A DNA stretch of 64,000 bases from the NCBI GenBank assembly GCA_947458455.1, contig CANGYJ010000006.1:62001-126000 (forward strand), in the 5' to 3' direction. The translations under genes were made by a program, and so were the position numbers. The notes beneath the pieces are model-generated. The model was not told where the DNA came from and made no database searches. It saw only the letters and a program-made list of their open reading frames with translations. This DNA comes from Verrucomicrobiaceae bacterium. GTDB lineage: Bacteria; Verrucomicrobiota; Verrucomicrobiia; Verrucomicrobiales; Verrucomicrobiaceae. Of this stretch, positions 1 through 64,000 are shown piece by piece (position 1 is the stretch's first letter; the number at the start of each line of letters is the position of its first letter).

Positions 1-134
1 TCAAGACCAGCACGACGGCGAAGATCCTCGTGCCCGCGCTGACGCCCGGCACGCTCTACGCCTTCCGCGCCCGTGCCGTGGGCAGCGCCGGTCCCGGTGC
101 CTGGAGCGATGAAGCCAGCGGCCGTGCGCCGTAA
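1..134 (+). CDS. C-terminal end of a fibronectin type III protein (partial)
   Basis: The frame is open from the left edge and ends at TAA 132-134, giving about 43 residues. The visible part has the pattern of the last strands of a fibronectin type III domain: a Leu-x-Pro-Gly-Thr-x-Tyr turn, an alternating Phe-Arg-Ala-Arg-Ala-Val strand and a closing Gly-Pro-Gly-x-Trp-Ser segment. FN3 domains usually occur in exported or surface proteins, so an extracellular role is inferred. The collagen-like gene downstream on the same strand could belong with it, but more than 340 bp of repeats separate them. Everything upstream lies outside the window. Confidence 0.6.
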   Translation, partial: KTSTTAKILVPALTPGTLYAFRARAVGSAGPGAWSDEASGRAP

Positions 135-196
135 GCCTCGCGAAGCACTCCTCCTACTCGTCCTCCTACTCGTCCTCGGTTCGGACCTCAAGGAGA

Positions 197-287
197 GGCA
201 CTTGCCAAGTGCCGGGTGGGGAGAACCTCCGCCCGGACTTGGCAAGTCCGGCTCCTTGGGGAGACACGGCGGGAATGCAATCCCGCC
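197..287. repeat. Cluster of three perfect intergenic hairpins
   Basis: Three short perfect palindromes lie in a row: 197-213 (7-bp arms, GGCACTT/AAGTGCC), 233-251 (CCGGACTT/AAGTCCGG) and 268-287 (GGCGGGA/TCCCGCC). None has a T tract, so they are not typical terminators. The third is nearly the same as the hairpin at 53513-53532. They look like members of a dispersed intergenic palindrome family. The rest of the 135-476 gap holds two copies of a GAAGCCGCGAAGCGAAC motif (from about 310 and 360) and the heptamer array; I see no gene in it. Confidence 0.7.
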
Positions 288-373
288 CTCCTTCCGGACC
301 GCCTGCTGCGAAGCCGCGAAGCGAACGCGGGACTACAGAACCCCAAGCACGGGCTACTGCGAAGCCGCGAAGC

Positions 374-469
374 GAACCCCGAACGACGAACGACGAACTA
401 AGAACTACGAACGACGAACCCCGAACCCCGAACGACGAACGACGAACTAAGAACTACGAACCAAGAACC
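374..469. repeat. GAAC-type heptamer tandem array
   Basis: Thirteen consecutive 7-bp units and a partial one, each starting GAAC with a variable last three bases (CCC, GAC, TAA, TAC, CAA). A higher-order repeat is visible: the order CCC-GAC-GAC-TAA-TAC occurs twice. The array ends 7 bp before the ATG of the collagen-like gene, where it could affect translation initiation. Its period matches the arrays at 7435-7543 and 31397-31427. Confidence 0.85.
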
Positions 470-476
470 GACGTCT

Positions 477-1103
477 ATGTTCGACCCTACTTACCCACCG
501 ACGAATGCCTTGATCGAATCCGCGCCGCTGCGGGCGCAGTTCAACAGCCTGAAGGCGCTCATCGACGCCATGGCCTCGGTGAATGCGGCCGTGGTGGATG
601 ACGTGACGACCCTGCCGCCGGGTGATCCGGCGGCGGTATCTCTCAACGTGGTCGCCAACACGCTGCACTTCACCTTTGGCATCCCGCAGGGAAATGACGG
701 CCAGCAGGGATCGCAAGGTCTGCCGGGAAATGACGGCCAGCAGGGACCGCAAGGCCCGCAGGGCAGTGATGGTACTCCGGGGCCGCCCTTCGCCCAGGCC
801 GTGGTGGATGGCGTGAACACCCTGCCGCCCGGCTCCAACGCCACGGTGAGCGTGAACTTCGATGGCTCGAACGTGCGCTTCACCTTCAGCATCCCCAGCG
901 GCTTTGACGGAGCCGCCGGCCAGCCCGGCGAGGTGAGCCTGGCCGATCTCAACGCCGCCCTGCTCACCAACCTGGGCCAGTGCAGCAACAACAGCAACGG
1001 CGTGGGCAATCTGTCCATGAACGCAGACCCCAACTACGATCAAAACCAGATGCAGGCTGTGATGCAAAAGCTCGATGAGCTGATCAATGCACTGAGACGG
1101 TGA
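477..1103 (+). CDS. Collagen-like (Gly-X-Y) repeat protein
   Basis: A 208-residue protein with no evident signal peptide. Residues 72-104 are eleven uninterrupted Gly-X-Y triplets rich in Gln, Asp and Pro, and a shorter run follows at 142-151. Each run is preceded by a copy of the same roughly 30-residue beta module (AVVDxVxTLPPG...VxFTFxIPxG at about 38-72 and 108-142), so the protein is an internal duplication. The short Asn/Gln-rich C-terminus ends in a probable helix. Such beta-module plus collagen architecture is known in bacterial collagen-like proteins and phage tail fibres, where triplets trimerise into a rod. A structural or adhesive surface role is inferred; a prophage origin is possible, but no other phage gene is visible. 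Confidence 0.8.
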   Translation: MFDPTYPPTNALIESAPLRAQFNSLKALIDAMASVNAAVVDDVTTLPPGDPAAVSLNVVANTLHFTFGIPQGNDGQQGSQGLPGNDGQQGPQGPQGSDGTPGPPFAQAVVDGVNTLPPGSNATVSVNFDGSNVRFTFSIPSGFDGAAGQPGEVSLADLNAALLTNLGQCSNNSNGVGNLSMNADPNYDQNQMQAVMQKLDELINALRR

Positions 1104-1162
1104 TGGCCATATTCTTCACCGGCCTGCGCCACTTCCTGCACTAATCGGAGGCCGCGCAGCCC

Positions 1163-2452
1163 TCACGGCCAAAGCACCAAAATTCCCACGCCGCCGAGCA
1201 AAGCGATGCCAAGGCCGATGAGCACGGGTTTCACAAAGGACCGCGCCCCAAGCAGCGCGGCGAGACCCATTTTGAAGGCGATGTTCGAGAGGCCGCTGAC
1301 CAAGATCATGCGCCAGGCGGTGGCGGTTTCGAGGTGACCGGCGCTGACAAGTCGCGAGGTGGAGAGCGTGATGGCATCCATGTCCGTGAGGCCGGAGATA
1401 GCTGCGGCGGCGTAGAGGCCTGATTCGCCAAAATGCTCACGGGCGGTGGCGACGACGAGCAGGACGACGGCATACAGCAGGCCGAAAAGCACGGCACTTT
1501 TCAACTCGGAAGGAGGCTGCTCGTCGGAGTGGGACTGGCTTTGCTTCTCTGACAGCCGATGCATAATGGCGGCCACGAGTCCAAACCATGTCATCATGGC
1601 AAAGAGGGGCGGCAAAAGCTCTTGGATATGGCCTGGAGCGGTGGCCATGACCTCGATGATGACTCGCAGAAACACCACGGCGGAGGCGATCACGGCAACG
1701 GCGGCCAAACAGATGCCGCAGGCCCCTTGATCCCGACTGCGGCGGGCGAGGCTGGCGGTGGTGGCCGTGCTGGAGACGAGGCCGCCGAAGAATCCGGCCA
1801 GGGCCGTGCCTTTGCCCGGTCCGAGAAATTTGCCAGTGAGGTAGGCGGCGAGGCTGATGCCGACGATGAGCACGACCATGAGCCAGATGGAAAAGGGATT
1901 CAGTACGCCGAGGTAGCCCATCTCGCGATTCGGCAAGGCCGGGAGGATGACGAGCCCGGCCAGCACGAGCCGAGCGATCTCCCGCAGGTCTTCCTCACCG
2001 ATTTTGCGCACCATACCGTGAAGAGACTTCTTGCTTTGCAGCAGCACCATGACACTCCCGGCGATCATGACGGCCTCCAGCCGGTGATCGAACACGGTGA
2101 GAACACCCGTGGCAAACATGACGAGCATGGCCATCTCGGTGGTGAGGCCGGAGTCCGGCTCCTTCGTCTTCCATTCGGCCACATGGGCGATGACGATGAG
2201 GGCGCCAATGGCGATCAATCCGCTTCCGAGTGCCCAGCCCCCATAGGCGATGCCGAGCACGCCGCTGAGCGCTCCGAACAGGCTCAGTAGCGCAAAGGTG
2301 CGGATGCCCGCCATGCGCTTCTGGGCCCACTCGCGTTGCAGGCCGACGAGCAATCCAAGCCCGAGGGCGATGCCCAAGGATTGCAGCAGCTCAGCGGTGG
2401 GTGGGATCGTGGCTGGAAGGGTCATGAGATGGAAAACGAACTCTAAGGGCAA
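1163..2452 (-). CDS. MgtC/SapB and DUF4010 family membrane protein
   Basis: A 429-residue, very hydrophobic protein with roughly a dozen predicted membrane segments. The N-terminal third has the MgtC/SapB signature (LGLGLLVGLQRE followed by GIRTFAL near residues 31-55). The C-terminal two thirds match the DUF4010 half, with a conserved FFGGLVSSTATTASLA segment near 225 and an ISGLTDMDAITLS segment near 350. MgtC-like proteins are linked to Mg2+ limitation and membrane homeostasis, but the function of this long form is not established. An internal ATG at residue 11 (about 2422) is an equally plausible start. It is transcribed away from tolQ. Confidence 0.85.
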   Translation of the reverse strand: MPLEFVFHLMTLPATIPPTAELLQSLGIALGLGLLVGLQREWAQKRMAGIRTFALLSLFGALSGVLGIAYGGWALGSGLIAIGALIVIAHVAEWKTKEPDSGLTTEMAMLVMFATGVLTVFDHRLEAVMIAGSVMVLLQSKKSLHGMVRKIGEEDLREIARLVLAGLVILPALPNREMGYLGVLNPFSIWLMVVLIVGISLAAYLTGKFLGPGKGTALAGFFGGLVSSTATTASLARRSRDQGACGICLAAVAVIASAVVFLRVIIEVMATAPGHIQELLPPLFAMMTWFGLVAAIMHRLSEKQSQSHSDEQPPSELKSAVLFGLLYAVVLLVVATAREHFGESGLYAAAAISGLTDMDAITLSTSRLVSAGHLETATAWRMILVSGLSNIAFKMGLAALLGARSFVKPVLIGLGIALLGGVGILVLWP

Positions 2453-2671
2453 GCTGTGGCGTAAATTTCCCGCCGGGATGGTTGACGCCAGTCCTTTAAC
2501 CTCGTTTAACTATACCCTACGTCACCGGTTTTGTGATTGCTTGAAGTCGGAGTGATGGAGTCTTGGAGAAATGGATGGCTGTGTTTCCAAGGCTCCACCA
2601 CTCCACCACTCCAGCAACTGAGCTTCACATTTCGTGATGACCCGAAGGATACCTTGATCCATACCGAACGC

Positions 2672-3505
2672 ATGCCTCCGAACGATTTTCTCTCTCCGGG
2701 CCTCCAATTGGGCCTCGAACACACCACGCTGACGGGCTGGGTGATCTGCATCATCCTCGTGCTGCTCTCGGTGTTTAGTTGGGCGGTGATGCTCGGAAAG
2801 CATTTCCTCATCTCGCGTGCTCAAAAGGCCAATCTGAGCTTCCTGCGTGCCTTCCGCGAGAGCAGACATCCGCTGGCCTTGTTTCAAAAGAACGAGCACC
2901 AAGAGCGTTCCCCCTTCGATTTGATCTATCATGAGGCGGCTCGTGAGATGGCCTTTTACCTCACCGGTGACGAAGAGCCGGGAGATGGCTTTGGCACGCG
3001 GCTGCAAGGCGCAGGCCGTGTGACGCCTTCCCAAATGAACGCGGTGCAGACGGTCATGGAGCGTTGTGTGGCCCAGGCGGCGCTTCGCCTGGAGGGGCGC
3101 ATGGGTGTAGTGGCCACCGCTTTGACCACCGCTCCCTTCCTCGGCCTGCTCGGCACGATCTGGGGCATCATGGATGCCTTCAGCGGTCTGCTGAATGCCA
3201 CCGGGGATCAAGGCCTTGCCTCGCTCGCTCCGGGCGTTTCTTCCGCCCTTGTGACCACCATCGCCGGCCTGCTCGTGGCGGTGCCGAGCATCATTGGCTA
3301 CAATTACCTCGTGAACCGCATCCGTGGCATGATCGTGCGCCTCGACAATTTCGCCGCCGAACTCAGCTCCGCGCTGGACCGGGCCTTTGTGGATCATCGC
3401 TTCCAGGCTGAGGCGCTGCCGAGCATCAGCACCTTTGCCGCACCGAGCATGCCTTCCTTTGGTGGTGCGGTGACCAGTGGCATGCCCGGTCCGGGCTTTC
3501 ACTAA
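2672..3505 (+). CDS. tolQ: TolQ/ExbB/MotA-type proton channel subunit
   Basis: The 277-residue product begins at the ATG giving MPPNDFLS; the frame is open further upstream, but that extension is low-complexity and unlike the family. It has an N-terminal membrane helix (about residues 22-42) and, after a cytoplasmic loop, two helices in a segment with the family motif APFLGLLGTIWGIMDAF and a later SSALVTTIAGLLVAVPS. TolQ forms the pentameric motor that couples the proton gradient to the Tol system at the inner membrane. It is followed by tolR, a TonB/TolA-like gene, tolB and pal, which supports TolQ over ExbB or MotA. Confidence 0.9.
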   Translation: MPPNDFLSPGLQLGLEHTTLTGWVICIILVLLSVFSWAVMLGKHFLISRAQKANLSFLRAFRESRHPLALFQKNEHQERSPFDLIYHEAAREMAFYLTGDEEPGDGFGTRLQGAGRVTPSQMNAVQTVMERCVAQAALRLEGRMGVVATALTTAPFLGLLGTIWGIMDAFSGLLNATGDQGLASLAPGVSSALVTTIAGLLVAVPSIIGYNYLVNRIRGMIVRLDNFAAELSSALDRAFVDHRFQAEALPSISTFAAPSMPSFGGAVTSGMPGPGFH

Positions 3506-3518
3506 CCCTTTCCACGGC

Positions 3519-3935
3519 ATGAAACGCATCTCGAATCAGCGCCAGCTACGACTCCTCACGGAGATCAACATCACCCCGATGCTCGATCTCGTGCTGATCC
3601 TGCTGTTTGTGGCCCTGCTAGCCGCGCCGCTGGTGAAACGGGATAAGGTCCTCACTCCTCCCACGCCTGCTGCGCAGCTCGGCGAGTCCCCGCCGAAGTC
3701 CTCCGTGCGCCTTTATGTTCACAAGGATCAATCCGTCACGCTTGATGGAGCCATGCTGGCTCGGGCGGACCTACCCTCCGCCCTCAAACAACTCGTCTCG
3801 CAGCGTCCAGGAGCAGGTGTGGAGGTGCGCATGCATCGTGATTTGAACGTGCAGCAGCTCGTCGAGGTCATGGATCTGCTCGAAGATGCAGGCATTCGCA
3901 AAACGGCCGTGGCCACTCACGCTGACGAGCCTTGA
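3519..3935 (+). CDS. tolR: TolR/ExbD family protein
   Basis: A 138-residue protein starting at ATG 3519, 13 bp after the tolQ stop. It has the ExbD/TolR N-terminus: a short basic cytoplasmic tail, then INITPMLDLVLILLFVALL, in which the Asp of the single membrane helix is the proton-carrying residue of the family. A periplasmic domain follows, ending in a helix of the form VQQLVEVMDLLEDAGI. It sits inside the TolQ pentamer and carries the proton-driven movement to the periplasm. Short gaps to both neighbours indicate one operon. Confidence 0.9.
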   Translation: MKRISNQRQLRLLTEINITPMLDLVLILLFVALLAAPLVKRDKVLTPPTPAAQLGESPPKSSVRLYVHKDQSVTLDGAMLARADLPSALKQLVSQRPGAGVEVRMHRDLNVQQLVEVMDLLEDAGIRKTAVATHADEP

Positions 3936-3953
3936 TCCCCTGCCCTTTCACGC

Positions 3954-4823
3954 ATGAAACGCCCACGCCCCACCACCCTTGAGCCACTGGCCCCCGCCGT
4001 GCTCGTGGTGCTCGCGGCGCATGCGGTGCTGGTGCTCCTCGTGGTGTGGGGATGGCAGGAAATGCACCGTTCCAAATCCGCCGTGAACCTCGTGTGGATG
4101 AACCCCGCTGAGTTTCACAACCCCGTGGCTTCCGCGGCTCCGCCGAAGGCCGTGCTCATCCGCCCGCCACTGGCGGCGGTGAAGAAAACACCACCTCCTG
4201 CACCTCCCAAAGCGCCCGCCAAGCCGATCGAAGCCCCGGTGGCCAAAGCCACCCTCGTGGCCGCGCCTCCGCAGCAGGCCATGCCTGCTCCCGTGGAAGG
4301 CACGCCCTTGTTTGCCGGAGCTGCCACGCCAAAACCCGCCGCGAACCGCTCCATCACCCTGCGCCGCGCCACGCCGAAACCAAAACCCGCCATCTCCGCT
4401 GAGATCCAGGTCAATGTCCCACCCATCGCCGGAGCCACGCTGGCGGATATGGCACGCCTGAACCGCTTCCGCCCCGGCATGCCTTCCCTTCCGCCGCCAC
4501 CCGTCGAGCAGAAGAACGAACTCCCACCCGGCCTCAATATGGATGCGGTGGACAATGCCGTGAACGCCGCCTTTCTCGCCGCATGGACAGCGCCACCGCT
4601 CGATGCCGTCTTGGCGAACCAGCGTTCCGCTCAGCTCAATATCTCCGTGGGCAAGGACGGGCGTGTCTTTGGCTCTCAAATGATGCGCCCCTCGGGCTCG
4701 CATCCGCTGGATGATTCCATCCTGGCTGCCGTGGCGAAGGTGACGCGAATTGATGCCACTCTTCCCTCGCAATTCCCCAAGGAGAGCTACGATCTCGAAC
4801 TGACCTTCAACATCCTCCCATGA
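3954..4823 (+). CDS. TonB/TolA-like energy transducer
   Basis: A 289-residue protein with a short basic N-terminus, one membrane helix (about residues 14-36), a long Pro/Ala/Lys-rich middle (about 60-150) and a C-terminal TonB/TolA-like domain (about 205-289, with NISVGKDGRVFGSQMMRPSG and a DDSILAAV helix). This is the architecture of TolA or TonB: anchor, periplasm-spanning rigid rod and outer-membrane-contacting head. Its place between tolR and tolB makes it the TolA equivalent, although the head resembles TonB_C more than enterobacterial TolA. Its stop overlaps the tolB start by 4 bp (ATGA). Confidence 0.8.
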   Translation: MKRPRPTTLEPLAPAVLVVLAAHAVLVLLVVWGWQEMHRSKSAVNLVWMNPAEFHNPVASAAPPKAVLIRPPLAAVKKTPPPAPPKAPAKPIEAPVAKATLVAAPPQQAMPAPVEGTPLFAGAATPKPAANRSITLRRATPKPKPAISAEIQVNVPPIAGATLADMARLNRFRPGMPSLPPPPVEQKNELPPGLNMDAVDNAVNAAFLAAWTAPPLDAVLANQRSAQLNISVGKDGRVFGSQMMRPSGSHPLDDSILAAVAKVTRIDATLPSQFPKESYDLELTFNILP

Positions 4824-6058
4824 CCTGCCGTGTGCCGTTTTTTCTCCTCGCGAGCCTCGCCGTTGCTCTCGCGCCGGCCTCTCTGCATGCGGAGCCCGAG
4901 GTGAAAGGCTCTTGGTGGCAAAAGATCCCTCTCATCGGCCGCCTCATCGACCGCGAGGGCGAAGTGAAAAAGGCCTCGATGCCTCGTTTGAGGCTCGCCG
5001 AATTCACCGGCGGCACCGGAGCCAGTGCGAAGACGGGCCTTCAAGACGAACTGCTGGCCTCCCGTGAGTTCTTTGTGGCCACAGGCGAAGAAACGGCCGA
5101 CTTCACGCTCAACGGCTCCTCCATCGGCGGACGCGTGAACGGCCGCCTCCTCGATAAAAAAGGCAAGCAGCTCTTTGAGCGCAGTTACGCCGCTCCGGGC
5201 CTCGATGAGAACATCAAAGCCCTCGCCGATGATGTGATCTACACCATCACGGGTAAGCCCGGCCTGGCCACCAGCCGCATCGTTTTCGTGAGTGATAAAT
5301 CAGGCCGCAAGCAGGTCTATGTGTGCGATTCCGATGGCCGTGAGGTGCAGCAGATCACGCATGACCGCCATGCCGCCGTCTCGCCCACGATCTCGCCGGA
5401 TGCCTCCATGATCGCCTTTACCAGCTACCGCAGCGGCTTTCCCGATGTGCGGCTGATGGACATCCACTCCGGCTGGGAGCGTGAAGTAAGCGACACCCCT
5501 GGCAGCAGCGCCGGTCCCGCCTTTTCGCCCGATGGCAGCCGCCTCGCCATGGTGATGAGCTTCATCGGCAATCCCGAAATCTTCGTCAGCGATCTCAATT
5601 CCAACACCGCCGCCTGCATCAGTGATTCCGTCGGTGCTCCCGGCAGTCCCTCGTGGCATCCCGATGGCAAACGCATCGCCTTTTCCAATGACGATGGCGG
5701 CGGCTCCTCCATCTACATCGTCGAAGTGCCCGAAAAGGAAGGCCAGGCCACCCGGCTCTTCCGCTGGAGCACCGGCTGGGGAGACTCCACCGACCCTGAG
5801 TGGTCGCCCGATGGCAAGCAGCTCGCCTTCACCGCCCGCAGCAGCGGCCAGTGGATCATCGGCGTCAAATCCTACGCTGGAGGCGGCTCAAAGGTCATCC
5901 AGCGTGGCGGTGCCATGCATCCGAGCTGGAGCCCGAATGGCCGCTACCTTTGCTACACCCAACATGGCGAGCTGTTCATCCACGAGATCGCCACCGGTGG
6001 CCGCCGCTCCATCTTGAAGAACTTCGGCCGCATCACCGAGCCACGCTGGATGCGCTGA
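4820..6058 (+). CDS. tolB: Tol-Pal system beta-propeller protein TolB
   Basis: A 412-residue protein with an N-terminal signal peptide cleaved near Ala-Glu 24-25, an alpha/beta N-terminal domain and then a WD40-like six-bladed propeller (about residues 150-412). At least five blades show the TolB pattern SPDGxxIAF, for example SPDGSRLAMV, HPDGKRIAFS, SPDGKQLAFT and SPNGRYLCYT. TolB is periplasmic and links Pal to the inner-membrane Tol complex, helping the outer membrane invaginate at division. Length and domain order are normal. It overlaps the upstream gene by 4 bp, and pal follows immediately after its stop. Confidence 0.9.
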   Translation: MTCRVPFFLLASLAVALAPASLHAEPEVKGSWWQKIPLIGRLIDREGEVKKASMPRLRLAEFTGGTGASAKTGLQDELLASREFFVATGEETADFTLNGSSIGGRVNGRLLDKKGKQLFERSYAAPGLDENIKALADDVIYTITGKPGLATSRIVFVSDKSGRKQVYVCDSDGREVQQITHDRHAAVSPTISPDASMIAFTSYRSGFPDVRLMDIHSGWEREVSDTPGSSAGPAFSPDGSRLAMVMSFIGNPEIFVSDLNSNTAACISDSVGAPGSPSWHPDGKRIAFSNDDGGGSSIYIVEVPEKEGQATRLFRWSTGWGDSTDPEWSPDGKQLAFTARSSGQWIIGVKSYAGGGSKVIQRGGAMHPSWSPNGRYLCYTQHGELFIHEIATGGRRSILKNFGRITEPRWMR

Positions 6059-6541
6059 ATGGATTCCCCCACGATGAATCTCCCCTCCGCCAGCCTGCTC
6101 CTCGCCAGCCTCGCCCTCAGCGCCTGCTCGCTCGTGCCTTCGATATCCTTCACGAAGGGCAAGGACGCCTCCGTCGTCTATGCCCTGGGTTCTCGCGAAG
6201 GTTTTAGCTCCCCGCTGAACGGCTCCCTGCGCCTCGCCTGCCCGGCGTTTGAATTCAAAGGCAGCCAGATCGCCCTTTCCTCGGCTCACGAGAGTGAGCT
6301 GGTGAAGCTCGCCGAGGAATGGAAAAAGGACTCCAAAGCCCGCTACCTCATCGCTGGCTACACGCCACCGGATCTGCCGGAGGACCACGCTCGTGCTCTC
6401 AGCGAACGCCGCACCCTCGGCCTCCGCCAGCGCCTCATCGAACTCGGCGTCGAAGGCGCCAACATCCAGACTTTGGGCTTGGGGAATGATTTTTCGCAAA
6501 CCAGCCCCGCCAGCCATGTGGCGCTGGTTTACAAGCAGTGA
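6059..6541 (+). CDS. pal: Pal-like OmpA-family lipoprotein (divergent)
   Basis: A 160-residue lipoprotein with lipobox Leu-Ser-Ala-Cys ending at Cys23. It begins directly after the tolB TGA, though the ATG at 6074 (residue 6) may be the real start. The C-terminal half has OmpA-like features: the ARALSERRTLGLRQRLIELG helix and a closing GLGND turn. The loop that normally carries the peptidoglycan-binding Gly-His-Thr-Asp motif reads AGYTPPDLPEDH, so the usual Asp is missing or displaced. Pal anchors the outer membrane to peptidoglycan. Context makes the role likely, but binding may be altered. It is the last gene of the Tol-Pal run. Confidence 0.75.
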   Translation: MDSPTMNLPSASLLLASLALSACSLVPSISFTKGKDASVVYALGSREGFSSPLNGSLRLACPAFEFKGSQIALSSAHESELVKLAEEWKKDSKARYLIAGYTPPDLPEDHARALSERRTLGLRQRLIELGVEGANIQTLGLGNDFSQTSPASHVALVYKQ

Positions 6542-6585
6542 GGCCACGCTAGAAAGGAGGCCGCAAACCTCCACCTGCCTCCGCT

Positions 6586-7434
6586 TTGACTCCTGAACCC
6601 ATTTCCAACCACGTCTCCATCTGGGGCGAAGGCCCCATCTGGCATGGCGACCGCCTCCTCTACGTCGATATCGAGGCGCACAAAATCCTCGCCTTCACGC
6701 CCACCACCGGTGAGCAGAAGGTCTGGAACATCGGCCAGCGTGTCGGCACCGTCGTGCCTCGTGCCAAGGGCGGACTCGTCTGGGCGGGCGATGACGGTTT
6801 CTTTTTCCTCGATGAAGCCACCGGCGTCTCCACCGCTATCGCCGATCCCGAGCCCGCCATGCCGGACAACCGCTTTAACGATGGCAAATGCGATCCCGCA
6901 GGCCGTTTTTGGGCTGGCACCATCTGCCTCAAAAAACGCCCCGAAGCCTCGCTTTACTGCCTCCATACCGATTTGAAGGTCGAGAAGAAGTTCAGCCCCG
7001 TCACCAACTCCAACGGCATCATCTGGAGCCGCGATGGCAGCACGATGTTTTACATCGACACCCCCTCGAAGAAGATCCGCGTCTTCGATTTCGATGTCAG
7101 CACCAGCGCCATCAGCGGTGAACGCGTGCTTTGGGATACCAGCGCCGATGCCTCCGTGCCCGATGGCATGACGATCGACAGCGAGGACCGCCTCTGGATC
7201 GCCTTTTGCCATGGGGCGAAGGTCGTCTGCTTCGATCCCGCCTCAAAGAAGGTCGAGCACCAGATTGATTTCCCCTGCATCGAGACCACCGCCTGCGCCT
7301 TCGGTGGTCCTGACTTGAAGGATCTCTACATCACCACCGGCCTCAAGCCCGGCCTTGAAGAACCTCTCGCCGGCCGCCTCTTCGTCTGCCGCCCCGGTGC
7401 CACCGGCGTCCCATCACAAACCTTCCTCGGCTAA
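6586..7434 (+). CDS. SMP-30/gluconolactonase family protein
   Basis: A 282-residue protein starting at TTG 6586; no ATG fits the conserved N-terminus. It is a six-bladed SMP-30 propeller with the family's metal-site segments: WGEGPIW (Glu ligand, about residues 11-17), NRFNDGKCDPAGRFWAGT (about 93-110), SNGIIWS (about 140) and VPDGMTID (about 191, Asp ligand). Members hydrolyse sugar lactones such as gluconolactone or arabinonolactone, but the substrate cannot be told from sequence. Its TAA leads directly into the heptamer array. It probably does not belong to the Tol-Pal operon functionally. Confidence 0.85.
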   Translation: MTPEPISNHVSIWGEGPIWHGDRLLYVDIEAHKILAFTPTTGEQKVWNIGQRVGTVVPRAKGGLVWAGDDGFFFLDEATGVSTAIADPEPAMPDNRFNDGKCDPAGRFWAGTICLKKRPEASLYCLHTDLKVEKKFSPVTNSNGIIWSRDGSTMFYIDTPSKKIRVFDFDVSTSAISGERVLWDTSADASVPDGMTIDSEDRLWIAFCHGAKVVCFDPASKKVEHQIDFPCIETTACAFGGPDLKDLYITTGLKPGLEEPLAGRLFVCRPGATGVPSQTFLG

Positions 7435-7543
<109 letters not shown>

Positions 7544-7547
7544 TGAA

Positions 7548-8279
7548 ATGACCTCTCTCCTCATCACCGGCTGCAAAGGCCGCATGGGCCAAGCCCTCCT
7601 CCGCGCCGCTGAATCCCAAAGCGTACACGTCGCCTCCGCCATCGACCTCGGCGATGATTTCCCCTACGCTCTCGCCAAGGCGGACACCGTGATCGACTTC
7701 ACCTCGCATCACTTTGCCGATGAACTCCTCCGCGAGTGCCTCCAGCAAAACAAACGCCTCGTCATCGGCACCACCGGCCACACGAACGAACAACTCGCCG
7801 CCATCCGCGAGGCCTCCAAGACCATCCCCATCGTCTTCGCCTCCAATTACAGCGTCGGCGTGAACACCCTCTTCTGGCTCACCCGCAAGGCCTGCGAGCT
7901 TCTCGGCCCCGATTTCGACCTCGAAGTCGTCGAGATGCATCACCGCATGAAAAAGGACTCTCCCAGCGGCACCGCCCGCACCTTGGTGGAAATCCTCGCC
8001 GATGTCCGCGGCCTCGAATACGACCAAGATTGCCGCCAAGGCCGCTTCGGCGATGTCGGAGCACGCACACCGAAGGAAATCGGCGTCCACGCCATCCGCG
8101 GAGGCGATGTCGTCGGCGATCACACGGTCATTTTTGCCAATACCGGCGAACGCGTCGAACTCACCCACAAGGCCAGCTCCCGCGATACCTTCGCCAATGG
8201 AGCCGTCCGCGCCGCTGTCTGGCTCGCCGGACAAAAGCCCGGCCTGTATTCGATGCAGGACGTGCTCGGGCTGAAGTAG
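7548..8279 (+). CDS. dapB: 4-hydroxy-tetrahydrodipicolinate reductase
   Basis: A 243-residue protein catalysing the NAD(P)H-dependent second step of the lysine/diaminopimelate branch. The N-terminal Rossmann motif is ITGCKGRMGQ (residues 6-15). The central VIGTTGH and FASNYSVGVN segments and the catalytic EMHHRMKKDSPSGTA segment (about 129-143, His and Lys proton donors) are intact, followed by IGVHAIRGGDVVGDHTV. Length is normal for the family. The ATG follows the heptamer array by 4 bp, so no clear Shine-Dalgarno site is present. No other lysine gene is nearby. Confidence 0.95.
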   Translation: MTSLLITGCKGRMGQALLRAAESQSVHVASAIDLGDDFPYALAKADTVIDFTSHHFADELLRECLQQNKRLVIGTTGHTNEQLAAIREASKTIPIVFASNYSVGVNTLFWLTRKACELLGPDFDLEVVEMHHRMKKDSPSGTARTLVEILADVRGLEYDQDCRQGRFGDVGARTPKEIGVHAIRGGDVVGDHTVIFANTGERVELTHKASSRDTFANGAVRAAVWLAGQKPGLYSMQDVLGLK

Positions 8280-8431
8280 TCTAATAGACACCTGATAGGG
8301 TCTTTTCTGAACGAATCAGGCTGCTGGCATGCACTTTCCTTGCGGCGTTTTGTCGCATCTCATCATGTACCTTCGCATATTTGGTGACTGCCTTCTTGCG
8401 TAGAAAATAAAGCGAGTTACCTCAAAGGAAC

Positions 8432-8734
8432 ATGTCCCGTGTCATTAAAAAAGATCTCATATCCCAAGTAAGTAACAAAACCGGCCTCAAGACCCAGGAA
8501 GTGACCTTGGTCGTCGAATCCTTCCTAGACGAAGTGGCCACGCAATTGGGCCGAGGCACCGTCGTGGCCCTGCGGGAGTTTGGCACCTTTGATATCCGCG
8601 TCAGCAGCGAGAAAGTAGGCCGCAATCCCAAGCAGCCTTCCGTTCCGATCCACATTCCCGCGAGGAATACCGTGCGCTTCCGCCCAGGCGGCAGGCTTGA
8701 GAACACCCTGGCCGCGCTGCCAGTGAAGGCCTAG
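8432..8734 (+). CDS. HU/IHF family DNA-binding protein
   Basis: A 100-residue member of the bacterial histone-like family. It has the N-terminal helical dimerisation part (MSRVIKKDLISQVSNKTGLK), the LREFGTFDIR turn, and the beta-arm with the tip Arg-Asn-Pro (GRNPKQP, about residues 68-74), the signature that inserts into the DNA minor groove. It bends DNA and compacts the nucleoid. The 152-bp upstream gap contains an AT-rich stretch near 8400-8412 (TAGAAAATAA) that could be a -10 region, and a GGA just before the ATG. Whether it is HU or one IHF subunit cannot be decided. Confidence 0.9.
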   Translation: MSRVIKKDLISQVSNKTGLKTQEVTLVVESFLDEVATQLGRGTVVALREFGTFDIRVSSEKVGRNPKQPSVPIHIPARNTVRFRPGGRLENTLAALPVKA

Positions 8735-8776
8735 AGCAAGGATTTCCCTGCTAAGAACGCACGCTTTGGGCGTATT

Positions 8777-11700
8777 ATGCGCCCCTCCATGCGCACGCTT
8801 CTGCTCTCCCTCCTCGCTGTTTCCTCTCTCCACGCCGCCCCACAGTGGATCTGGCTCTCCAAAGATGGCAACAAAGACAAAGCGGTCACCTTCCGTCACC
8901 GCTTTGACGTGCCGCAGAATGCCCAGCTCGCCACGCTGGAGCTGACCTGCGACAACGGAGCCACCGCCAACCTCAACGGCAAGCAGGTCCTCACCAACGA
9001 AGACTGGCAGGAGCCCTCCAAAGCCGACCTCAGCCAGTCCATCAAGCGTGGTGAGAGCAACGAACTTCTCATCAATGCCACCAACAAAGGCGGCGTCGCG
9101 GCGATGGTCGCCCGCCTGACGCTGAAGCTGCCCGCAGGCCGCCAGGACATCGTCATCGAGTCAAATGGCACCTGGGAGGCCGCCAAAGCGGGCACGCAGG
9201 AATTCAAAAAAGCCCTCGTCATCCAGGAATACGGCCAAGGCCCTTGGGGCAAGCCTTTCGACGGCAAAATCGGCAGCGGTGGCAGTAAAAATAGCGGCCC
9301 CTCCGAATCCATCGCTGCGGCTGACGTGACCGTGCCGAAGGGCTTCAAGGTCGAAAAACTCTACAACGTCCCCAAGGACCAGGAAGGCTCGTGGGTCGCC
9401 CTCACCGTCGATCCGAAAGGCCGCCTCATCGCCTGTGACCAATACGGCAGCATCTACCGCATGGCCGTACCCCGCCTCTCCGAGGCGGCTCCTCTGAAAC
9501 CCGAAAAGCTCGCCATCGAAATGGGCAAGGCGCACGGCCTGCTCGCCGCCTTCGACAGCCTCTACGTCATGGTCAATGAAAACGGCAAGGACAATGGCCT
9601 CTACCGCCTCCAGGACACCAATGGCGACGATCAATACGACAAAACCACCAAACTCCACACCATGGCCGGCGGTGGTGAGCACGGCCTGCACAGCATGGTC
9701 GTCAGCCCGGATGGAAAACGCATCTACTTCAATTGCGGCAACCACACCAAACTCCCCGATGGCCTCACCGAGAGCCGTCCGGCGAAAATTTGGAACGAAG
9801 ACCATGTCCTCCCGCGCCTCTGGGACGCGAACGGCCACGCACGCGGCATCCTCGCCCCCGGCGGCTACGTTTGCAGCATGAACCCCGATGGCTCCGGCCT
9901 CGAACTCTTCTGCTACGGCTTCCGCAACGAGTTCGACATCTGCTTCAATGACCAGGGCGAACTCTTCACCTACGACGCCGACATGGAGTGGGACATCGGC
10001 GCTCCCTGGTATCGCCCCACCCGCGTGAATCACTGCGTCAGCGGTGCCGATTACGGCTGGCGCAGCGGCAGCGGCAAATGGCCCCAGTATTACCCCGACT
10101 CCCTGCCCACCACGCTCGACATCGGCCCCGGCAGCCCCACCGGCGTCGTCGCTGGCACCGGAGCCAAATTCCCCGCGAAGTATCAGCACGCCATCTTCAT
10201 CAACGACTGGACCTATGGCACCATGTGGGCCATCCACCTCGAAAGCAAAGGTGCCAGCTACCTCGCCACGAAGGAAGAATTCGTCTTCGGCAAACCTTTG
10301 CCCCTCACCGATGTCGTCATCCATCCGCAGGACGGAGCCATGTACTTCGCCGTCGGCGGCCGCAAATCGCAATCTGGCGTCTATCGTGTCACCTACGTGG
10401 GCGAGGAATCCACCGCACCTGTCAAAGCCACCACGCTCGATGAAGAAGCCCGCATGCGTCACGCCATCGAGGCCCTGCACTCCGGCACGCCAGACGCCGC
10501 CAAAGCCCTCGCCACCGCCTGGGGCTGCCTCAGCCACAGCGACCGCCATGTGCGCTACGCCGCCCGCGTCGCCATCGAAAAGCTCCCCGTCGAACTTTGG
10601 AAGGAAAAAGCCCTCACCGAAAAACATCCCGTCGCTGCCATCGAGGCCCTCATCGCCCTCGCCCGCGTCAGCGGAGCCACATCCGCCCACGAAGGCGGAA
10701 AAGCCACCTCCAAGCCCAAATCCACCTCCAGCGAGCCCATCTCGCCCGTCCAGCCACAGAACGTCGAACTCCAAAACAGCATCCTTCTCGCCCTCAGCGC
10801 CATCCAGCCGCCTCCAGGCCACGAACTCGCCTCCCTGCGTGCCTTGCAGCTCGTTTTGACCCGCCTTGGCAAACCGGATGCCGATGTCTGCGAAAAGATC
10901 GCCGCCGCGCTCGACCCGCTCTTCCCCACCGAAAACGCCCAGATCAACCGCGAGCTCTGCCAGATCCTCGTCGCCATCGACAGCAAGCAAGTCGTGAGCA
11001 AGACCCTCGCCCTCATGGCCACCGCCAAGGACGACTTCCAAGAAGTCGCCACCGATGCCGTGTTGAGCCGCAACGACGGCTACGCCAACGCCGCCCGCGC
11101 CGCCGCCGGTAGCCGCCCCAATGCGCAGCAGATCGACTACATGTTCGCTCTGCGCAATGCCACCGCCGGATGGACCCCCGAGCATCGCCAGACCTTCTTC
11201 AGTTGGTTCCCCCGCGCCCGCAGCTGGAAAGGCGGCAACAGCTTCAAAGGCTTCATCGAAAACATCCGCAAAGACGCCCTCGAAACCTTCGTCCCGCAGC
11301 CCGAACTCGCCGCGCTCGACGCCCTCAGCAGCAAGGTCGAAGCCGCCACCTCCGCGCCCAACTACGTCGCCCCCAAAGGCCCCGGCCGCGCCTACACCCT
11401 CGATGAGGCCACCGCTCTTGCCACCACCGGCCTCAAAGCCGGCGGCCGCAACTTCGCCAACGGGGAAACCATGTATCGCAGCATCATGTGCGCCACCTGC
11501 CACCGCTTCAACGGCGAAGGCGGCAGCATCGGCCCCGACCTCACCGGCTCCGGCAACCGCTACACCCTCCGCGATCTTTTGGAGAACATCATCGACCCCA
11601 GCAAAGTCATCTCCGACCAATACGACAGCCACGAGATCACCAAAAAAGACGGCAGCATCCTCATCGGCCGCATCATCGTCGAAGAGAACGAAAAAGTCTT

Positions 11701-11893
11701 CCTCATGACCAACCCCTTCGCCCCCAACGACCACATGGCCATCAACGAGTCCGACATCGCGAAGAAGGGAACCCGCAAAGTCAGCATGATGCCCCCCAGT
11801 TTGATCAACTCATTGAACCAGGACGAACTCCTCGATTTGCTGGCCTATCTCGTCAGCGGCGGGAACAAGGCAGATAAGGTGTTTGGGAACTAG
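8777..11893 (+). CDS. PVC-type large heme-binding CxxCH dehydrogenase-like protein
   Basis: A 1038-residue exported protein (signal peptide about residues 1-20; ATG 8789 is an alternative start). Order of parts: an N-terminal beta-sandwich domain (about 20-150), a glucose/sorbosone-dehydrogenase-like propeller (about 175-540, with CYGFRNEFDI and VSGADYGWRSG), a helical HEAT-like stretch (about 555-820) and a C-terminal c-type heme domain with C905-A-T-C-H909 followed by GSIGPDLTGSGNRY. This architecture is typical of Verrucomicrobia and Planctomycetes and is thought to oxidise sugars or polysaccharide fragments in the periplasm, passing electrons through the heme. The substrate is unknown. 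It appears monocistronic. Confidence 0.9.
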   Translation: MRPSMRTLLLSLLAVSSLHAAPQWIWLSKDGNKDKAVTFRHRFDVPQNAQLATLELTCDNGATANLNGKQVLTNEDWQEPSKADLSQSIKRGESNELLINATNKGGVAAMVARLTLKLPAGRQDIVIESNGTWEAAKAGTQEFKKALVIQEYGQGPWGKPFDGKIGSGGSKNSGPSESIAAADVTVPKGFKVEKLYNVPKDQEGSWVALTVDPKGRLIACDQYGSIYRMAVPRLSEAAPLKPEKLAIEMGKAHGLLAAFDSLYVMVNENGKDNGLYRLQDTNGDDQYDKTTKLHTMAGGGEHGLHSMVVSPDGKRIYFNCGNHTKLPDGLTESRPAKIWNEDHVLPRLWDANGHARGILAPGGYVCSMNPDGSGLELFCYGFRNEFDICFNDQGELFTYDADMEWDIGAPWYRPTRVNHCVSGADYGWRSGSGKWPQYYPDSLPTTLDIGPGSPTGVVAGTGAKFPAKYQHAIFINDWTYGTMWAIHLESKGASYLATKEEFVFGKPLPLTDVVIHPQDGAMYFAVGGRKSQSGVYRVTYVGEESTAPVKATTLDEEARMRHAIEALHSGTPDAAKALATAWGCLSHSDRHVRYAARVAIEKLPVELWKEKALTEKHPVAAIEALIALARVSGATSAHEGGKATSKPKSTSSEPISPVQPQNVELQNSILLALSAIQPPPGHELASLRALQLVLTRLGKPDADVCEKIAAALDPLFPTENAQINRELCQILVAIDSKQVVSKTLALMATAKDDFQEVATDAVLSRNDGYANAARAAAGSRPNAQQIDYMFALRNATAGWTPEHRQTFFSWFPRARSWKGGNSFKGFIENIRKDALETFVPQPELAALDALSSKVEAATSAPNYVAPKGPGRAYTLDEATALATTGLKAGGRNFANGETMYRSIMCATCHRFNGEGGSIGPDLTGSGNRYTLRDLLENIIDPSKVISDQYDSHEITKKDGSILIGRIIVEENEKVFLMTNPFAPNDHMAINESDIAKKGTRKVSMMPPSLINSLNQDELLDLLAYLVSGGNKADKVFGN

Positions 11894-11921
11894 AAGAGTA
11901 TGACCTTATGAACCCCTAACA

Positions 11922-12284
11922 TTAATATGACTCGCCAGCGTCATTGTTTATTTGAGTGTCCCATTCGATGCCACATGAGTCGCAGAGGAGAAGTTGCATT
12001 CGCCGCACATTCTCCGTCGGCCTCAGTGGAACACGTCCACACTTTGGACATGGTAAACGACTTAAAAGCCTCCGCTGACATAGCACATCAAGAAGACCAA
12101 AAGTAATGACGGAGAGAATACCGGCAATTGGAGTCGCGTAAGCGACACCTCGAAAATTTTCCAGGTAAATTCCGAGTCCAAAAAGTGTAAACGCCGGGAT
12201 AGCTAAAAGCGAACTTTGAAACTCCACTCGCCGACAGGCACCTTGATACGGCATACGGGTTGGTTGAGATGAAAGTGGGGACAT
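11922..12284 (-). CDS. Small membrane protein with C-terminal zinc ribbon
   Basis: A 120-residue product if started at ATG 12284; the frame is open 21 codons further up. It has two hydrophobic segments (about residues 25-45 and 48-68) and then two Cys-x-x-Cys knuckles (CPKCGRVPLRP and LCDSCGIEWD) that would bind zinc. I do not recognise a specific family. DNA here is somewhat AT-richer than the heme gene upstream, with which it is convergent. Either a membrane-bound regulator or a chance association of a zinc ribbon with an anchor would fit. Function unknown. Confidence 0.6.
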   Translation of the reverse strand: MSPLSSQPTRMPYQGACRRVEFQSSLLAIPAFTLFGLGIYLENFRGVAYATPIAGILSVITFGLLDVLCQRRLLSRLPCPKCGRVPLRPTENVRRMQLLLCDSCGIEWDTQINNDAGESY

Positions 12285-12408
12285 GAACGTAATGGAAGCT
12301 GAAATCGTCAGGCTTGGCTGGACTAGGGGCAGATTCTCGCCATCCAAGCGGAGCCGCCCAACCTTGGCAAGAGGGATGAAATCGCGGCAGCGCGTGCTCT
12401 TGCCCTTC

Positions 12409-12882
12409 TTATTCCCTTCTCACCAGCGTCACCTTCAACCCCGCAGCCTTCGCCAGCGCGGCCTGACGGAGGTCGCAGGTGATAAAATGCTTCACCTGGA
12501 GTTCGACGGCAGCCCCGACGTGAAACAGGTCAAAACTGCGCAGTCCGATGCGGTGGCAGTGTGAGGTGGAAAGCTCAACGGCCCGCTCGATGGCAGCATC
12601 CCACGGCATCGGTGTGGCTTGGAACAGACCTTTCGCCAGGCACCACTTCAGGCGGCGTTCAGCCTCCTGTTCTTCGATTTTCGCCCGTCGTTTGATCGCC
12701 GAGGTGCCGTTAGAGACCATGAAGGTGCGCAGACGCAGCGCATTCGTCACTTCGAGACGATGAAACGGTGTGTAGATCAAAAACGGTCTCCCGAGGCTCC
12801 TGTGGGCATCCACCGCCGACGCATTGTCCGCGTCATGAATCAGAAGCCGGGCCAGAAAGCTGGTGTCCGCGTAGGTCTTCAT
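12409..12882 (-). CDS. PIN-domain toxin, VapC type
   Basis: A 157-residue PIN-domain protein. The N-terminal strand MKTYADTSFLARLL supplies the first catalytic Asp (D6). A Glu follows in RLEVTNAL (about 44), and C-terminal acidic residues occur in GLRSFDLFHVGAAVEL and ITCDLRQAALAKAAGL. This is the usual Mg2+-dependent RNase active site of VapC toxins. Its ATG shares one base with the stop of the upstream antitoxin (TGATG), so the two are translationally coupled. A toxin role is established for the family and inferred for this member. Confidence 0.85.
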   Translation of the reverse strand: MKTYADTSFLARLLIHDADNASAVDAHRSLGRPFLIYTPFHRLEVTNALRLRTFMVSNGTSAIKRRAKIEEQEAERRLKWCLAKGLFQATPMPWDAAIERAVELSTSHCHRIGLRSFDLFHVGAAVELQVKHFITCDLRQAALAKAAGLKVTLVRRE

Positions 12883-13145
12883 CAGCGTTCCCCGCGTGAA
12901 AATTCGAGCACTTGATCGAGCGAAGGCATTCCAGCCGGTGTTTCGCCACCGCCGAGCAAATCCTCAAAATGCTGCTCCCAGAGTACTTCACGGGACTCGC
13001 TACCTTTTTCCGAATGAATCACCGGTGCCGTCAAATCCCACAAAGCGGCACCACCGTCCGTGATGCGCACGGAGTGACCGCTGCTGGTCATTTTCTTCAC
13101 GGACTTCGGATCGCGCAGCAAGGTGCGGAGAGGAATGGTCTTCAT
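12882..13145 (-). CDS. Antitoxin of a VapC-type pair (Phd/YefM-like N-terminus)
   Basis: An 87-residue protein from ATG 13145 (the frame extends 21 codons further up without resembling the family). The N-terminal MKTIPLRTLLRDPKSVKKM followed by a Gly-x-x-Val-Arg-Ile-Thr-Asp-Gly-Gly strand resembles the Phd/YefM DNA-binding fold. The acidic C-terminus (HFEDLLGG...DQVLEF) is the likely toxin-wrapping tail. It lies directly upstream of and overlaps the PIN toxin by one base. Such antitoxins normally repress their own promoter, which would lie around 13146-13200. Confidence 0.75.
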   Translation of the reverse strand: MKTIPLRTLLRDPKSVKKMTSSGHSVRITDGGAALWDLTAPVIHSEKGSESREVLWEQHFEDLLGGGETPAGMPSLDQVLEFSRGER

Positions 13146-13176
13146 GCGTCTGACGCTACTGTCTGACATTTGATGA

Positions 13177-13386
13177 GTCAAGGCTGGCATCGAACTGGAT
13201 CGCATCAAGCTTCAACGCCTCCGCCGCGACATCCAGATAGGCATCGACCAAATCGAGCGAGGCGAGTTTGTGGAGGATTTCGATGTGGAGAAGTTCCTCG
13301 CCGAAATTCGGCACGTGAGCCAGTGTGAAGCCTTTTCACCGATCTTGACCTTTTCGCGGGTTTCGTGGTATTCCGCTGCTGCATGA
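13177..13386 (+). pseudogene. Remnant of a ParD-like antitoxin
   Basis: An open stretch without a usable start codon (two TGA codons at 13171-13176 precede it). It encodes a segment resembling the C-terminal half of ParD-type antitoxins: LRRDIQIGIDQIERGEF followed by FDVEKFLAEIRH. After that the frame runs about 20 more codons to a TGA overlapping the ATG of the next gene. The N-terminal DNA-binding half and any toxin partner are absent. It lies beside the divergent VapBC pair, suggesting turnover of TA genes here. The call rests on this one motif and is tentative. Confidence 0.4.
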
Positions 13387-13865
13387 AAACACGTTCTTTT
13401 CTCCGGCTTGGCCTTTTCGCCACCTTCTCCGCCATTTCTGTGCTTTCCGCCAAGGACGAGGTGCAACTCGCCTACCCCTCCAAAGTGGCGGCGGCCAAAG
13501 GGAAGGAGCGTGAGAAGCTCTTCTCGGAATGGATGACCAATCAGGACATCACCGCCCACGTCGAGGAGATGGGCAAAAAGGGGCAGCAGATCCTCTTTTT
13601 TGAATACAACGCCCCTCGTGACAAATGGCGTGCCCTTTTCTCCAGCAAGGTGAGCTTCCGAGGCGGCTACTCTTGGTGGGTCTTTTACGGGGAGAAGGAA
13701 ATGGAGGCCAAACTCAACAACGAGATCAAACTCGGTCGCCAGCCCGCCTTCATCACCCGTGAGGGCAATGCCTACGCCATGCTCTTCGTCACCCCGGAGC
13801 ACCTGGAGCCTGCACGGAAGGAACTCGAGGCGCTGGGCGTCGGTGAGCCGAAGATCCGTAAGTGA
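13383..13865 (+). CDS. Exported hypothetical protein
   Basis: A 160-residue protein starting at ATG 13383 with a signal peptide (MKTRSFLRLGLFATFSAISV, cleavage likely near Ser-Ala-Lys at 23-25). The mature part is mixed alpha/beta and rich in charged residues, with an aromatic patch GGYSWWVFYGEKEME near the middle and a final helix PEHLEPARKELEALG. I do not recognise the family. No lipobox is seen, so a periplasmic or secreted location is inferred. It is flanked by the ParD-like remnant upstream and a hairpin repeat downstream. Confidence 0.65.
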   Translation: MKTRSFLRLGLFATFSAISVLSAKDEVQLAYPSKVAAAKGKEREKLFSEWMTNQDITAHVEEMGKKGQQILFFEYNAPRDKWRALFSSKVSFRGGYSWWVFYGEKEMEAKLNNEIKLGRQPAFITREGNAYAMLFVTPEHLEPARKELEALGVGEPKIRK

Positions 13866-13884
13866 GGCCGAGTGCAGGCAAGCC

Positions 13885-13911
13885 CGGAAGACTGACGTCT
13901 TCCGCTACGGG
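13885..13911. repeat. 27-bp hairpin-bearing direct repeat, copy 1
   Basis: The sequence CGGAAGACTGACGTCTTCCG followed by CTACGGG contains a perfect 9-bp-arm hairpin (CGGAAGAC/GTCTTCCG core). It recurs with one mismatch at 14278-14304. The two copies lie in the same orientation on either side of the gene at 13912-14253, whose stop codon begins at the next base. Confidence 0.85.
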
Positions 13912-14253
13912 TTATCGTAGGCCAAACAGCTCCTGCCATGACCATCCAATGCGAACGGCGATGGTGTAGGGCGCGAAATGGTGGTCGATCTCTTCGATGA
14001 TGCCTTCATCCAGCCGAATGCCGCGCTGGCGGAGCTTGCCAAGGAGTTCGAGGTGCTTGGCTTCGTTGGCAGGCTCACGAGGGAAGATTTGGTCAAGACG
14101 ATCCACCTCGGCCCGCCAAGCGGTGAGAGTGGATTCGGACGTCATGGCATGAAGACCTGCTTTTCCGATGGCTGGACCAAACAAAGCGAGCAGCGCAAAC
14201 GATACAAACAAGCTCGCAAGTCTCCTGAAGGTGACTGGACGAAGCACGAACAT
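13912..14253 (-). CDS. Small exported or membrane-anchored hypothetical protein
   Basis: A 113-residue protein with a basic N-terminus and one hydrophobic segment (about residues 12-32, LASLFVSFALLALFGPAIG), which could be a signal peptide or anchor. The rest is helical and charged: a helix near 45-80 (AEVDRLDQIF...LELLGKLRQRGI), then an acidic LDEGIIEEIDHHF stretch. I do not recognise the family. It is bracketed by 27-bp hairpin-bearing direct repeats, so it may have been inserted or duplicated as a unit. Confidence 0.55.
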   Translation of the reverse strand: MFVLRPVTFRRLASLFVSFALLALFGPAIGKAGLHAMTSESTLTAWRAEVDRLDQIFPREPANEAKHLELLGKLRQRGIRLDEGIIEEIDHHFAPYTIAVRIGWSWQELFGLR

Positions 14254-14277
14254 ATAAATTCAGGTGAGCAGATTGAG

Positions 14278-14304
14278 CGGAAGACTCACGTCTTCCGCTA
14301 CGGG
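14278..14304. repeat. 27-bp hairpin-bearing direct repeat, copy 2
   Basis: Matches 13885-13911 in 26 of 27 positions by eye (the loop reads TCAC instead of TGAC). It lies between the small gene at 13912-14253 and the stop of the alpha-2-macroglobulin gene. Its 8-bp hairpin could also work as a bidirectional 3'-end structure, but it lacks a T tract. Confidence 0.85.
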
Positions 14305-14317
14305 GCGAATGACATGC

Positions 14318-17300
14318 TTACTTCCCTGCCACCTTCGTTCCCTGGCTCGGGAGCGTGCGGACGCGCTGCGTCGGAGTCAGGCCGTATTTATTGGGCTCAT
14401 ACATGGCCTCGATGCGGGCGGAAGGGGCGGTGGTGTCGCCTTCGGCGATGACGCGGGCGAGGTATTGGAGGGTGAACTTGCCTTTGGCGGGGGCGTAATC
14501 GGTGAAGAAGAGGGCGCGGTCGGTGCGGATCTCGCGGTGGTCGCAGAACCAGGGCTGGGTGCCGTCGGGGAGCTGCTCGCCTTCGCGGGCATTCATGCTG
14601 GCGAACTCAGGATTGATGGCCTCGAAGACGGAGGGAAGCGGATCATCGATGGCGAGGTAGCGATCCCCGCCGCCGATTTCGATGGCGAGGCTGACGACGA
14701 CCATGTCGCCGACGCGGAGGTCGTCGATGCCGGTGGTGGTGCCGTCGATGTTGAGCTTCTCATAGCTGCGCGAGATGGCGTAGCCTTTGTTCTCGCCGGC
14801 GAACTCGCGGGAAGGCGGGAAGGACTTGGCCTCGATGCGGCCGAAGACCTGGCGGTCGGCGGGAACCTCAACGCGAAGCGGCTTGGCGGCGATCTTGTCG
14901 TTGAGGACGAAGTTCACGCTCGCCGTGGTGGCGGGGCCAGTGAGGTTGAGCTCGGGGCTTTGTGCATCCCAGATGGCTTTCGCGAGCAGCGGGTCGCCGC
15001 TCTTCTTCAAGCTGCGCTCATAGGCGGTGAGAGCGGTGAGCGTCCACGCATTCGCGTAGGTGTTACCCCAGTCGCCTTTGCCATTGCGGGATTGCAAGAT
15101 GCTCACGGCGAGCTTTTCGGCATCTTCGGTGAGGCCGAGGTGGGTGTAGCAAATGAGGCGCAGGGCTTTGTTCACGCCGCTGCCAGCCCAGTGGCCCCAG
15201 ATGATGGGTGGAGGCGCAGGTGTGGAAGGCTTCGCGGTAGGTTTGGTGGTCTTTTTGCCCTTCGTGGATTTTTCGGAAGGTGGCGGCGCGGGAGGTGCGG
15301 GGGGCTTCCAGCCGAGCGTGTCCTTGATCTGCTGCTCTGGCGCATTGCTGAGGCACATCGAGAGCGCCAGGTAGAGACGGGTGACCTCGGGAAGGCGGTC
15401 GCGTTTGGCAAAGAGGAGGTTCTGGTAGGCGGGCTCGGGCTTGCCGGCTTTTGAAAGCGTGTAGAGAGCGAAAGCGGCATCGGTGATGACATACAGGTCC
15501 TTCTCTTCTTCGAGACCGCGGAGCTTCTTGGAGAGGAACTCGACGAGCTTGTTGATCGTCTCCTCCGGCACGGCAGCGCCTTGATCACGGGCACGCAGCA
15601 GCATGAGGCCTCCGTAGGCACTGCCCCAGAGCGTGGGTTCTTGGCCGCCGGGCCAATAGGCGAGGCCGCCTTCATCGGTGGTCATTTGCAGCACCTTGTT
15701 CACGCCGGCCTGGATGGCGGCCTTGGCTTTGCCACCGCTGAGTTGGGCGGGGAAAAGGGCTTCGTATTTGCCGAGGGCGAGCCATGGCATGGTGGCGGAG
15801 GTGGTTTGCTCGACGCAGCCATAGGGATACTGCAAAACGTAGTCGAGAGCATCGCGGGCTTCGTAAAGGCGAGTATTGCTCACGCTAACGGAGAGCGTGC
15901 CTTCGCCTTCGAGGATGGCAGGGTTGACCTTCTCAATGAGGTTCGCTGGCGGTTCCTTGCCGTCGATGCGCACATAGCGCACATCACGCAGCTCGGGCAG
16001 TGGGTGCTTCACCTCAAAAGTGGACTCGGTGGCGTCGTTGACGGCTTCGGGGAAGTCGAGGCTCTTCGTCACCCATTTCCACTTTGAGGTGCCTAGATTC
16101 ACAAACTGCACCGGGAAGGCCGTGGCGGCGGTTTCGCCTGCTTTGATGTCGAGAACGACCTTCTGCGTCTTCAAATCGCCTCCGGCATCCGCTTTGAACG
16201 CGGCGGGGATGAAATCGCGCTTCTCGACGATGAAGCTGGCTCCGCCATCGAGTTCGAGGCTGACCTCGACCTTGCCGGAGTTTTTCGTGGTGTTGTGGAC
16301 GATGCCTTTGACGAGCACTTCATCGCCGATGCGGGCAAAGCGTGGCACGGCAGGATCAATCATGAGCGGCTTGTTGATCGTGAAAGCGCCTTCGCCGCTG
16401 CCGAAACGGTCCACGCCATGCGCGGCGACGGCCATGATGCGGTAACGCGTGAGATTGTCCGGGGCAGTGACGCTGGCGCTGACCTTGCCCGCCGCATCCG
16501 TGGTGGCGGAGGCGAGCCACAGCGGTGTGGCAACGAAGTTTTTGCGTACGGTGATGTTGCCCATCTGATGGTCGTCATCGCCACCGCCGATGACGAAGCC
16601 CTTGTTGCCACGATCCCGCGCGGCGATTTCTTCAGGCAGCAGGCCGTCGTAGGAGGTGAAGCTATCAATGGCGAGCGGGAACTCCGCGTGGAAGAACTCG
16701 GAGGGGTTCGGCGTGACGTGCGCCATGAGGCTCAGCACGCCTTCATCGACGGCGTAGAGCGTGACATCGGCCCCGCTGACTGGCTGACCCTTCGCATCGG
16801 TGACGATGGTGGAGACGTTCACGGCCTCGGCAGGCTTCACCTCGGCTTTGTCGGATGAAATGGCGAGTTTGAGGTCTTTGGCATCGCTCACCACTTTGAG
16901 GGCGCAGTAGCCCACGCGATACTCGGGCATCTTGTCCTTCTTCGGGCTGCTGGCGCTGCCGCGAATAACAATGACGGAGACATACATATTTGGTGCTTCG
17001 GCATCGGTGATGGGCACGCGGACGACGGGATTTTCGAGGGTGAGCTCGGTGGTGAAGCTGTGGTGGATCTTGTTTCGCTCGACGGTGACGAGAGCGGTGC
17101 CAGCGATGGGCGTTTTCACCACGATCACAGCTTCCTCGCCGGGTTTGTATTCGGTTTTCTCCGGCTGGAGGCTCATGCGCGAGCCGTCTTCCATCGCCCA
17201 GGGGAATTCATTGCCGCCGACGACATAGAACGGCATGCGCGAGAGCACTTTCGTGCCATTTGGATCGACCGACTCCGCTGTGACGAAGTAGATGCCGCCA

Positions 17301-20245
17301 TGCGCCGGTGTATAGGCGATGGTGGCGCTTTGAGCGCTGCCGCCGGTGGTGGGCTTCAGTTCATGGGCTTGCTTGTATTCTTCCAGAAGCACCACCTGAT
17401 CCTTCGTGGTCGTGCCGCCGCCTGCGGTGGCGATTTTCAGCGTGTGATACTGCTGACGCTCGATTTTGACATCGACCTTCACCGGCACGCCGGGAGCCGC
17501 GCCCTTCGGATCAATGCCGATGACTTCCAAATTCACCGCCTTGCCTGCCGTGGCGAAATACTCCGGTCCTTTCAAACCGAGGATGAACTGCGCACCCGGC
17601 ACCTCGAACTCCTCGGCGGCGCTCACCGTCTGCTCGTTCACATCCGTCACTTCGGCGCTGACACGGACCTTCTGCGGAAGTGCGGCACGATCTGGCGGCG
17701 GCATCGGCAGCTCCAGCGTGGCAGTGCCGTCGTCGGAGATGAGCAGGTCGCCATTCACAAACCACTCGGTTTCTTCGGTGTCGTTACGGTTGATGTAGTC
17801 GCCATCGGCATCGCGATCCTGCGCGTAGTGCGCCCAAGCCGGTGCATCGCCAAAGGAGTAGTCCTTGAAGGTGGCGGGCGGCTGATACTGCCGCGTGGCA
17901 TTGGCGCTCCACTCGATGCCAGCGACGGAGAGCGACTTGCCCATGTAATAATTGGCCTTCAGCGGCACCTGGATGCGGTCTTTGCCAAACTGGATGGTCT
18001 TCGTATCGAGCTTCACCTCGAAGGTGTTCGGCTTGTAGTCATCAATGCGGAAGCTCATGCCGCCGCCGTTGCTCACGTTGCTGTTTTCATTCGTCGTGGC
18101 GAGGCTGATGTTGAGGTCATACCAGCCTGCGGGACCGGTAGGCAGCGCGATATCATCCGCCCAGGCACCATTCGCCGTGAAGGTGACTTCTTTGTCCACC
18201 ACCACGCGATAACGCGGATCGCGGATCGTCAGACGACCGGTCGCCGGAGCGGCATCGAGGCTCAAATCATCACCGACGAGCAAACGCGTGTGCGCTTTGA
18301 AGTGCGCGGTATCACCGGGCTTGTAGAGCGGGCGGTCGGAGAAGACGAAGGTGCGGCGCTGCGGCTTCCACACGCTTTCATAGGTCTGATTGATGTCCCA
18401 CGGCACGCTAACATTCGCATCGCCGCCATGGCACTCGATCACCGTGCAGTCGCCATCCTTTTCCGCGAGCACAAAGGCCGGCACGGCACTCGGCACACGA
18501 GCAATGCCACCCGCATCGGTATCGCCATAGCCGAGCAGCTTCGAATCACTGTCCACCATCGTAAGGCGCACGCCGGGAATGGCTTTGCCCGTTTCGAGCG
18601 AGGTGGCATAGACGAGTGACTCCTTGCCGTTGCTCTTCTGCATCAAACCGATGTCGGTGAACTGCACGAGCGTCTGCGTGACGACGCCTTTTTCCTTCAA
18701 ACCGGCCGCCGCAGTGCCTTCCATCTCGATGAAGAGCGGTCCCGCAGGCTGCCCGGCGAGGATCTCACGCCAGTTGAGCTTCACAATCTCGCTTTGATCG
18801 AGCGGCTTGCTGATGGGGAAGCTGCGATCAAAGATCTGTGTGCCGGGATACTGGTCGATGGAAGTCGTCTTGTAGGCTTCCTTTTGCATGTCATTGCCGT
18901 AGAAGGCCGTGCGGTAGGCACGATACATGTCGAGCGCCTTCAGCAGCTCGGGCCCGTTGAGCTTCTTCGCCCGCACGCGAACCTGCGAGACATTCGCCGC
19001 GCTAAATTCATAGCTCGCGGAGCCTTTGGCCATCTGACCTTGGATGAAGGTCGGCGCGGCCACATAAGGCGGATTCGGCACAAAGGTGTCTTCAGCGACG
19101 AATTCCGCACTCAGTGGCATGCCATCGCCAGACGTGAGCGTGGGCGAGACCTTCACGGTGTACTTCTTGTTCACCTCAAAGCCGCCCGTGAGCGTCAGCG
19201 TGCGACCGCTGATCTCCGCTTTGAGTTCACCCACAGGCGCAGGCTCGATGCTGACGAGCGCGGCGATCTTCTTGGTGATCTCGGCGATCTGCTCTGGCTT
19301 CATCGGCTCATCGGAAGGCGGGAGAAGGTTCTTGTTTGTTTCGATGTCGAGATTGTAGGGCGCATCGAAAGGCGTGTGTGCGGAGATTGACCTCACGGCG
19401 AAGGCGCGAATCTCGCCGAGATCGACGGAGTCGCCTTTGGCGAGCTGATGATGGCCCGAGGAGTTCGGGAGAGCCTCCACCAATTCGAGACGCCACTTGC
19501 CCACCGGCAGGGGCTGCGCTGGCTCGACCACGATGGAGCTGAGACGAATGACACCCGCAGCGAGCGATGGCTTCGCTTTGGCGATCTGCTCGGCCCAGGT
19601 CTGCTGCGGCTCAGCATTGCGCAGCTCGAAATCCTTGCCGGTGGCATAACGAACGACCGCCACCACACCTTCGGGATTCTGCTCGGAGACGAATTTGATG
19701 TGCTTTCCGGCATCGGCGGCATTCACGTTGTCGTTGAACTCGAAGAGGAACTTCGGACTGCGATTCTGCGCGTAGTCGTCATACCACTTCGGATACTGAT
19801 CGGTGATCTGAAAGCGGGCGCTCGTCACCGAATCGAGGGTTTCGGCCGAGAGCGGCTTGCCCGCGAGATCCACGAGGCCGCTGCGCAGTTTAAAATCATA
19901 GCTCGAAGCAAATTTCGGCGATTGAGCGAGTCGGAAATGACCGCTGCGCGTGCTCGTCCACTCAAAGGTGCCCTGCAAATCCGGCACGACGATGACCGGT
20001 GCTTCGTTGTCCACCTTGCCGATCTTTTCCTTCGCCACCATCGGCGTGGGAAAGACGACCTCGATGGTGGAATCCGGCGCGAGCTCCGCCGGATTGATGC
20101 TGATCTTGGCCTCCAGAGCCGCAGCGGGTTTGGATTCGGTGGCGGCAGCACGTCCCTTGGTAGGAGCGGCGGAGAGAGACGGCGTGAACGTCGAAAGAGC
20201 CAGCATCATGACTGGCAACAGCGCGAGGCTGAGAGAAGTTTTCAT
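14318..20245 (-). CDS. Bacterial alpha-2-macroglobulin family protein with thioester motif
   Basis: A 1975-residue exported protein with a cleavable signal peptide (about residues 1-26, ending SLSAAP) and no lipobox. It shows a series of MG-type beta-sandwich domains; the MG3-5 region near residues 600-700 includes DRPLYKPGDTAHFKA, a hallmark of bacterial A2M proteins. A thioester domain carries C1477-V-E-Q1480, the Cys-x-Glu-Gln motif that traps proteases covalently. A receptor-binding-like domain closes the protein (about 1800-1975). Family members inhibit attacking proteases in the periplasm. In many bacteria the gene sits next to pbpC; here it does not. It is transcribed away from the VapBC pair at 20376. 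Confidence 0.92.
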   Translation of the reverse strand: MKTSLSLALLPVMMLALSTFTPSLSAAPTKGRAAATESKPAAALEAKISINPAELAPDSTIEVVFPTPMVAKEKIGKVDNEAPVIVVPDLQGTFEWTSTRSGHFRLAQSPKFASSYDFKLRSGLVDLAGKPLSAETLDSVTSARFQITDQYPKWYDDYAQNRSPKFLFEFNDNVNAADAGKHIKFVSEQNPEGVVAVVRYATGKDFELRNAEPQQTWAEQIAKAKPSLAAGVIRLSSIVVEPAQPLPVGKWRLELVEALPNSSGHHQLAKGDSVDLGEIRAFAVRSISAHTPFDAPYNLDIETNKNLLPPSDEPMKPEQIAEITKKIAALVSIEPAPVGELKAEISGRTLTLTGGFEVNKKYTVKVSPTLTSGDGMPLSAEFVAEDTFVPNPPYVAAPTFIQGQMAKGSASYEFSAANVSQVRVRAKKLNGPELLKALDMYRAYRTAFYGNDMQKEAYKTTSIDQYPGTQIFDRSFPISKPLDQSEIVKLNWREILAGQPAGPLFIEMEGTAAAGLKEKGVVTQTLVQFTDIGLMQKSNGKESLVYATSLETGKAIPGVRLTMVDSDSKLLGYGDTDAGGIARVPSAVPAFVLAEKDGDCTVIECHGGDANVSVPWDINQTYESVWKPQRRTFVFSDRPLYKPGDTAHFKAHTRLLVGDDLSLDAAPATGRLTIRDPRYRVVVDKEVTFTANGAWADDIALPTGPAGWYDLNISLATTNENSNVSNGGGMSFRIDDYKPNTFEVKLDTKTIQFGKDRIQVPLKANYYMGKSLSVAGIEWSANATRQYQPPATFKDYSFGDAPAWAHYAQDRDADGDYINRNDTEETEWFVNGDLLISDDGTATLELPMPPPDRAALPQKVRVSAEVTDVNEQTVSAAEEFEVPGAQFILGLKGPEYFATAGKAVNLEVIGIDPKGAAPGVPVKVDVKIERQQYHTLKIATAGGGTTTKDQVVLLEEYKQAHELKPTTGGSAQSATIAYTPAHGGIYFVTAESVDPNGTKVLSRMPFYVVGGNEFPWAMEDGSRMSLQPEKTEYKPGEEAVIVVKTPIAGTALVTVERNKIHHSFTTELTLENPVVRVPITDAEAPNMYVSVIVIRGSASSPKKDKMPEYRVGYCALKVVSDAKDLKLAISSDKAEVKPAEAVNVSTIVTDAKGQPVSGADVTLYAVDEGVLSLMAHVTPNPSEFFHAEFPLAIDSFTSYDGLLPEEIAARDRGNKGFVIGGGDDDHQMGNITVRKNFVATPLWLASATTDAAGKVSASVTAPDNLTRYRIMAVAAHGVDRFGSGEGAFTINKPLMIDPAVPRFARIGDEVLVKGIVHNTTKNSGKVEVSLELDGGASFIVEKRDFIPAAFKADAGGDLKTQKVVLDIKAGETAATAFPVQFVNLGTSKWKWVTKSLDFPEAVNDATESTFEVKHPLPELRDVRYVRIDGKEPPANLIEKVNPAILEGEGTLSVSVSNTRLYEARDALDYVLQYPYGCVEQTTSATMPWLALGKYEALFPAQLSGGKAKAAIQAGVNKVLQMTTDEGGLAYWPGGQEPTLWGSAYGGLMLLRARDQGAAVPEETINKLVEFLSKKLRGLEEEKDLYVITDAAFALYTLSKAGKPEPAYQNLLFAKRDRLPEVTRLYLALSMCLSNAPEQQIKDTLGWKPPAPPAPPPSEKSTKGKKTTKPTAKPSTPAPPPIIWGHWAGSGVNKALRLICYTHLGLTEDAEKLAVSILQSRNGKGDWGNTYANAWTLTALTAYERSLKKSGDPLLAKAIWDAQSPELNLTGPATTASVNFVLNDKIAAKPLRVEVPADRQVFGRIEAKSFPPSREFAGENKGYAISRSYEKLNIDGTTTGIDDLRVGDMVVVSLAIEIGGGDRYLAIDDPLPSVFEAINPEFASMNAREGEQLPDGTQPWFCDHREIRTDRALFFTDYAPAKGKFTLQYLARVIAEGDTTAPSARIEAMYEPNKYGLTPTQRVRTLPSQGTKVAGK

Positions 20246-20375
20246 GGGTGAACAGAGTTCGCCCGGAGAGTAGCACCGCCGCAGAGCGTGCGAATGAAAT
20301 GTTGGTGAATTTGAGCGGACGCGGGGACTTTAAACCGGCGCTTGCCAGCCGATGCCTGAACTCCATACTCTCCAC

Positions 20376-20567
20376 ATGAAGACCGTCGTAAATCCTGGCC
20401 GAAAAGCTCAACGAGCCGCTTCCCTGTCCAAATGGGTGATTTGCGGCCCTGAGAAGCGGCCAACGCGTGAATCGCTGCTCCATGAAGACGCGGCCTTTCT
20501 GGCCCGGATGAGCCACGGATCAAAAGCGACCCAGTCATCGATTGAACTGGTGAGGGAAGGCCGCTGA
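20376..20567 (+). CDS. Probable antitoxin of a VapC-type pair
   Basis: A 63-residue basic protein starting at ATG 20376, giving MKTVVNPGRK; the frame extends eight codons further up to an ATG at 20352. It is mostly predicted helix and ends in SSIELVREGR. Its position 22 bp before a PIN-domain toxin on the same strand, and its size, fit an antitoxin. The sequence is not a clear match to any family I know. Function is inferred from context. Confidence 0.6.
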   Translation: MKTVVNPGRKAQRAASLSKWVICGPEKRPTRESLLHEDAAFLARMSHGSKATQSSIELVREGR

Positions 20568-20589
20568 ACCCATCGAATCAGCAGCCCGC

Positions 20590-21027
20590 ATGAGCCTCGT
20601 CATTGATGCCAATGTCTTTGTGGCCTCTGCTCTGGCTGAAGACAGATTTCATCATGTGTCGCAGCAGTTTCTCTTCGAGGCACGACTGGCAGGCGAGGCC
20701 ATCTACGAACCCGTGCTCGTCCTGGCCGAAGTGGCTGGCGTGATTTCACGAGTGCGTCAGGATCATTCCCTTGGTGATGTGGCCGTCCTGCGAATCGAGA
20801 ACTTTCCACGAACGCGGCTCCGCATCGCCGACGGCCCTTTCGCACGGCGAGCCGCTCGATTAGCCGCCCGCCATCGGCTGTCGGGCGCAGATTCTCACTA
20901 TGCGGCTCTGGCAGTGGAGTTCTCTTCCACGCTGATCTCTCTCGATGGGGCGTTGCTGGACTTGGATGCCGCAGGCGTTCTCTCAGCCAAGACACCCGAG
21001 GTCTGGCTCGCCGAGCATGGGATGTGA
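20590..21027 (+). CDS. PIN-domain toxin, VapC type
   Basis: A 145-residue PIN-domain protein. MSLVIDANVFVAS gives the first catalytic Asp (D6), VLAEVAGVISR gives the conserved Glu (about 47), and RLSGADSHYAALAVEF plus LISLDGALL supply the later acidic residues. All four positions of the usual metal-binding set appear present. VapC proteins are site-specific RNases neutralised by the upstream antitoxin. The stop is 2 bp from the end of the convergent MGMT gene. Confidence 0.85.
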   Translation: MSLVIDANVFVASALAEDRFHHVSQQFLFEARLAGEAIYEPVLVLAEVAGVISRVRQDHSLGDVAVLRIENFPRTRLRIADGPFARRAARLAARHRLSGADSHYAALAVEFSSTLISLDGALLDLDAAGVLSAKTPEVWLAEHGM

Positions 21028-21029
21028 GA

Positions 21030-21836
21030 CTATTCCGAGGCCCACTCCCGCCCCAACAGCGCACACTTCCGCTCATGGCCCCAGCGATACTGGCCGATGA
21101 TGCCGGTCTCGCGGATGACGCGGTGACAGGGGATCAAATAGGCGAGCGGATTGGCTCCGACGGCGGTGCCGACGGCGCGGGAGGCTTGGGGAGAGCCAAT
21201 GGCCTTCGCCAGATGGCCATAGCTGATGACGGCACCGGGAGGGATGCGCAGCAGCGCCCGCCAGACGCGGAGCTGGAAGGGCGTGGCTCGCACAAAGGCT
21301 TTCAAATCGCCACCGGGGCCGTTTTGGAAGATCGGCCAGGCGATTTCACGCACGGCGGCATCGCTCCAGCGGAAGCGAGCTTTCGGCCAAGCCGCCTCGA
21401 TCTCGCGGCGATCTTCGTTTTCAACAAAGGCGAGGTGACAGAGGCCACGCGGTCCATTTCCGAGGCAGGCGAGACCAAAGGGCGTCTCCGCAAAACCCGC
21501 GACGATCTCCCAACCTTCGCCACCGGCTTTGATTTCACCCGGCGAGGCAGCCTCCAAGGTCACGCAGAGATCGTGAAGACGGCCCGGTGAGGACAAACCG
21601 GCTTCTAAAGCGGCATCGAGCACCGTTTCACCGCGCTGAAGGCGTTCGCGGGCTTTTTCGGCGGTGAGACATTGCAGGAAATCCTTCGGCGTCACACCCG
21701 CCCAACGGCTGAAAAGGCGGTGAAAGTGCGATTCGCTCAGTCCGGCCTCGGCGGCTAGCACATCAAGCCCCGGCTGCTCTTCCGAATGAGCATCCAGATA
21801 GCGGATGATGCGGGCCACACGCTCGTAGTCGTTCAT
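21030..21836 (-). CDS. AraC-type HTH fused to O6-methylguanine-DNA methyltransferase
   Basis: A 268-residue protein from ATG 21836 (MNDYERVAR); longer upstream frames are not family-like. Residues about 1-95 form an AraC-type helix-turn-helix (AAEAGLSESHFHRLFSRWAG). About 105-180 is the MGMT N-terminal ribonuclease-like domain. The C-terminal domain has the active site IPCHRV with Cys237 as methyl acceptor and the RAVGTAVGANP helix. This is the Ada arrangement without the N-terminal zinc/phosphotriester domain. It repairs O6-methylguanine; with no Cys-rich Ada sensor it is unlikely to be switched on in the classical way. Confidence 0.9.
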   Translation of the reverse strand: MNDYERVARIIRYLDAHSEEQPGLDVLAAEAGLSESHFHRLFSRWAGVTPKDFLQCLTAEKARERLQRGETVLDAALEAGLSSPGRLHDLCVTLEAASPGEIKAGGEGWEIVAGFAETPFGLACLGNGPRGLCHLAFVENEDRREIEAAWPKARFRWSDAAVREIAWPIFQNGPGGDLKAFVRATPFQLRVWRALLRIPPGAVISYGHLAKAIGSPQASRAVGTAVGANPLAYLIPCHRVIRETGIIGQYRWGHERKCALLGREWASE

Positions 21837-21962
21837 GGGGGCGATTCTGGCGCGGAGTCGCCATCGAGCCACCCGGTTCTTGCGGTGAAAAGCAGAAGCG
21901 TGACGAATGCGTCGCTCGAAATTCTTGCCGGGGCATCTCCGCGCCTTAAAGTCCCCTTCCCC

Positions 21963-22691
21963 ATGCCTGAAGCCCCCAAACAACCGCACCCTCTTGGCGA
22001 TCTTCTTCTCACCGTCGTGCTACCCTCGCTCGTGCTGGAGCATCTGAGCAAGCCGGAGCGGCTCGGACCGGCCTGGGCGCTGGTGGCGGCGCTGATTCTG
22101 CCCCTCGGATTTGGCGTGTGGTGCTTCATGCAAAAGCGTGGGCTAAATTTTTTCTCCATCTTCGGCCTCATCGCCGTGATCGTGACCGGCGGCCTGGGGC
22201 TGATGAAACTCGATCCCATGTGGTTTGCGGCCAAGGAAGCAGCGTTTCCGATGTTTCTTGGCCTCGCCTTTCCACTCAGCCTGCGCTGGGGCAAGCCGCT
22301 GGTGTCTGAGCTGCTGCTCAATCCGCAGGTCATCAATGTGCCGCTGATCAACAAGTCCCTCGACACGCCGGAGAAGAGGCTCGGCTTTGATGGGCTGCTG
22401 CGCCGTTCCTCCTGGGGCATGGCGCTGACGATGCTCGGCAGTGCGGTGGCGAATTTTGCCCTCGCCTGGTATCTGCTGAACGGACAAATCCCTGGCAGCG
22501 AGGCTTACACGAAGGCCATCGGTCGGCTGAACTGGGTGAGCTTCATCGTTATCGGCATCCCGCTCGTCGCCGCGACCATGGCGCTGCTGTTCTGGATGCT
22601 GCGCGGTATCTCGACGCTCACGGGATTGGAACGCGATGACTTCATGAATGGCGGACAAACCGTGCGCCGTCAGGTGAGCAACCCGCCGTGA
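21963..22691 (+). CDS. VC0807-like conserved membrane protein
   Basis: A 242-residue membrane protein starting at ATG 21963 (MPEAPKQPH). About six hydrophobic segments are visible. The sequence follows the VC0807 pattern: a leading VVLPSLVLEHLS helix, a LGPAWALVAALILPLGFG helix, NFFSIFGLIAVIVTGGLGL, then KEAAFPMFLGLAF and a C-terminal GIPLVAATMALLFWMLRGI. The function of this family is not established. It is divergent from the MGMT gene (126-bp gap) and overlaps the upstream frame of the next gene, so it may be co-transcribed with the PHP hydrolase. Confidence 0.75.
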   Translation: MPEAPKQPHPLGDLLLTVVLPSLVLEHLSKPERLGPAWALVAALILPLGFGVWCFMQKRGLNFFSIFGLIAVIVTGGLGLMKLDPMWFAAKEAAFPMFLGLAFPLSLRWGKPLVSELLLNPQVINVPLINKSLDTPEKRLGFDGLLRRSSWGMALTMLGSAVANFALAWYLLNGQIPGSEAYTKAIGRLNWVSFIVIGIPLVAATMALLFWMLRGISTLTGLERDDFMNGGQTVRRQVSNPP

Positions 22692-22753
22692 AGGGCAAAA
22701 AAGAAGGTTTACGAAGAAGAACTGGCCTGTGGCGGGCGATACTGCGGTCCGCC

Positions 22754-25249
22754 ATGATCAAATCCGCTCTCCTGCTCCCGTTCCTGCTCGCTGCGCCGCT
22801 TTCGGCTGCTGAGGTCTTTGAAGCCGCGCTCGGTCGCGAAGGCGAGCTGCCCCAAGGAAAGGAAGCCGATGGCATTCTCGGTGATTTCGTGCTGCGCAGC
22901 GACAAGGTGGAGGCTCTCATCTCGCAGAACGCACCGAACCGCCGCGCCAACATGAGCACCTTTTACGGCGAGGACGGCGTCACGCCGGGAGCCATGTATG
23001 ACCTCACGCTGCGCGGCGCAGGCAATGACCAGCTCGTGATTTATAGCCCCTGCGGCCACGGCCAGGTCAGCTATGTGAAGATCGCCAACGTGAAGGAGGA
23101 AGGCAGCGCCGCCGTGGAGTCCGTGACGACCGCAGCGAAGAATGGCGGCGTCTTCAAGCGGCATGAATACCGCGTCAAAGACGGCGTGCAGGGCATCTTC
23201 ATCACCACCGTGCTGCGCAACGAGACCGACAAGCCGCAGAAGACGTTTACCAAGGATGATTTCACCCGCTTCGACAGCACCGGCACCACCGATGGCATTC
23301 GCTGGGCTGATGCGATCAATCCGGCGCACAAGTGCGGTTATGCCTTTGCCACGCTGAACGTCTCCGGTATCGAAAAGCTGGCCGACACCATCGAATTGCA
23401 GCCAAAGCAGGAAGTCGTCATCTCGCGCTTCTTTGCCGTCGGCACCTCACCGGCGCAGGCAGTCGGTGAAGTGCGTGCGGTGAAGGGTGACAAGGTCTCT
23501 CTCGTCAGCGGACAGATCACCGGCCCGGATGGCCACGGCATCGCCACGGCCTCGATCCTCGTTCCAGAAGGCAAAACCACGATTTCAGGCTACCCGGATG
23601 CCGAGGGCAAGTTCAGCTTGAAACTGCCAGCCAACATCACAGAGCTCGTCGTCACCGATTTGGGCCGCCCGGATGCCAAAACGAGCACCACCGCAGCCAA
23701 AATGACGATGCAAAGCGCCGCCGGCATTCGTTTTGCCATCACTGGCGAGGACGGAAAGCCCCTGCCCTGCAAAGCGCACTTCGCTCCGCTCGATGAAAAG
23801 GCAGCGAAGCTCGATCTCGGCCCCAAATGGCGTGCCCACGGCTGCGTGGACCAATATCACAGCGAGAACGGCCACTTCACCCAGCAGCTCCCGCCAGGTA
23901 AATACCATGTCGTTGTGGTCCGTGGGCCGGAGTATGCTCACCTCGCCCAAGACATTACGGTGGAAGCAGGCAAGGTCACCGAGTTCAAAGGCACGCTGAA
24001 GCGCCTCGTGGACTCCAAAGGCTGGATCAGCGCCGACTTTCACAACCACAGCACGCCTAGCGGCGACAACGTCTGCGACACCGATGGCCGCCTCATCAAC
24101 ATCGCCGCCGAGCATCTCGAGTTTGCTCCGACCACTGAGCACAACCGGCTTTACGACTGGGAACCCACCATCAAGGCCCTCGGCCTCGAAAACCACATCA
24201 AGACCGTCAAAGGCATGGAGCTCACCGGCAGCCGCCAGCACTTCAATGCCTTCCCTTTTGAGCCAGAGCCGCTGAAGCAGGACGGCGGTGCTCCCGTGTG
24301 GAATGACGACCCTCGCATCACCGCTCTCACCCTGCGCCGTTGGCAGGGCGAGCGGGCGGATCGCTGGATTCAGTTCAACCACCCCGACCTCGGAAACATG
24401 TTCAATGACCGCAACAGCGATGGCTTGGCTGATGGCGGCTTTGTCGGTGTCGGCGATATGATCGACGGCTCCGAGAGCGAAAACGGCCCCGGCACGGACA
24501 TCCTGGCGGAGTCGCCATTTCATCTCAGCCGTCCCAAAGGCGCACTGGCTATGAAGGCCAGCACCGTGCGTGAATTCATCTGGCGTCAGCTTTTGAATCA
24601 AGGCCTTCGCATCGTCGCCGTGGGCGTGGCGGATGCGCACAGTGTGTATGGCAACGGCGTCGGCTGCTGGCGCTGTTATTTGCCATCGACCACCGATGAA
24701 CCGGCAAAGATCGACTGGGCGGAACTTTCACCGCACGCCAAAGCCGGGCACATGGTCCTGAGCACCGGCCCCTTCCTCGAAGTGACCACGCAGAATGGCA
24801 AAATCGCCGGGGATGATGATCGCTGCACCGGCGGCATCGACCTCAATGTCCGCGTGCAATGCACGGACTGGCTCGACATCGACCGCGTGCAGGTGCTCGT
24901 GAATTCCCGGCCCGATCCAAAGCTCAATTTCACCCGTCAAAGCCATCCGCAGATGTTCAAGGACGGCGTCGTGAAGTTTGCCGAGAAGATTCATGTGCCA
25001 CTCCAGCAGGATGCGCATTTGATCGTCGTCGCCATCGACGAAGACGGCAACGAAGCCATCGGCTTTGGCACCAGCGACTACGCCAAGATGCGCCCCTGCG
25101 CCTACAACAACCCCATCTGGGTCGATGCCGATGGCAACGGCTTCACACCGAACCATGACACACTCGGCTTTGACCTTCCCGTGGGTGGTTTGAACGCCGA
25201 CAAAGCCAAGGCCCAACTCGAACGAGCGGGGATGGGCGAGAAAAAGTAA
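22754..25249 (+). CDS. Exported PHP-domain (CehA/McbA-type) metallohydrolase
   Basis: An 831-residue protein from ATG 22754, which gives a good signal peptide (MIKSALLLPFLLAAPLSAAE); the frame opens 22 codons earlier. The N-terminal half (about 20-420) is beta-rich and includes a carboxypeptidase-regulatory-like segment (ITGPDGHGIATASILVPEG). The C-terminal half has PHP-type metal-site motifs: DFHNHSTPSGDN (about 431), PTTEHNRLYD (about 470), the QFNHPDLG segment and AVGVADAHS. Relatives hydrolyse phosphoester or carbamate bonds, but the substrate here is unknown. It precedes an M19 dipeptidase by 33 bp on the same strand. Confidence 0.8.
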   Translation: MIKSALLLPFLLAAPLSAAEVFEAALGREGELPQGKEADGILGDFVLRSDKVEALISQNAPNRRANMSTFYGEDGVTPGAMYDLTLRGAGNDQLVIYSPCGHGQVSYVKIANVKEEGSAAVESVTTAAKNGGVFKRHEYRVKDGVQGIFITTVLRNETDKPQKTFTKDDFTRFDSTGTTDGIRWADAINPAHKCGYAFATLNVSGIEKLADTIELQPKQEVVISRFFAVGTSPAQAVGEVRAVKGDKVSLVSGQITGPDGHGIATASILVPEGKTTISGYPDAEGKFSLKLPANITELVVTDLGRPDAKTSTTAAKMTMQSAAGIRFAITGEDGKPLPCKAHFAPLDEKAAKLDLGPKWRAHGCVDQYHSENGHFTQQLPPGKYHVVVVRGPEYAHLAQDITVEAGKVTEFKGTLKRLVDSKGWISADFHNHSTPSGDNVCDTDGRLINIAAEHLEFAPTTEHNRLYDWEPTIKALGLENHIKTVKGMELTGSRQHFNAFPFEPEPLKQDGGAPVWNDDPRITALTLRRWQGERADRWIQFNHPDLGNMFNDRNSDGLADGGFVGVGDMIDGSESENGPGTDILAESPFHLSRPKGALAMKASTVREFIWRQLLNQGLRIVAVGVADAHSVYGNGVGCWRCYLPSTTDEPAKIDWAELSPHAKAGHMVLSTGPFLEVTTQNGKIAGDDDRCTGGIDLNVRVQCTDWLDIDRVQVLVNSRPDPKLNFTRQSHPQMFKDGVVKFAEKIHVPLQQDAHLIVVAIDEDGNEAIGFGTSDYAKMRPCAYNNPIWVDADGNGFTPNHDTLGFDLPVGGLNADKAKAQLERAGMGEKK

Positions 25250-25282
25250 TCTCCAATCAGAACCCTGGCCTCAACTTTCACC

Positions 25283-26359
25283 ATGCTCACCTTCGACGCC
25301 CACCTCGACCTTTCTCTCAATGCCCTCGGCGGCTTCAACCGTGATCTGCGTCTGCCGGTTCATGAAATCCGCCGCCGTGAGGCGGGCATGACGGGCAAAG
25401 GCCGCGCCTGCGGCACCACGGCCTTCCCGGAGATGCGAAAAGGCAAGGTCGGCATCTGCGTGGCCACCCAACTCGCTGGCTGCATGCCCGGCGTCTCGCC
25501 CATCGCAAACTGGATGTCTCCCGAGCAAGCCTGGGCGGAGACGCAGGGCCAGCTCGCGTGGTATCGCGCCATGGAAGAGGTCGGGCAGATGTCGCAGATC
25601 ACCAATCTCCGTGAGCTCAATGAAGCGGCCGCCCTTTGGACGGATGAAAGCATCCCGGACGAGACGAAGCCCATCTGCTACATCCTCAGCCTCGAAGGCG
25701 CGGACAGCATTCGCAGTGTCGGCCATCTGGAGGATGCCTATGCGCAGGGCCTGCGTGCGATGGGTCCCGCACACTACGGCGTGTGCCGTTATGCCCATGG
25801 CCATGACCAGATGGGTCCGCTGCGCCCCGGCGGCAAGGAATTGATCCAGGAGATGGACCGCCTCGGCATCATCCTCGACGTCACGCATCTGAGTGATGAA
25901 TGCTTCTGGCAGGCGCTCGACATCCATCACGGTACCGTCTGGGCCTCTCACAGCAATTGCCGCGCTCTCGTGCCTGATCCGCGCCAGTTCAGCGATGATC
26001 AAATCAAAGCTCTCATTGAGCGTGGTGGCGTGATGGGAGCCGCTCTGGATGCCTGGATGATGATCCCCGGCTGGATTCGTGGCAAAACCACGCCGCAGGA
26101 GTCCGGCCTGAAGCTCGAAGTCATCTGCGATCACATCGACCACGTCTGTCAGCTCGCGGGCAATGCCCTCCACAGCGGCATCGGCACCGATCTCGATGGC
26201 GGATACGGCACTGAGCAGACTCCCGAGGATCTCGATACCATCGCCGATCTCGCCCGCATCCCTGCCATGCTCGAAAAACGCGGCTACACGCCCGAGGATA
26301 TCGCCAACATCATGCACGGCAACTACCTCCGCCTGCTGCGTGAAGCCTGGGCGGAGTGA
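25283..26359 (+). CDS. Membrane dipeptidase-type zinc peptidase (family M19)
   Basis: A 358-residue protein of the renal-dipeptidase family. Metal-binding elements seen: DAHLD (residues 5-9, first His and Asp), LSLEGADS (about 135-142, bridging Glu), DVTHLSDECF (about 198, His), ASHSNCRAL (about 219, His) and GTDLDGG (about 298, Asp). M19 enzymes cleave dipeptides, including ones with a D-residue. No signal peptide is seen, so it is probably cytoplasmic. The upstream PHP hydrolase is close enough for an operon, but a shared pathway is not evident. Confidence 0.85.
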   Translation: MLTFDAHLDLSLNALGGFNRDLRLPVHEIRRREAGMTGKGRACGTTAFPEMRKGKVGICVATQLAGCMPGVSPIANWMSPEQAWAETQGQLAWYRAMEEVGQMSQITNLRELNEAAALWTDESIPDETKPICYILSLEGADSIRSVGHLEDAYAQGLRAMGPAHYGVCRYAHGHDQMGPLRPGGKELIQEMDRLGIILDVTHLSDECFWQALDIHHGTVWASHSNCRALVPDPRQFSDDQIKALIERGGVMGAALDAWMMIPGWIRGKTTPQESGLKLEVICDHIDHVCQLAGNALHSGIGTDLDGGYGTEQTPEDLDTIADLARIPAMLEKRGYTPEDIANIMHGNYLRLLREAWAE

Positions 26360-26497
26360 TACAGAACGTCATCATGATCTGTGATTCCCCGCAGATTATG
26401 GTTTGGAAGCAACCTGTGGCATATCCGTTCTGGATTCACAAAGGTGGTTCATCAAGAAAAGTTCGTGCATTCAGCGATTGGAGTGCGTCTGGCGGTT

Positions 26498-26739
26498 CCC
26501 CTCACCTAACCTCTCCCCGCAGCCTGACCAAAAAAGCAGGCGAACACGTCCAGCGGGGAGAGGAACTGAAAAAGGCACGGCATGAGTCTAGGCAGTTTTA
26601 CCTTCTTCGATTACGGGCTGACGCGGCATGATGTCCTAGGCGCACGATCCGGTCCCTCTCCCCGCGAACGGTGGCCGAAGTCTTCAACGTATGATGCGGG
26701 GCTAGCGAAGCGCCGCGAAGCGAAAGGTTAGGTGAGGGG
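26498..26739. repeat. Large interrupted inverted repeat in a gene-free gap
   Basis: The 433-bp gap 26360-26792 contains no convincing gene. A 15-bp perfect inverted repeat (CCCCTCACCTAACCT at 26498-26512 against its complement at 26725-26739) encloses about 212 bp. Inside, GCGGGGAGAGG (26553-26563) can pair with CCTCTCCCCGC at 26510-26520 and with a similar block at 26654-26665. A GCGAAGCGCCGCGAAGCGAA stretch near 26704 resembles the motif at 310-378. This looks like a non-coding, possibly mobile, palindromic element. Confidence 0.65.
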
Positions 26740-26792
26740 ACATCGAACGATCTTACGCCAGAGGAATGCACCAGATGATGACGCGAGGCAGA

Positions 26793-29279
26793 TCACCCGA
26801 TCCGGCTCATGCTCACAAACACCAGCGTCGGCTTTCCATCTTCGCGGGCCTGCAGCAAATCGACGCGGAATTCGAGCTGCCAGTCGTTGAGTTCTTCGGG
26901 ATCGACGAGGACTTGGTTCACACGCCATGTCTGACCATCTTCGCTCGGTTCCACATAGGTGTGGCGGCCATTGCGGGCTTCATTGTCGAGACGGATGCGG
27001 TCGTGGTTGGCGAAGTAATCGTCGAGTTCGGCGTGGTCGATCTTGCCGCTGATGATCTGCTGCATGTAGCGGAAGATTTCCGTGCGAATGAGTGCAGTGA
27101 ACTCCCGTTTGTTCCGCGTGATGTCGGGAGCTTCGACGGGCTTTTCTTCAACCTCGTCGGGTTTGTAATTCGGATCACGCAGCTTTTCCCATTCGTCGAG
27201 CAGGCTCGAATCCGTGCCGCGAAGCACACCGGCGAGCCACGCTTCCATTTCCTGCAACGCTTCGTTCTTGAAGCTTTCCGGCACGGTCTGCGCCAGCACC
27301 TTGTGAACGCTGGAAAGGTGGCGCAGCAGCACGCCTTCGGCGCGGTGGAGGTCGTAGTCGTGGATGTAATCGGCAAAGCTCCGGAAGTTCTCAAACATCT
27401 CCCGCACGATGCTTTTCGGGCGGATGTTCTCCTGGCCGACCCATGGGTGAGCATCACTAAAAGCATTGAAGGTGCTGTAGATGAAGTCGCGGCAGGGTTT
27501 GGGGTATTCCAGCTCCTCTAGCTTGGCGATGCGTTCTTCATAAGGCACGCCTTCGTTCTTCATCGCCGCCATGGCTTCGTCTTTCACTTTGCTGAGCTGG
27601 CGACGCAGAATGACGTCCGGGTTTTCGAGGATGGACTCGCACAGCGTCAGCACATCCGCTGCGTAGGTGGCGGAGGCGGGATCGATCAGCGCCAGCGTGT
27701 CGATGAGATACAGCGAGAGCGTGTAATTCAGCGAAAAGTCGTCCTGCAGCTCCACATTGAGCCGCAGCTTGGTGCCATCGGCTTCGCGTTTGGAAGGCGG
27801 GATGACTTCCACGATCTTCCGCTGCACCAGCGCTCGAAAAAGCTGCCACGCCCGCTTTTCGTGCTGCGTCTTCGCGTTCGTCGTTTCGTGCGAATCGGTG
27901 ATGAGCTGGCGCATCGCGGCGCAGGCATCGCCTTGGCGACTTAGCACCTGAAGCAGCATGCCGTGTGAAACTTGAAAACGAGACAGTAGCGGCTCTGGAG
28001 CGGCGGATTGGAGCTTTTTGAAGGTGTCCTCATTCCAGCCGACAAAACCTTCTGGTGGCTTCTTTTTGACCATCTTGCGCAGCTTCTTCACATCCCCTGC
28101 CGCCTTGGTCTCCATCTTGGCATTTTCGATGATGTGCTCCGGTGCCTGACATACGACGTAGCCCACATCATCATAACCGCGACGCCCCGCACGACCGGTG
28201 ATCTGGTGAAAGTCACGCGCCGTGAGCGTGGCGACCTTTTCGCCGCTGTATTTGCTGAGTCGCGTGAGCAGCACCGTGCGAATCGGCACATTCACACCGA
28301 CGCCGAGCGTGTCCGTGCCACAGATCACTTTCAGCAGGCCTCGCTGCGCCAGTTTCTCGACCAGCAAGCGGTACTTCGGCAGCAAACCGGCATGATGAAT
28401 GCCCACACCATGGCTCAGGTATTTTTTCACCTCCTTGCCATACGGGCTGGTGAACTTCGCCCCGGCCATCAGCTCCTTGATGGAGGCCTTTTCGGCTGTT
28501 GAGCAGAAATTCAGGCTCATGAGGTCCTGCGCCGCTTGAGCGGCCTCATTCTGGGTGAAGTGGACGAGATAGACCGGCGCTTTGTTGGCCTCCACCAGCT
28601 CCTGCAGCGTCACATCGACGCCCGTTTGCACATAGCTGAACTCCAGCGGCACCGGGCGCTCATACGATGCCACGATGGTCGTCTCTGCTTTCGTCAACTG
28701 AGTGAATCCTTCTTTGAAGAAAGCCGAGCCACCCATCGTGGCCGACATGAGCAGGAAACGCGACTGGCTCATGGTGAGCAGCGGCACCTGCCAGGCTACG
28801 CCGCGTTCTTTGTCCGAGTAGTAGTGAAACTCGTCCATGATGACCTCGCGGAACGGAGCCTCCGCGCCATCTCGAAGGGCGTAGTTGGCGAGAATCTCCG
28901 CCGTGCAGCAAAGGATCGGCGCCTTGCGATTCACCGTCGCATCGCCCGTGGCCATGCCGACATTGTCGGGACCAAAGTCGCGACACAGCGCCAGGAATTT
29001 TTCATTCACCAGCGCCTTGATCGGGCAGGTATAGACGGATCGCCGCCCCTTCGCGAGAGAGCGGAAATGCAGCGCCAATGCCACCAGCGACTTCCCCGAG
29101 CCGGTGGGCGTGTTGAGGATCACGTTGCGATCATCGAACAACTCCAAAATGGCCTCTTCCTGCGCTGGGTAGAGTTCCAGCTTCTTCTCCGCCACATAAT
29201 CAAGAAACGCCGCCAACAGCTCGTCATTGGAGCAGTCGGTGGATTTTGGAAGTCGGCGCAGCAGCGGATGGTCGGACAT
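26793..29279 (-). CDS. Ski2-like DEAD/DEAH-box helicase (DUF3516 type)
   Basis: An 828-residue helicase from ATG 29279 (MSDHPLLRR); 118 upstream codons in frame lie over the adjacent toxin gene and are not part of it. The Q-like LYPAQEEAI, motif [10 protein letters not shown] (about 47-55), motif II DEFHYY, motif [11 protein letters not shown] and motif [16 protein letters not shown] are all intact. The long C-terminal part fits the DUF3516 region of bacterial Ski2-like proteins. They are thought to unwind RNA, but the role in bacteria is poorly known. It begins 13 bp after the VapC stop on the same strand. Confidence 0.85.
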
Positions 29280-29292
29280 GGGGGCGGTAGGC

Positions 29293-29685
29293 TCAGGACC
29301 GGCGGTGGTCTTCGTAGCGATCTCCGAGGCGGGAGAAGGCTTTGGGATCATGCCCCACGATGCTTCCGTCCATGATGAGCGTGATGGCCGCCTGCCATGC
29401 GTCATTTTCGCCCATGCGATGCGTGGTGCGACGCTGAAGAGCTGCTGAAACCTCGGCATGGCGATGATGAATGCCTTGCCACCGGTATTGAGAAAGATGG
29501 TTTCTGACCGCAGCCGCGTCTTCAGCGCCTTCGAGAACCTCGGCCAGCGTAACCGGGCTGATCCAACACGAACGGTTTTTGTTTCGGCGCAGCCATTCCC
29601 ACGCTGGCCCAGGTCGCGCATCGGCGACCTCATTGAGGAGGTCGATCACGAAGGAGGAATCCAGCAGGCAGTGGCGATGTCTCAT
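29293..29685 (-). CDS. PIN-domain toxin, VapC type
   Basis: A 130-residue PIN protein. [13 protein letters not shown] carries the first Asp (D9), [12 protein letters not shown] gives the Glu (about 49), [21 protein letters not shown] gives the central Asp, and the final acidic position follows in [10 protein letters not shown]. It overlaps the antitoxin stop by 4 bp (ATGA), the usual order antitoxin-toxin. It lies directly before the helicase on the same strand, so read-through from the autoregulated TA promoter could reach the helicase. Confidence 0.85.
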
Positions 29686-29876
29686 GCTTTGCGGATGCGG
29701 AGTTTTTCATTTCCCATCTGCTGCTGGAGTTCTCGCAGAATGTCGTCACCTGTCACCAACATGCGATTTTGGATCATCTCACGAACAAGCGCCGCCGTCG
29801 AGACGCCCGCTTTGGCGGCTTGAGCGGTCAGGCGTTTTTTCTCCGGTGCGGGGATGCGAATGGTCAGCGTGGACAT
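29682..29876 (-). CDS. Ribbon-helix-helix antitoxin
   Basis: A 64-residue protein with the ribbon-helix-helix start MSTLTIRIPAPEKKRLTAQA, in which the LTIRIP strand would contact DNA, followed by the second helix STAALVREMI. The short C-terminal tail (DDILRELQQQMG) would bind the toxin. It overlaps the downstream VapC by 4 bp. Autorepression of its own promoter around 29880-29970 is expected from the family. Confidence 0.85.
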   Translation of the reverse strand: MSTLTIRIPAPEKKRLTAQAAKAGVSTAALVREMIQNRMLVTGDDILRELQQQMGNEKLRIRKA

Positions 29877-29977
29877 GTCGGCATCTTACCTTCCTGACTG
29901 GCGTGGAGTCAACCTCACAGGCGCTCGGCAGGTTTGTATTCTCCCGCCTCTTTCTGGTGGTCCCTGAAGCGAAGGCA

Positions 29978-31714
29978 TCAATCCACAAACACAAACGCGT
30001 TCGAGTTCAGCAGGGCAAGGCAGTAGTCCTTCACCGCTTCGGCGAAGCTGCCGGCGAGGGCGGTTTGTTTTTCGAGGAAGAGGAGGCCAGTTTTGAGTTC
30101 GGCGGGGGTTGGTTCGCGGGAGAGGCAGGTGCGGGTGGCTTCGGTGAGGATTGGTTCGGCTTCGGAGCCGTGTTTCGAGGTGAGAGAGGTGGCGAGGGCG
30201 GCGGCGGTGGCGTTGACGAAATCGGAGTTTAGCATCGTCAGGGCTTGCGGGGCCGTGGTGGACTCGTTGCGGCGGCTGCAACTGGCCTGGGCATCGGGGC
30301 GGTCGAAGAGTTCGAAGAGCGGATGGCGCAGGTTGCGGCGTGCAAAGGTATAGATGCTGCGGCGGCGATGCTCGACGGGATCGGCGGTGACCTCGATCTG
30401 CTTTTTGAGCAGGGTGGAGGTGATCTCCGGCGGCAATGGCAGACGCACGCTGGGGCCGCCGCTCTTGAGTTTGAGCTGGCCGCTCACGCTCAACAAGGCA
30501 TCACGCAGCATTTCGCCGGTGAGGCGTTTTTGCTGCGGCACGGCCTGGCGGTAGGTGCGGGACATGACGAGGCGCTTGTGAAGGCTTTTGAGGCTCCAGT
30601 TTTGACGCGGAAGCTCGGCGGCGAGCCAGTCGAGCAACTCGGGATGCGTGGGAGCCTCGCCTTGATGACCGAGATCGCCGGGATTGCCGGCCAGCGGTTT
30701 GCCGAAGTGCTGCTGCCAGAGGCGATTGGCCATCGAGCGGAGGAAAAGCACGTTGTCACGGCTCGTGATCCATTTCGCGAGAGCGAGCCGGTCGGGCTTT
30801 TCTGCTGCGGCAGGCTTCGTGAGGCCGATTCGAGGAAAAGCAGGCTGCACGGCAGGTCCGGAACGTTTTGATTCGCCACGCACGAAGACCACGCTCGCGG
30901 GCACACCTTCATGGAAGACACGCACCACGGGGCCGATCTGCTTGCGCTCCTTCGGCAGCACGGTGGCATCGAAAAAGGCCCGCAAACGATAAAAGTCCGC
31001 CTGGCTGATGGGATCATACGGATGCTCGTGGCACTGCGCACAGCCGAAGGTGAGCCCGAGGCACACGGTGCCGACCGTGGCGGTCATGTCGTTGAGGAAG
31101 ATATGGCGGCGTTCGATCTGGTTGTTCACGTCCGGCATGTCCGGCCCGGCGAGGAGGAAGCCGGTGGCAGCCTCAACGCCCATCAAATCTCCCGCGAGCT
31201 GCTGCTGCACGAATTGATCGAATGGCATGTCCTTGTTCAGCGCCTCGATCACCCAGTCTCGATACTGCCAGGCCCGGCTCCGCTCCTCATCAAACTCAAA
31301 GCCATCCGACTCCGCGAACCGGGCGAGATCCAGCCACCACTGCGCCCAGTGCTCGCCATATCGTGGAGAGGCGAGCAGGCGGTCCACGAGGGACTCGAAT
31401 GACGAATGATGAATGACGAATGATGAAACCTCTTCGGGTGTTGGCGGCAGGCCCGTGAGGTCAAAGGTCACGCGGCGGATGAGCGTGGCGGCATCGGCTT
31501 CTTTTTCGATGGGCGTTTTCATCGCCACGACTGCGTCGAGATCAACGGCATCCACCTTCGTGAGCGGTTTCCAGGCCCAGTGCTCACGATCCTTCGCGGT
31601 GATCGGCCGCTCGTCCTTCACCGGATCATTCGAGGCACGAATGGCCGCCGCCTCCACCGCTGCACCCCATGACAAAACGAGCGCCGCCAAGGTCATGCCG
31701 CATCGTTTCTTCAC
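29978..31714 (-). CDS. DUF1549/DUF1553 (PSD1-type) protein
   Basis: A 578-residue protein with a short signal-like N-terminus. DUF1549 occupies about residues 40-245: AATLIRRVTFDLTGLPPTPEE, the WAQWWLDLARFAESDG block and a heme-like C225-A-Q-C-H229. DUF1553 occupies about 310-560 (MANRLWQQHFGKPL, DRPDAQASCSRRNESTTAPQ, ALLNSNAFVFVD). The N-terminal cytochrome (PSCyt1) domain found in many homologues is missing. These proteins are abundant in Planctomycetes and Verrucomicrobia and are linked to sulfated or complex polysaccharide use. Residues 98-106 are encoded by heptamer repeats. It overlaps the upstream DUF1501 gene by 4 bp. Confidence 0.85.
   Translation of the reverse strand: MKKRCGMTLAALVLSWGAAVEAAAIRASNDPVKDERPITAKDREHWAWKPLTKVDAVDLDAVVAMKTPIEKEADAATLIRRVTFDLTGLPPTPEEVSSFVIHHSSFESLVDRLLASPRYGEHWAQWWLDLARFAESDGFEFDEERSRAWQYRDWVIEALNKDMPFDQFVQQQLAGDLMGVEAATGFLLAGPDMPDVNNQIERRHIFLNDMTATVGTVCLGLTFGCAQCHEHPYDPISQADFYRLRAFFDATVLPKERKQIGPVVRVFHEGVPASVVFVRGESKRSGPAVQPAFPRIGLTKPAAAEKPDRLALAKWITSRDNVLFLRSMANRLWQQHFGKPLAGNPGDLGHQGEAPTHPELLDWLAAELPRQNWSLKSLHKRLVMSRTYRQAVPQQKRLTGEMLRDALLSVSGQLKLKSGGPSVRLPLPPEITSTLLKKQIEVTADPVEHRRRSIYTFARRNLRHPLFELFDRPDAQASCSRRNESTTAPQALTMLNSDFVNATAAALATSLTSKHGSEAEPILTEATRTCLSREPTPAELKTGLLFLEKQTALAGSFAEAVKDYCLALLNSNAFVFVD
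31397..31427. repeat. Heptamer repeat inside the DUF1549 coding region
   Basis: Four 7-bp units, GAATGAC, GAATGAT, GAATGAC, GAATGAT, plus GAA lie inside the gene at 29978-31714. On the coding strand they give part of SSFVIHHSSFE, placed between the PTPEEV helix and the LVDRLLASPRYG motif. The same unit forms the 109-bp array at 7435-7543. Four units make 28 bp, which is not a multiple of three, yet the frame is intact, so neighbouring bases must compensate. Confidence 0.85.
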
Positions 31715-33087
31715 GCGAGCACTCCTTTCACGACATGGGACTCCCCCACGCCGGTGAGCTTCTCATCGAGGCCGTTGTGCTTGAAGGTCAGCCGGTCGTG
31801 ATCGAGGCCGAGGAGGCGCAGAATCGTCGCGTGAAGGTCGTGCACATGCACTTTGTCCAAAGAGGCCCGCAGGCCAAACTCATCGGTGGCTCCGTGGATG
31901 TGGCCGTGCTTCACACCGGCCCCAAAAAGCACGGTGGTGAAGCCCCAGGGATTGTGATCGCGGCCCACGCCCTTTTCGCTCATCGGCATGCGGCCAAACT
32001 CACCGCCCCAGATGACAAGCGTGTCTTCCAAAAGCCCACGCTGCTTCAGATCGCGGATCAAACCGGCCACCGGCTTGTCCGTGCGGGCGGCGTAGTCGGT
32101 GTGGTTCTTCAAAACGTCCTCGTGCGCATCCCAGCCGTTCGTGTCGCCCGAGTAGAGCTGCACGAAACGCACGCCGCGCTCGATCATGCGACGTGCCAGC
32201 AGGCAGCGGGTGCCAAACTCGCGGGTCTTTTCCTCGTCGATGCCATAGAGTCGCTTCGTGGTCTCGGTCTCGCGAGCGAGGTCCACCGCCTCCGGGGCGG
32301 CGCTTTGCATGCGAAAGGCCAGCTCGTAGGCTTTGATGCGGGCATCGAGCACGCTCTCGGCCGCACGCTGGGCCTGATGCGCGGCATTCATCTGCTGGAT
32401 GAGATCGAGCGTGGCCCGCTGGCGGGCGCTGCTTTGCGGGCTTCGCAGATCCAGGATGGGATTGGCCCCGGCACGCATCGTGGTGCCTTGATAGGTCGCA
32501 GGCAAAAAGCCGCTGCCCCAGGCGGGTGGACCACCTTTGAGTCCACCGCCGGGATCAGGCATCACGACGAAGGCGGGCATGTCCGCGTTTTCGCTGCCGA
32601 GACCGTAGCTCACCCAGCTCCCGAGGCTCGGCTTGCCCATGAGGATCGAGCCGGTGTTCATCTGATAGACCGACTGCGGATGATTCACGCTATCGCCATG
32701 GCAGCTCCGAATGACGCACATCTCATCCGCGATCTCCGCCATGTGCGGGAGGAAGTCGCTGATCTCGATGCCGCTTTGTCCGTGCTTCCGAAACGGCTTC
32801 ACCGGTGCCAGCAGCGGATTCTGCGCCACCTTGCGTCGCGTCTCGACGGCTCCATAGCTGTCTGGCAGCGGCTTCCCGGCGTGCTTGATGAGGTCCGGCT
32901 TCGGATCCAACAAATCCACATGACTCGGCCCGCCATGCATGAAGAGCCAGATCACTCGCTTCACCTTCGCCGGAAAGTGCGAACGCGATTCCGCCATCAG
33001 ATGCGACAGCGCCACGCTCGACAAACCCATGCTCGCGCCCGCCAGCAAGCGGCGGCGGGAGGTGAGGGTGGTGAGATCGGCTGGCAT
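31711..33087 (-). CDS. DUF1501 family exported protein
   Basis: A 458-residue protein from ATG 33087 (MPADLTTLTSRRRLLAG). The Ser-Arg-Arg-Arg-Leu-Leu motif and hydrophobic stretch form a Tat-type signal. The body has DUF1501 landmarks: VIWLFMHGGPSHVDLLDPKP, GIEISDFLPHMAEIAD, SCHGDSVNH, WDAHEDVLKNH and WGGEFGRMPMSEKG, ending with VHDLHATILRLLGLDH. The fold is related to alkaline phosphatase/sulfatase, but the activity is unproven. It precedes the PSD1 gene with a 4-bp overlap, so the two form an operon; DUF1501 more commonly follows the PSD1 gene. Confidence 0.9.
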   Translation of the reverse strand: MPADLTTLTSRRRLLAGASMGLSSVALSHLMAESRSHFPAKVKRVIWLFMHGGPSHVDLLDPKPDLIKHAGKPLPDSYGAVETRRKVAQNPLLAPVKPFRKHGQSGIEISDFLPHMAEIADEMCVIRSCHGDSVNHPQSVYQMNTGSILMGKPSLGSWVSYGLGSENADMPAFVVMPDPGGGLKGGPPAWGSGFLPATYQGTTMRAGANPILDLRSPQSSARQRATLDLIQQMNAAHQAQRAAESVLDARIKAYELAFRMQSAAPEAVDLARETETTKRLYGIDEEKTREFGTRCLLARRMIERGVRFVQLYSGDTNGWDAHEDVLKNHTDYAARTDKPVAGLIRDLKQRGLLEDTLVIWGGEFGRMPMSEKGVGRDHNPWGFTTVLFGAGVKHGHIHGATDEFGLRASLDKVHVHDLHATILRLLGLDHDRLTFKHNGLDEKLTGVGESHVVKGVLA

Positions 33088-33143
33088 GCGGCAACAACGC
33101 GGTAACGGCAAACAGCTTTCAAAACGGCTTCAGGCATGGTGGA

Positions 33144-33235
33144 ACTGAGAATGGAGGAATGAAGCATGGAAGAATGGCCCGAGCAGAGCCTGCATTTCCT
33201 CCATTCTCAGTTTTCCATTTTAAGTTCTTCCATGC
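33144..33235. repeat. Two interleaved inverted repeats between divergent genes
   Basis: In the 197-bp gap between the DUF1501 gene and surE, a 15-bp perfect inverted repeat (33144-33158 with 33197-33211, ACTGAGAATGGAGGA) is interleaved with a 10-bp one (33165-33174 with 33226-33235, CATGGAAGAA). The order A-B-A'-B' could form alternative hairpins or a pseudoknot-like structure in surE leader RNA. It may simply be another intergenic repeat type of this genome. Confidence 0.5.
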
Positions 33236-33284
33236 CATTGAAGCCTTCGCTGGAACAATGGCTCCATCACGTCTAGAACCCGCC

Positions 33285-33986
33285 ATGCTTGTTCTCCTCA
33301 CCAATGACGATGGAATCGACGCCCCCGGAATCGCGGCGGCGGAAAGGGCGATTTTGATGCTCGGATGGCAGATCGTGATCGTGGCGCCGGATGTGGAGAA
33401 ATCCATGTGTGGGCATCGCGTGACCACCCATCAGCCGCTGGTGGTCGAACAACGTGCAGAAGGCCGATTCGCCGTTCAGGGCACGCCAGCGGATTGCGTG
33501 CGGCTGGGGCTCTTCGCGCTCGATTTGAAGCCGGACCTCGTTTTGAGCGGCATCAATGCGGGCGGAAACATGGGCCAGGACATCGTCATCTCCGGCACGG
33601 TGGCTGCGGCGCGGGAGGCGGCCTATCATGGCGTGCGCAGCGTCGCGCTGTCACACTACTTAAAGCGGGAGTTGAAGGTGGATTGGGATCGCACGGCCGC
33701 TTGGGCCTCGATCGTGCTGGGTGAGCTTCATCATACCACGAAGGCCCCGCGCAGCTTTTGGAACATCAATTTCCCGCATCTGCCACCCGGCGATCAGGAT
33801 ATCCCGCCTCGAATGCGCTGTGAGCCGGCCAAATCGCCGCTGAATGTGGCCTACAAACGCCGCGAGCACCCGGAGCAGCACGTCTTTGACTACAGCGCCT
33901 CCTACGCCGAGCGGCCTCGCGATCCGGGTTCTGATGTCGAGGCCTGTTTTGCTGACAATGTGGCCGTTTCGCTGCTTGGGATCTGA
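33285..33986 (+). CDS. surE: 5'-nucleotidase SurE
   Basis: A 233-residue protein from ATG 33285 (MLVLLTNDDGID); the open frame upstream covers the repeat and is not family-like. D8 and D9 of LTNDDGID, the Ser in VAPDVEKSMCGH and the Asn in LSGINAGGNMGQD are the divalent-metal ligands of SurE. SGTVAAAREA and the N-terminal Rossmann-like fold are normal. SurE hydrolyses nucleoside 5'-monophosphates and sometimes polyphosphate, aiding stationary-phase survival. It precedes an MFS transporter by 12 bp, so co-transcription is likely. Confidence 0.92.
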   Translation: MLVLLTNDDGIDAPGIAAAERAILMLGWQIVIVAPDVEKSMCGHRVTTHQPLVVEQRAEGRFAVQGTPADCVRLGLFALDLKPDLVLSGINAGGNMGQDIVISGTVAAAREAAYHGVRSVALSHYLKRELKVDWDRTAAWASIVLGELHHTTKAPRSFWNINFPHLPPGDQDIPPRMRCEPAKSPLNVAYKRREHPEQHVFDYSASYAERPRDPGSDVEACFADNVAVSLLGI

Positions 33987-33998
33987 CAACCTGAATCC

Positions 33999-35258
33999 AT
34001 GCCCACCACCTCCAACGCGAGCCTCTTCCTCTGGTTCCGCATCCTCTTCAATTGCCGGTTCTACTACCCGATCTTCACGATTCTGTTTCTCGATCTGGGG
34101 CTGAGCATCGGTGAATTCGCGGCGCTGAATGTGGTGTGGGCGCTGACGAGCGTGGTGCTGGAGGTGCCGAGCGGCGCACTGGCAGATCGTTTTGGGCGCA
34201 AGCCGCTCGTCGTGACCGCCAGCGTGCTGATGGTGCTGGAGATGAGCGTGCTGGCGCTGATGCAGCCAGGGCATCACGACCTCGTTTTCTGGCTCTTCGT
34301 GTGCAATCGCGTCCTCAGCGGCGCGGCCGAAGCCTGTGCCAGCGGTGCCGATGAAGCGCTCACCTATGATTCACTGCCGGAAGGCGAACGCGAGACGCTT
34401 TGGCCGCGTGTCATGTCGAATCTCTCGCGGGCGATGGCGGTGGGCTTTGTCATCTCGTCGATCTCCGGCTCATGGCTTTACACGATCTCGATCAAGCTGC
34501 CGGTGCTGCTCTGCCTCGGCAGCGCCATCGCCTGCCTCGTCGTCACGCTGCGCATGCGGGAGAATTGGAAGACACCGAAGAACGTGCCGCTTCTCACCAG
34601 CATTCGCGAGACCTGGGTTTCCATCCTGCACACGGGCGGCTGGATCTGGCGCACTCGCACAGCCTTTGCGCTCATCGTTTTCGGTCTTGTCTTCGACAGC
34701 ATGATTCGGCTGTTTTTGACCGTCACGAGTAATTTCTATCGCCTCGTCGGCATCGAGGAGGTGTGGTTCGGCGTCATTGGCACCGGCGTTTCGCTGCTGG
34801 GGCTCTTCACCGCCTCGTTGATGGAAAAAGCCACGCGGCGCATGAGTGGCGCGGTCAATTTCACCTGGCTGGCGCTGGTGGTGCTCGGCGGACTCTTCGC
34901 GGCGGCCTATCCCATGCACGGCTGGCTCGGCATTGTGCTCGTGGTGCCCTTGTTCATGAGCATGCGCTTCCTGCAGTTCTTCCTCTCGCATTACATGAAT
35001 GCCGTGGTGACCTCGGAGCAAAGGGCCACGGCGCTGAGCTTTCGCGGTCTCTCGATGAACCTCGCCTACGGCAGCATCACGCTCCTCTTTGGCTGGCACA
35101 CCGGCTGGCTGGCTCACGCCAAAGGCCTCTCGCCGGATGACATTCATGTCTTTGCCGATTCGATGACTTGGTGGCCGTGGTGGTTTGCGGGCACGCTGCT
35201 CGTGGCCGGCGGCTGCGTGCTCGTGAGGCGTTTCAAAGAGCCAAGCGTCATGGTTTGA
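33999..35258 (+). CDS. Major facilitator superfamily transporter
   Basis: A 419-residue protein with about twelve predicted membrane segments. Between helices 2 and 3 is the MFS motif GALADRFGRKPLV (about residues 58-70), with an unusual N-terminal stretch FLWFRILFNCRFYYPIF. The SGAAEACASGADEALTYD segment near helix 4-5 resembles a subfamily found with drug or uncharacterised exporters. A central loop (about 190-215) separates the two halves. No substrate can be inferred. It lies directly behind surE. Confidence 0.85.
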   Translation: MPTTSNASLFLWFRILFNCRFYYPIFTILFLDLGLSIGEFAALNVVWALTSVVLEVPSGALADRFGRKPLVVTASVLMVLEMSVLALMQPGHHDLVFWLFVCNRVLSGAAEACASGADEALTYDSLPEGERETLWPRVMSNLSRAMAVGFVISSISGSWLYTISIKLPVLLCLGSAIACLVVTLRMRENWKTPKNVPLLTSIRETWVSILHTGGWIWRTRTAFALIVFGLVFDSMIRLFLTVTSNFYRLVGIEEVWFGVIGTGVSLLGLFTASLMEKATRRMSGAVNFTWLALVVLGGLFAAAYPMHGWLGIVLVVPLFMSMRFLQFFLSHYMNAVVTSEQRATALSFRGLSMNLAYGSITLLFGWHTGWLAHAKGLSPDDIHVFADSMTWWPWWFAGTLLVAGGCVLVRRFKEPSVMV

Positions 35259-35387
35259 GGAAACCTCAAGAGCCCATTTGGAGCACTAAAACACTCCAGA
35301 GGCCTATAGACGGCCCGCAAAACTCCGGATAGAACCGCGTTTCTTTCACCCACCAACCCGTCGGGACCTCTGCGCCCGTCTCCAGCC

Positions 35388-36125
35388 ATGTCCACAGCCA
35401 CCGCTGCCGTTTCGTCCTCTGATTCCAAGAAGACTCTCCGCAACGCCGTCATCCGCTTCGCCGGAAATTCGCAGGATGGCATCCAATCCATCGGCGGCTT
35501 CCTCGCCCGGCTCGCGGGTCGCACGGCGCAGGAAGTGATGACCTACATGACCATCCCGGCCACGATCAGCGGCGGCCCTTCAATCTTCCAGGTGCATCTC
35601 GGCTCGGGCGAGGTGCTTACCGCAGGCGATGAGGCGGACGTGCTCGTCGCTTTCTACCAGCACAGCTATGACGGCCACTTCAATGCGCTGCGCCAGGGCG
35701 GCATCTGCCTCTATGACAGCGCCGAGGTGAAGGAGATCAAGCATGAGAAGGGTGTCTTCCACATCGGCATTCCCTTCACCGCAGCGACTGTGGAAGCCAT
35801 CGGCGGCTCCGCGAAGGATCGCGGCAAGAACATGTTTGTACTCGGTTTGATCGTGGCCGTGTTCAATTTGGACAAAGAGAAGCTCGTCGGCATCATCAGC
35901 CGCCAGTTCGGCAAAAAAGACGAGTCCGTGCTGCGCAATGCCATGCTGGCCTTTGATGCGGGTTATGCCTACCAGATCGGCGACATCGAAAAATTCGCGC
36001 TGGCTCCCGGCGAGGCCGATTCTGGCCACCGCATCTCCACGGATGGCAATCAGATGCTCTCGCTCGGCCTTCTCGCCGCCGGTGTGCGCTACGGTGCCGC
36101 GTATTCGATCACGCCGTGGTGCTAA
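35388..36125 (+). pseudogene. Truncated 2-oxoacid:acceptor oxidoreductase alpha subunit (korA-like)
   Basis: A 245-residue open frame matching the N-terminal gamma domain of KorA-type proteins: VIRFAGNSQDGIQSIGGFLA at about residues 20-39, then EVMTYMTIPATISGGPS and a long acceptor-binding part. The end, ISTDGNQMLSLGLLAAG followed by YSITPWC, is where the pyrimidine-binding alpha domain should begin with a conserved Ile-Thr-Pro. The alpha half (usually more than 300 residues) is missing and no beta subunit follows; tRNA-Thr starts 64 bp downstream. A 3' deletion is the likeliest explanation; a stand-alone gamma-type subunit is less likely. Confidence 0.7.
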
Positions 36126-36188
36126 AGGCGTCTCATGCGCCATGTGTGAAGCGCCAGCCGAACCCTGCAAGCGCGGGGAGCCTCGAAA

Positions 36189-36263
36189 TGGAGCCAACAG
36201 TCGGAATTGAACCGACGACCGGCGGTTTACAAAACCGCTGCTCTACCGCTGAGCTATGTTGGC
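36189..36263 (-). tRNA. tRNA-Thr (TGT anticodon)
   Basis: On the minus strand the sequence folds as a full tRNA: 7-bp acceptor stem GCCAACA/TGTTGGC, D-arm AGCTCAGCGGTAGAGC, anticodon stem GCGGT/ACCGC around loop TTTGTAA with anticodon TGT, and a T-arm with loop GTTCAATTC. A T discriminator and an encoded CCA follow. The anticodon TGT reads ACA-type threonine codons. The short variable loop is normal. Confidence 0.95.
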
Positions 36264-36358
36264 CTATCTTTTCGGGGCGCGAGCCTAGCCGCAGTCGATG
36301 ATTCGGCAAATGGATTTCCACCTTGGCGGCACTTCGTGGCGTGCTAGCAATGCGGCGC

Positions 36359-36952
36359 ATGCTTTCTCTTGTCTTCGCCACGTCCAACGCCCACAAAACT
36401 CAGGAAGTCTGTGCCATGCTGCCGGGCGTTGAGATCTCCGACCTTCGTGACCATCCCGGCCTGACGCTGCCGGAAGAGACGGGCACTACATTTGAAGCGA
36501 ATGCGATCATCAAGGCCACTGGTGGCAGCGCTCGTCTGCCGGGTATGCTGGTGCTGGCGGATGATTCGGGGCTTGAAGTGGATGCGCTGGGCGGTGCGCC
36601 GGGTGTTCGCTCGGCTCGTTATTCCGGCGAGCACGCCACCGACGCAACGAATCGCGAGAAATTGAAGCAGGAACTCGCGAAGCTGCCCGGCGGCATGGTT
36701 TTCACGGGTCGCTTCCGCTGCTGCATGGCTCTCGTGCGGGATGGCAAGACGCTGCATGTGGCTCACGGCGCGGTGGAGGGCACGCTGCGGCTCCAAGAGC
36801 AGGGTGAAGGCGGGTTTGGCTATGATGCGCTTTTCACGCCGACGGGCTTCACGGAAACATTTGGCGTTTTGCCTGCGAAAACGAAGAACAGCCTCAGTCA
36901 TCGCGCCCGGGCGCTGGCGAGTATGAAGGCCTGGATGGAGACGAATCTGTGA
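36359..36952 (+). CDS. rdgB: XTP/dITP diphosphatase (Ham1/RdgB)
   Basis: A 197-residue protein from ATG 36359 (MLSLVFATSNAHK), with ATG 36350 as an alternative. The family signature SNAHK (nucleotide binding), LPEETGTTFEANA, VLADDSGLEVDALGGAPGVRSARYSG (catalytic Asp) and the C-terminal GFGYDALF...SHRARAL are intact. The enzyme removes non-canonical purine nucleotides (ITP, dITP, XTP) from the pool. Its stop overlaps the GTG start of the next gene by 4 bp, so the two are translationally coupled. Confidence 0.93.
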   Translation: MLSLVFATSNAHKTQEVCAMLPGVEISDLRDHPGLTLPEETGTTFEANAIIKATGGSARLPGMLVLADDSGLEVDALGGAPGVRSARYSGEHATDATNREKLKQELAKLPGGMVFTGRFRCCMALVRDGKTLHVAHGAVEGTLRLQEQGEGGFGYDALFTPTGFTETFGVLPAKTKNSLSHRARALASMKAWMETNL

Positions 36953-37797
36953 AACGCCTTCTTCCTTTGATCGTCCTCCTTGGAGCCTGCGCGGCTCCGC
37001 CACCGCCGTTGACGACGTTTGCTCCGCCACCACCTCCGGCGATGCTGGTGATCGAGCCGCCGGACTTCACACCAGCGCCTGAGGCTCCGGTGGAATCGCC
37101 AGCGACGAATCGCCGGGTGCGTCCGCTGATGGGCGGGCAGGCATGGTTGCATGAATTTGAGGCGGGTGGCGCGGCCTGGCAAGTGGTGGTCTTGGATGGC
37201 CGTCACAACACGCTGCGGGTGGTGGATCAACCGGACTCGTGGGGTGGTGGTGGAGCGATTGATGACGTGCTCGACGCCTCGGGAGCGCTCGCGGGCGTGA
37301 ATGGCGGCTTCTTCTCGACGAACTTCAAACCGCTCGGCCTCATGATCGCCAACGGTCGCCGAAAAGGTGCCTGGCAGGCAAACAAGCTGCTCACAGGTTC
37401 GCTGGTGGTTTCGCAGGGCACGCCATGCTTGGTTTGGAATGCGGAAGGACGTCGCGAATCGGGTGCGTCGGATTTCCTGCAAGCGGGACCTCGGCTGGTG
37501 GATGCCAGAAGACCGATGACGAGCCTAGATCGCACGAAGAATGCCGCGCGGAGTTTCATCGCGACGAATGGTGGGCACCTGTGGGCCATCGGCGTGGTGC
37601 GCAGCACGTCGCTGGCGGAACTGGGACGGATGCTAGCGATGCGCGGATTGATGCCCGGCTTTGCGGTGAACCGAGCGTTGAACCTGGATGGAGGCCGCTC
37701 AAGTGCGATTCACGCACGACTTTCCGATGGGAACACGATCACCGAGCCGGGCTGGTCTACGGTGAGGAATTATGTGGCGGTGGTGCCGCTACGCTGA
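36949..37797 (+). CDS. Phosphodiester glycosidase family lipoprotein
   Basis: A 282-residue protein starting at GTG 36949 inside the rdgB stop. The N-terminus is a lipoprotein signal with lipobox Leu-Gly-Ala-Cys (Cys14), then a Pro-rich linker (about 17-50). The rest matches the NAGPA domain: GALAGVNGGFFSTNFKPLG (about 111-129), LQAGPRLVD, SFIATNGG and NRALNLDGGRSS (about 243-254). Members cleave sugar phosphodiester linkages in other systems. The natural substrate is unknown; an envelope polymer is plausible from the location. It converges on the histidine kinase gene and overlaps its 3' end by 9 bp. Confidence 0.85.
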   Translation: MKRLLPLIVLLGACAAPPPPLTTFAPPPPPAMLVIEPPDFTPAPEAPVESPATNRRVRPLMGGQAWLHEFEAGGAAWQVVVLDGRHNTLRVVDQPDSWGGGGAIDDVLDASGALAGVNGGFFSTNFKPLGLMIANGRRKGAWQANKLLTGSLVVSQGTPCLVWNAEGRRESGASDFLQAGPRLVDARRPMTSLDRTKNAARSFIATNGGHLWAIGVVRSTSLAELGRMLAMRGLMPGFAVNRALNLDGGRSSAIHARLSDGNTITEPGWSTVRNYVAVVPLR

Positions 37798-39471
37798 GCG
37801 ACGCATGGCGGTGGCCACGCGATGCACCGTTTGGGTGAGCTCGCCGGCCTCGTAGGGCTTTGGCAACACGCCGACGAAGCCTCGCTCGAGGAAAACCATC
37901 TGCACCTCCTGCGTGACGCTGCCACTGGTGCAGACGATGCGGGCATCGCGGTCGAGTGCAAGGATCTCGGTGGCGGTCTCGGTGCCGTTCATGCCGCCAC
38001 GGAGCGTGAGATCCATGAGTACGACATCAGGCGGTGTGCCGGTGCGATAGAGGCTTTGGTAGATTTTGATCGCGTCTTGGCCGTTGTCGCACTCCACACA
38101 GTCGTAGCCACAGCGTTTGAGGATCATCTGCGCCACGCGACGGAGGTCATCCTCGTCATCGACGATGAGTACGGTGCCTTTGCCATGCTTGAGAGGCACG
38201 GGGGCGTTGTCGGCGGGAGGGGCAGGCTTGGCCGCCGCCGAATCATGCGCCGCAGGGAGGATGACGCGGAACTCGGTGCCGATATTGGGCGTGGAGGAGA
38301 CGCGGATGTCGCCGCCCATCTCGTCAATGAAGCGTTTGCAGGTGGTGAGACCGATGCCATTGCCATCGGCTTTGGTGGTGAAGGATTCGCGGAAGAGCTT
38401 TTTGAGATTCTCCCGCTCGATGCCGCACCCTCGATCACGCACGGTGATCTCGACGTGGAGTCCAGCATGGAGTCTTCCATCACCACTGCTGGGGATGGTG
38501 ATGTTTTTGGCCTCGACATCCATGTAGCCACCGCAAGGCATGGCCTGGATGCCGTTGAAGACGAGGTTTTGCAGCACTTGACTCAGCTTCACCGGATCGG
38601 CGATGGCAAAGCGGAGGTCATCCGCAGCAAGCACCCGCACCTGCACATTCGATCCGGCTCCCGCGAATTCGACGGAATCACGCATGACCGTGGCCACATC
38701 GGTCGGCTCTTTTGGCTTCGGCTTGGCCTTCGAGGCGTTGACGACCTGCGAGGTGAACTGCTTGGCACGCTTCAACCCGGCAAAGATGAGCTGCAGTTCC
38801 TGAGCGACGGGCGAATGCTCCTCCAACTGGGGGAGAAGAGCGGAAAGCCGCGTGATCGCGGGGCCGATGAGGTTGTTCACGTCGTGCGTGATGCCTTGAG
38901 CCAGAGCGGCGAGGTTTTCTTTTCGAAGCTGGTCAGATTGTGCATCAAGGTCATCTGCGGCCGGGGCCTTGGGGGCCGAAGCTAACTCCGTGAGCGGTTT
39001 CACGAGCACGATGAATTTGAGGAGCTTGCCCATGTCCGTGAACACAGGCCGCACCCGCCAGTGACAGGGCGTGGATCCAGAGCCACCGAGCCATTGCAGA
39101 GTGGCTTCGCAATCCGCCGCTCCAGCATTGGCGATGGCTTTACCTAGGCAGGCCATGATTTTCGCCGCATCGGACTCATTAGCGGCCATTTCGGCCAGGC
39201 CCATGCCGCGAAGGCCGGTTTCAGGCTTTGCCCGGGACATCATGACGGCCTGCGAATTCCCGTAGATAATGGGAGGACCGATTTTCGGATCAGCAACACC
39301 GGTCTCGACGATCATGACCCCTTCTGCCACCTGATCGAGGGAAGTCCGCAGGTAAAAATTGGCCTCCTTAATCTGCTCCAGCGCTTGTTCGAGCGAGGCG
39401 AGAGCCGCATCGGGAGCGGCAGAAGAGAGGGGATTAGTGATCATGGTGTTTTCCGCGAAAGTTGGATCCAT
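37789..39471 (-). CDS. Hybrid sensor histidine kinase with C-terminal receiver
   Basis: A 560-residue soluble hybrid kinase. Residues about 40-165 look like a PAS-type sensor. The dimerisation helix has the phospho-accepting H196 in GITHDVNNLIG. The ATPase domain has the N-box QNLVFNGIQAM (about 301), the G1-type DRGCGI (about 346) and GNGIGLTTCKRF (about 370). A receiver domain (about 431-560) has acidic D438/D439, phospho-acceptor D487 in LMDLTL and the conserved K538. No membrane segment is visible, so it senses cytoplasmic cues. No separate response regulator or output gene is adjacent. Confidence 0.9.
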   Translation of the reverse strand: MDPTFAENTMITNPLSSAAPDAALASLEQALEQIKEANFYLRTSLDQVAEGVMIVETGVADPKIGPPIIYGNSQAVMMSRAKPETGLRGMGLAEMAANESDAAKIMACLGKAIANAGAADCEATLQWLGGSGSTPCHWRVRPVFTDMGKLLKFIVLVKPLTELASAPKAPAADDLDAQSDQLRKENLAALAQGITHDVNNLIGPAITRLSALLPQLEEHSPVAQELQLIFAGLKRAKQFTSQVVNASKAKPKPKEPTDVATVMRDSVEFAGAGSNVQVRVLAADDLRFAIADPVKLSQVLQNLVFNGIQAMPCGGYMDVEAKNITIPSSGDGRLHAGLHVEITVRDRGCGIERENLKKLFRESFTTKADGNGIGLTTCKRFIDEMGGDIRVSSTPNIGTEFRVILPAAHDSAAAKPAPPADNAPVPLKHGKGTVLIVDDEDDLRRVAQMILKRCGYDCVECDNGQDAIKIYQSLYRTGTPPDVVLMDLTLRGGMNGTETATEILALDRDARIVCTSGSVTQEVQMVFLERGFVGVLPKPYEAGELTQTVHRVATAMRRSA

Positions 39472-39765
39472 TTAGCGAGTCCAGATAGTTAAGTAAATCT
39501 AATTTTTCGGACAAACCTACCTTTTGAATGTCAAAAATGAGAATGTGTAGTTCGGAGGCTAGGGGAGAGGTTAAGCCAACGAAACGATGTGAGCGGCTTT
39601 GATGACATGAATGACCACCATGACGTGACTGACCTGAATGACAGGTGGAACACATCGATGCCTGCCGCCTCTCTCTCCATGCTGCCTGCCCCATGCTCCA
39701 CGCTTTTCACCTATGTCAAAATTCACCTTGCCACATTGGACTTCTCATCTAGCATCCGCGCCCCT

Positions 39766-39981
39766 ATGTCCAAAAATGCCGGTATCGCCAAGACGAGGAA
39801 AGCTTATTCCAAGCGGTTCAAAATAACTGCCACGGGTAAGGTGCTGCGCCGTAAACAAGGCAAGCGCCATATCCTGCAGAACAAGAGCCGTAAACGGAAA
39901 CGCAACCTCGGTAAAGTCGCCCTCGTGGCGGAAGTAGATGTCAAAGCCATCAAGGCGAACATGCCGTTCTCCCATCGCTAA
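39766..39981 (+). CDS. rpmI: 50S ribosomal protein L35
   Basis: A 71-residue basic protein from ATG 39766 (MSKNAGIAKTRKAYSKRF). The family pattern is clear: TRKAYSKRFKITATGKVLRR, then the His in GKRHILQNKS and the KRKRNL segment. The open frame extends further up, but the added part is unlike L35. It leads the rpmI-rplT-pheS-pheT run; infC, often upstream of rpmI in bacteria, is absent. The 294-bp upstream gap should hold the promoter. I see no clear L20-type leader fold there. Confidence 0.93.
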   Translation: MSKNAGIAKTRKAYSKRFKITATGKVLRRKQGKRHILQNKSRKRKRNLGKVALVAEVDVKAIKANMPFSHR

Positions 39982-40100
39982 GACGACTACGGTTTCTCAA
40001 TTGAAACCACGATGAATCTGCCTGATCCCCTCCGGGATCTTCGAACAGGTGAGGCAGACCATCGCTACTCTAACAACAGCCTGATCATCGACAAAGACAC

Positions 40101-40484
40101 ATGCCAAGAGCCACCAATGCCCCCGCCAGCCGGAAGCGCCGCAAGCGCGTGCTGGCAAAAGCCAAAGGATTCCGCGGATTTCGCAGCACGCACTTCCGCT
40201 ACGCCAAGGACGCCGTCCGCAAGGCCGAAACCTACGCCACCCGCGACCGCAAGGCCAAGAAGCGCAGCTTCCGCAACCTCTGGGTCCAGCGCATCAACGC
40301 AGCCACACGCCCCCTCGGCCTGAGCTACTCCCGATTTATGGAGGGTCTCAAAGCCGCTGGTATCATCCTCGATCGCAAAGTCCTCTCCGACCTCGCCATC
40401 AAGGACGCCGCTGCCATCGAAGCCCTCGTCCAGCAGGCCAAAGCCGCGCTCGAACAGAAGGCCGCCGCTGCCCCGAAAGCGTAA
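40101..40484 (+). CDS. rplT: 50S ribosomal protein L20
   Basis: A 127-residue protein with the L20 start [26 protein letters not shown] shortened by a few residues, [20 protein letters not shown], the [17 protein letters not shown] block and a longer Ala/Lys-rich tail than usual ([13 protein letters not shown]). L20 binds 23S rRNA early in assembly and often represses its own operon. It lies 119 bp after rpmI and before a terminator-like hairpin. Confidence 0.95.
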
Positions 40485-40513
40485 CGCCGCAGATACTTCA
40501 ACCATTTGCACCG

Positions 40514-40550
40514 CAGCCGGGACGCTCTACGTCCCGGCTGTTTTCTTTTT
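40514..40550 (+). terminator. Rho-independent terminator or attenuator between rplT and pheS
   Basis: A perfect 10-bp stem (CAGCCGGGAC at 40514-40523 with GTCCCGGCTG at 40531-40540), a 7-base loop and a T-rich tract (40541-40550, one C) form a strong terminator. It sits 21 bp before the pheS ATG, so it would either end the ribosomal transcript or act as an attenuator for pheST. No Phe-rich leader peptide was recognised upstream. Confidence 0.85.
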
Positions 40551-40570
40551 CCCTTCTTTCTCCCTCCTCC

Positions 40571-41596
40571 ATGCTCACCCAACTTGATTCTCTCAAAACC
40601 GAAGCTCTTGCCGCGCTCGCCGCCGCGCAGGATGAAACCACGCTCGAAGCCGTGCGGGTCAATTTCCTCGGCAAAAAAGGCAGCGTCACCGCTTTGAGCC
40701 AAAACATGCGGGACGTGCCCGTCGATCAAAAGAAGGAAGTCGGCGCCAAACTCAACGACGTGCGCACTGCCATCACCGACAGCATCGAATCGAAGAAGCT
40801 CGCGTTGCAGGCCGCACTGGACGCCAAAGCCGTCGAAGGCATCGACATCACGCTTCCAGGCCGTCCGGGCACGGGAAACGGCGCTTTGCACCCACTCACG
40901 CAGATCCGTGATGTCGCCATCCGCACGCTGCGCCGTCTCGGCTTTATCTTGGCCGAGGGACCGGAGATCGAGACCGAGTTTCACTGCTTCGACGCTCTCA
41001 ACACGCCCGCCGATCATCCCGCCCGCAACGAGAAGGACACCTTCTACCTCCCCGATGGTCGCCTGCTGCGCACGCACACCTCCAGCGTGCAAATCCGCAC
41101 GATGGAAGCTGCGAAGTCGCTCCCCATCCGCATCATCGCCCCCGGTGCAGCGTATCGCCGTGATGAGATCGACGCCACGCACCTCAGCGTCTTCAACCAA
41201 CTCGAAGGTCTCTACGTCTCCAACGACGTGAGCCTCGCCGATCTCAAAGGCACGCTCGAAGCCTTCTTCCGCGAGATTTTCGGCCCCGGCACCGCCGTGC
41301 GCTTCCGCCCGCACTTCTTCCCGTTCACCGAGCCCAGCTTTGAGATCGACGTGAAGCTCGAAGCCAAAGGCAAAGACGCCCGCTGGATCGAAATCGCCGG
41401 CTGCGGCATGGTCGATCCCGCCGTCTTTGAAGCCATCAACAAAGCGCGTGGCGATACGCTCTTCGACCCTGAGACCACCACCGGCTTCGCCTTCGGCCTC
41501 GGCCTCGACCGCCTCGCCATGATCCTCCACAGCATCACCGACATCCGTCACCTCATCGAAAACGACGTCCGCTTCCTCCAACAGTTCGCCGCTTAA
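40571..41596 (+). CDS. pheS: Phenylalanine-tRNA ligase alpha subunit
   Basis: A 341-residue protein. The N-terminal coiled-coil arm (about residues 1-90) precedes the class II core. Motif 1 lies around HPLTQIRDVAIRTLRRLGF. LLRTHTSSVQIR (about 176) and YRRDEIDATHLSVFNQLEG (motif 2, about 197-215) are intact, and motif 3 is FAFGLGLDRLAM (about 312-323). The alpha subunit holds the aminoacylation site and forms an alpha2-beta2 enzyme with PheT. Length is normal. Confidence 0.95.
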   Translation: MLTQLDSLKTEALAALAAAQDETTLEAVRVNFLGKKGSVTALSQNMRDVPVDQKKEVGAKLNDVRTAITDSIESKKLALQAALDAKAVEGIDITLPGRPGTGNGALHPLTQIRDVAIRTLRRLGFILAEGPEIETEFHCFDALNTPADHPARNEKDTFYLPDGRLLRTHTSSVQIRTMEAAKSLPIRIIAPGAAYRRDEIDATHLSVFNQLEGLYVSNDVSLADLKGTLEAFFREIFGPGTAVRFRPHFFPFTEPSFEIDVKLEAKGKDARWIEIAGCGMVDPAVFEAINKARGDTLFDPETTTGFAFGLGLDRLAMILHSITDIRHLIENDVRFLQQFAA

Positions 41597-41621
41597 CACA
41601 CGTCATGGACACTCGATTTAA

Positions 41622-41697
41622 CCGCAGAGAAGCAAAGAGGCAGAGGTCGCAGAGACTTTAAAAACTCTGCCCTCTCTGCTCCTCCGCCCCTCTGCGG
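41622..41697. repeat. Imperfect nested hairpin between pheS and pheT
   Basis: The 135-bp gap contains outer arms CCGCAGAG (41622-41629) and CTCTGCGG (41690-41697) and inner arms GGCAGAG (41639-41645) and CTCTGCC (41665-41671). The text CCGCAGAGAAGCAAAGAGGCAG is a type of intergenic repeat I would expect elsewhere in this genome. It has no T tract, so pheT is probably still co-transcribed with pheS. Confidence 0.5.
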
Positions 41698-41731
41698 CAA
41701 ATCCGAACGTCTCACCGCCCCCTTTCCAGCT

Positions 41732-44110
41732 ATGCAAGTCTCCCTCTCCTGGCTCAGCACTCATCTCGATCTCAGCAGCTACACCGTTCCGCAGCTCTCC
41801 GATCTCCTCACCTTCGCCGGTGTCGAGGTCGAGGGCATCGAAGAACGCGGCGTGACCACCGACAAGGTCGTCGTGGCTCAAATAGACTCCTTTGTGCAAC
41901 ATCCGAATGCCGATAAACTCAGCGTCTGCCAGGTCAACGATGGCAGCGGCACCGCCCGCCAGATCGTCTGCGGCGCGAAGAACTTCAAAGCGGGCGACAA
42001 AGTCCCACTCGCACTCCCTGGAGCCGTTTTGCCCGGAGGATTCACCATCAAAGAAGGCAAACTGCGTGACGTAGCGAGTCTGGGCATGATGTGCAGCGGC
42101 AAAGAACTCGGCCTTGGCGACGATCACAGCGGCCTGCTCATCATGGCCGCCGATTCGCCCATCGGCACGCCGTTCAACCAACTGAATCCCGCCGACGTGC
42201 TCTTCGACCTCGAAATCACGCCGAATCGCCCCGACCTCCTTAGCCACCTCGGCCTCGCCCGCGAGCTCAGCGCCCTCACCGGCATCCCCCTCAAAGGCCA
42301 GCGCGATTACACCGCCACCAAGACCAAAACCGACTCCTCCGACATCAAGCTCGAAGCCAAAGACGCCTGCCCGCTTTACACCGCCCGCCTCATCAAAGGC
42401 GTCAAAGTCGGCCCCAGCCCAGAATGGCTGCGTCGTCGCCTCGAAAGCATCGGTCTGCGTCCCATCAACAGCATCGTGGACATCACGAACTACGTCATGA
42501 TGGAGATGGGCCAGTCGCTGCATTGCTTCGACCTCGACAAGCTCAACGGCTCCATCGTCGTGCGCCAAGCCACCGATGGCGAAAAATTCCTCGCTCTCGA
42601 TTCGCAAACCTACACGCTGCAAACCGACGACCTCGTCATCGCCGATCAAAAGCGTGCCGTCGCCATCGCCGGCGTCATGGGCGGTGAAGAAACCGGCGTC
42701 ACCGAGGTCACCACGAACGTGCTCCTCGAAGCCGCTTGGTTCACCCCTTCGAACATCCGCCGCACCTCCCGCCGACTCGGTCTTAGCAGCGACAGCAGCT
42801 ACCGTTTCGAGCGCGGCATCGACCCCCAGCAAGTCCAAGGAGCCTCCGAACTCGCCACGAGACTCATCCTCGAAATCGCCGGAGGCACCGCCGACGACGT
42901 TTTGCTCGTCGCAGGCGAAACACCCGTTTTGACCTCCGAAATCACGCTCGACGACGACCGCGCTCGCAAGCTCCTCGGCACGGCGGATCTCTCCAGCGAC
43001 GAAATCCGCTCCATTTTGACCAAACTCGGCCTCACGCTCGAAAACGGCCGTTGGACCGTCCCCAGCTACCGCGCCGACCTCCAGCGCCCCGTCGATCTCA
43101 TCGAAGAAATCGCCCGCGTCATCGGTCTCGACCGCGTTCCATCCAAAATGACCGCTGTCGCCGTCCCCAGCGACGCCACGGACCGCGCTTACGACTTCGC
43201 CATGACCATCCGTCAGGCTTTGGTGAATCGCGGCTGCTTTGAAGCGCAAACCCTGCGCCTCGTCGCCGAAGCTCAACTCGCCGACACCCTCGGCGGCGGC
43301 ACCGGCGTCGCCGTGAAAAATCCGCTCAGCGAAGACCACACCACGCTGCGCCCCAGCATCATCCCAGGCCTCATCGCCACCGCCGCACTGAACATCCGCC
43401 AAGGTGCCGACCGCTTGCGCTTCTTCGAGCTCGGCCGCGTCTTCCTGAAGCTCCCGAATGGTGGCAGCCGCGAAGAAGAACGCCTCGCCATCCTCATCAG
43501 CGGCCCCGTCAGCCCATCGAGCTGGCACGCCCGCACCCCGCAGCCTGCCGACATCAATGAATTGATGGGCATTATCCAAAATCTGCCCGGCCTCAGCCGC
43601 GTCAGCATCGAGCCAAAGGCCGTCAAAGAATCCCCCGCGAACTTCCTGCTCACCAGCGAACTCCGCGCCGGCAATCGCAACCTCGGCTGGATCGCCCAAC
43701 TGCATCCGTCCCGCGCCCGCGACATCAGCGCCCGTCATCCCGTCTATGTAGCCGAGCTGCTCCTCAGCGCCCTACGCCAAGGCAGCACCGGCCCCGCGAA
43801 ATTCGAAGAACTCCCCCGCTTCCCCGGCATGACCCGCGACGTCGCCATGGAAGTCCCCGCCGATCTTCCGCACGCCAAAGTCGCCGCTTTCTTCGCCACG
43901 CAGAAAGAGCCCCTCTTCATTGCCAGCGAAGTCTTCGACGTCTTCACCGACCCCACCGGCCAAAAGATCCCCAGCGACCGCAAATCCATCGCCTGGACCC
44001 TCACCTACCGCAGCCCCGAAAAGACCCTCGAAACCGCCGAAGTCGATGCCGCCCACCAGCGCATCCTCGCCGCGCTGGAGAAGGCTCTGCCGGCCACGGT
44101 GCGGCGGTAG
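41732..44110 (+). CDS. pheT: Phenylalanine-tRNA ligase beta subunit
   Basis: A 792-residue protein with the full PheT layout: an EMAP-like tRNA-binding domain (about 40-150), the B3/4 editing domain (about 205-390, with ITNYVMMEMGQSLHCFDLDK), B5 (about 405-475), a class II-like core (about 480-690) and a C-terminal FDX-ACB anticodon-binding domain (about 695-792). It partners PheS and edits mischarged Tyr. The last 201 bp, encoding 66 residues of FDX-ACB and the stop, recur at 49667-49867, so this 3' end may have been supplied by an inserted element. The complete gene appears functional. Confidence 0.95.
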   Translation: MQVSLSWLSTHLDLSSYTVPQLSDLLTFAGVEVEGIEERGVTTDKVVVAQIDSFVQHPNADKLSVCQVNDGSGTARQIVCGAKNFKAGDKVPLALPGAVLPGGFTIKEGKLRDVASLGMMCSGKELGLGDDHSGLLIMAADSPIGTPFNQLNPADVLFDLEITPNRPDLLSHLGLARELSALTGIPLKGQRDYTATKTKTDSSDIKLEAKDACPLYTARLIKGVKVGPSPEWLRRRLESIGLRPINSIVDITNYVMMEMGQSLHCFDLDKLNGSIVVRQATDGEKFLALDSQTYTLQTDDLVIADQKRAVAIAGVMGGEETGVTEVTTNVLLEAAWFTPSNIRRTSRRLGLSSDSSYRFERGIDPQQVQGASELATRLILEIAGGTADDVLLVAGETPVLTSEITLDDDRARKLLGTADLSSDEIRSILTKLGLTLENGRWTVPSYRADLQRPVDLIEEIARVIGLDRVPSKMTAVAVPSDATDRAYDFAMTIRQALVNRGCFEAQTLRLVAEAQLADTLGGGTGVAVKNPLSEDHTTLRPSIIPGLIATAALNIRQGADRLRFFELGRVFLKLPNGGSREEERLAILISGPVSPSSWHARTPQPADINELMGIIQNLPGLSRVSIEPKAVKESPANFLLTSELRAGNRNLGWIAQLHPSRARDISARHPVYVAELLLSALRQGSTGPAKFEELPRFPGMTRDVAMEVPADLPHAKVAAFFATQKEPLFIASEVFDVFTDPTGQKIPSDRKSIAWTLTYRSPEKTLETAEVDAAHQRILAALEKALPATVRR
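43910..44110 (+). repeat. pheT 3'-end direct repeat, copy 1 (possible attachment-site segment)
   Basis: 201 bp at the end of pheT aligned without gaps to 49667-49867 in the same orientation. By eye there are 10 differences (191/201 identical), 8 of them synonymous, including the stop codon TAG against TAA. The two copies bracket 5556 bp of accessory genes. This is the pattern left when an element integrates in a gene's 3' end and carries a replacement end. Confidence 0.85.
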
Positions 44111-44157
44111 TGAGCAGCCGACTTGACGCCATCGGGCTCCTCCTGCAGCATCGCAAG

Positions 44158-45598
44158 ATGCTTCCCAGATCACTCTCGTCGCTGATCCCTGCCCTCGGAT
44201 TTGCTTCATGCCTATTCTTGGCAGATGAGCTCTCAGCCCAGACGGTGTTTGCACCTGTGGAGGTTCAGATCACCTCGACGGCCGGGCTGGTGAATGTCAC
44301 GTCAGCGACAGGGACGAAAATCACCGATCTTCAAGTGCCCACAGCCAGCGGAGAAAAGCCGACCACGGCGACGCATCGGCCGGGAGCCGTCACATTGAGA
44401 CGGGTCCTGACAGCCAAGCCACCGTTTCGATCCCAGGCGCGGGGTCGATGCTGCTCGGAGCCGAAACCCAGGTGCGCCTGCCGAAGACGGGCGACAAAGC
44501 CCAATCGCTCGAGCTGCTCAAAGGCAAACTCTTCCTCAACATCAGCGCCGAGGAGGTGAAAAAGCGGGGCGACGCCAGCTTCCGACTGAAAACGCCCGCC
44601 GCGCTGCTCGCAGTCAAAGGGACGAAGTTCTTCGCCTCCGTAGAAAATGCTTCGGAGACCTGCGGTGTGCATGAGGGCATCATTGGCAGCTATCCCATTG
44701 CCTCAGGGCTGCTAAATGAGGTGCAGGCGGGATACGCATTGAGCGTGTTCAAAGGCAAGCCACCTGCTATCCGCCGACTCACTGAGAAGGAGCGCCGTGA
44801 GGAGATTAACTATCAACTCGCCGTCGCTGAGGGCCGCTTCACGAACAGCCTAGGCATGAAGTTTGCACCCGTTCCAGGCACAAACGCGTTGTTTTGCATT
44901 CACGAAACGCGCAACAGCGACTTTCAGCCATTTGTATTGGCGATGGAATCGACTGATGAAAAAGTTCAGTGGAAGGGTGGTAAACCAGACAATCATCCTG
45001 TTTATGGCATTGAAATTGCAACGGCAGTAGGCTTTTGCCGTTGGTTGGAGGAAAAAGAGAAGGGCGTAATTAGTTACCGTCTTCCAACGGATGAAGAATG
45101 GAGCTACGCAGTAGGTATCGGCAGAAGGGAGTCTGCACTGTTGCCACTCGCAAAAAAAGATTTGCATCTGCTTCTGGATGGAAAAATCATGGCGTTTCCT
45201 TGGATGGGTTCCTGGCCCCCTAGTTATAGAGTTGGCAACTATTATGACGAAAGCGCGTCCATTGACCCGTTCACAGGTCGCCGGGTAACGCAACCCTACC
45301 TGAATGGATACACGGACAATTACCCTGGCCTCGCCCCAGTGATGAGTTTCAGACCAAATCGTTTTGGATTATTTGATTTGGGCGGGAATGTTTTGGAGTG
45401 GGTTTACATTCAACAGGAAGTAGAAGATGGAGGCGTCTCTCCGCCATGGGCAAAGAAATCTCCCCTGAAACAACTGCTCGCGGAGGTGACTGGTCTTCTG
45501 GAACATTGGATGCCATTTTGTCATCCAAGCGCTTTCGGGTGGAGACATCTGGATTCCGCGTGGTCATAGATGGAATCATGGATCGCAGGATTAAATGA
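44158..45598 (+). pseudogene. Frameshifted FecR-like plus formylglycine-generating-enzyme (SUMF1) protein
   Basis: Three successive reading frames make up one protein. Frame A (from ATG 44158) gives a signal peptide ending SAQ and the start of a FecR domain. Near 44390-44410 it must shift by -1 into the frame reading ETGPDSQATVSIPG and continuing through FecR (LLKGKLFLNISAEEV, FRLKTPAALLAVKGTKF) into a SUMF1 domain (SYRLPTDEEWSYAVG, FGLFDLGGNVLEWV). Near 45455-45470 a second -1 shift restores the C-terminal RGGDWSS, LSSKRFR and SGFRVV. Both shifts fit single-base losses. Parts of it are visibly AT-richer than pheT (about 45% GC at 44881-45060 by hand count). Sequencing error cannot be excluded. 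Confidence 0.75.
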
Positions 45599-45652
45599 CA
45601 AAGTTAGGCTTGTCTGCACGGCAGTTGTTCAGCGCACAAAGATTCCAGCAAT

Positions 45653-46000
45653 ATGGCTCATCATTTAAGCCTCAAAAAGCGTCTATTATTTGGTGGCCTG
45701 ATCAGTCTCAGTCTGGCTTTCTTGGTTTTGTGCGGAGCTTTTGACTCGCTGGAAGACCTCTCCGTTGACGCACGTCTGCGAACACGGAAGCCACAGGCGG
45801 TTTCGGATGAAGTTCGGCTGGTGGGCATTGGCGACCGGGATGTGGGAACGGTGTTGGGGCGGTGGCCTTTTCCAAGGGCGGTGCATGGGAATGTGCTGCG
45901 CATCTTGAAGGCCTTGGTAGCTCGCCATGTGACTTTTGATTTGCTGTTCAAGGAGCCATCAGCGGATGCATTTTCTATCATGCCAATAAGTGTGGCTTGA
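45653..46000 (+). pseudogene. Truncated CHASE2 gene, 5' fragment 1
   Basis: A 115-codon open frame with an N-terminal membrane helix and the beginning of a CHASE2 sensor: DLSVDARLRTRKPQAVSDEV, LVGIGDRDVG, GRWPFPRAVHGNVLRILKAL and HVTFDLLFKEPSADA. It follows the intact cyclase at 47756 up to EPSxDA, then runs into ten unrelated residues and TGA (breakpoint about 45972). More than 500 codons, including the cyclase domain, are missing. A TA pair starts 31 bp later. It sits where the CHASE2 partner of the upstream FecR gene would be expected. Confidence 0.85.
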
Positions 46001-46031
46001 CCCCATTTTGCTCCATGGGTAGCCTGCGGTT

Positions 46032-46241
46032 ATGATCGCCACTCGCACACCTCTCCGTCAGCGTGCTCTCAAACTGTCAGCATCAAGGCGGATGAGCCTT
46101 GCCGTCTTGCTGTTGGAGAGTCTGGAGGAGACGACCCCCGATGCTTCGGTGCTCAAGGAGCTGAAAAAGAGATCGGCTGAACTGCGCAGCGGACGGGTGA
46201 AGGGACTGACCACCGAGAAAGCGTATGGATTCTCGCTTTGA
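46032..46241 (+). CDS. Addiction-module antitoxin (TIGR02574-like)
   Basis: A 69-residue protein resembling the short antitoxins called putative addiction module component. A helical N-terminal half (RQRALKLSASRRMSLAVLLLESLEE) is followed by a basic/acidic tail (LKELKKRSAELRSGRVKGLT) whose Arg-x-Gly near the end is typical of this family. It overlaps the toxin gene by 17 bp. The pair sits between two CHASE2 5' fragments. Autoregulation is expected but no operator is recognised. Confidence 0.75.
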   Translation: MIATRTPLRQRALKLSASRRMSLAVLLLESLEETTPDASVLKELKKRSAELRSGRVKGLTTEKAYGFSL

Positions 46242-46554
46242 GCTGATCCATCATCCGCAGGCGGCGGAGGATTTTCGACAGTCCGAGGGATACTTTGCAG
46301 AGATCGACAAGGATTTAGCCGAACTTTTCCGGGCTGATTTTCAGGTCGTGTTGCGAGGGATTGCCGCAGGGAGATTCAAGGGGCAGCTTTTAGCTGTCGG
46401 ACAGGCCATCCGTTGGGTGAAGCTGGCTCACTTTTCCCACAAGGTATTTTTCGAGCCGGATGGGACGGCTCGCCTCCTCGTGCTCGGTGTGATCAGCGGA
46501 CGCCGACATCCCACACGCATCCGGCTCTTGTTGGGGCGTCGCCGTCGGGCGTAA
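46225..46554 (+). CDS. RelE/ParE-superfamily toxin
   Basis: A 109-residue basic protein. It begins with the ParE-like strand MDSRFELIHHPQAAEDF, a YFAEIDKDLAELFRADF helix pair, GQAIRWVKLAHFSHKVFF and a closing LLVLGVISGRRHPTRIRLLLG strand with conserved Arg and His residues, as in RelE/ParE toxins paired with TIGR02574 antitoxins. The target (ribosome-bound mRNA or gyrase) cannot be told. The next CHASE2 fragment starts 12 bp downstream. Confidence 0.8.
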   Translation: MDSRFELIHHPQAAEDFRQSEGYFAEIDKDLAELFRADFQVVLRGIAAGRFKGQLLAVGQAIRWVKLAHFSHKVFFEPDGTARLLVLGVISGRRHPTRIRLLLGRRRRA

Positions 46555-46566
46555 CTTGCACCCCTC

Positions 46567-47058
46567 ATGAACCATCTCCTCCGCCTCCAAGCCCGTTTCC
46601 TGCTCGGCTGCCTCGTGGGCCTGCTGGTGGCTGCTTTGGCGTGCGTGAGCCTGTTTGACCAGGTGGAGGACCTCACTGTGGACGCGCGTCTGCGGACGCG
46701 AAAGCCGCAGATCGTTTCCGATGAGGTGCGTCTCGTGGGAATCGGCGACCGGGATGTGGGATCGCCTCTGGGGCGGTGGCCGTTTCCGCGGGCGGTGCAT
46801 GGGGATGTGCTGCGCATCTTGAAGGCGTTGGGGGCTCGGCATGTGACCTTTGATGTGTTGTTCACGGAAGCTTTGGAGGTGCCGGAGCAGGATGTGGTGC
46901 TCCAGCAGGCGGTGGAGGAGCACGGGCAGGTGACGCTGGCCTACTACTTCGAGCTGGCTGAGCACGGGATGGGCGTGAAGGGCCTGATTTCTTCGCCCAT
47001 CCTGTCATCTGCAATATGGGTACGCTCAGATGGTGAATTGAGGCTTGCCGCAGGGTAA
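46567..47058 (+). pseudogene. Truncated CHASE2 gene, 5' fragment 2
   Basis: A 163-codon frame whose first about 130 residues closely match the intact cyclase at 47756: LLRLQARFLLGCLVGLLVAA, DLTVDARLRTRKPQ, LVGIGDRDVG, GRWPFPRAVHGDVLRILKAL, FDVLFTEALEVPEQDVVL and VTLAYYFELA. After about 46960 it reads into unrelated sequence and ends with GELRLAAG and TAA. It is longer than fragment 1, so the breakpoints differ. A small-protein/HNH pair follows from 47079. Confidence 0.85.
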
Positions 47059-47078
47059 ACTTGGCAAATAATGGTCAC

Positions 47079-47336
47079 ATGTCCCAAACCACCTTCAACC
47101 TGCTCGAACACTCGCTGCTGCCGATGGCAGAGTGCCTGACGCCGCAAGCGGCGGAGCGCATCGTGCAACTGAAAGCCAGTGAGGAGGCGCAAAACCGCAT
47201 CGACGAGCTGGCGGAGAAGTGCAATGAGGGGCTGCTCTCGGCGGATGAGCGGGCGGAGTATGAGATGTTTGTGTGGATCGGGCAGTACATCAGCGGCATG
47301 CAGGCCAAGGCACGTCGTGTGCTAGCTGCGGCATGA
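47079..47336 (+). CDS. Small helical protein paired with the HNH endonuclease
   Basis: An 85-residue protein from ATG 47079 (MSQTTFNLLEHSLLP); a TTG at 47061 would add six residues. It is almost wholly helical, with ECLTPQAAERIVQLKA, RIDELAEKCNEGLLSADERAEYEMFV and a final QYISGMQAKARRVLAA. Proteins with this RIDELAxKxNEGxLxxxERAEYE pattern occur immediately upstream of HNH proteins like the next gene in many bacteria. The function is unknown; regulator or inhibitor of the nuclease is an inference from the pairing. The stop is 9 bp before the HNH start. Confidence 0.7.
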   Translation: MSQTTFNLLEHSLLPMAECLTPQAAERIVQLKASEEAQNRIDELAEKCNEGLLSADERAEYEMFVWIGQYISGMQAKARRVLAAA

Positions 47337-47345
47337 TCTTTCTGT

Positions 47346-47738
47346 ATGAATGCTGAAATCCGCCGCCTCATTCGTCAGCGAGCGGGGGACTGCTGTGAAT
47401 ACTGCGGCATGCGGCAGTCTGACGAGGCTTGGTCCCGCTTTCATGTGGAGCACATCGTGGCCCGCCAGCACAAGGGCGGCGATTCCATGGACAATCTCTG
47501 CCTTTGCTGCCAGCACTGCAATCTGCACAAAGGCCCCAACCTGTCCGGCATCGACCTAGTGACGGGTGTGCTGACGAGACTCTTCCATCCGCGACAGGAC
47601 GTTTGGGATGAGCATTTCAGCGCTGTCGGGCTTGAGATCATCGGCTGCACGCCGATGGGGCGTGCCACAGTCGAAGTCCTGGCCATGAACTCGTCGAAGC
47701 GCATGGATTTCCGCCGAAGCCTGCGTGGCGATGGCTGA
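47346..47738 (+). CDS. HNH endonuclease family protein
   Basis: A 130-residue HNH protein. Zinc knuckle 1 is CEYCGMRQS (about 18-26), the His-Val-Glu-His-Ile catalytic strand is FHVEHIVARQHKGGD (about 33-47), and knuckle 2 is CCQHCNLHKGPNLSGID (about 56-72). A C-terminal LFHPRQDVWDEHF segment is typical of the stand-alone HNH proteins that travel with a small helical partner. It lies between CHASE2 fragment 2 and the intact CHASE2 cyclase. Whether it helps the cassette move is not known. Confidence 0.85.
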   Translation: MNAEIRRLIRQRAGDCCEYCGMRQSDEAWSRFHVEHIVARQHKGGDSMDNLCLCCQHCNLHKGPNLSGIDLVTGVLTRLFHPRQDVWDEHFSAVGLEIIGCTPMGRATVEVLAMNSSKRMDFRRSLRGDG

Positions 47739-47755
47739 CTTTCATTTCTTTTTTC

Positions 47756-49663
47756 ATGAACCGTCTCCTCCGCCTCCAAGCTCGTGTCCTGCTCGGCTGC
47801 CTCGTGGGCCTGCTAGTGGCCGCTTTGGCGTGCGTGGGCCTGTTTGACCGGGTGGAAGACCTCACGGTGGACGCACGCTTGCGGACGCGGAAGGCGCAGG
47901 CGGTGTCCGATGAGGTGCGGCTAGTAGGCATCGGGGACCGGGATGTGGCCGCGTTTGGGCGTTGGCCGATGCAGCGGGGTATCCATGGCAACATGCTGGA
48001 GGTTCTGCGCACAGCGGGGGTTAAGCACACGACCTTTGATGTGGTGTTCGCCGAGCCCTCGGTTGATGCCAAGCAGGATGAGGAACTGAAGGCGGCCATC
48101 GAGAAGCAGAAGGATGTGACGCTGGCGTATCACTTTGAGCAGGCCCAGCTAGGCGGGCCGACGAATGAGGCGGAGCAGGCGCATTTCATCGTGAAAGACG
48201 AGGCGGGGCAGTATGGGCTGGATGTGAATGCCCTGTCGTTTGTGCGGGGTAGCCTACCGGTGCCCTCGTTTGCGAAGCTGCCGGTCAGTTACGGTGCGGT
48301 GAATGTGGTGCCGGATGAGGATGGCGTGATCCGGCGGGTGCCGCTGTACTTTGCGCACCTGGGTAAGCTCTATCCAAGCCTGGCCATGCAGACGATCATC
48401 GCGGCCCTCGGCGTGGAGCAGGGAGCGGTCAGCGTGGTGCCTGGAAAAGAAATAACGCTGGTCAGTACGCCGCATGGCACCCTGCGCATCCCGATCGATG
48501 AGCATGGGCAGTACCGCATCAATTTCCTGGGCGGACTGGAGGTGTTCACCCCTGCCTTCGATTATTCGAGCCTCTATTTGGCCGTGGAGTCCGATGATGC
48601 GGCCTATCGCGAGCAGGTAACGGCAGCCTTGAACAACCGCATCGCTCTAGTCGGAATCGCCAGCACAGGGAACACCGACATGGCAACCACCTCCATCGGT
48701 CGCATCCCCGGTGTGGCGGTGCAGGCCACGGTAGTCAGCAACATTCTCTCCGGCAATCACCTTCGTTTCCTGCCCATCTGGCAGCAGATGCTGCTCATCA
48801 TCGGAGCCGGGGCCCTGCTCGGGCTGGGTATGTGGCCCTCGCGGGTGTGGCTGGGCATCGGCCTTTTTATCTTAGTGAGCGCCGCATGGTGCTGGGTGGC
48901 GTTTCAAGCCGCGAACACAAACCTCATGTTGCCGCTCGTGCCGGTGCTGGCGGCGTTCAGTGGTGCCACCCTCGTTTTGCTGGGCCTGGAGGCAGCCCTC
49001 ATGAAAAAAGACCGCTCGCGGGTGGTGAGCGTGCTCGGTCGCTACATCGCCCGGACGGTGCTGCAACGGCTCGTGGACACCGACAAGGCCGCCCCGGCCT
49101 ACACGGAGCGCCGCGAGCTGACGATCTTCTTCTCGGACATCCGCGGTTTCACCGCATGGACCGAGCGCGCCGAACCCGATGAGGTCGCAGCCCGATTGAA
49201 CGAATACTTTGCCGCCATGACGCCCCTTGTTGAAAAGCACGGTGGCACGCTGGACAAATTCATCGGCGACTGCGTCATGGTTTTCTTCGGCGCACCCGCA
49301 GCGGATGAAAAACACGCCCTTCATGCCGTGCAGATGGCCCTCGACATGCAGCAGGAGATGTCCCGCCTGAACGAAAGCTGGCGCAAACGCGGCTACGACC
49401 CGCTGCACATCGGCATCGGCATCCACACCGGCTTTGTCACCGTCGGCAACTTCGGCTCATCCGACTTTCTCGACTACACTGTGATCGGCCGCGCTGTAAA
49501 CCTCGCCGCCCGCATTGAATCCCAAGCCGAAGGCGGCAAAGTCCTCATCTCCACCCGCACCCATTCGCTCGTCCGCGACGAGGTGAAAACTCAGCCGCAC
49601 CCTGACCTCGTGCTGAAAGGCATCCCCGATCCGCAGGTGGTGTGGGAGGCGGTGCATAGATGA
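47756..49663 (+). CDS. CHASE2 domain adenylate cyclase (class III)
   Basis: A 635-residue protein and the only intact member of three CHASE2 paralogues here. It has an N-terminal membrane helix (about 8-28), a periplasmic CHASE2 sensor (about 35-330), three hydrophobic segments (about 340-415) and a cytoplasmic class III cyclase domain (about 450-630). Catalytic elements: IFFSDIRGFTAW (metal Asp), GTLDKFIGDCVMVFFGAP (Lys and second Asp) and DYTVIGRAVNLAARIE, whose Lys/Asp pair suggests ATP rather than GTP. It would make cAMP in response to an envelope signal. Its TGA is 3 bp before the pheT-end copy. Confidence 0.92.
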   Translation: MNRLLRLQARVLLGCLVGLLVAALACVGLFDRVEDLTVDARLRTRKAQAVSDEVRLVGIGDRDVAAFGRWPMQRGIHGNMLEVLRTAGVKHTTFDVVFAEPSVDAKQDEELKAAIEKQKDVTLAYHFEQAQLGGPTNEAEQAHFIVKDEAGQYGLDVNALSFVRGSLPVPSFAKLPVSYGAVNVVPDEDGVIRRVPLYFAHLGKLYPSLAMQTIIAALGVEQGAVSVVPGKEITLVSTPHGTLRIPIDEHGQYRINFLGGLEVFTPAFDYSSLYLAVESDDAAYREQVTAALNNRIALVGIASTGNTDMATTSIGRIPGVAVQATVVSNILSGNHLRFLPIWQQMLLIIGAGALLGLGMWPSRVWLGIGLFILVSAAWCWVAFQAANTNLMLPLVPVLAAFSGATLVLLGLEAALMKKDRSRVVSVLGRYIARTVLQRLVDTDKAAPAYTERRELTIFFSDIRGFTAWTERAEPDEVAARLNEYFAAMTPLVEKHGGTLDKFIGDCVMVFFGAPAADEKHALHAVQMALDMQQEMSRLNESWRKRGYDPLHIGIGIHTGFVTVGNFGSSDFLDYTVIGRAVNLAARIESQAEGGKVLISTRTHSLVRDEVKTQPHPDLVLKGIPDPQVVWEAVHR

Positions 49664-49666
49664 TCC

Positions 49667-49867
49667 CCCCTCTTCATCGCCAGCGAAGTCTTCGACGTCT
49701 TCACCGACCCCACCGTCCAAAAGATCCCCAGCGACCGCAAATCCATCGCCTGGACCCTCACCTACCGCAGCCCCGAAAAGACCCTCGAAACCGCCGAAGT
49801 CGATGCCGCCCACCAGCGCATCCTCGCCTCGCTGGAGAAGGCGCTTCCAGCCACGGTGCGAAGATAA
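49667..49867 (+). pseudogene. pheT 3'-end direct repeat, copy 2 (displaced gene end)
   Basis: Encodes the last 66 residues and stop of a PheT protein but has no start and no upstream pheT body; the CHASE2 cyclase ends 3 bp before it. It matches 43910-44110 without gaps at about 95%. The two amino-acid changes are Gly to Val and Ala to Ser; the other eight differences are silent. The excess of silent changes means both copies were once under selection in complete pheT genes, not simply a fresh duplicate decaying. Confidence 0.85.
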
Positions 49868-49924
49868 GGGCACAGCCTCCCACCACATCGGATTCATTTG
49901 AGCGATGAAGTGATGAATCTTGAT

Positions 49925-50211
49925 AACTAGACCGGTTCTCAGAATGTTTGTCATTTACCCTACGGGCCTGAAAGTCCCTTGGCAATGCAGCCTAGGCTCG
50001 TAGAGCCAGGGTTCGTGTTGGGAAGGACCGTAGCACTCTGAAAGAGTGTGGGAGAACTTTCGCAGCTTCTCTTGCGCTCTTTCAGAGCGCCCGGTTTTGT
50101 TCGTGGCAAACCCAAGGTTTGCGCAGCTTCGCCACTCCAACCCCGGGCTGGATTCCTGGAGGCTTTCAGCCTCCTTCGAACCAGACATTCTGTTTGAGAA
50201 CCGGTCTAGTT
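49925..50211. mobile_element. MITE-like hairpin-rich element with 17-bp terminal inverted repeats
   Basis: AACTAGACCGGTTCTCA at 49925-49941 is perfectly inverted at 50195-50211, enclosing a 287-bp unit. Inside are several perfect hairpins: 49995-50007, 50034-50048 (CACTCT/AGAGTG), 50074-50090 (GCGCTCT/AGAGCGC), 50108-50120 and 50158-50174 (GGAGGCT/AGCCTCC). No coding frame of interest and no clear target duplication is seen. The rest of the 49868-50318 gap shows nothing else. It may be a non-autonomous element or a structured RNA. Confidence 0.6.
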
Positions 50212-50318
50212 CCTGTGCTGGTTCGGAAACATCACACGACTCCCCGTTTCCTCGTCTTTCCGTCTCGCTGCGCAGCCGCTCTCCCCGTCAGCCCCTGAAG
50301 CTGGGGTATGAGCGTTGA

Positions 50319-53279
50319 TCACGGCGTGGCGACCTTCAGCCGCACGAAGACTTGGCTGTTTCCGCTCAGCGGCACGCTGTAGGTGTACTGCGGAGCCGTT
50401 CCGGTGTTCGGGATCGATACCCAACTGCCGGGAGCCAGCGTGGTGCTCCATTCCGCTCCATAGGTCACGCCGCTGACACCCACGGGTTGGGTGAAACTGA
50501 GGACGTAGTTCGAGCCATTCACCTGCGGCACCGGCAGCGCCCGGGAGACGCCCTGCGTGGGATTCAGACCAAAGGCATACTCAAGGAGATTGGGAAGGCC
50601 ATCGAGATCAAAGTCCGCCGCATCCGCAGTGTTCCCGGCATTGCTGAAGGTGCCGAAATGCGTCTGCCGCCAGGTTTCCTGCGTGCTGAGCGTGCTGCCG
50701 GGGATGTTTGCCTGGATGAGGTAGGGCGAGAGGGTGAAGTTCGTCCCACGCCAGACCTGCTCGAAGTATCCGCCGATCCAGAGCTTTCCTGGGCTGGCTA
50801 CGGCAATGGAAGAGATGACGTTGAAGCTGACCGATTCTCCCGGCTGCGAGAACTCCATGTCAGAGAACTTCCAGGCACTGCCATTCCACTGCTGAAGGGG
50901 AAATTCCGTGCGACCGACCGACAAAAATTGAGTGACGAGATACAACTCAGCACCATGGACGGCCATGGCGATGACATCCTTGCCCGTCCACAACGGGAAG
51001 GCAGACCACTGGGTGCCGTTCCAACGAGCCAGACCATTGAAGTTGATACCGTCGATCGAGGTGAAGTCTCCACCGGCAAGAAGCTGCCCTTCATGCACCG
51101 CCAGCGAATAGACGTCGCCATCCACTTCGCCGGGGAGAGTACTCCACGCGAGCCCGTTCCATTTCGCCACGCCATAGCCTCCCACATACAAATCGTCTCC
51201 CATCGAGACCATAGCCCGCACTGGATTATGCAAGAGCGGAATGCCTTCTCCCACCTGCTCCCACTGGGTGCCACTCCACCGCGCGATTTTCACCCTTTCG
51301 TCTTCTCCGATGGAGAAAAAGCTGCCGGCTGCATACAACGAGCCGTTGAGCCAGTGGAGAGCCAGGATACGATCACCGAAGACACCACCGAGCACCTGCC
51401 AGGATGAGCCGTTCCAATGCTGCACACGGCAGCTGGCCTGTTGAAAATTGAACCACTCCACGATCTCGGCGGCATACACATCGGCCCCATGCTTGGCGAT
51501 GGCGATGACTGACTTATCCAACCCATTTCCAAGTGCCTGCCAGGAGGTTCCATTCCAGAGGGCGACTCGTCTCGCATTGGTTCCACCTGCTGTCGTGAAG
51601 TTTCCACCGATCACCACCTGACCATTCTCTGAGGCCATGCATGCCACGGTGTTGTTGATGTTCTTCGAGACAGGACTCCATTCAGCGCCATTCCAGCGGG
51701 CGAGATTGTTCACCCGGGTGCGAATGGTGGTGTCAGTCGTTTGATCATAACGATGCACCTCCCGGAAATTACCCCCGGAAACAAAGAGTTCACCTTGGAA
51801 CAATCCCAGGCTTTCGAGGATGATGTTATAATTAAAGCCCAAAAAACGACCGAGTTCCTCCGCATCACCGCCAGAAACATGTCGAAAAAGTCCCATGTTA
51901 CCTGACCAAGAGGGCCACCAGGCAAAGAAAAAAAGTTGGGTGCCATCTGTGGCCATTTTCCATGCGGGCAATGAGTCCAGCACCGCCCAAGAACTCCCAT
52001 TCCAGCTCGCCACGCCGCTCTCACCCCCGGCCACGAGTGCCCCCTGGAAAATGAGCAGGCAGTTCACCGTTCCTGCCGCCCCTATGCCGAGACTGCTCCA
52101 TGTGGTGCCATTCCAAGCAGCGACACGATTCGCTGCGCCCCCGCCCGCCGAGGTGAAATCACCTCCGGCATACAGCAGCCCATTGTGGAATAGCAGACTA
52201 TTGAGCTTGCCATTGCAGCCTGATCCGACGGCTGACCACGCCGCGCCGTTCCATCGGGCGATGCTGTTAACACTGGCACCTCCAGCCTGCGTCAGAGAGC
52301 CTCCCACGAAGACATTTGAGCCATCGACGGCGATTGCCAGCGGGCTGCCTGTTAATCCCGAACCCAATGCATGCCACGTCGTGCCATCCCAGCGAGCGAT
52401 GCGATTCACCGGCACTCCACCCGCAGAGGAGAAACTGCCTCCCACATATAAATTCCCACCTCCAAACCCCAAGCAGTCAACCCAGCCAAACTCCCCGTCA
52501 TCCACCCCGCCGCCAACTGCCCACCAGCGCGTGCCGTCCCAGCGCGCAATATGATTGGTGGTGATGCCACCGATGTGAGTAAAACGGCCTCCGGCGTAAA
52601 GATTGCCCGCTCCGTCATCCACAAAGCAGTGGATCGTGCCTCTCACGCCAAGGAGGTCATTGTTCAGGCTCACCCAATCGGCATCGCTCAGAGTCGGATC
52701 AATGCGCAGCGGGTAGGCAGCGGCTTCATCCGCCACGACGATTTCGATCATCGCAGAAGAGGCCGCGTGCATCATGGCGGTGTGTTCCCTGCCACGAGCA
52801 TCGGTGACCTTCAGCTTGCTGTAGGAGATCTCGCGGCCAGAGCCTGCCAGGGTGAGTTTCACGCCCTGCTCGATGCTTTCACAGGCTGCTCCCTCGACGT
52901 TCAGCATGAGGCGAAGCGGCCCGGAGCCTTTGGGGCGTTCATGAATCAGAAAATCCTGCCGCAGGCCTTCGGTGCTGACGCTGTATTCCTCGGTCAAACA
53001 AGGCCTCACTAGGCTCACCAGCTTGCCGGAGGTTTGTACCCGGCCGTCACCGGAAAGCACGACGCTGTCTTCCCGTCCCAGAGCATGCGTGACGAGCCGA
53101 AACGCTTCATTTTTCTCGGTGGAGATCACCCGGAGGCCGCTGGCGGTCACCTGGCCTTCCAGCTTCTGAACCTCGCTTCGAAGCACGATGGCTTCCGAAG
53201 CGGAGATCGAGTCGTTGGGAAAGGCACGGCCCACCATCGATAGGGAAACGACCATCCAGAATAAAAAATGCCTACGCAT
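50319..53279 (-). CDS. Exported beta-propeller protein with AGGxFTxxGG/WNGTxW repeats
   Basis: A 986-residue protein from ATG 53279, which gives a signal peptide (MRRHFLFWMVVSLSMVGRAF). An N-terminal region (about 25-200) is followed by a dozen or so propeller-type repeats (about 210-850), each with LYAGGxFTxxGG then RxAxWNGTxWxxLGxG, resembling kelch-like blades. A C-terminal module (about 890-986) starts DLDGLPNLLEYAFGLNP and ends in a beta domain (PQYTYSVPLSGNSQVFVRLKV), common at the ends of verrucomicrobial exoproteins. It is probably surface-bound or secreted; no ligand can be inferred. It runs toward the 50.2-kb element. Confidence 0.8.
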   Translation of the reverse strand: MRRHFLFWMVVSLSMVGRAFPNDSISASEAIVLRSEVQKLEGQVTASGLRVISTEKNEAFRLVTHALGREDSVVLSGDGRVQTSGKLVSLVRPCLTEEYSVSTEGLRQDFLIHERPKGSGPLRLMLNVEGAACESIEQGVKLTLAGSGREISYSKLKVTDARGREHTAMMHAASSAMIEIVVADEAAAYPLRIDPTLSDADWVSLNNDLLGVRGTIHCFVDDGAGNLYAGGRFTHIGGITTNHIARWDGTRWWAVGGGVDDGEFGWVDCLGFGGGNLYVGGSFSSAGGVPVNRIARWDGTTWHALGSGLTGSPLAIAVDGSNVFVGGSLTQAGGASVNSIARWNGAAWSAVGSGCNGKLNSLLFHNGLLYAGGDFTSAGGGAANRVAAWNGTTWSSLGIGAAGTVNCLLIFQGALVAGGESGVASWNGSSWAVLDSLPAWKMATDGTQLFFFAWWPSWSGNMGLFRHVSGGDAEELGRFLGFNYNIILESLGLFQGELFVSGGNFREVHRYDQTTDTTIRTRVNNLARWNGAEWSPVSKNINNTVACMASENGQVVIGGNFTTAGGTNARRVALWNGTSWQALGNGLDKSVIAIAKHGADVYAAEIVEWFNFQQASCRVQHWNGSSWQVLGGVFGDRILALHWLNGSLYAAGSFFSIGEDERVKIARWSGTQWEQVGEGIPLLHNPVRAMVSMGDDLYVGGYGVAKWNGLAWSTLPGEVDGDVYSLAVHEGQLLAGGDFTSIDGINFNGLARWNGTQWSAFPLWTGKDVIAMAVHGAELYLVTQFLSVGRTEFPLQQWNGSAWKFSDMEFSQPGESVSFNVISSIAVASPGKLWIGGYFEQVWRGTNFTLSPYLIQANIPGSTLSTQETWRQTHFGTFSNAGNTADAADFDLDGLPNLLEYAFGLNPTQGVSRALPVPQVNGSNYVLSFTQPVGVSGVTYGAEWSTTLAPGSWVSIPNTGTAPQYTYSVPLSGNSQVFVRLKVATP

Positions 53280-53457
53280 GCTCGGCGAGCCTGCCAGAAC
53301 GCTCGATCTGCGACAATCTAAAAAAGCTCTGCCAGATGTGCGGGCGGGTCTGCGATGGTCTTGAATGGACTTGGCGGCTCGGGGAATGAACAGGAGGCCA
53401 TCCTGTTCCACTTTCTGGAAAGGTCCTTGCGAACTTTGGCGGCGATTCCTGGCTTGA

Positions 53458-53532
53458 CGGGCTAAAGCCCGAACTACGAACTACGTACACCGCCTCTCCG
53501 AGGCGGACATTCGGCGGGAATCAAATCCCGCC
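53458..53532. repeat. Intergenic hairpin and heptamer cluster
   Basis: This gap segment combines a CGGGCTAAAGCCCG palindrome (53458-53471), two GAACTAC heptamers (53471-53484), a CCGCCTCTCCGAGGCGG palindrome (53490-53506) and GGCGGGAATCAAATCCCGCC (53513-53532). The last nearly repeats the hairpin at 268-287, and the heptamers match units of the 374-469 array. The two gaps clearly share a repeat vocabulary. Confidence 0.75.
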
Positions 53533-53558
53533 CTCCCAGTCTCGCGGTCTTCTTCACT

Positions 53559-54197
53559 TCAGAATCGCAGCCGTAGGTAGGTGCCGAGGACGGATTCGTG
53601 GGTCCAGGTGGCTTGGGTGCGGTTGGAGGCGATCATGTAGAAGAGGTCGATATCCGCCTGGGAGCCCAGTTTGAAGGTGAGGCCGAGAGGGATGAGGCGG
53701 TTCTCGGTCTGCTGGAGGCGGTGGAGGTCGGTGAGCCATTCGTTGCTGACGAAGAGGCGGGTGAGCGGGCCGAGGGGTCGCGGGAAGGTCCAGGCGAGTT
53801 GGAGTCGCTGGCGGCTGCGGTGGGTGGTGAAGGTTTGTGCTTCGTTCCAGCGCCATTCGAGTCGGTTCCGCCATTCGAGGGCGAGGTGCGGGGTGAGATT
53901 GAAATGGGGGTTGAGCTCCAACTCGGGGCGGAACTGGGTGAGGCGGTCTCCAGTGCGGGTGTTTTCGATGCTCAGAAGCGAGAGGCCGATGCCGCCTTCG
54001 AGCCAGGGAAGCAGGGCGTGCTTAACCCGCGGGCTGGCGATTTGGACGTAGGAGCCATCGTCCACATCGGCGCGGTTGCCGAGGAAGAGGGAGGCGCGGA
54101 TTTGAGCGGAGCGCCAGTATTCGAGATTGGTCCAGGCCCACCATTCATCGGCATGGAGGCAGGTGGTGGTGAGCAGGAGCAGGAGGAAGATTCGCAT
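53559..54197 (-). CDS. DUF2490 family outer-membrane-type protein
   Basis: A 212-residue protein with a signal peptide (MRIFLLLLLTTTCLHADEW, cleavage near residue 16). The remainder is a run of amphipathic beta strands with many aromatic ends (WWAWTNLEYW, LEWRNRLEWRWNEAQTF, RLFVSNEWLTDLH) and a terminal strand YLRLRF ending in Phe, as expected for an outer-membrane beta barrel. The pattern matches DUF2490. The function is unknown. Confidence 0.75.
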   Translation of the reverse strand: MRIFLLLLLTTTCLHADEWWAWTNLEYWRSAQIRASLFLGNRADVDDGSYVQIASPRVKHALLPWLEGGIGLSLLSIENTRTGDRLTQFRPELELNPHFNLTPHLALEWRNRLEWRWNEAQTFTTHRSRQRLQLAWTFPRPLGPLTRLFVSNEWLTDLHRLQQTENRLIPLGLTFKLGSQADIDLFYMIASNRTQATWTHESVLGTYLRLRF

Positions 54198-54268
54198 TCC
54201 GTCTCATAAGGAAGGAAAAGGGCCAGTCTGGATGAATTGCTGGCACATTGGTCATTCATCATTAAAAC

Positions 54269-55462
54269 ATGTCTCCTTCCATGGTCCCTCTTCTCGACGT
54301 CAACGCCCAGAACCACCCGCTCGAATCCGAACTCCAGGCTGCCTTTACCCAGGTGATGAAGCATGGCCGGTTCATCATGGGGCCGGAGATGGAGACTTTT
54401 GAGAAGGAAATCGCGACCATGACGGGTGCGAAGCATGCCCTTTCCGTCTCTTCCGGCACGGATGCGCTGCTGCTGGCCCTGATGGCGCTGAATATCCAAC
54501 CGGGCGATGAAGTGCTGTGCCCGGCTTTCACCTTCTTTGCCACGGCGGGGGCGGTTTCACGCCTCGGGGCCTTGCCGGTCTTTACGGATATTTGCCCGAT
54601 CTGCTTCAACCTAGATGTGAACGACGCCCGGAAGAAGATCACCGCCAAAACGAAGGCGATCATTCCGGTGCATCTTTTTGGCCAATGCGCGGACATGGAC
54701 CCGATCCTCGCTCTGGCAGCCGAACACGGCCTAAAGGTGGTGGAAGACGCGGCGCAATCCATTGGGGCGGCTTACAAGGGCCGTCAAAGCGGCACGATGG
54801 GCCACTTCGGAACCTACAGTTTCTTCCCGAGCAAGAACCTCGGTGGTTTCGGTGATGGCGGCATGTTGGTGACGAATGACGATGAACTGGCGGAGTTTGC
54901 CCGTGTGCTCCGAGTGCACGGCAGCAAGCCGAAGTACTACCATCACTATGTGGGTGGAAACTTCCGCATGGACACCCTGCAATGCGCCCTGCTGAGCGTG
55001 AAGGTGAAGCGCTATGCTCAATATACCGCTGAGCGGCAGCGGAATGCCGTCCACTACACCACGGCGCTCGCGAAGTTGCCGGGCATCGTTTTGGCCGATC
55101 CGGCGCACTGCAAATGCGCCTCGGCGCAGGCTGCGGCGCTGGCGGCTCAAGGCGCGAAGATCGTGCTGCCGGTGGCTTACGGCCACAATTCGCACATTTG
55201 GAACCAGTTCACCCTCCGCGTGCTCGGTGGCAAGCGCGATTCCCTGCGTGACCATCTGGTGGCGAAAAAGATCGGCTGCGACATCTATTACCCCGTCACG
55301 CTCGACCAGCAGCAGTGCTTCGCCGATCTGCCCGTCAGCAGCCGCCGTGGCTGCGAGGTGGCCCACCAGCTCGCTGGCGAGGTGTTGAGCATCCCGATCT
55401 ACGGCGAGCTGAGCGAGGCCCAGCGCGAGGAAGTCATCGCTTCCATCGCGGAATGGCTGTGA
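54269..55462 (+). CDS. DegT/DnrJ/EryC1/StrS aminotransferase
   Basis: A 397-residue PLP enzyme of the sugar aminotransferase family; ATG 54281 is an alternative start. SSGTDALLLAL (about 61-71) binds the cofactor phosphate, VVEDAAQSIGA (about 157) supplies the PLP-ring Asp160, and FFPSKNLGG holds the Schiff-base K189. GGNFRMDTLQCALL and GHNSHIWNQFTLR are further family blocks. Members transfer an amino group to nucleotide-linked keto sugars for surface polysaccharides. A short insert near 275-300 (HCKCASAQAAALAAQGA) is unusual. No other sugar-biosynthesis gene is adjacent. Confidence 0.9.
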   Translation: MSPSMVPLLDVNAQNHPLESELQAAFTQVMKHGRFIMGPEMETFEKEIATMTGAKHALSVSSGTDALLLALMALNIQPGDEVLCPAFTFFATAGAVSRLGALPVFTDICPICFNLDVNDARKKITAKTKAIIPVHLFGQCADMDPILALAAEHGLKVVEDAAQSIGAAYKGRQSGTMGHFGTYSFFPSKNLGGFGDGGMLVTNDDELAEFARVLRVHGSKPKYYHHYVGGNFRMDTLQCALLSVKVKRYAQYTAERQRNAVHYTTALAKLPGIVLADPAHCKCASAQAAALAAQGAKIVLPVAYGHNSHIWNQFTLRVLGGKRDSLRDHLVAKKIGCDIYYPVTLDQQQCFADLPVSSRRGCEVAHQLAGEVLSIPIYGELSEAQREEVIASIAEWL

Positions 55463-55572
55463 CGGCCTGAGAGCAGGCAAAGCTGGTCTTTGGTGAATTG
55501 ACGCCGGAATCGAAATTTCTCAGAATCGGGCTCCTTTTCTTCGGGAGTTGTCCCACCAGCCACCACACCAGC

Positions 55573-56839
55573 CATGCATTTGTTGAGCCTGACCTCCTTG
55601 TTGTTCCCCAAGCGCTTCGCTCTCGCTGTTTTTGGCAGCTTGGTCCTGCTGTTCACCGGAGCAGTCCAGACACACCACCTTTGATTGATTCGATACCGCT
55701 CCTGATGCCAATTGGAAACGGGGAGCCTTTGGAGCCCGCTGGACAGGTGGTCTTTTCGACCAGCCGGGTTTTGGCATTTTGCGTCTCAGCAACAATCACC
55801 AGTTGAACATGACCAACAACATGGCTGGCATCTACAACATGCGCGGCTGAATTTCGGCTCGTTCAACACCAGCAACCGCACTCTCGGCAGGAAAACCGTG
55901 CGGCGCTTCGAGTTCAGCGGAGCTGATCCGCAAATCACCAATGACTCCACCGCCACACACATCATCATTTTGAACCTGGAAGGCGATGGCGCCGGCCGTG
56001 ATCCTTTGAAGATCAATCTCAACAGCTCGGGCGGTCTGCCTTTCGGTGGCATTCTCAACAACCAGGGAAGCTCATGGATGCTCAAACCTAGCAGGCAGGT
56101 GCTGGCGGCAGCGTTTGCAACCTTGGCAGCGGCAATCTCACCAATAATGCCGCGCTCGCTTTCAATCGTGCAAGCGGCGCTCCCAACAACTTTGTCCTCA
56201 CCAACGCAATCAGCGGCGGCGCCACACTCACTCAGAATGGCGGCAATATCAGCACCATCTCTTCTGCCTACAGCCACACCGGCGCCACCACCATCAATGG
56301 CATAGGTGAGGCAGGCAATGGAGCGCACCGCAACAATCTGGATAGTAGCCCCTATGCCGGTCAGGTCACGGCTGCCTCTGGGTAGCCCTGTGGTTTCTCA
56401 GTATGAAGCGGCCATCTCCGGCGCAGGTAGCACCGTCGTCGGTTCCACGGGCGTGCTGAATTTCGATCTCTTTAGCGGTGCCGGTCTGGGTAACCACACA
56501 GGCAGCGCGGCTGCGGCTGACCTTTTCAAGATCACCGGCGCTCTCTGCCTCGTCGCTGGATCGACGCTTGAAATCACCAATCCAAACTCGCTCTCAGGAT
56601 GGCTCTGGGGTGACCCATGGAAAATCTGGGACACCACCTCCATGGGCCTGCTGACCGGCACCATCACCACCATCAACGCACCGTCTCTGGGTGGCGGCCT
56701 CCCCTGGGATCTGGATGAAACCACCGGCGTCCTCAGCATCGTGCCAAAACCCTCGAAGGCCCTCTTCAGCTGGCTCAGCCTCTTCAGCCTGATGATGCGC
56801 CGCCGCCGGGCTTGGGGTTTTCTCACTGCATCGCTCTGA
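55573..56839 (+). pseudogene. Decayed PEP-CTERM/autotransporter-associated beta-strand protein
   Basis: Pieces of one exoprotein lie in different frames. ATG 55573 gives a signal-peptide-like LLFPKRFALAVFGSLVLLF and stops after 36 codons. Then come FEFSGADPQITNDSTATHI in one frame (about 55905) and GSGNLTNNAALAFNRASGAP through SGGATLTQNGG in another (about 56125-56230), both typical of autotransporter-associated beta-strand repeats. From about 56390 the frame reads VVSQYEAAISGAGS, ending in a PEP-CTERM-like tail (SIVPKPSKALFSWL then LMMRRRR), with Lys for the usual Glu. At least three disruptions are needed to join them. A terminator follows. Confidence 0.75.
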
Positions 56840-56842
56840 CGA

Positions 56843-56870
56843 AGCCCCGCCTGACCAGCGGGGCTTTTTT
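56843..56870 (+). terminator. Rho-independent terminator
   Basis: An 8-bp perfect stem, AGCCCCGC (56843-56850) with GCGGGGCT (56858-56865), a 7-base loop and a run of six T follow the decayed PEP-CTERM gene by 4 bp. It would insulate the ECF sigma gene that starts at 56925. Confidence 0.85.
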
Positions 56871-56924
56871 CTTTAGCGGACATTCCCGCGAAACCTCCCC
56901 TTCGCGGCCGGGTTTGCACGCCGC

Positions 56925-57617
56925 ATGACAACCGCTAGTCTGGCGGACGCGCCTCCCGCCTTTTTCATGCCCCAACCGGAACGGATCCCCTGCCCCGCTC
57001 CCACACCTGCCATCCCGGCGGGTGCGGTGGACGAGTCATCGGATGAAGAAAGCGTGCGCCTGATGCTGCGAGTTAGGGAGGGCGATGAGAAAGCCTTCGA
57101 AAGGCTCGTGGAGATCCATCAAGGGGCCGTCGTGGGCACCGTTTACCGCATGCTCAACAGCCTCGATGACGCGCACGACATCGCCCAGCAGGTGTTTATC
57201 CGCGTGTGGCGCAGTGCTCCGCGTTATGAAGTCACCGCGAAGTTCACCACCTGGCTTTACACCATCACGCGAAACCTCGTTTTCAATGAAACACGCCGCC
57301 GCTCACGGCGCAAAGAGGTGAGCATCGAACAGGAAAACGAGGACGATCCACCGAAACACTTTGTGGACCTCAGCGTGGCGGGTGCGGATGAAAATCTGGT
57401 GAAGTCGGAATTCCACGATGCGCTCGATAAAGCCATCGCGGCACTGCCGGAGAAGCAGCGCTTAGCCGTCATCCTTCGTGGGAAGCAAGACCTGCCCTAT
57501 GAAGAGATTTGCGTCATTTTGAAGATGTCTCTCCCGGCTTTGAAGAGCCTGCTCTTCCGTGCTCGAAACGAGCTACGAAAGCATTTGGGCCAGCACCTCG
57601 GCGAGGCGGCGGATTGA
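56925..57617 (+). CDS. ECF-type RNA polymerase sigma factor
   Basis: A 230-residue sigma-70 family protein with an extra Pro/Ala-rich N-terminus of about 40 residues. Region 2 (about 45-120) includes AFERLVEIHQGAVVGTVYRML, DDAHDIAQQVFIRVWRS and TWLYTITRNLVFNETRR. Region 4 (about 165-220) includes LPEKQRLAVILRGKQDLPYEEI and the recognition helix MSLPALKSLLFRARNELRK. No anti-sigma factor follows on the same strand, which is unusual. It lies between two broken PEP-CTERM/beta-strand genes; control of such exported proteins is possible but unproven. Confidence 0.9.
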   Translation: MTTASLADAPPAFFMPQPERIPCPAPTPAIPAGAVDESSDEESVRLMLRVREGDEKAFERLVEIHQGAVVGTVYRMLNSLDDAHDIAQQVFIRVWRSAPRYEVTAKFTTWLYTITRNLVFNETRRRSRRKEVSIEQENEDDPPKHFVDLSVAGADENLVKSEFHDALDKAIAALPEKQRLAVILRGKQDLPYEEICVILKMSLPALKSLLFRARNELRKHLGQHLGEAAD

Positions 57618-57623
57618 CAGGCC

Positions 57624-57878
57624 TCACGCCTCGGCAGCCAAATTCACCAGCTCAGCTGGGATCTGACCCACGAAGCGCGGCGCGAGCTCAATGGCCTCGA
57701 AGATTTGATGAATCTCCTCCTGCGAAATATCGCCTGACCGATCAATCTCGAAATACACGAGGTCGTGTCGTGCATCGACCTTGTATCGCACACGCGGAAA
57801 GTGGTCCATCTGGTTGCGGAGCTGCATCATGGCGGACTCCTTGCGCAGACCGGGGGCGTAAATTTCGACTTCGATCAT
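57624..57878 (-). CDS. Small conserved hypothetical protein
   Basis: An 84-residue protein from ATG 57878 (MIEVEIYAPGLRKESAMMQL); the frame is open much further upstream, but that part is shadow sequence over a pseudogene. Strand-helix-strand order (IEVEIYA, MMQLRNQMDHF, VRYKVDARHDLVYFEID, ISQEEIHQIFEAIE) resembles a heavy-metal-associated-like ferredoxin fold without the metal Cys pair. Its stop is 6 bp from the convergent sigma-factor stop. The function is unknown. Confidence 0.65.
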   Translation of the reverse strand: MIEVEIYAPGLRKESAMMQLRNQMDHFPRVRYKVDARHDLVYFEIDRSGDISQEEIHQIFEAIELAPRFVGQIPAELVNLAAEA

Positions 57879-58071
57879 GGTGGTGAAAAAGGTTGTATCG
57901 GATCGCCGCTGAGACGCCAAGCAAAATATCGAGCAAGCTGGGCATGATTTAAAAATCTCACTCCGACGACTTGCTTTAGCGATTTTTGCCCAGGAGGTAG
58001 AATGTTTATTTGCCCCTGCAAATGAGGATTGGCCTCGGCAAGGCATTCGTGGGATTCTTGCATTCCAATGA

Positions 58072-59569
58072 TGGCTTGTCATTTCCAACAGCCATGCCGA
58101 AGAATTCGGAGCCATAGGCGGCACCACGCAGATCGGCCTCACATCGAGCCAATCCATCGGCAGGATCAGACTCACCTCGGATGCGGCGATCAGCCGCGTG
58201 ATCGACAGCGCCGCGGCCTCTCCGCTCACACATTCACCCGCGGGCAGCGGCAACGTGCTGCTGGAGAATTTAAGCGCCACGCAGATGCTCACGCTGACTC
58301 CTACCGTTACTGGTGGCACGCAGCTGCTGAGCATCTCACTCGCCGCTGGCTCGATCCATGCAGCCGCTGGAGGCATCGTCATCAGCGCCAATCTGAGCCG
58401 CATCACCTTCACAAAAACCGGCACCAATAGCCATGCCGGCTGCGTCATCATCAGCGCGAGCAGCCTTCACTTTCAGCACTAGCGTGAGCCTGAGCGGCAG
58501 TGGTAGCTTGTCTCACAGCGACTCTGGCATCACGGAGCGGACCGCCGCAAGCAATAGCTTTAGCGGCACGGTGAGCGTCACTGCGGGCACGCTGCGTCTC
58601 ATCCATACCGCTTCGATAGGCAATGGAGCCATCTTCATCGCGGCTGGTGGTGCGTTTGAAGTCGTGAAGACTGCCAGCACCTTGTTCATGAACAAGGTCT
58701 TCAGCGGCTCCGGTGGCCTCGTCAAGGCTGGCAGCGATTAATGGGTGCTCACCGGCAATCACACGCACACCAGCGGCACCTACGGCGGCATCAGCGTCAC
58801 TGGCAGCAGCGGCCCCATCACCACGGACGGCACCCTCGAAATCAAGCGCAGCAACAGCGTGAGCCTTGGCCAGGGCATCACCAGCAGTGGCTCTCTCGCC
58901 CAGACCGGTCCTGGAAACACCACGCTCAGCGGGGATTCCAACACCTACTCAGGCGGCACCACCATCTCCAACGGCACACTCCTAGCCACCAACCCCTCTC
59001 CCACATCCTCCGCCACGGGGAGCGGCTCCGTCGCCTTCGAAAACAGCGCCCGCCTCGCTGGCACCGGCCGCATCACGGGCGGTGTGGCCTTCCAAACCGG
59101 CTCCAAGCTCGTCATCGGCAATCTCTTTGGCGGTTCCAACGGACGCGATTTTGAGTTTGGCGGCCTTCTCAGCTCCACCGGAGCCTTTGAGGCCCGTTTA
59201 GATCTCTTCAGCCATCTCGGCAATGGCACCCTCAACTCCAGCCTCTCCGCCGATCAGCTCGTCATCAGCGGCACGGATCGCCTCATCGACCTCGATATCC
59301 AGCTCGTGCTCGGCAATCCCAATTCCCTGCTCAATTGGGCAGCAGGCGATTCCTGGTATCTCTGGACCTGGGGCGGCATCAGCCTTGGAAACCGTCAGAT
59401 CACGCTTTCCTCTCTCAGCGCTCGCACGCTTCCCGGCGGCCTCTTTTAGGATACCAGCCAGCTCAACACCACGGGCAACATCCTCGTCGCCTTCGTCCCT
59501 GAACCCTCGCGGGCCGTTCTGCTCCTCCTCGGTCTCCTGGCACTGCTCCAGCGCCGCCGCAGATTTTGA
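58072..59569 (+). pseudogene. Decayed autotransporter-associated beta-strand protein with PEP-CTERM tail
   Basis: No start codon is present; sequence resembling beta-strand repeats begins about 58081 (SNSHAEEFGAIGGTTQIGL). Near 58440-58480 the reading frame shifts by +1. An in-frame TAA at 58739-58741 interrupts just before WVLTGNHTHTSGTYGG. A TAG at 59447-59449 replaces the Trp expected between LPGGLF and DTSQLNTTGNILV. The tail VPEPSRAVLLLLGLLALLQ followed by RRRRF is a textbook PEP-CTERM sorting signal. Repeats such as LSGDSNTYSGGTTISNGTL are clear. The gene is dead unless the stops are read through. Confidence 0.85.
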
Positions 59570-59664
59570 TCCCTTCTCGCGGATTCAGGGAAACGGCGGC
59601 TTTTTGCCTGCAATTCTCCTTCCCACGCCCTCGAAAATGATGTCCTCTGCGGCTCCTTTTCACC

Positions 59665-60519
59665 ATGCACGAAACCGCCACGCTTCTCATTCATTGCCCC
59701 GACCGCCCAGGTCTCGTCCATGATATCACCGGCTTCATCTCGTCCCATCAGGGAAACATCATCGACCTCCAGCAGCACATCGACGAAGAACAAAACGCCT
59801 TCTTCATGCGCCTCGAGTGGAGCTTAGAAAAATTCACTCTCGAAAAAGAAGAGATCGAGGCCCGCCTCCAGCCCATGGCCCGCCGCCACGAGATTCAGCT
59901 CAAACTGGCCTTCTCCAACCAGAAGAAGCGCCTCGCCCTTTTCGTCACCAAGGAAAATCACTGCATCTACGACCTCCTCGCCCGCCACGAGGCCGGTGAA
60001 CTCCCCGTCGAGATCCCCCTCATTGTCGCCAATCACGACACGCTCAAACCGGCTGCGGATCGCTTCGGCATTCCGTTCCATCTTTTCCCCATCACCAAGG
60101 ACAACAAGCTCGCGCAGGAGCAGGCCATGATCTCGCTCCTCAAGCAGGAGCGCATCCACACCGTCGTGCTGGCGAAGTACATGCAGATCATCGGCCAGGC
60201 CATGATCGCCGAATTCCCGAACCGCATCCTCAACATCCATCACAGCTTCCTGCCGGCCTTCGTCGGTGCCAAACCTTATCACCAGGCCTTCGAACGCGGC
60301 GTGAAGATCATCGGAGCCACCAGCCACTACGTCACCGCCGAGCTCGACCAAGGCCCCATCATCCATCAAGACGTGATGCGGGTCAGCCATGAGGACACGG
60401 TGCCGGATCTCGTGCGCCTCGGCCGTGATTTGGAGAAAAACGTGCTCGCCAAAGCCCTCTGGTGGCATGTGCGGGACCGCGTGCTCGTCTTCAAAAACAA
60501 AACCATCGTCTTCGACTGA
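59665..60519 (+). CDS. purU: Formyltetrahydrofolate deformylase
   Basis: A 284-residue enzyme. The N-terminal ACT domain (about 1-80, TLLIHCPDRPGLVHDITGFI) is the regulatory part. The C-terminal formyltransferase-like domain (about 90-284) has VVLAKYMQIIG, the catalytic NIHHSFLPAFVG (about 191-202) and the Asp in TAELDQGPII (about 229). PurU hydrolyses 10-formyltetrahydrofolate to formate and THF, balancing one-carbon pools and feeding purT-type purine synthesis. Its TGA overlaps the ATG of the next gene by one base. Confidence 0.95.
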   Translation: MHETATLLIHCPDRPGLVHDITGFISSHQGNIIDLQQHIDEEQNAFFMRLEWSLEKFTLEKEEIEARLQPMARRHEIQLKLAFSNQKKRLALFVTKENHCIYDLLARHEAGELPVEIPLIVANHDTLKPAADRFGIPFHLFPITKDNKLAQEQAMISLLKQERIHTVVLAKYMQIIGQAMIAEFPNRILNIHHSFLPAFVGAKPYHQAFERGVKIIGATSHYVTAELDQGPIIHQDVMRVSHEDTVPDLVRLGRDLEKNVLAKALWWHVRDRVLVFKNKTIVFD

Positions 60520-60950
60520 TGCAGGAAGCCGAGCTGCTCGAAAAGCTGCGCAAAATCGAGCGCCTCTACGCCGGAGCCGCCACGCCCGGTGAAAAGGAGG
60601 CCGCCGCCGATGCCATGCGCCGCATTCAGCAGAGGCTCAAAACCACCGCGCAGGTCGAAAAGCCTCTCGAATACAAATTCACCCTCGTCGATGGCTGGTC
60701 GAAGAAGCTCTTCGTGGCCCTGCTGCGCCGTTACGACCTGCGCCCCTACCGTTACGCCCGCCAGCGGCGCAATACCGTCATGGTCCGCGTGCCGAAAAGC
60801 TTCGTCGATGACACCCTCTGGCCGGAATTCATGGAACTGAGCAAGGTCCTCCAGCAATACCTCGAAGACATCACCCACCGCGTCATCTCCGGCAGCATCC
60901 ACGCCGATGCCAGCGAGGAAGAAATCGTCGCAGGCGAGTATCTGGAGTGA
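60519..60950 (+). CDS. Conserved hypothetical protein between purU and pyrF
   Basis: A 143-residue protein from ATG 60519, one base inside the purU stop (TGATG). The N-terminal helix pair LLEKLRKIERLYAGAATPGE followed by KEAAADAMRRIQQRL resembles the start of DUF2786 proteins. The middle YKFTLVDGWSKKLFVALLRR, YDLRPYRYARQRRNTVMVRV is basic, and the C-terminus is acidic. The function is unknown; coupling to purU and nearness to pyrF suggest co-expression with nucleotide metabolism rather than proving a role. Confidence 0.7.
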   Translation: MQEAELLEKLRKIERLYAGAATPGEKEAAADAMRRIQQRLKTTAQVEKPLEYKFTLVDGWSKKLFVALLRRYDLRPYRYARQRRNTVMVRVPKSFVDDTLWPEFMELSKVLQQYLEDITHRVISGSIHADASEEEIVAGEYLE

Positions 60951-61005
60951 ACCGCCGAATCTTCGATTTGGCGCGGGAGAAATCCTGTGCCATGCAAACG
61001 TTCCC

Positions 61006-61761
61006 ATGACTTTCCTCGACAAGCTCCGCACCCGCATCACCGCCACCGGTTCCAACCTTTGCGTCGGCCTCGACGTCCGTGCCACCGATGCCAGCGAGAG
61101 CACCAAGAAGTGGATCCTCGATGTCATCGAGCAGACCGCTCCTCACGCCGCGGCCTTCAAGCCCAACGCCGCCTACTTTGAGGCCCTCGGCTGGCAGGGT
61201 GTGAAAATGCTGGAGGAGATCATGGCCGCCATCCCGAAAGACATCCCCACCGTGCTCGATGTGAAGCGTGGCGACATCGGCGAGACGCAGGGCTACTACG
61301 CCAAAGCCTGCTTTGATGTGCTGAATGCCGATGCCGTGACGCTCAATCCCTACATGGGCCGCGACACCTTGGAGCCCTTCCTCAAATACAGCGGCAAAGG
61401 CATTTACCTCCTCGGCGTGACTTCAAATCCAGGTGCCAAAGACATCGAGCTGCAAAAAGCCGGTGATCGCCACATCTACGAACTCGTCGCCGATATGACG
61501 GCGGGCCAGTCGCAGGCCGGTCTGGTCGTCGGATTGACCAATGCGGCACCGGATGTGCTCACCCGCATCCCCGATGTGCCGCTGCTCATCCCCGGCCTCG
61601 GTGCTCAAGGCGGAGATCTGTCCGCGCTCAAAGGCAGCGGCCGCCAGGCTCCGCTCCTCGTCAATGTCTCCCGTGGCATCCTCTACCAGGATGAAGATAA
61701 GACCTTCGCCCAACGGGCCGAAATGTGGAAGCTGCGCATCCGCGAAGCCTTGGAAGGCTGA
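61006..61761 (+). CDS. pyrF: Orotidine-5'-phosphate decarboxylase (type 2)
   Basis: A 251-residue enzyme from ATG 61006 (MTFLDKLRTRITATG); the frame is open upstream over the previous gene's end. LCVGLDVRATDA (about 18-29), FKPNAAYFEALG (about 47-58) and the catalytic PTVLDVKRGDIGETQGYY (about 81-98, Asp-x-Lys-x-x-Asp) define the long type 2 PyrF. GVTSNPGAKDIE and LLIPGLGAQGGD bind phosphate. It makes UMP from OMP. It ends 2 bp before the convergent ABC transporter stop. Confidence 0.95.
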   Translation: MTFLDKLRTRITATGSNLCVGLDVRATDASESTKKWILDVIEQTAPHAAAFKPNAAYFEALGWQGVKMLEEIMAAIPKDIPTVLDVKRGDIGETQGYYAKACFDVLNADAVTLNPYMGRDTLEPFLKYSGKGIYLLGVTSNPGAKDIELQKAGDRHIYELVADMTAGQSQAGLVVGLTNAAPDVLTRIPDVPLLIPGLGAQGGDLSALKGSGRQAPLLVNVSRGILYQDEDKTFAQRAEMWKLRIREALEG

Positions 61762-61763
61762 GA

Positions 61764-63509
61764 TCAGGCGTCGCGACGGCGCAGGCCGATCCAGGCGAGG
61801 ATGAGTCCGATGACGAAATGCACTAGTAGCATGCCAGCGGCGATGTCCGGCGTGGCAAACCAGGTGCGCACGAAGGTGGTGATGGCGGGGAAAAGGCGGT
61901 CGTCCTTCAGGGTATCCATGATCCCGGACCAGCCATAGTGAGCGGTGATGAAGGGATGAACGAGATGACCCAGCAGGCGGGGAAAGCCGAGCAAAGCACC
62001 ACTGAAGATGACATTCGTGCAGAGCAGGGTGAGGCAGGCGCTGTGGGCTCGGCCAGCGTTTGAGGCATTCGCAGAGATGCCGAGGCAGATCGAGGCAAAG
62101 GCGATGCCGGTGAGTGCGGGAAGGATCAAACGAGCGCCGCCATGACCGGGCAAGCCACCCGTCACGAGCTCAATAAACATGCCCATCCAGAAGCTCTGGA
62201 GCAGCGAGACGGGGATCACAAAAAGCAGCGCCGCGAGCAAAACGGCCGCAGGACGCACCCCAGCCACACGCTCACGCCCATTGACGGACTTCATGGCGGC
62301 AAACTCACGCGAGGCGAGCCGCAGGCTCATGAAAAGGATGAGCAGCACCATCACAAAGTAGATCATCGAGGTGGTGTAGGCAGCGGCCCAGACCTCCGCA
62401 CCTTCACTGAAATGGCGCAAATTGGGCTGTGCGAGCAGCCAAGCGATCACCGGGGCCCCGACGAGCAGGCCCACATGAGTGATCCACTCCCGGCGCACAC
62501 GGCGCAGGAGCGTCCAGCGGCGCTTCATGAGATGGGCGGCCTGGGAAAAAAGACCGGGCAGTGGCAGCACCGTGCGGGCATCCTCTTCGGTGGATTTTTT
62601 CGAATCCTTCTCCTCCGCCTCGGCGGCCTGCTGCTTCATGACGACGGTCTTATCCAAGTCCGAGATATCTTCCTCGGCGGCGGAGAGTTCCTCAGCGGTG
62701 GCTCCAAGCTTGAAGGCGGCATAATACGAATCACGGTGGCGCATCCACGAATCTCCCCACCGCTGCGCAGGGCGCTTGGCGAGGCGAGAATAGACCTCGT
62801 CGTAAGTGGGAACGGTGAAATAATGCGGTAGAGCTTTGGCCGGACCGTGAAAGGTCACATACCCCTCATGCAGCACAAGCGTGGTATCGTAGGCCGTGAG
62901 ATTGGCGAGGCTATCCGTGGCGTGAATGACGATGCGGCCGGGCTGGTCCGCCGCCACGAGTCGCAGCAGCGCCTCCATTTCCCGCTCCGAGCGCACATCC
63001 AAGCCGTGCGTAAAATCATCGCAAAGCACGAGCACGGGATCGGAGACGAGAGCGAGTCCCAGCTTCAGCCTTCGGCGCTGCGCCAGCGGCAGCGGGCCGA
63101 CCCTCTCCGAGGCGATGTTTTCTAAACCGACCACCACAAGGATATGGGAGACCTTTGAAACGATCTGATCGCGGCTGAGGCCTGCGGCACGGAGCATCAG
63201 AGCGCTCATGAGGCTTTCCCGGACGGTGAGATGGACGTGCAGGCAGTCGTCATGTGGCGTGACCCAGCCAAGTTCATTCGGATGCAGCGGCTTGGAGACG
63301 AGATCACGGCCTTTCAGCATGATGGAGCCACCGGAGGCCTCCGTGAGGCCAGCCAGCACCTGGAGAAACGTGGTCTTCCCGCTCGCTGTCGGGCCGATGA
63401 GGGCGAGCAGATGACCGCCAGGTATGGAAAAACCGACCTGCTCAAGCACATGAAGCGGGTCTTTGCCTTTGCGGGTGATGACGTGGGCGAGAGCCTTGAT
63501 TTCCAGCAT
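61764..63509 (-). CDS. ABCG-like half transporter with degenerate ATPase motifs
   Basis: A 581-residue fusion of an ATP-binding domain (about 1-235) and an ABC2-type membrane domain (about 325-581, six hydrophobic segments), the order seen in ABCG half transporters. Walker A GPTASGKTT (39-47) and H-loop H196 are intact. The signature that should read Leu-Ser-Gly-Gly-Gln is LPLAQ (140-144), and the catalytic Glu after Walker B is D165 in LCDDFTHGLD. A charged linker (about 270-325) joins the halves. It should dimerise to work; ATP turnover may be weak. The substrate is unknown. Confidence 0.85.
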   Translation of the reverse strand: MLEIKALAHVITRKGKDPLHVLEQVGFSIPGGHLLALIGPTASGKTTFLQVLAGLTEASGGSIMLKGRDLVSKPLHPNELGWVTPHDDCLHVHLTVRESLMSALMLRAAGLSRDQIVSKVSHILVVVGLENIASERVGPLPLAQRRRLKLGLALVSDPVLVLCDDFTHGLDVRSEREMEALLRLVAADQPGRIVIHATDSLANLTAYDTTLVLHEGYVTFHGPAKALPHYFTVPTYDEVYSRLAKRPAQRWGDSWMRHRDSYYAAFKLGATAEELSAAEEDISDLDKTVVMKQQAAEAEEKDSKKSTEEDARTVLPLPGLFSQAAHLMKRRWTLLRRVRREWITHVGLLVGAPVIAWLLAQPNLRHFSEGAEVWAAAYTTSMIYFVMVLLILFMSLRLASREFAAMKSVNGRERVAGVRPAAVLLAALLFVIPVSLLQSFWMGMFIELVTGGLPGHGGARLILPALTGIAFASICLGISANASNAGRAHSACLTLLCTNVIFSGALLGFPRLLGHLVHPFITAHYGWSGIMDTLKDDRLFPAITTFVRTWFATPDIAAGMLLVHFVIGLILAWIGLRRRDA

Positions 63510-63671
63510 GTTGGGCTTCTAGACGCTGGCCGCCTCCGGCGCAAGACATAGCAAGGGCGGCACGCCTGACCTGCCGGGGCATCTGGGCGCTGAACTCCAT
63601 GGTGTAAGTGCTTGAGATGCAGCGGATTCCCCGCCAATGTGCGCTCTCATCCATTTTCCCTTCCTGACCTC

Positions 63672-64000
63672 ATGACCACTGGTTCCACCACCCCCCACCG
63701 TGCCTTCATGGGCGTGACGGGCACTGTCTGCGTGGTTCTCATCCTCATCCTGATCGGTGGCTGGCGGTGGTTTTTTCAGGATCTGAGTAAACGCCAGACC
63801 ATCAGCGAGCGGGCTCGCATTCACGAGGCGAGACTGCGTGATCTTGAAAAGCTCGGCCTGGATGCTGAGGCGGGCATTCTCTCGGATTCCGGCGCTCCCG
63901 AAGCCCCCATCGTCTCCCTCCAGGAGATGGCCCCTAAGGGCGCAGCCATCGAAGGCGTCGTCCCACCACCGAGTCAACTTCAAGATCTGCCGCTGCAGGA
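63672..64000 (+). CDS. N-terminal part of a membrane-anchored protein (runs off the window)
   Basis: An open frame from ATG 63672 to the right edge (109 complete codons). It has a short polar N-terminus, one membrane helix (about residues 15-35, TGTVCVVLILILIGGWRWFF) and then a charged helical stretch (SKRQTISERARIHEARLRDLEK) that could be a coiled coil, followed by a Pro-rich linker. The bulk would be outside the cytoplasm. I do not recognise the family, and the end is missing. It is divergent from the ABC transporter. Confidence 0.6.
   Translation, partial: MTTGSTTPHRAFMGVTGTVCVVLILILIGGWRWFFQDLSKRQTISERARIHEARLRDLEKLGLDAEAGILSDSGAPEAPIVSLQEMAPKGAAIEGVVPPPSQLQDLPLQ

Follow-up and report, generated by a model that had tools for sequence, protein, structure and literature searches.

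Insertion with long target duplication was reportedly described by Nobusato et al. (2000) for R-M genes in Helicobacter pylori. In such insertions accessory genes lie between direct copies of the target, on the order of 100 bp long, with no known mobile element, according to the passages of three reports that treat them (PMC1643837, PMC3874152, PMC4978471). In Escherichia coli K-12 the prophage e14 occupies the 3' end of the housekeeping gene icd, where one copy of the gene end completes the gene and the orphan copy lies at the far edge (PMC6379469). Homology-facilitated illegitimate recombination and displaced gene ends, as in the T6SS immunity arrays of Vibrio cholerae, combine a homologous anchor on one side with cargo and with a remnant of the former gene downstream of its replacement (PMC5361080, PMC3240628). 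At cDHS1 of Pseudomonas aeruginosa variable defence cargo lies beside pheS-pheT, and 29% of the sites are given as having no detectable mobile gene in the portion of the study concerned with them (PMC10250203). Hotspots that have been filled with no integrase in sight are widespread, and accounting for them is difficult. Here we describe an accessory island behind pheT in a window of 64,000 nucleotides, the whole stretch of DNA analysed, from a Verrucomicrobiaceae bacterium. Like e14, it follows a housekeeping gene whose 3' end is supplied by one of two copies; like the long-target-duplication insertions, it is flanked by direct target copies without a known mobile element; like the Vibrio arrays, it shows an anchor at one edge, cargo and an old gene end; and, as at cDHS1, variable cargo occurs next to the pheST genes. 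The pheT end is available for reading both filled and empty, together with an orphan, so that three routes (an integrase supplied in trans, capture by a single crossover, and duplication of the target) become testable against one another.

The repeated pheT end and the island between its copies

All genes of the window described below lie on the forward strand. The phenylalanyl-tRNA synthetase beta chain gene pheT (41732-44110, 792 aa) is intact, with the Pfam families B3_4, tRNA_synthFbeta, FDX-ACB, tRNA_bind and B5, and was matched in 36 of the 37 genomes searched. An earlier note had described a gapless repeat of its last 201 bp with mostly synonymous differences, and both alignment and a search of the own genome bore this out. 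The left copy (L, 43910-44110), which is the functional pheT end, and the right copy (R, 49667-49867), an orphan pheT end, aligned in the same orientation with 10 of 201 bases different; two of these change an amino acid (Gly to Val and Ala to Ser, the rarer residue being in R at both sites), seven are silent, and one is TAG versus TAA, so that eight are synonymous with the stop included. Exactly two copies, L and R, were present in the own genome. R was matched by a profile built from pheT ends of the genus at an E value of 8e-53, which excludes a chance origin of the repeat. The direct repeat is the end of the target gene and one copy completes pheT, as in elements of the e14/ICE type, and the sequence after R departs immediately from that after L. 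The same comparison of icd and icdC in E. coli K-12 gave 12 differences over 165 bp, 10 of them silent.

One copy had been proposed to come from another strain's allele. L and R were 98.8% identical over the first 162 bp and 79.5% over the last 39 bp, and L and its nearest relative (G057) were 98.1% and 82.1% identical, respectively. As the two profiles resemble each other, L and R differ in the way that strain alleles do; with their mostly silent differences the two copies look, from sequence comparison, like alleles from two strains, in support of the proposal. The differences were clustered, seven of the ten falling within the last 25 bp (P 1.9e-5), all seven silent and the stop among them. 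The idea that this clustering reflected a chimera with a swapped tail was dropped, since a diverged tail is usual among near relatives. The last 39 bp were less similar than the first 162 in 21 of 21 pairs formed by L and its six nearest relatives, and in 17 of 18 genus pairs at least 95% identical over the first 162 bp (the 18th being identical), a choice of pairs that itself favours finding a less similar tail. Counting against this pattern, the mean identities of the two parts over all genus pairs were equal (64.3 and 65.2%), some tails being out of register. We take the diverged tail to be, in all probability, ordinary allelic divergence in this group. The closest relative switches along the length of pheT, indicating that strains exchange pieces of the gene.

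The 5556 bp between the copies (44111-49666) had been described as accessory, and this was confirmed by the broken genes, putative TA pair, HNH cassette and CHASE2 genes found there. No DNA-level match to the island was detected behind pheT among the 37 relatives read; at the protein level, relatives of its HNH gene stood behind pheT in G044, together with the partner gene, and in G001. The island contains a FecR and FGE-sulfatase-like gene (44448-45569; PF04773, PF03781), several relatives of which adjoin a CHASE2-cyclase gene in G008, G017 and G059. Beyond it lie an orphan 5' end of a CHASE2 gene (45653-46000; PF05226, residues 22-104), a putative antitoxin gene (46032-46241; PF09720 Unstab_antitox, with TIGR02574 below cut-off) and a reading frame (46225-46554) which had no match in Pfam or NCBIfam and which, from its position and sequence character, encodes a putative RelE/ParE-type toxin. 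A second CHASE2 5' orphan (46567-47058; PF05226) is matched at 82% to the first (direct repeat D2) and at 76%, over a direct repeat of 395 bp, to the beginning of the full-length gene, CHASE2 5' ends having been left twice, around the TA pair and the HNH cassette. The latter consists of a small partner gene (47061-47336, 91 aa), without a match in Pfam or NCBIfam, whose relatives stand ahead of related HNH genes at many of the loci inspected, and an HNH nuclease gene (47346-47738, 130 aa; PF01844, E 1.9e-9). The full-length CHASE2-guanylate/adenylate cyclase gene (47756-49663; PF05226, PF00211) has relatives 69-78% identical in G017, G059 and G008. Its stop, 3 bases upstream of the orphan pheT end, runs into a C-tract common to pheT, a C-run that is uninformative on microhomology at the right junction. 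PADLOC Pycsar cyclase models matched the cyclase domain only, and we claim no Pycsar system. In the right flank, outside the island, is a MITE-like element (49925-50211) with 28-bp imperfect terminal inverted repeats (I1), matched over about 49927-50209 by three copies in G016 at 91% and by shorter ones in G057 and in contigs C2 and C4 of the own genome.

The pheT end in related genomes

The relatives read belong to a Prosthecobacter-like genus. The earlier note had called for an empty site with one pheT end followed by the flank that begins at 49868; pheT directly followed by this flank, the island's own empty site, was found in none of the genomes read. Nor did any sister strain among them have the precise empty site or carry the island, so that it cannot be told which parts of L and R belong to the donor and which to the recipient. 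The comparator for an empty site was G004, in which the pheT stop directly abuts a conserved convergent neighbour gene. Behind pheT lie inserts of 4.4 kb in G059, 3.6 kb in G008 and 4.9 kb in G015, each with an eroded pheT end touching the neighbour's stop (profile E 8.5e-4, 0.067 and 0.0022, respectively), and the cargo differs between genomes. Set against the empty G004, these three loci agree with the claim that insertion behind pheT leaves a pheT end. Their orphans are short, and one match that arose by chance at another place in this search reached E 0.017, better than the value for G008, so it is the junction position of the orphans that carries the argument; the three may represent one old event. 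An orphan was present in 3 of the 15 genomes with something between pheT and the conserved neighbour. Of the 38 genomes read, 16 had the 388-aa neighbour next to pheT, and its best match in the own genome, 73% identical, lay on another contig.

Detached pheT ends were also found in G049 and G060; the flank of the G049 orphan, presumably TlpA-like, had no match behind pheT in the loci compared. In G057 an insert of 835 bp that directly followed the pheT stop contained no remnant of pheT. Another lead, the Mpl-like gene next to pheT in G014, G041 and G057, was traced to C9:5467 in the own genome and rejected, as no pheT remnant adjoins it there. The orphan ends started at profile positions 10, 36-37, 56, 96 and 165, which are edges of local alignments; these edges and erosion may hide a common start. 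Such scatter is unlike what a single att site would give, although part of it could be due to erosion. Functional pheT ended in PAK(V/I)R(G/V) in six genomes (G008, G015, G017, G045, G059 and G060) and in none of the 32 others listed, whereas the orphans of G015 and G059 read LPATVRK. On the residues compared, this fits an exchanged gene end; the PAK ending could instead be a later substitution. The leftovers in relatives suggest that foreign genes without a visible integration enzyme dock repeatedly at the pheT end.

Routes by which the island may have arrived

The most probable of the routes considered, at roughly 0.47, is that the accessory DNA was gained at the pheT end by homologous recombination that used the end of the gene itself and needed no integrase. 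DNA arriving from another strain would carry a pheT 3' stretch joined to accessory genes, and a crossover within the short pheT homology, either the single crossover of a circle or a one-sided event whose opposite end was joined illegitimately, would place these genes behind pheT. The gene would be kept whole, one copy completing it and the other becoming the orphan at the island's far edge. We infer the exchange of the functional pheT end, the crossover itself and the form of the incoming DNA, and likewise a comparable process behind the CHASE2 5' orphans that lie around the TA and HNH cassettes. The varying lengths of the orphans are as arbitrary homology would give, and homology at one edge, as in homology-facilitated illegitimate recombination, was found here, the pheT end standing on the left. 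Recombination with incoming DNA, offered earlier as an alternative, fits somewhat better. The ComEC and DprA families are present in the organism; both also occur in the E. coli control, and their support for an uptake route is thus weak.

In our view it is unlikely that the island remains from a site-specific integrative element like that at e14/icd, its integrase lost or acting in trans, with the element's copy completing pheT and the old end at the far side. The island's layout and silent differences match those of icd/icdC flanking e14, several relatives use the same gene end, and an integrase in trans would yield an identical end product. However, the orphans begin at differing positions, and a Pfam scan of nine island ORFs (three without any match) found no recombinase/integrase or transposase family, so that the absence of a visible integrase noted before holds for these ORFs. 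Among the PF00589 matches listed for 48 genomes, none lay within 50 kb of pheT, the nearest being about 59 kb away in G038, and none of the 5 listed of the 9 own-genome matches was on contig C6; PF00589 was the family searched, serine recombinases fall outside it, and many pheT contigs are short. The related island with an integrase at pheT that had been suggested as a check did not appear among these matches. Of the earlier idea that an element integrated in the gene's 3' end, the part that stands is the leftover pheT ends in relatives; neither the exact empty site, in the genomes read, nor an integrase, in the ORFs scanned and the matches listed, was found to go with it.

Insertion with long target duplication, in which a transposition-like event copied about 200 bp of target and the copies, identical at first, diverged later, we regard as quite unlikely. 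Accessory genes between long direct target copies, with no transposase in the ORFs scanned, are what was found, and there is precedent in the passages on R-M genes in PMC3874152 and PMC1643837. Direct repeats near HNH cassettes are a further point in favour. Relatives of the HNH gene occurred in 37 of 48 genus genomes, with 116 matches reported and 71 distinct cassettes examined, 11 of them from G015. Flanking direct repeats (25-395 bp) were found at 9 of the 71 versus 6 of 500 random windows (P 1.2e-5), these windows being drawn only from loci behind pheT and five of the six repeat-bearing ones lying in locus L098. Without the cassette of our own window the count was 8 of 70 (P 5.8e-5), and with L243 and L260, which border similar sequence, merged into one, it was 7 of 69 (P 2.7e-4). 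A first definition of cassette edges had given 4 of 73 versus 4 of 400 random windows. The second, chosen after that result, used a uniform left edge, because partner genes frequently go undetected, and a distance cut from 250 to 200 bp; it gave 9 of 73 versus 6 of 500 (P 1.5e-5) before doubles (L039 = L188; one in L259 = L173) were removed.

More gene-end repeats elsewhere in the own genome would also agree with target duplication. Its 965.9 kb held 12 direct pairs, six flagged by the script as gene ends, and one inverted pair. Further gene-end repeats lie at C1:80465, C1:366528 (from the first scan, dropped under the E cut-off once more sequence was added), C2:12229 and C2:98446; C1:225232 was rejected as not being a gene end. 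The E. coli K-12 control (350 kb) yielded seven direct and no inverted pairs, the one flagged gene end being IS30 and the remainder tRNA copies and probable REP sequences. Because the control is also rich in direct pairs, the direct-repeat excess proves nothing genome-wide. Against target duplication, the mostly silent L/R differences indicate two alleles and not decay after copying, and the scanned ORFs include no transposase family.

It is improbable that small HNH (and TA) cassettes in this genus owe their movement to an integrase-free process, stimulated by the nuclease, in which the end of the adjoining gene is made anew, with the pheT island as a larger product; the HNH enzyme would cut near a gene terminus, and donor-templated repair would copy in the cassette with a fresh gene end, the old end becoming the orphan. 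Partial tandem duplication within a single genome, running from the pheT end to the CHASE2 end, with later deletions and insertions of cassettes and no foreign pheT allele, is very improbable, for although the first 162 bp are nearly identical and CHASE2 5' ends are themselves repeated within the island, the sequences after R and L differ at once, orphan decay would not give seven silent differences, stop included, in the last 25 bp, and the layout recurs in three relatives whose cargo is different.

Comparison with known systems

If the exchange of gene ends by recombination proves general, orphan gene ends would be a simple marker for integrase-free islands, and the termini of essential genes would be swapped between strains as a side effect. 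The resemblances to known systems have their limits. Whereas e14 carries intE and xisE by annotation, no integrase was seen in the pheT island, the pheT orphans vary in length, and the cargo is not phage-like. Unlike the insertions with R-M genes, the island carries TA, HNH and CHASE2-cyclase genes, its two copies differ mostly silently, and the duplicated piece is a gene end. In the Vibrio arrays what is left over is an immunity gene retained for its function, whereas here it is a non-functional pheT end and the one-sidedness is putative. The cDHS1 region also holds ihfA, a MerR gene and a proline tRNA, and the portion of PMC10250203 that deals with it makes no mention of a pheT-end duplication. 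On our best reading, capture through gene ends by homologous recombination, the pheT island has an outcome like that of e14/icd and a form like that of an "insertion with long target duplication".

Two copies of the pheT end and the island between them

Pairwise comparison of the end of the functional pheT (43910-44110) with an orphan pheT end (49667-49867) showed that they align on the same strand without gaps over 201 bases, with 10 differences, of which 8 are silent (the stop codon counted) and 2 change an amino acid. The earlier note had claimed this repeat with the same counts; alignment recovered it, and a search of 28 contigs (5.35 Mb) of the source genome found these two copies only. 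Identity between the copies is 98.8% over the first 162 bp and 79.5% over the last 39 bp. As the left copy gives a similar profile against its nearest relative, G057 (98.1% and 82.1%), the copies are as different as the alleles of two strains; the right copy gives the same two values against G057. Over the last 39 bp the left copy is closest to G041 (92.3%) and the right copy to G057 and G014 (82.1%). The closest relative switches along the length of pheT, so strains swap parts of it. Among named organisms, PheT is closest to Verrucomicrobiaceae and Prosthecobacter MAGs, at no more than 96% identity; judged by sequence, the source organism is Prosthecobacter-like.

The island (44111-49666) opens with a FecR/FGE-type gene. 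A putative TA pair follows, set between two orphan CHASE2 5' ends; next come a small gene together with an HNH gene and, last, a full-length CHASE2-cyclase gene whose stop lies 3 bases ahead of the orphan pheT end. The orphan CHASE2 ends repeat, in direct orientation, the beginning of the full-length gene (D1 and D2), the second of them over 395 bp at 76%. CHASE2-cyclase genes adjoin several FecR/FGE genes elsewhere in G008, G017, and G059, so the cargo has relatives at other loci. A detached CHASE2-cyclase 3' end with two internal stops lies past a FecR gene in G059 (contig C1, locus L128, 8282-8662); this piece is another gene end behind an inserted gene.

pheT ends and cargo in related genomes

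The C-terminal part of PheT was present in 46 of 48 genomes of the genus by protein search, and the DNA behind pheT was read in 38, the window included, over about 2 to 20 kb each. A conserved convergent gene, which we take to be a class-V aminotransferase gene, lies behind pheT in 16 of the 38. Its stop is directly against that of pheT in G004; the other 15 have intervening DNA, and in 3 of these an eroded pheT end lies at the far edge, against the stop of the neighbor: G008 (3.6 kb; profile E-value 0.067), G059 (4.4 kb; 8.5e-4), and G015 (4.9 kb; 0.0022). Since the window's region itself contains an unrelated spot with an E-value of 0.017, the G008 case rests on place, not on score. The same internal deletion is common to G008 and G059, whose insertions are apparently one event; that of G015 may be part of it. 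The functional pheT ends in PAK(V/I)R(G/V) in six genomes (G008, G015, G017, G045, G059, G060) and in 0 of the 32 others listed, and the orphan ends of G015 and G059 read LPATVRK; these endings would fit an exchanged pheT end, and later substitution equally. Two more orphan ends, in G060 (L096, 1987-2100; profile E-value 9e-29) and G049 (L097, 3101-3254; 3.6e-27), are on contigs without pheT; the genes beside them, judged from sequence character, are presumably one for an AAA-type ATPase and one that is helicase-like. Protein search of the 48 genomes and DNA profile search of the 38 regions gave a recognizable orphan end in 6 genomes.

Genes behind pheT, named here among many unnamed ones, include ParE with a Phd-type antitoxin in G011 (relatives in G040 and G046), UPF0175 with DUF3368 in G012 (relatives of both in G023, of UPF0175 alone in G001 and G002), a DUF6036 nucleotidyltransferase in G057, a DUF4062 protein in G059, a large G015 protein that matches NPHP3_N weakly, and a dCTP-deaminase-like gene in G008. 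In G001 and G044, relatives of the window's HNH gene sit no more than about 1 kb past pheT. In Pseudomonas aeruginosa a defense hotspot adjoining pheST has been described (PMC10250203).

The earlier note had proposed looking in related genomes for an empty site followed by the flank at 49868; neither that site nor a donor was found in any genome among the matches listed from a flank DNA search that scored few candidates per genome. A MITE-like 287-bp element (49925-50211) with 28-bp imperfect terminal inverted repeats lies 57 bp past the orphan pheT end. G016 has three matches to it at 91%, and others fall in G057 and on two further contigs of the source genome. A dispersed short repeat of about 60 bp (53477-53537) has 90-94% matches in contig C1 of the source genome and C25 of G041. 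Draft assemblies may be prone to break at repeats like the duplicated pheT end; the pheT of G059 is split across two contigs. A block (53563-55466) holding a presumably DUF2490-like gene, for which no NCBIfam match was found, and a DegT-type aminotransferase gene recurs in G041 and G057 at about 87% identity. There it is on contigs other than that of pheT, so the island's right flank has no shared location either.

Repeats at other gene ends

Scans of 965.9 kb of the source genome gave 12 direct and 1 inverted repeat pairs. Apart from pheT and CHASE2, gene-end cases were C1:80465-80843/84323-84704 (383 bp, 92%), C2:98446-98544/100243-100340 (99 bp, 91%), C2:12229 (copies of a gene's start), and, from the first scan, C1:366528-366605. 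In 350 kb of E. coli K-12 there were 7 direct pairs, one of them (IS30) flagged as a gene end, and no inverted pair, so the excess of direct repeats is not particular to the source genome.

Direct repeats of 25-395 bp lay within 200 bp of both edges in 9 of 71 distinct HNH cassettes, not all of them independent, versus 6 among 500 windows chosen at random (P 1.2e-5), and in 8 of 70 with the window's own cassette left out (P 5.8e-5); an earlier definition of the cassette edge had given 4 of 73 versus 4 of 400. At L165 and L174 the flanking repeat consists of the adjoining gene's 5' end; at L243, L251, and L260 it begins at that gene's 3' end, and at L179 it lies upstream of the next gene. Those of L233, L252, and L259 were counted without gene-end assignment. 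The HNH gene of the window's cassette (47061-47738) has relatives in 37 of the 48 genomes, with 18 matches in G015 alone, and its HNH domain resembles IscB (below the cut-off) and PtuB models.

Possible routes of entry

No recombinase was found among nine island ORFs scanned, three of them without a Pfam match, in agreement with the earlier claim that no integrase is visible inside. Because an integrase is missing, the orphan starts are variable, and the cargo is varied, we tentatively favor recombination via homology at the pheT gene end, at a probability of about 0.47. A circle would enter by a single crossover through this homology; alternatively, recombination through it would be one-sided, a mechanism suggested for T6SS immunity genes that have been displaced (PMC5361080). 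An integrase acting in trans or since lost is an unlikely route: near pheT no PF00589 domain was found among the matches listed for the 48 genomes, several of whose pheT contigs are short, and among those matches one in G038 lies on the pheT contig about 59 kb off. A target-duplicating insertion seems slightly less likely again, as the silent differences between the copies speak against copies identical at birth.

No published description of this case was found in the open-access literature searched. Insertions with long target duplication, as described in PMC1643837 and PMC3874152, match the window in form. The icd/icdC pair at e14, which by the same comparison has 12 differences over 165 bp, 10 of them silent, is like the window in outcome.
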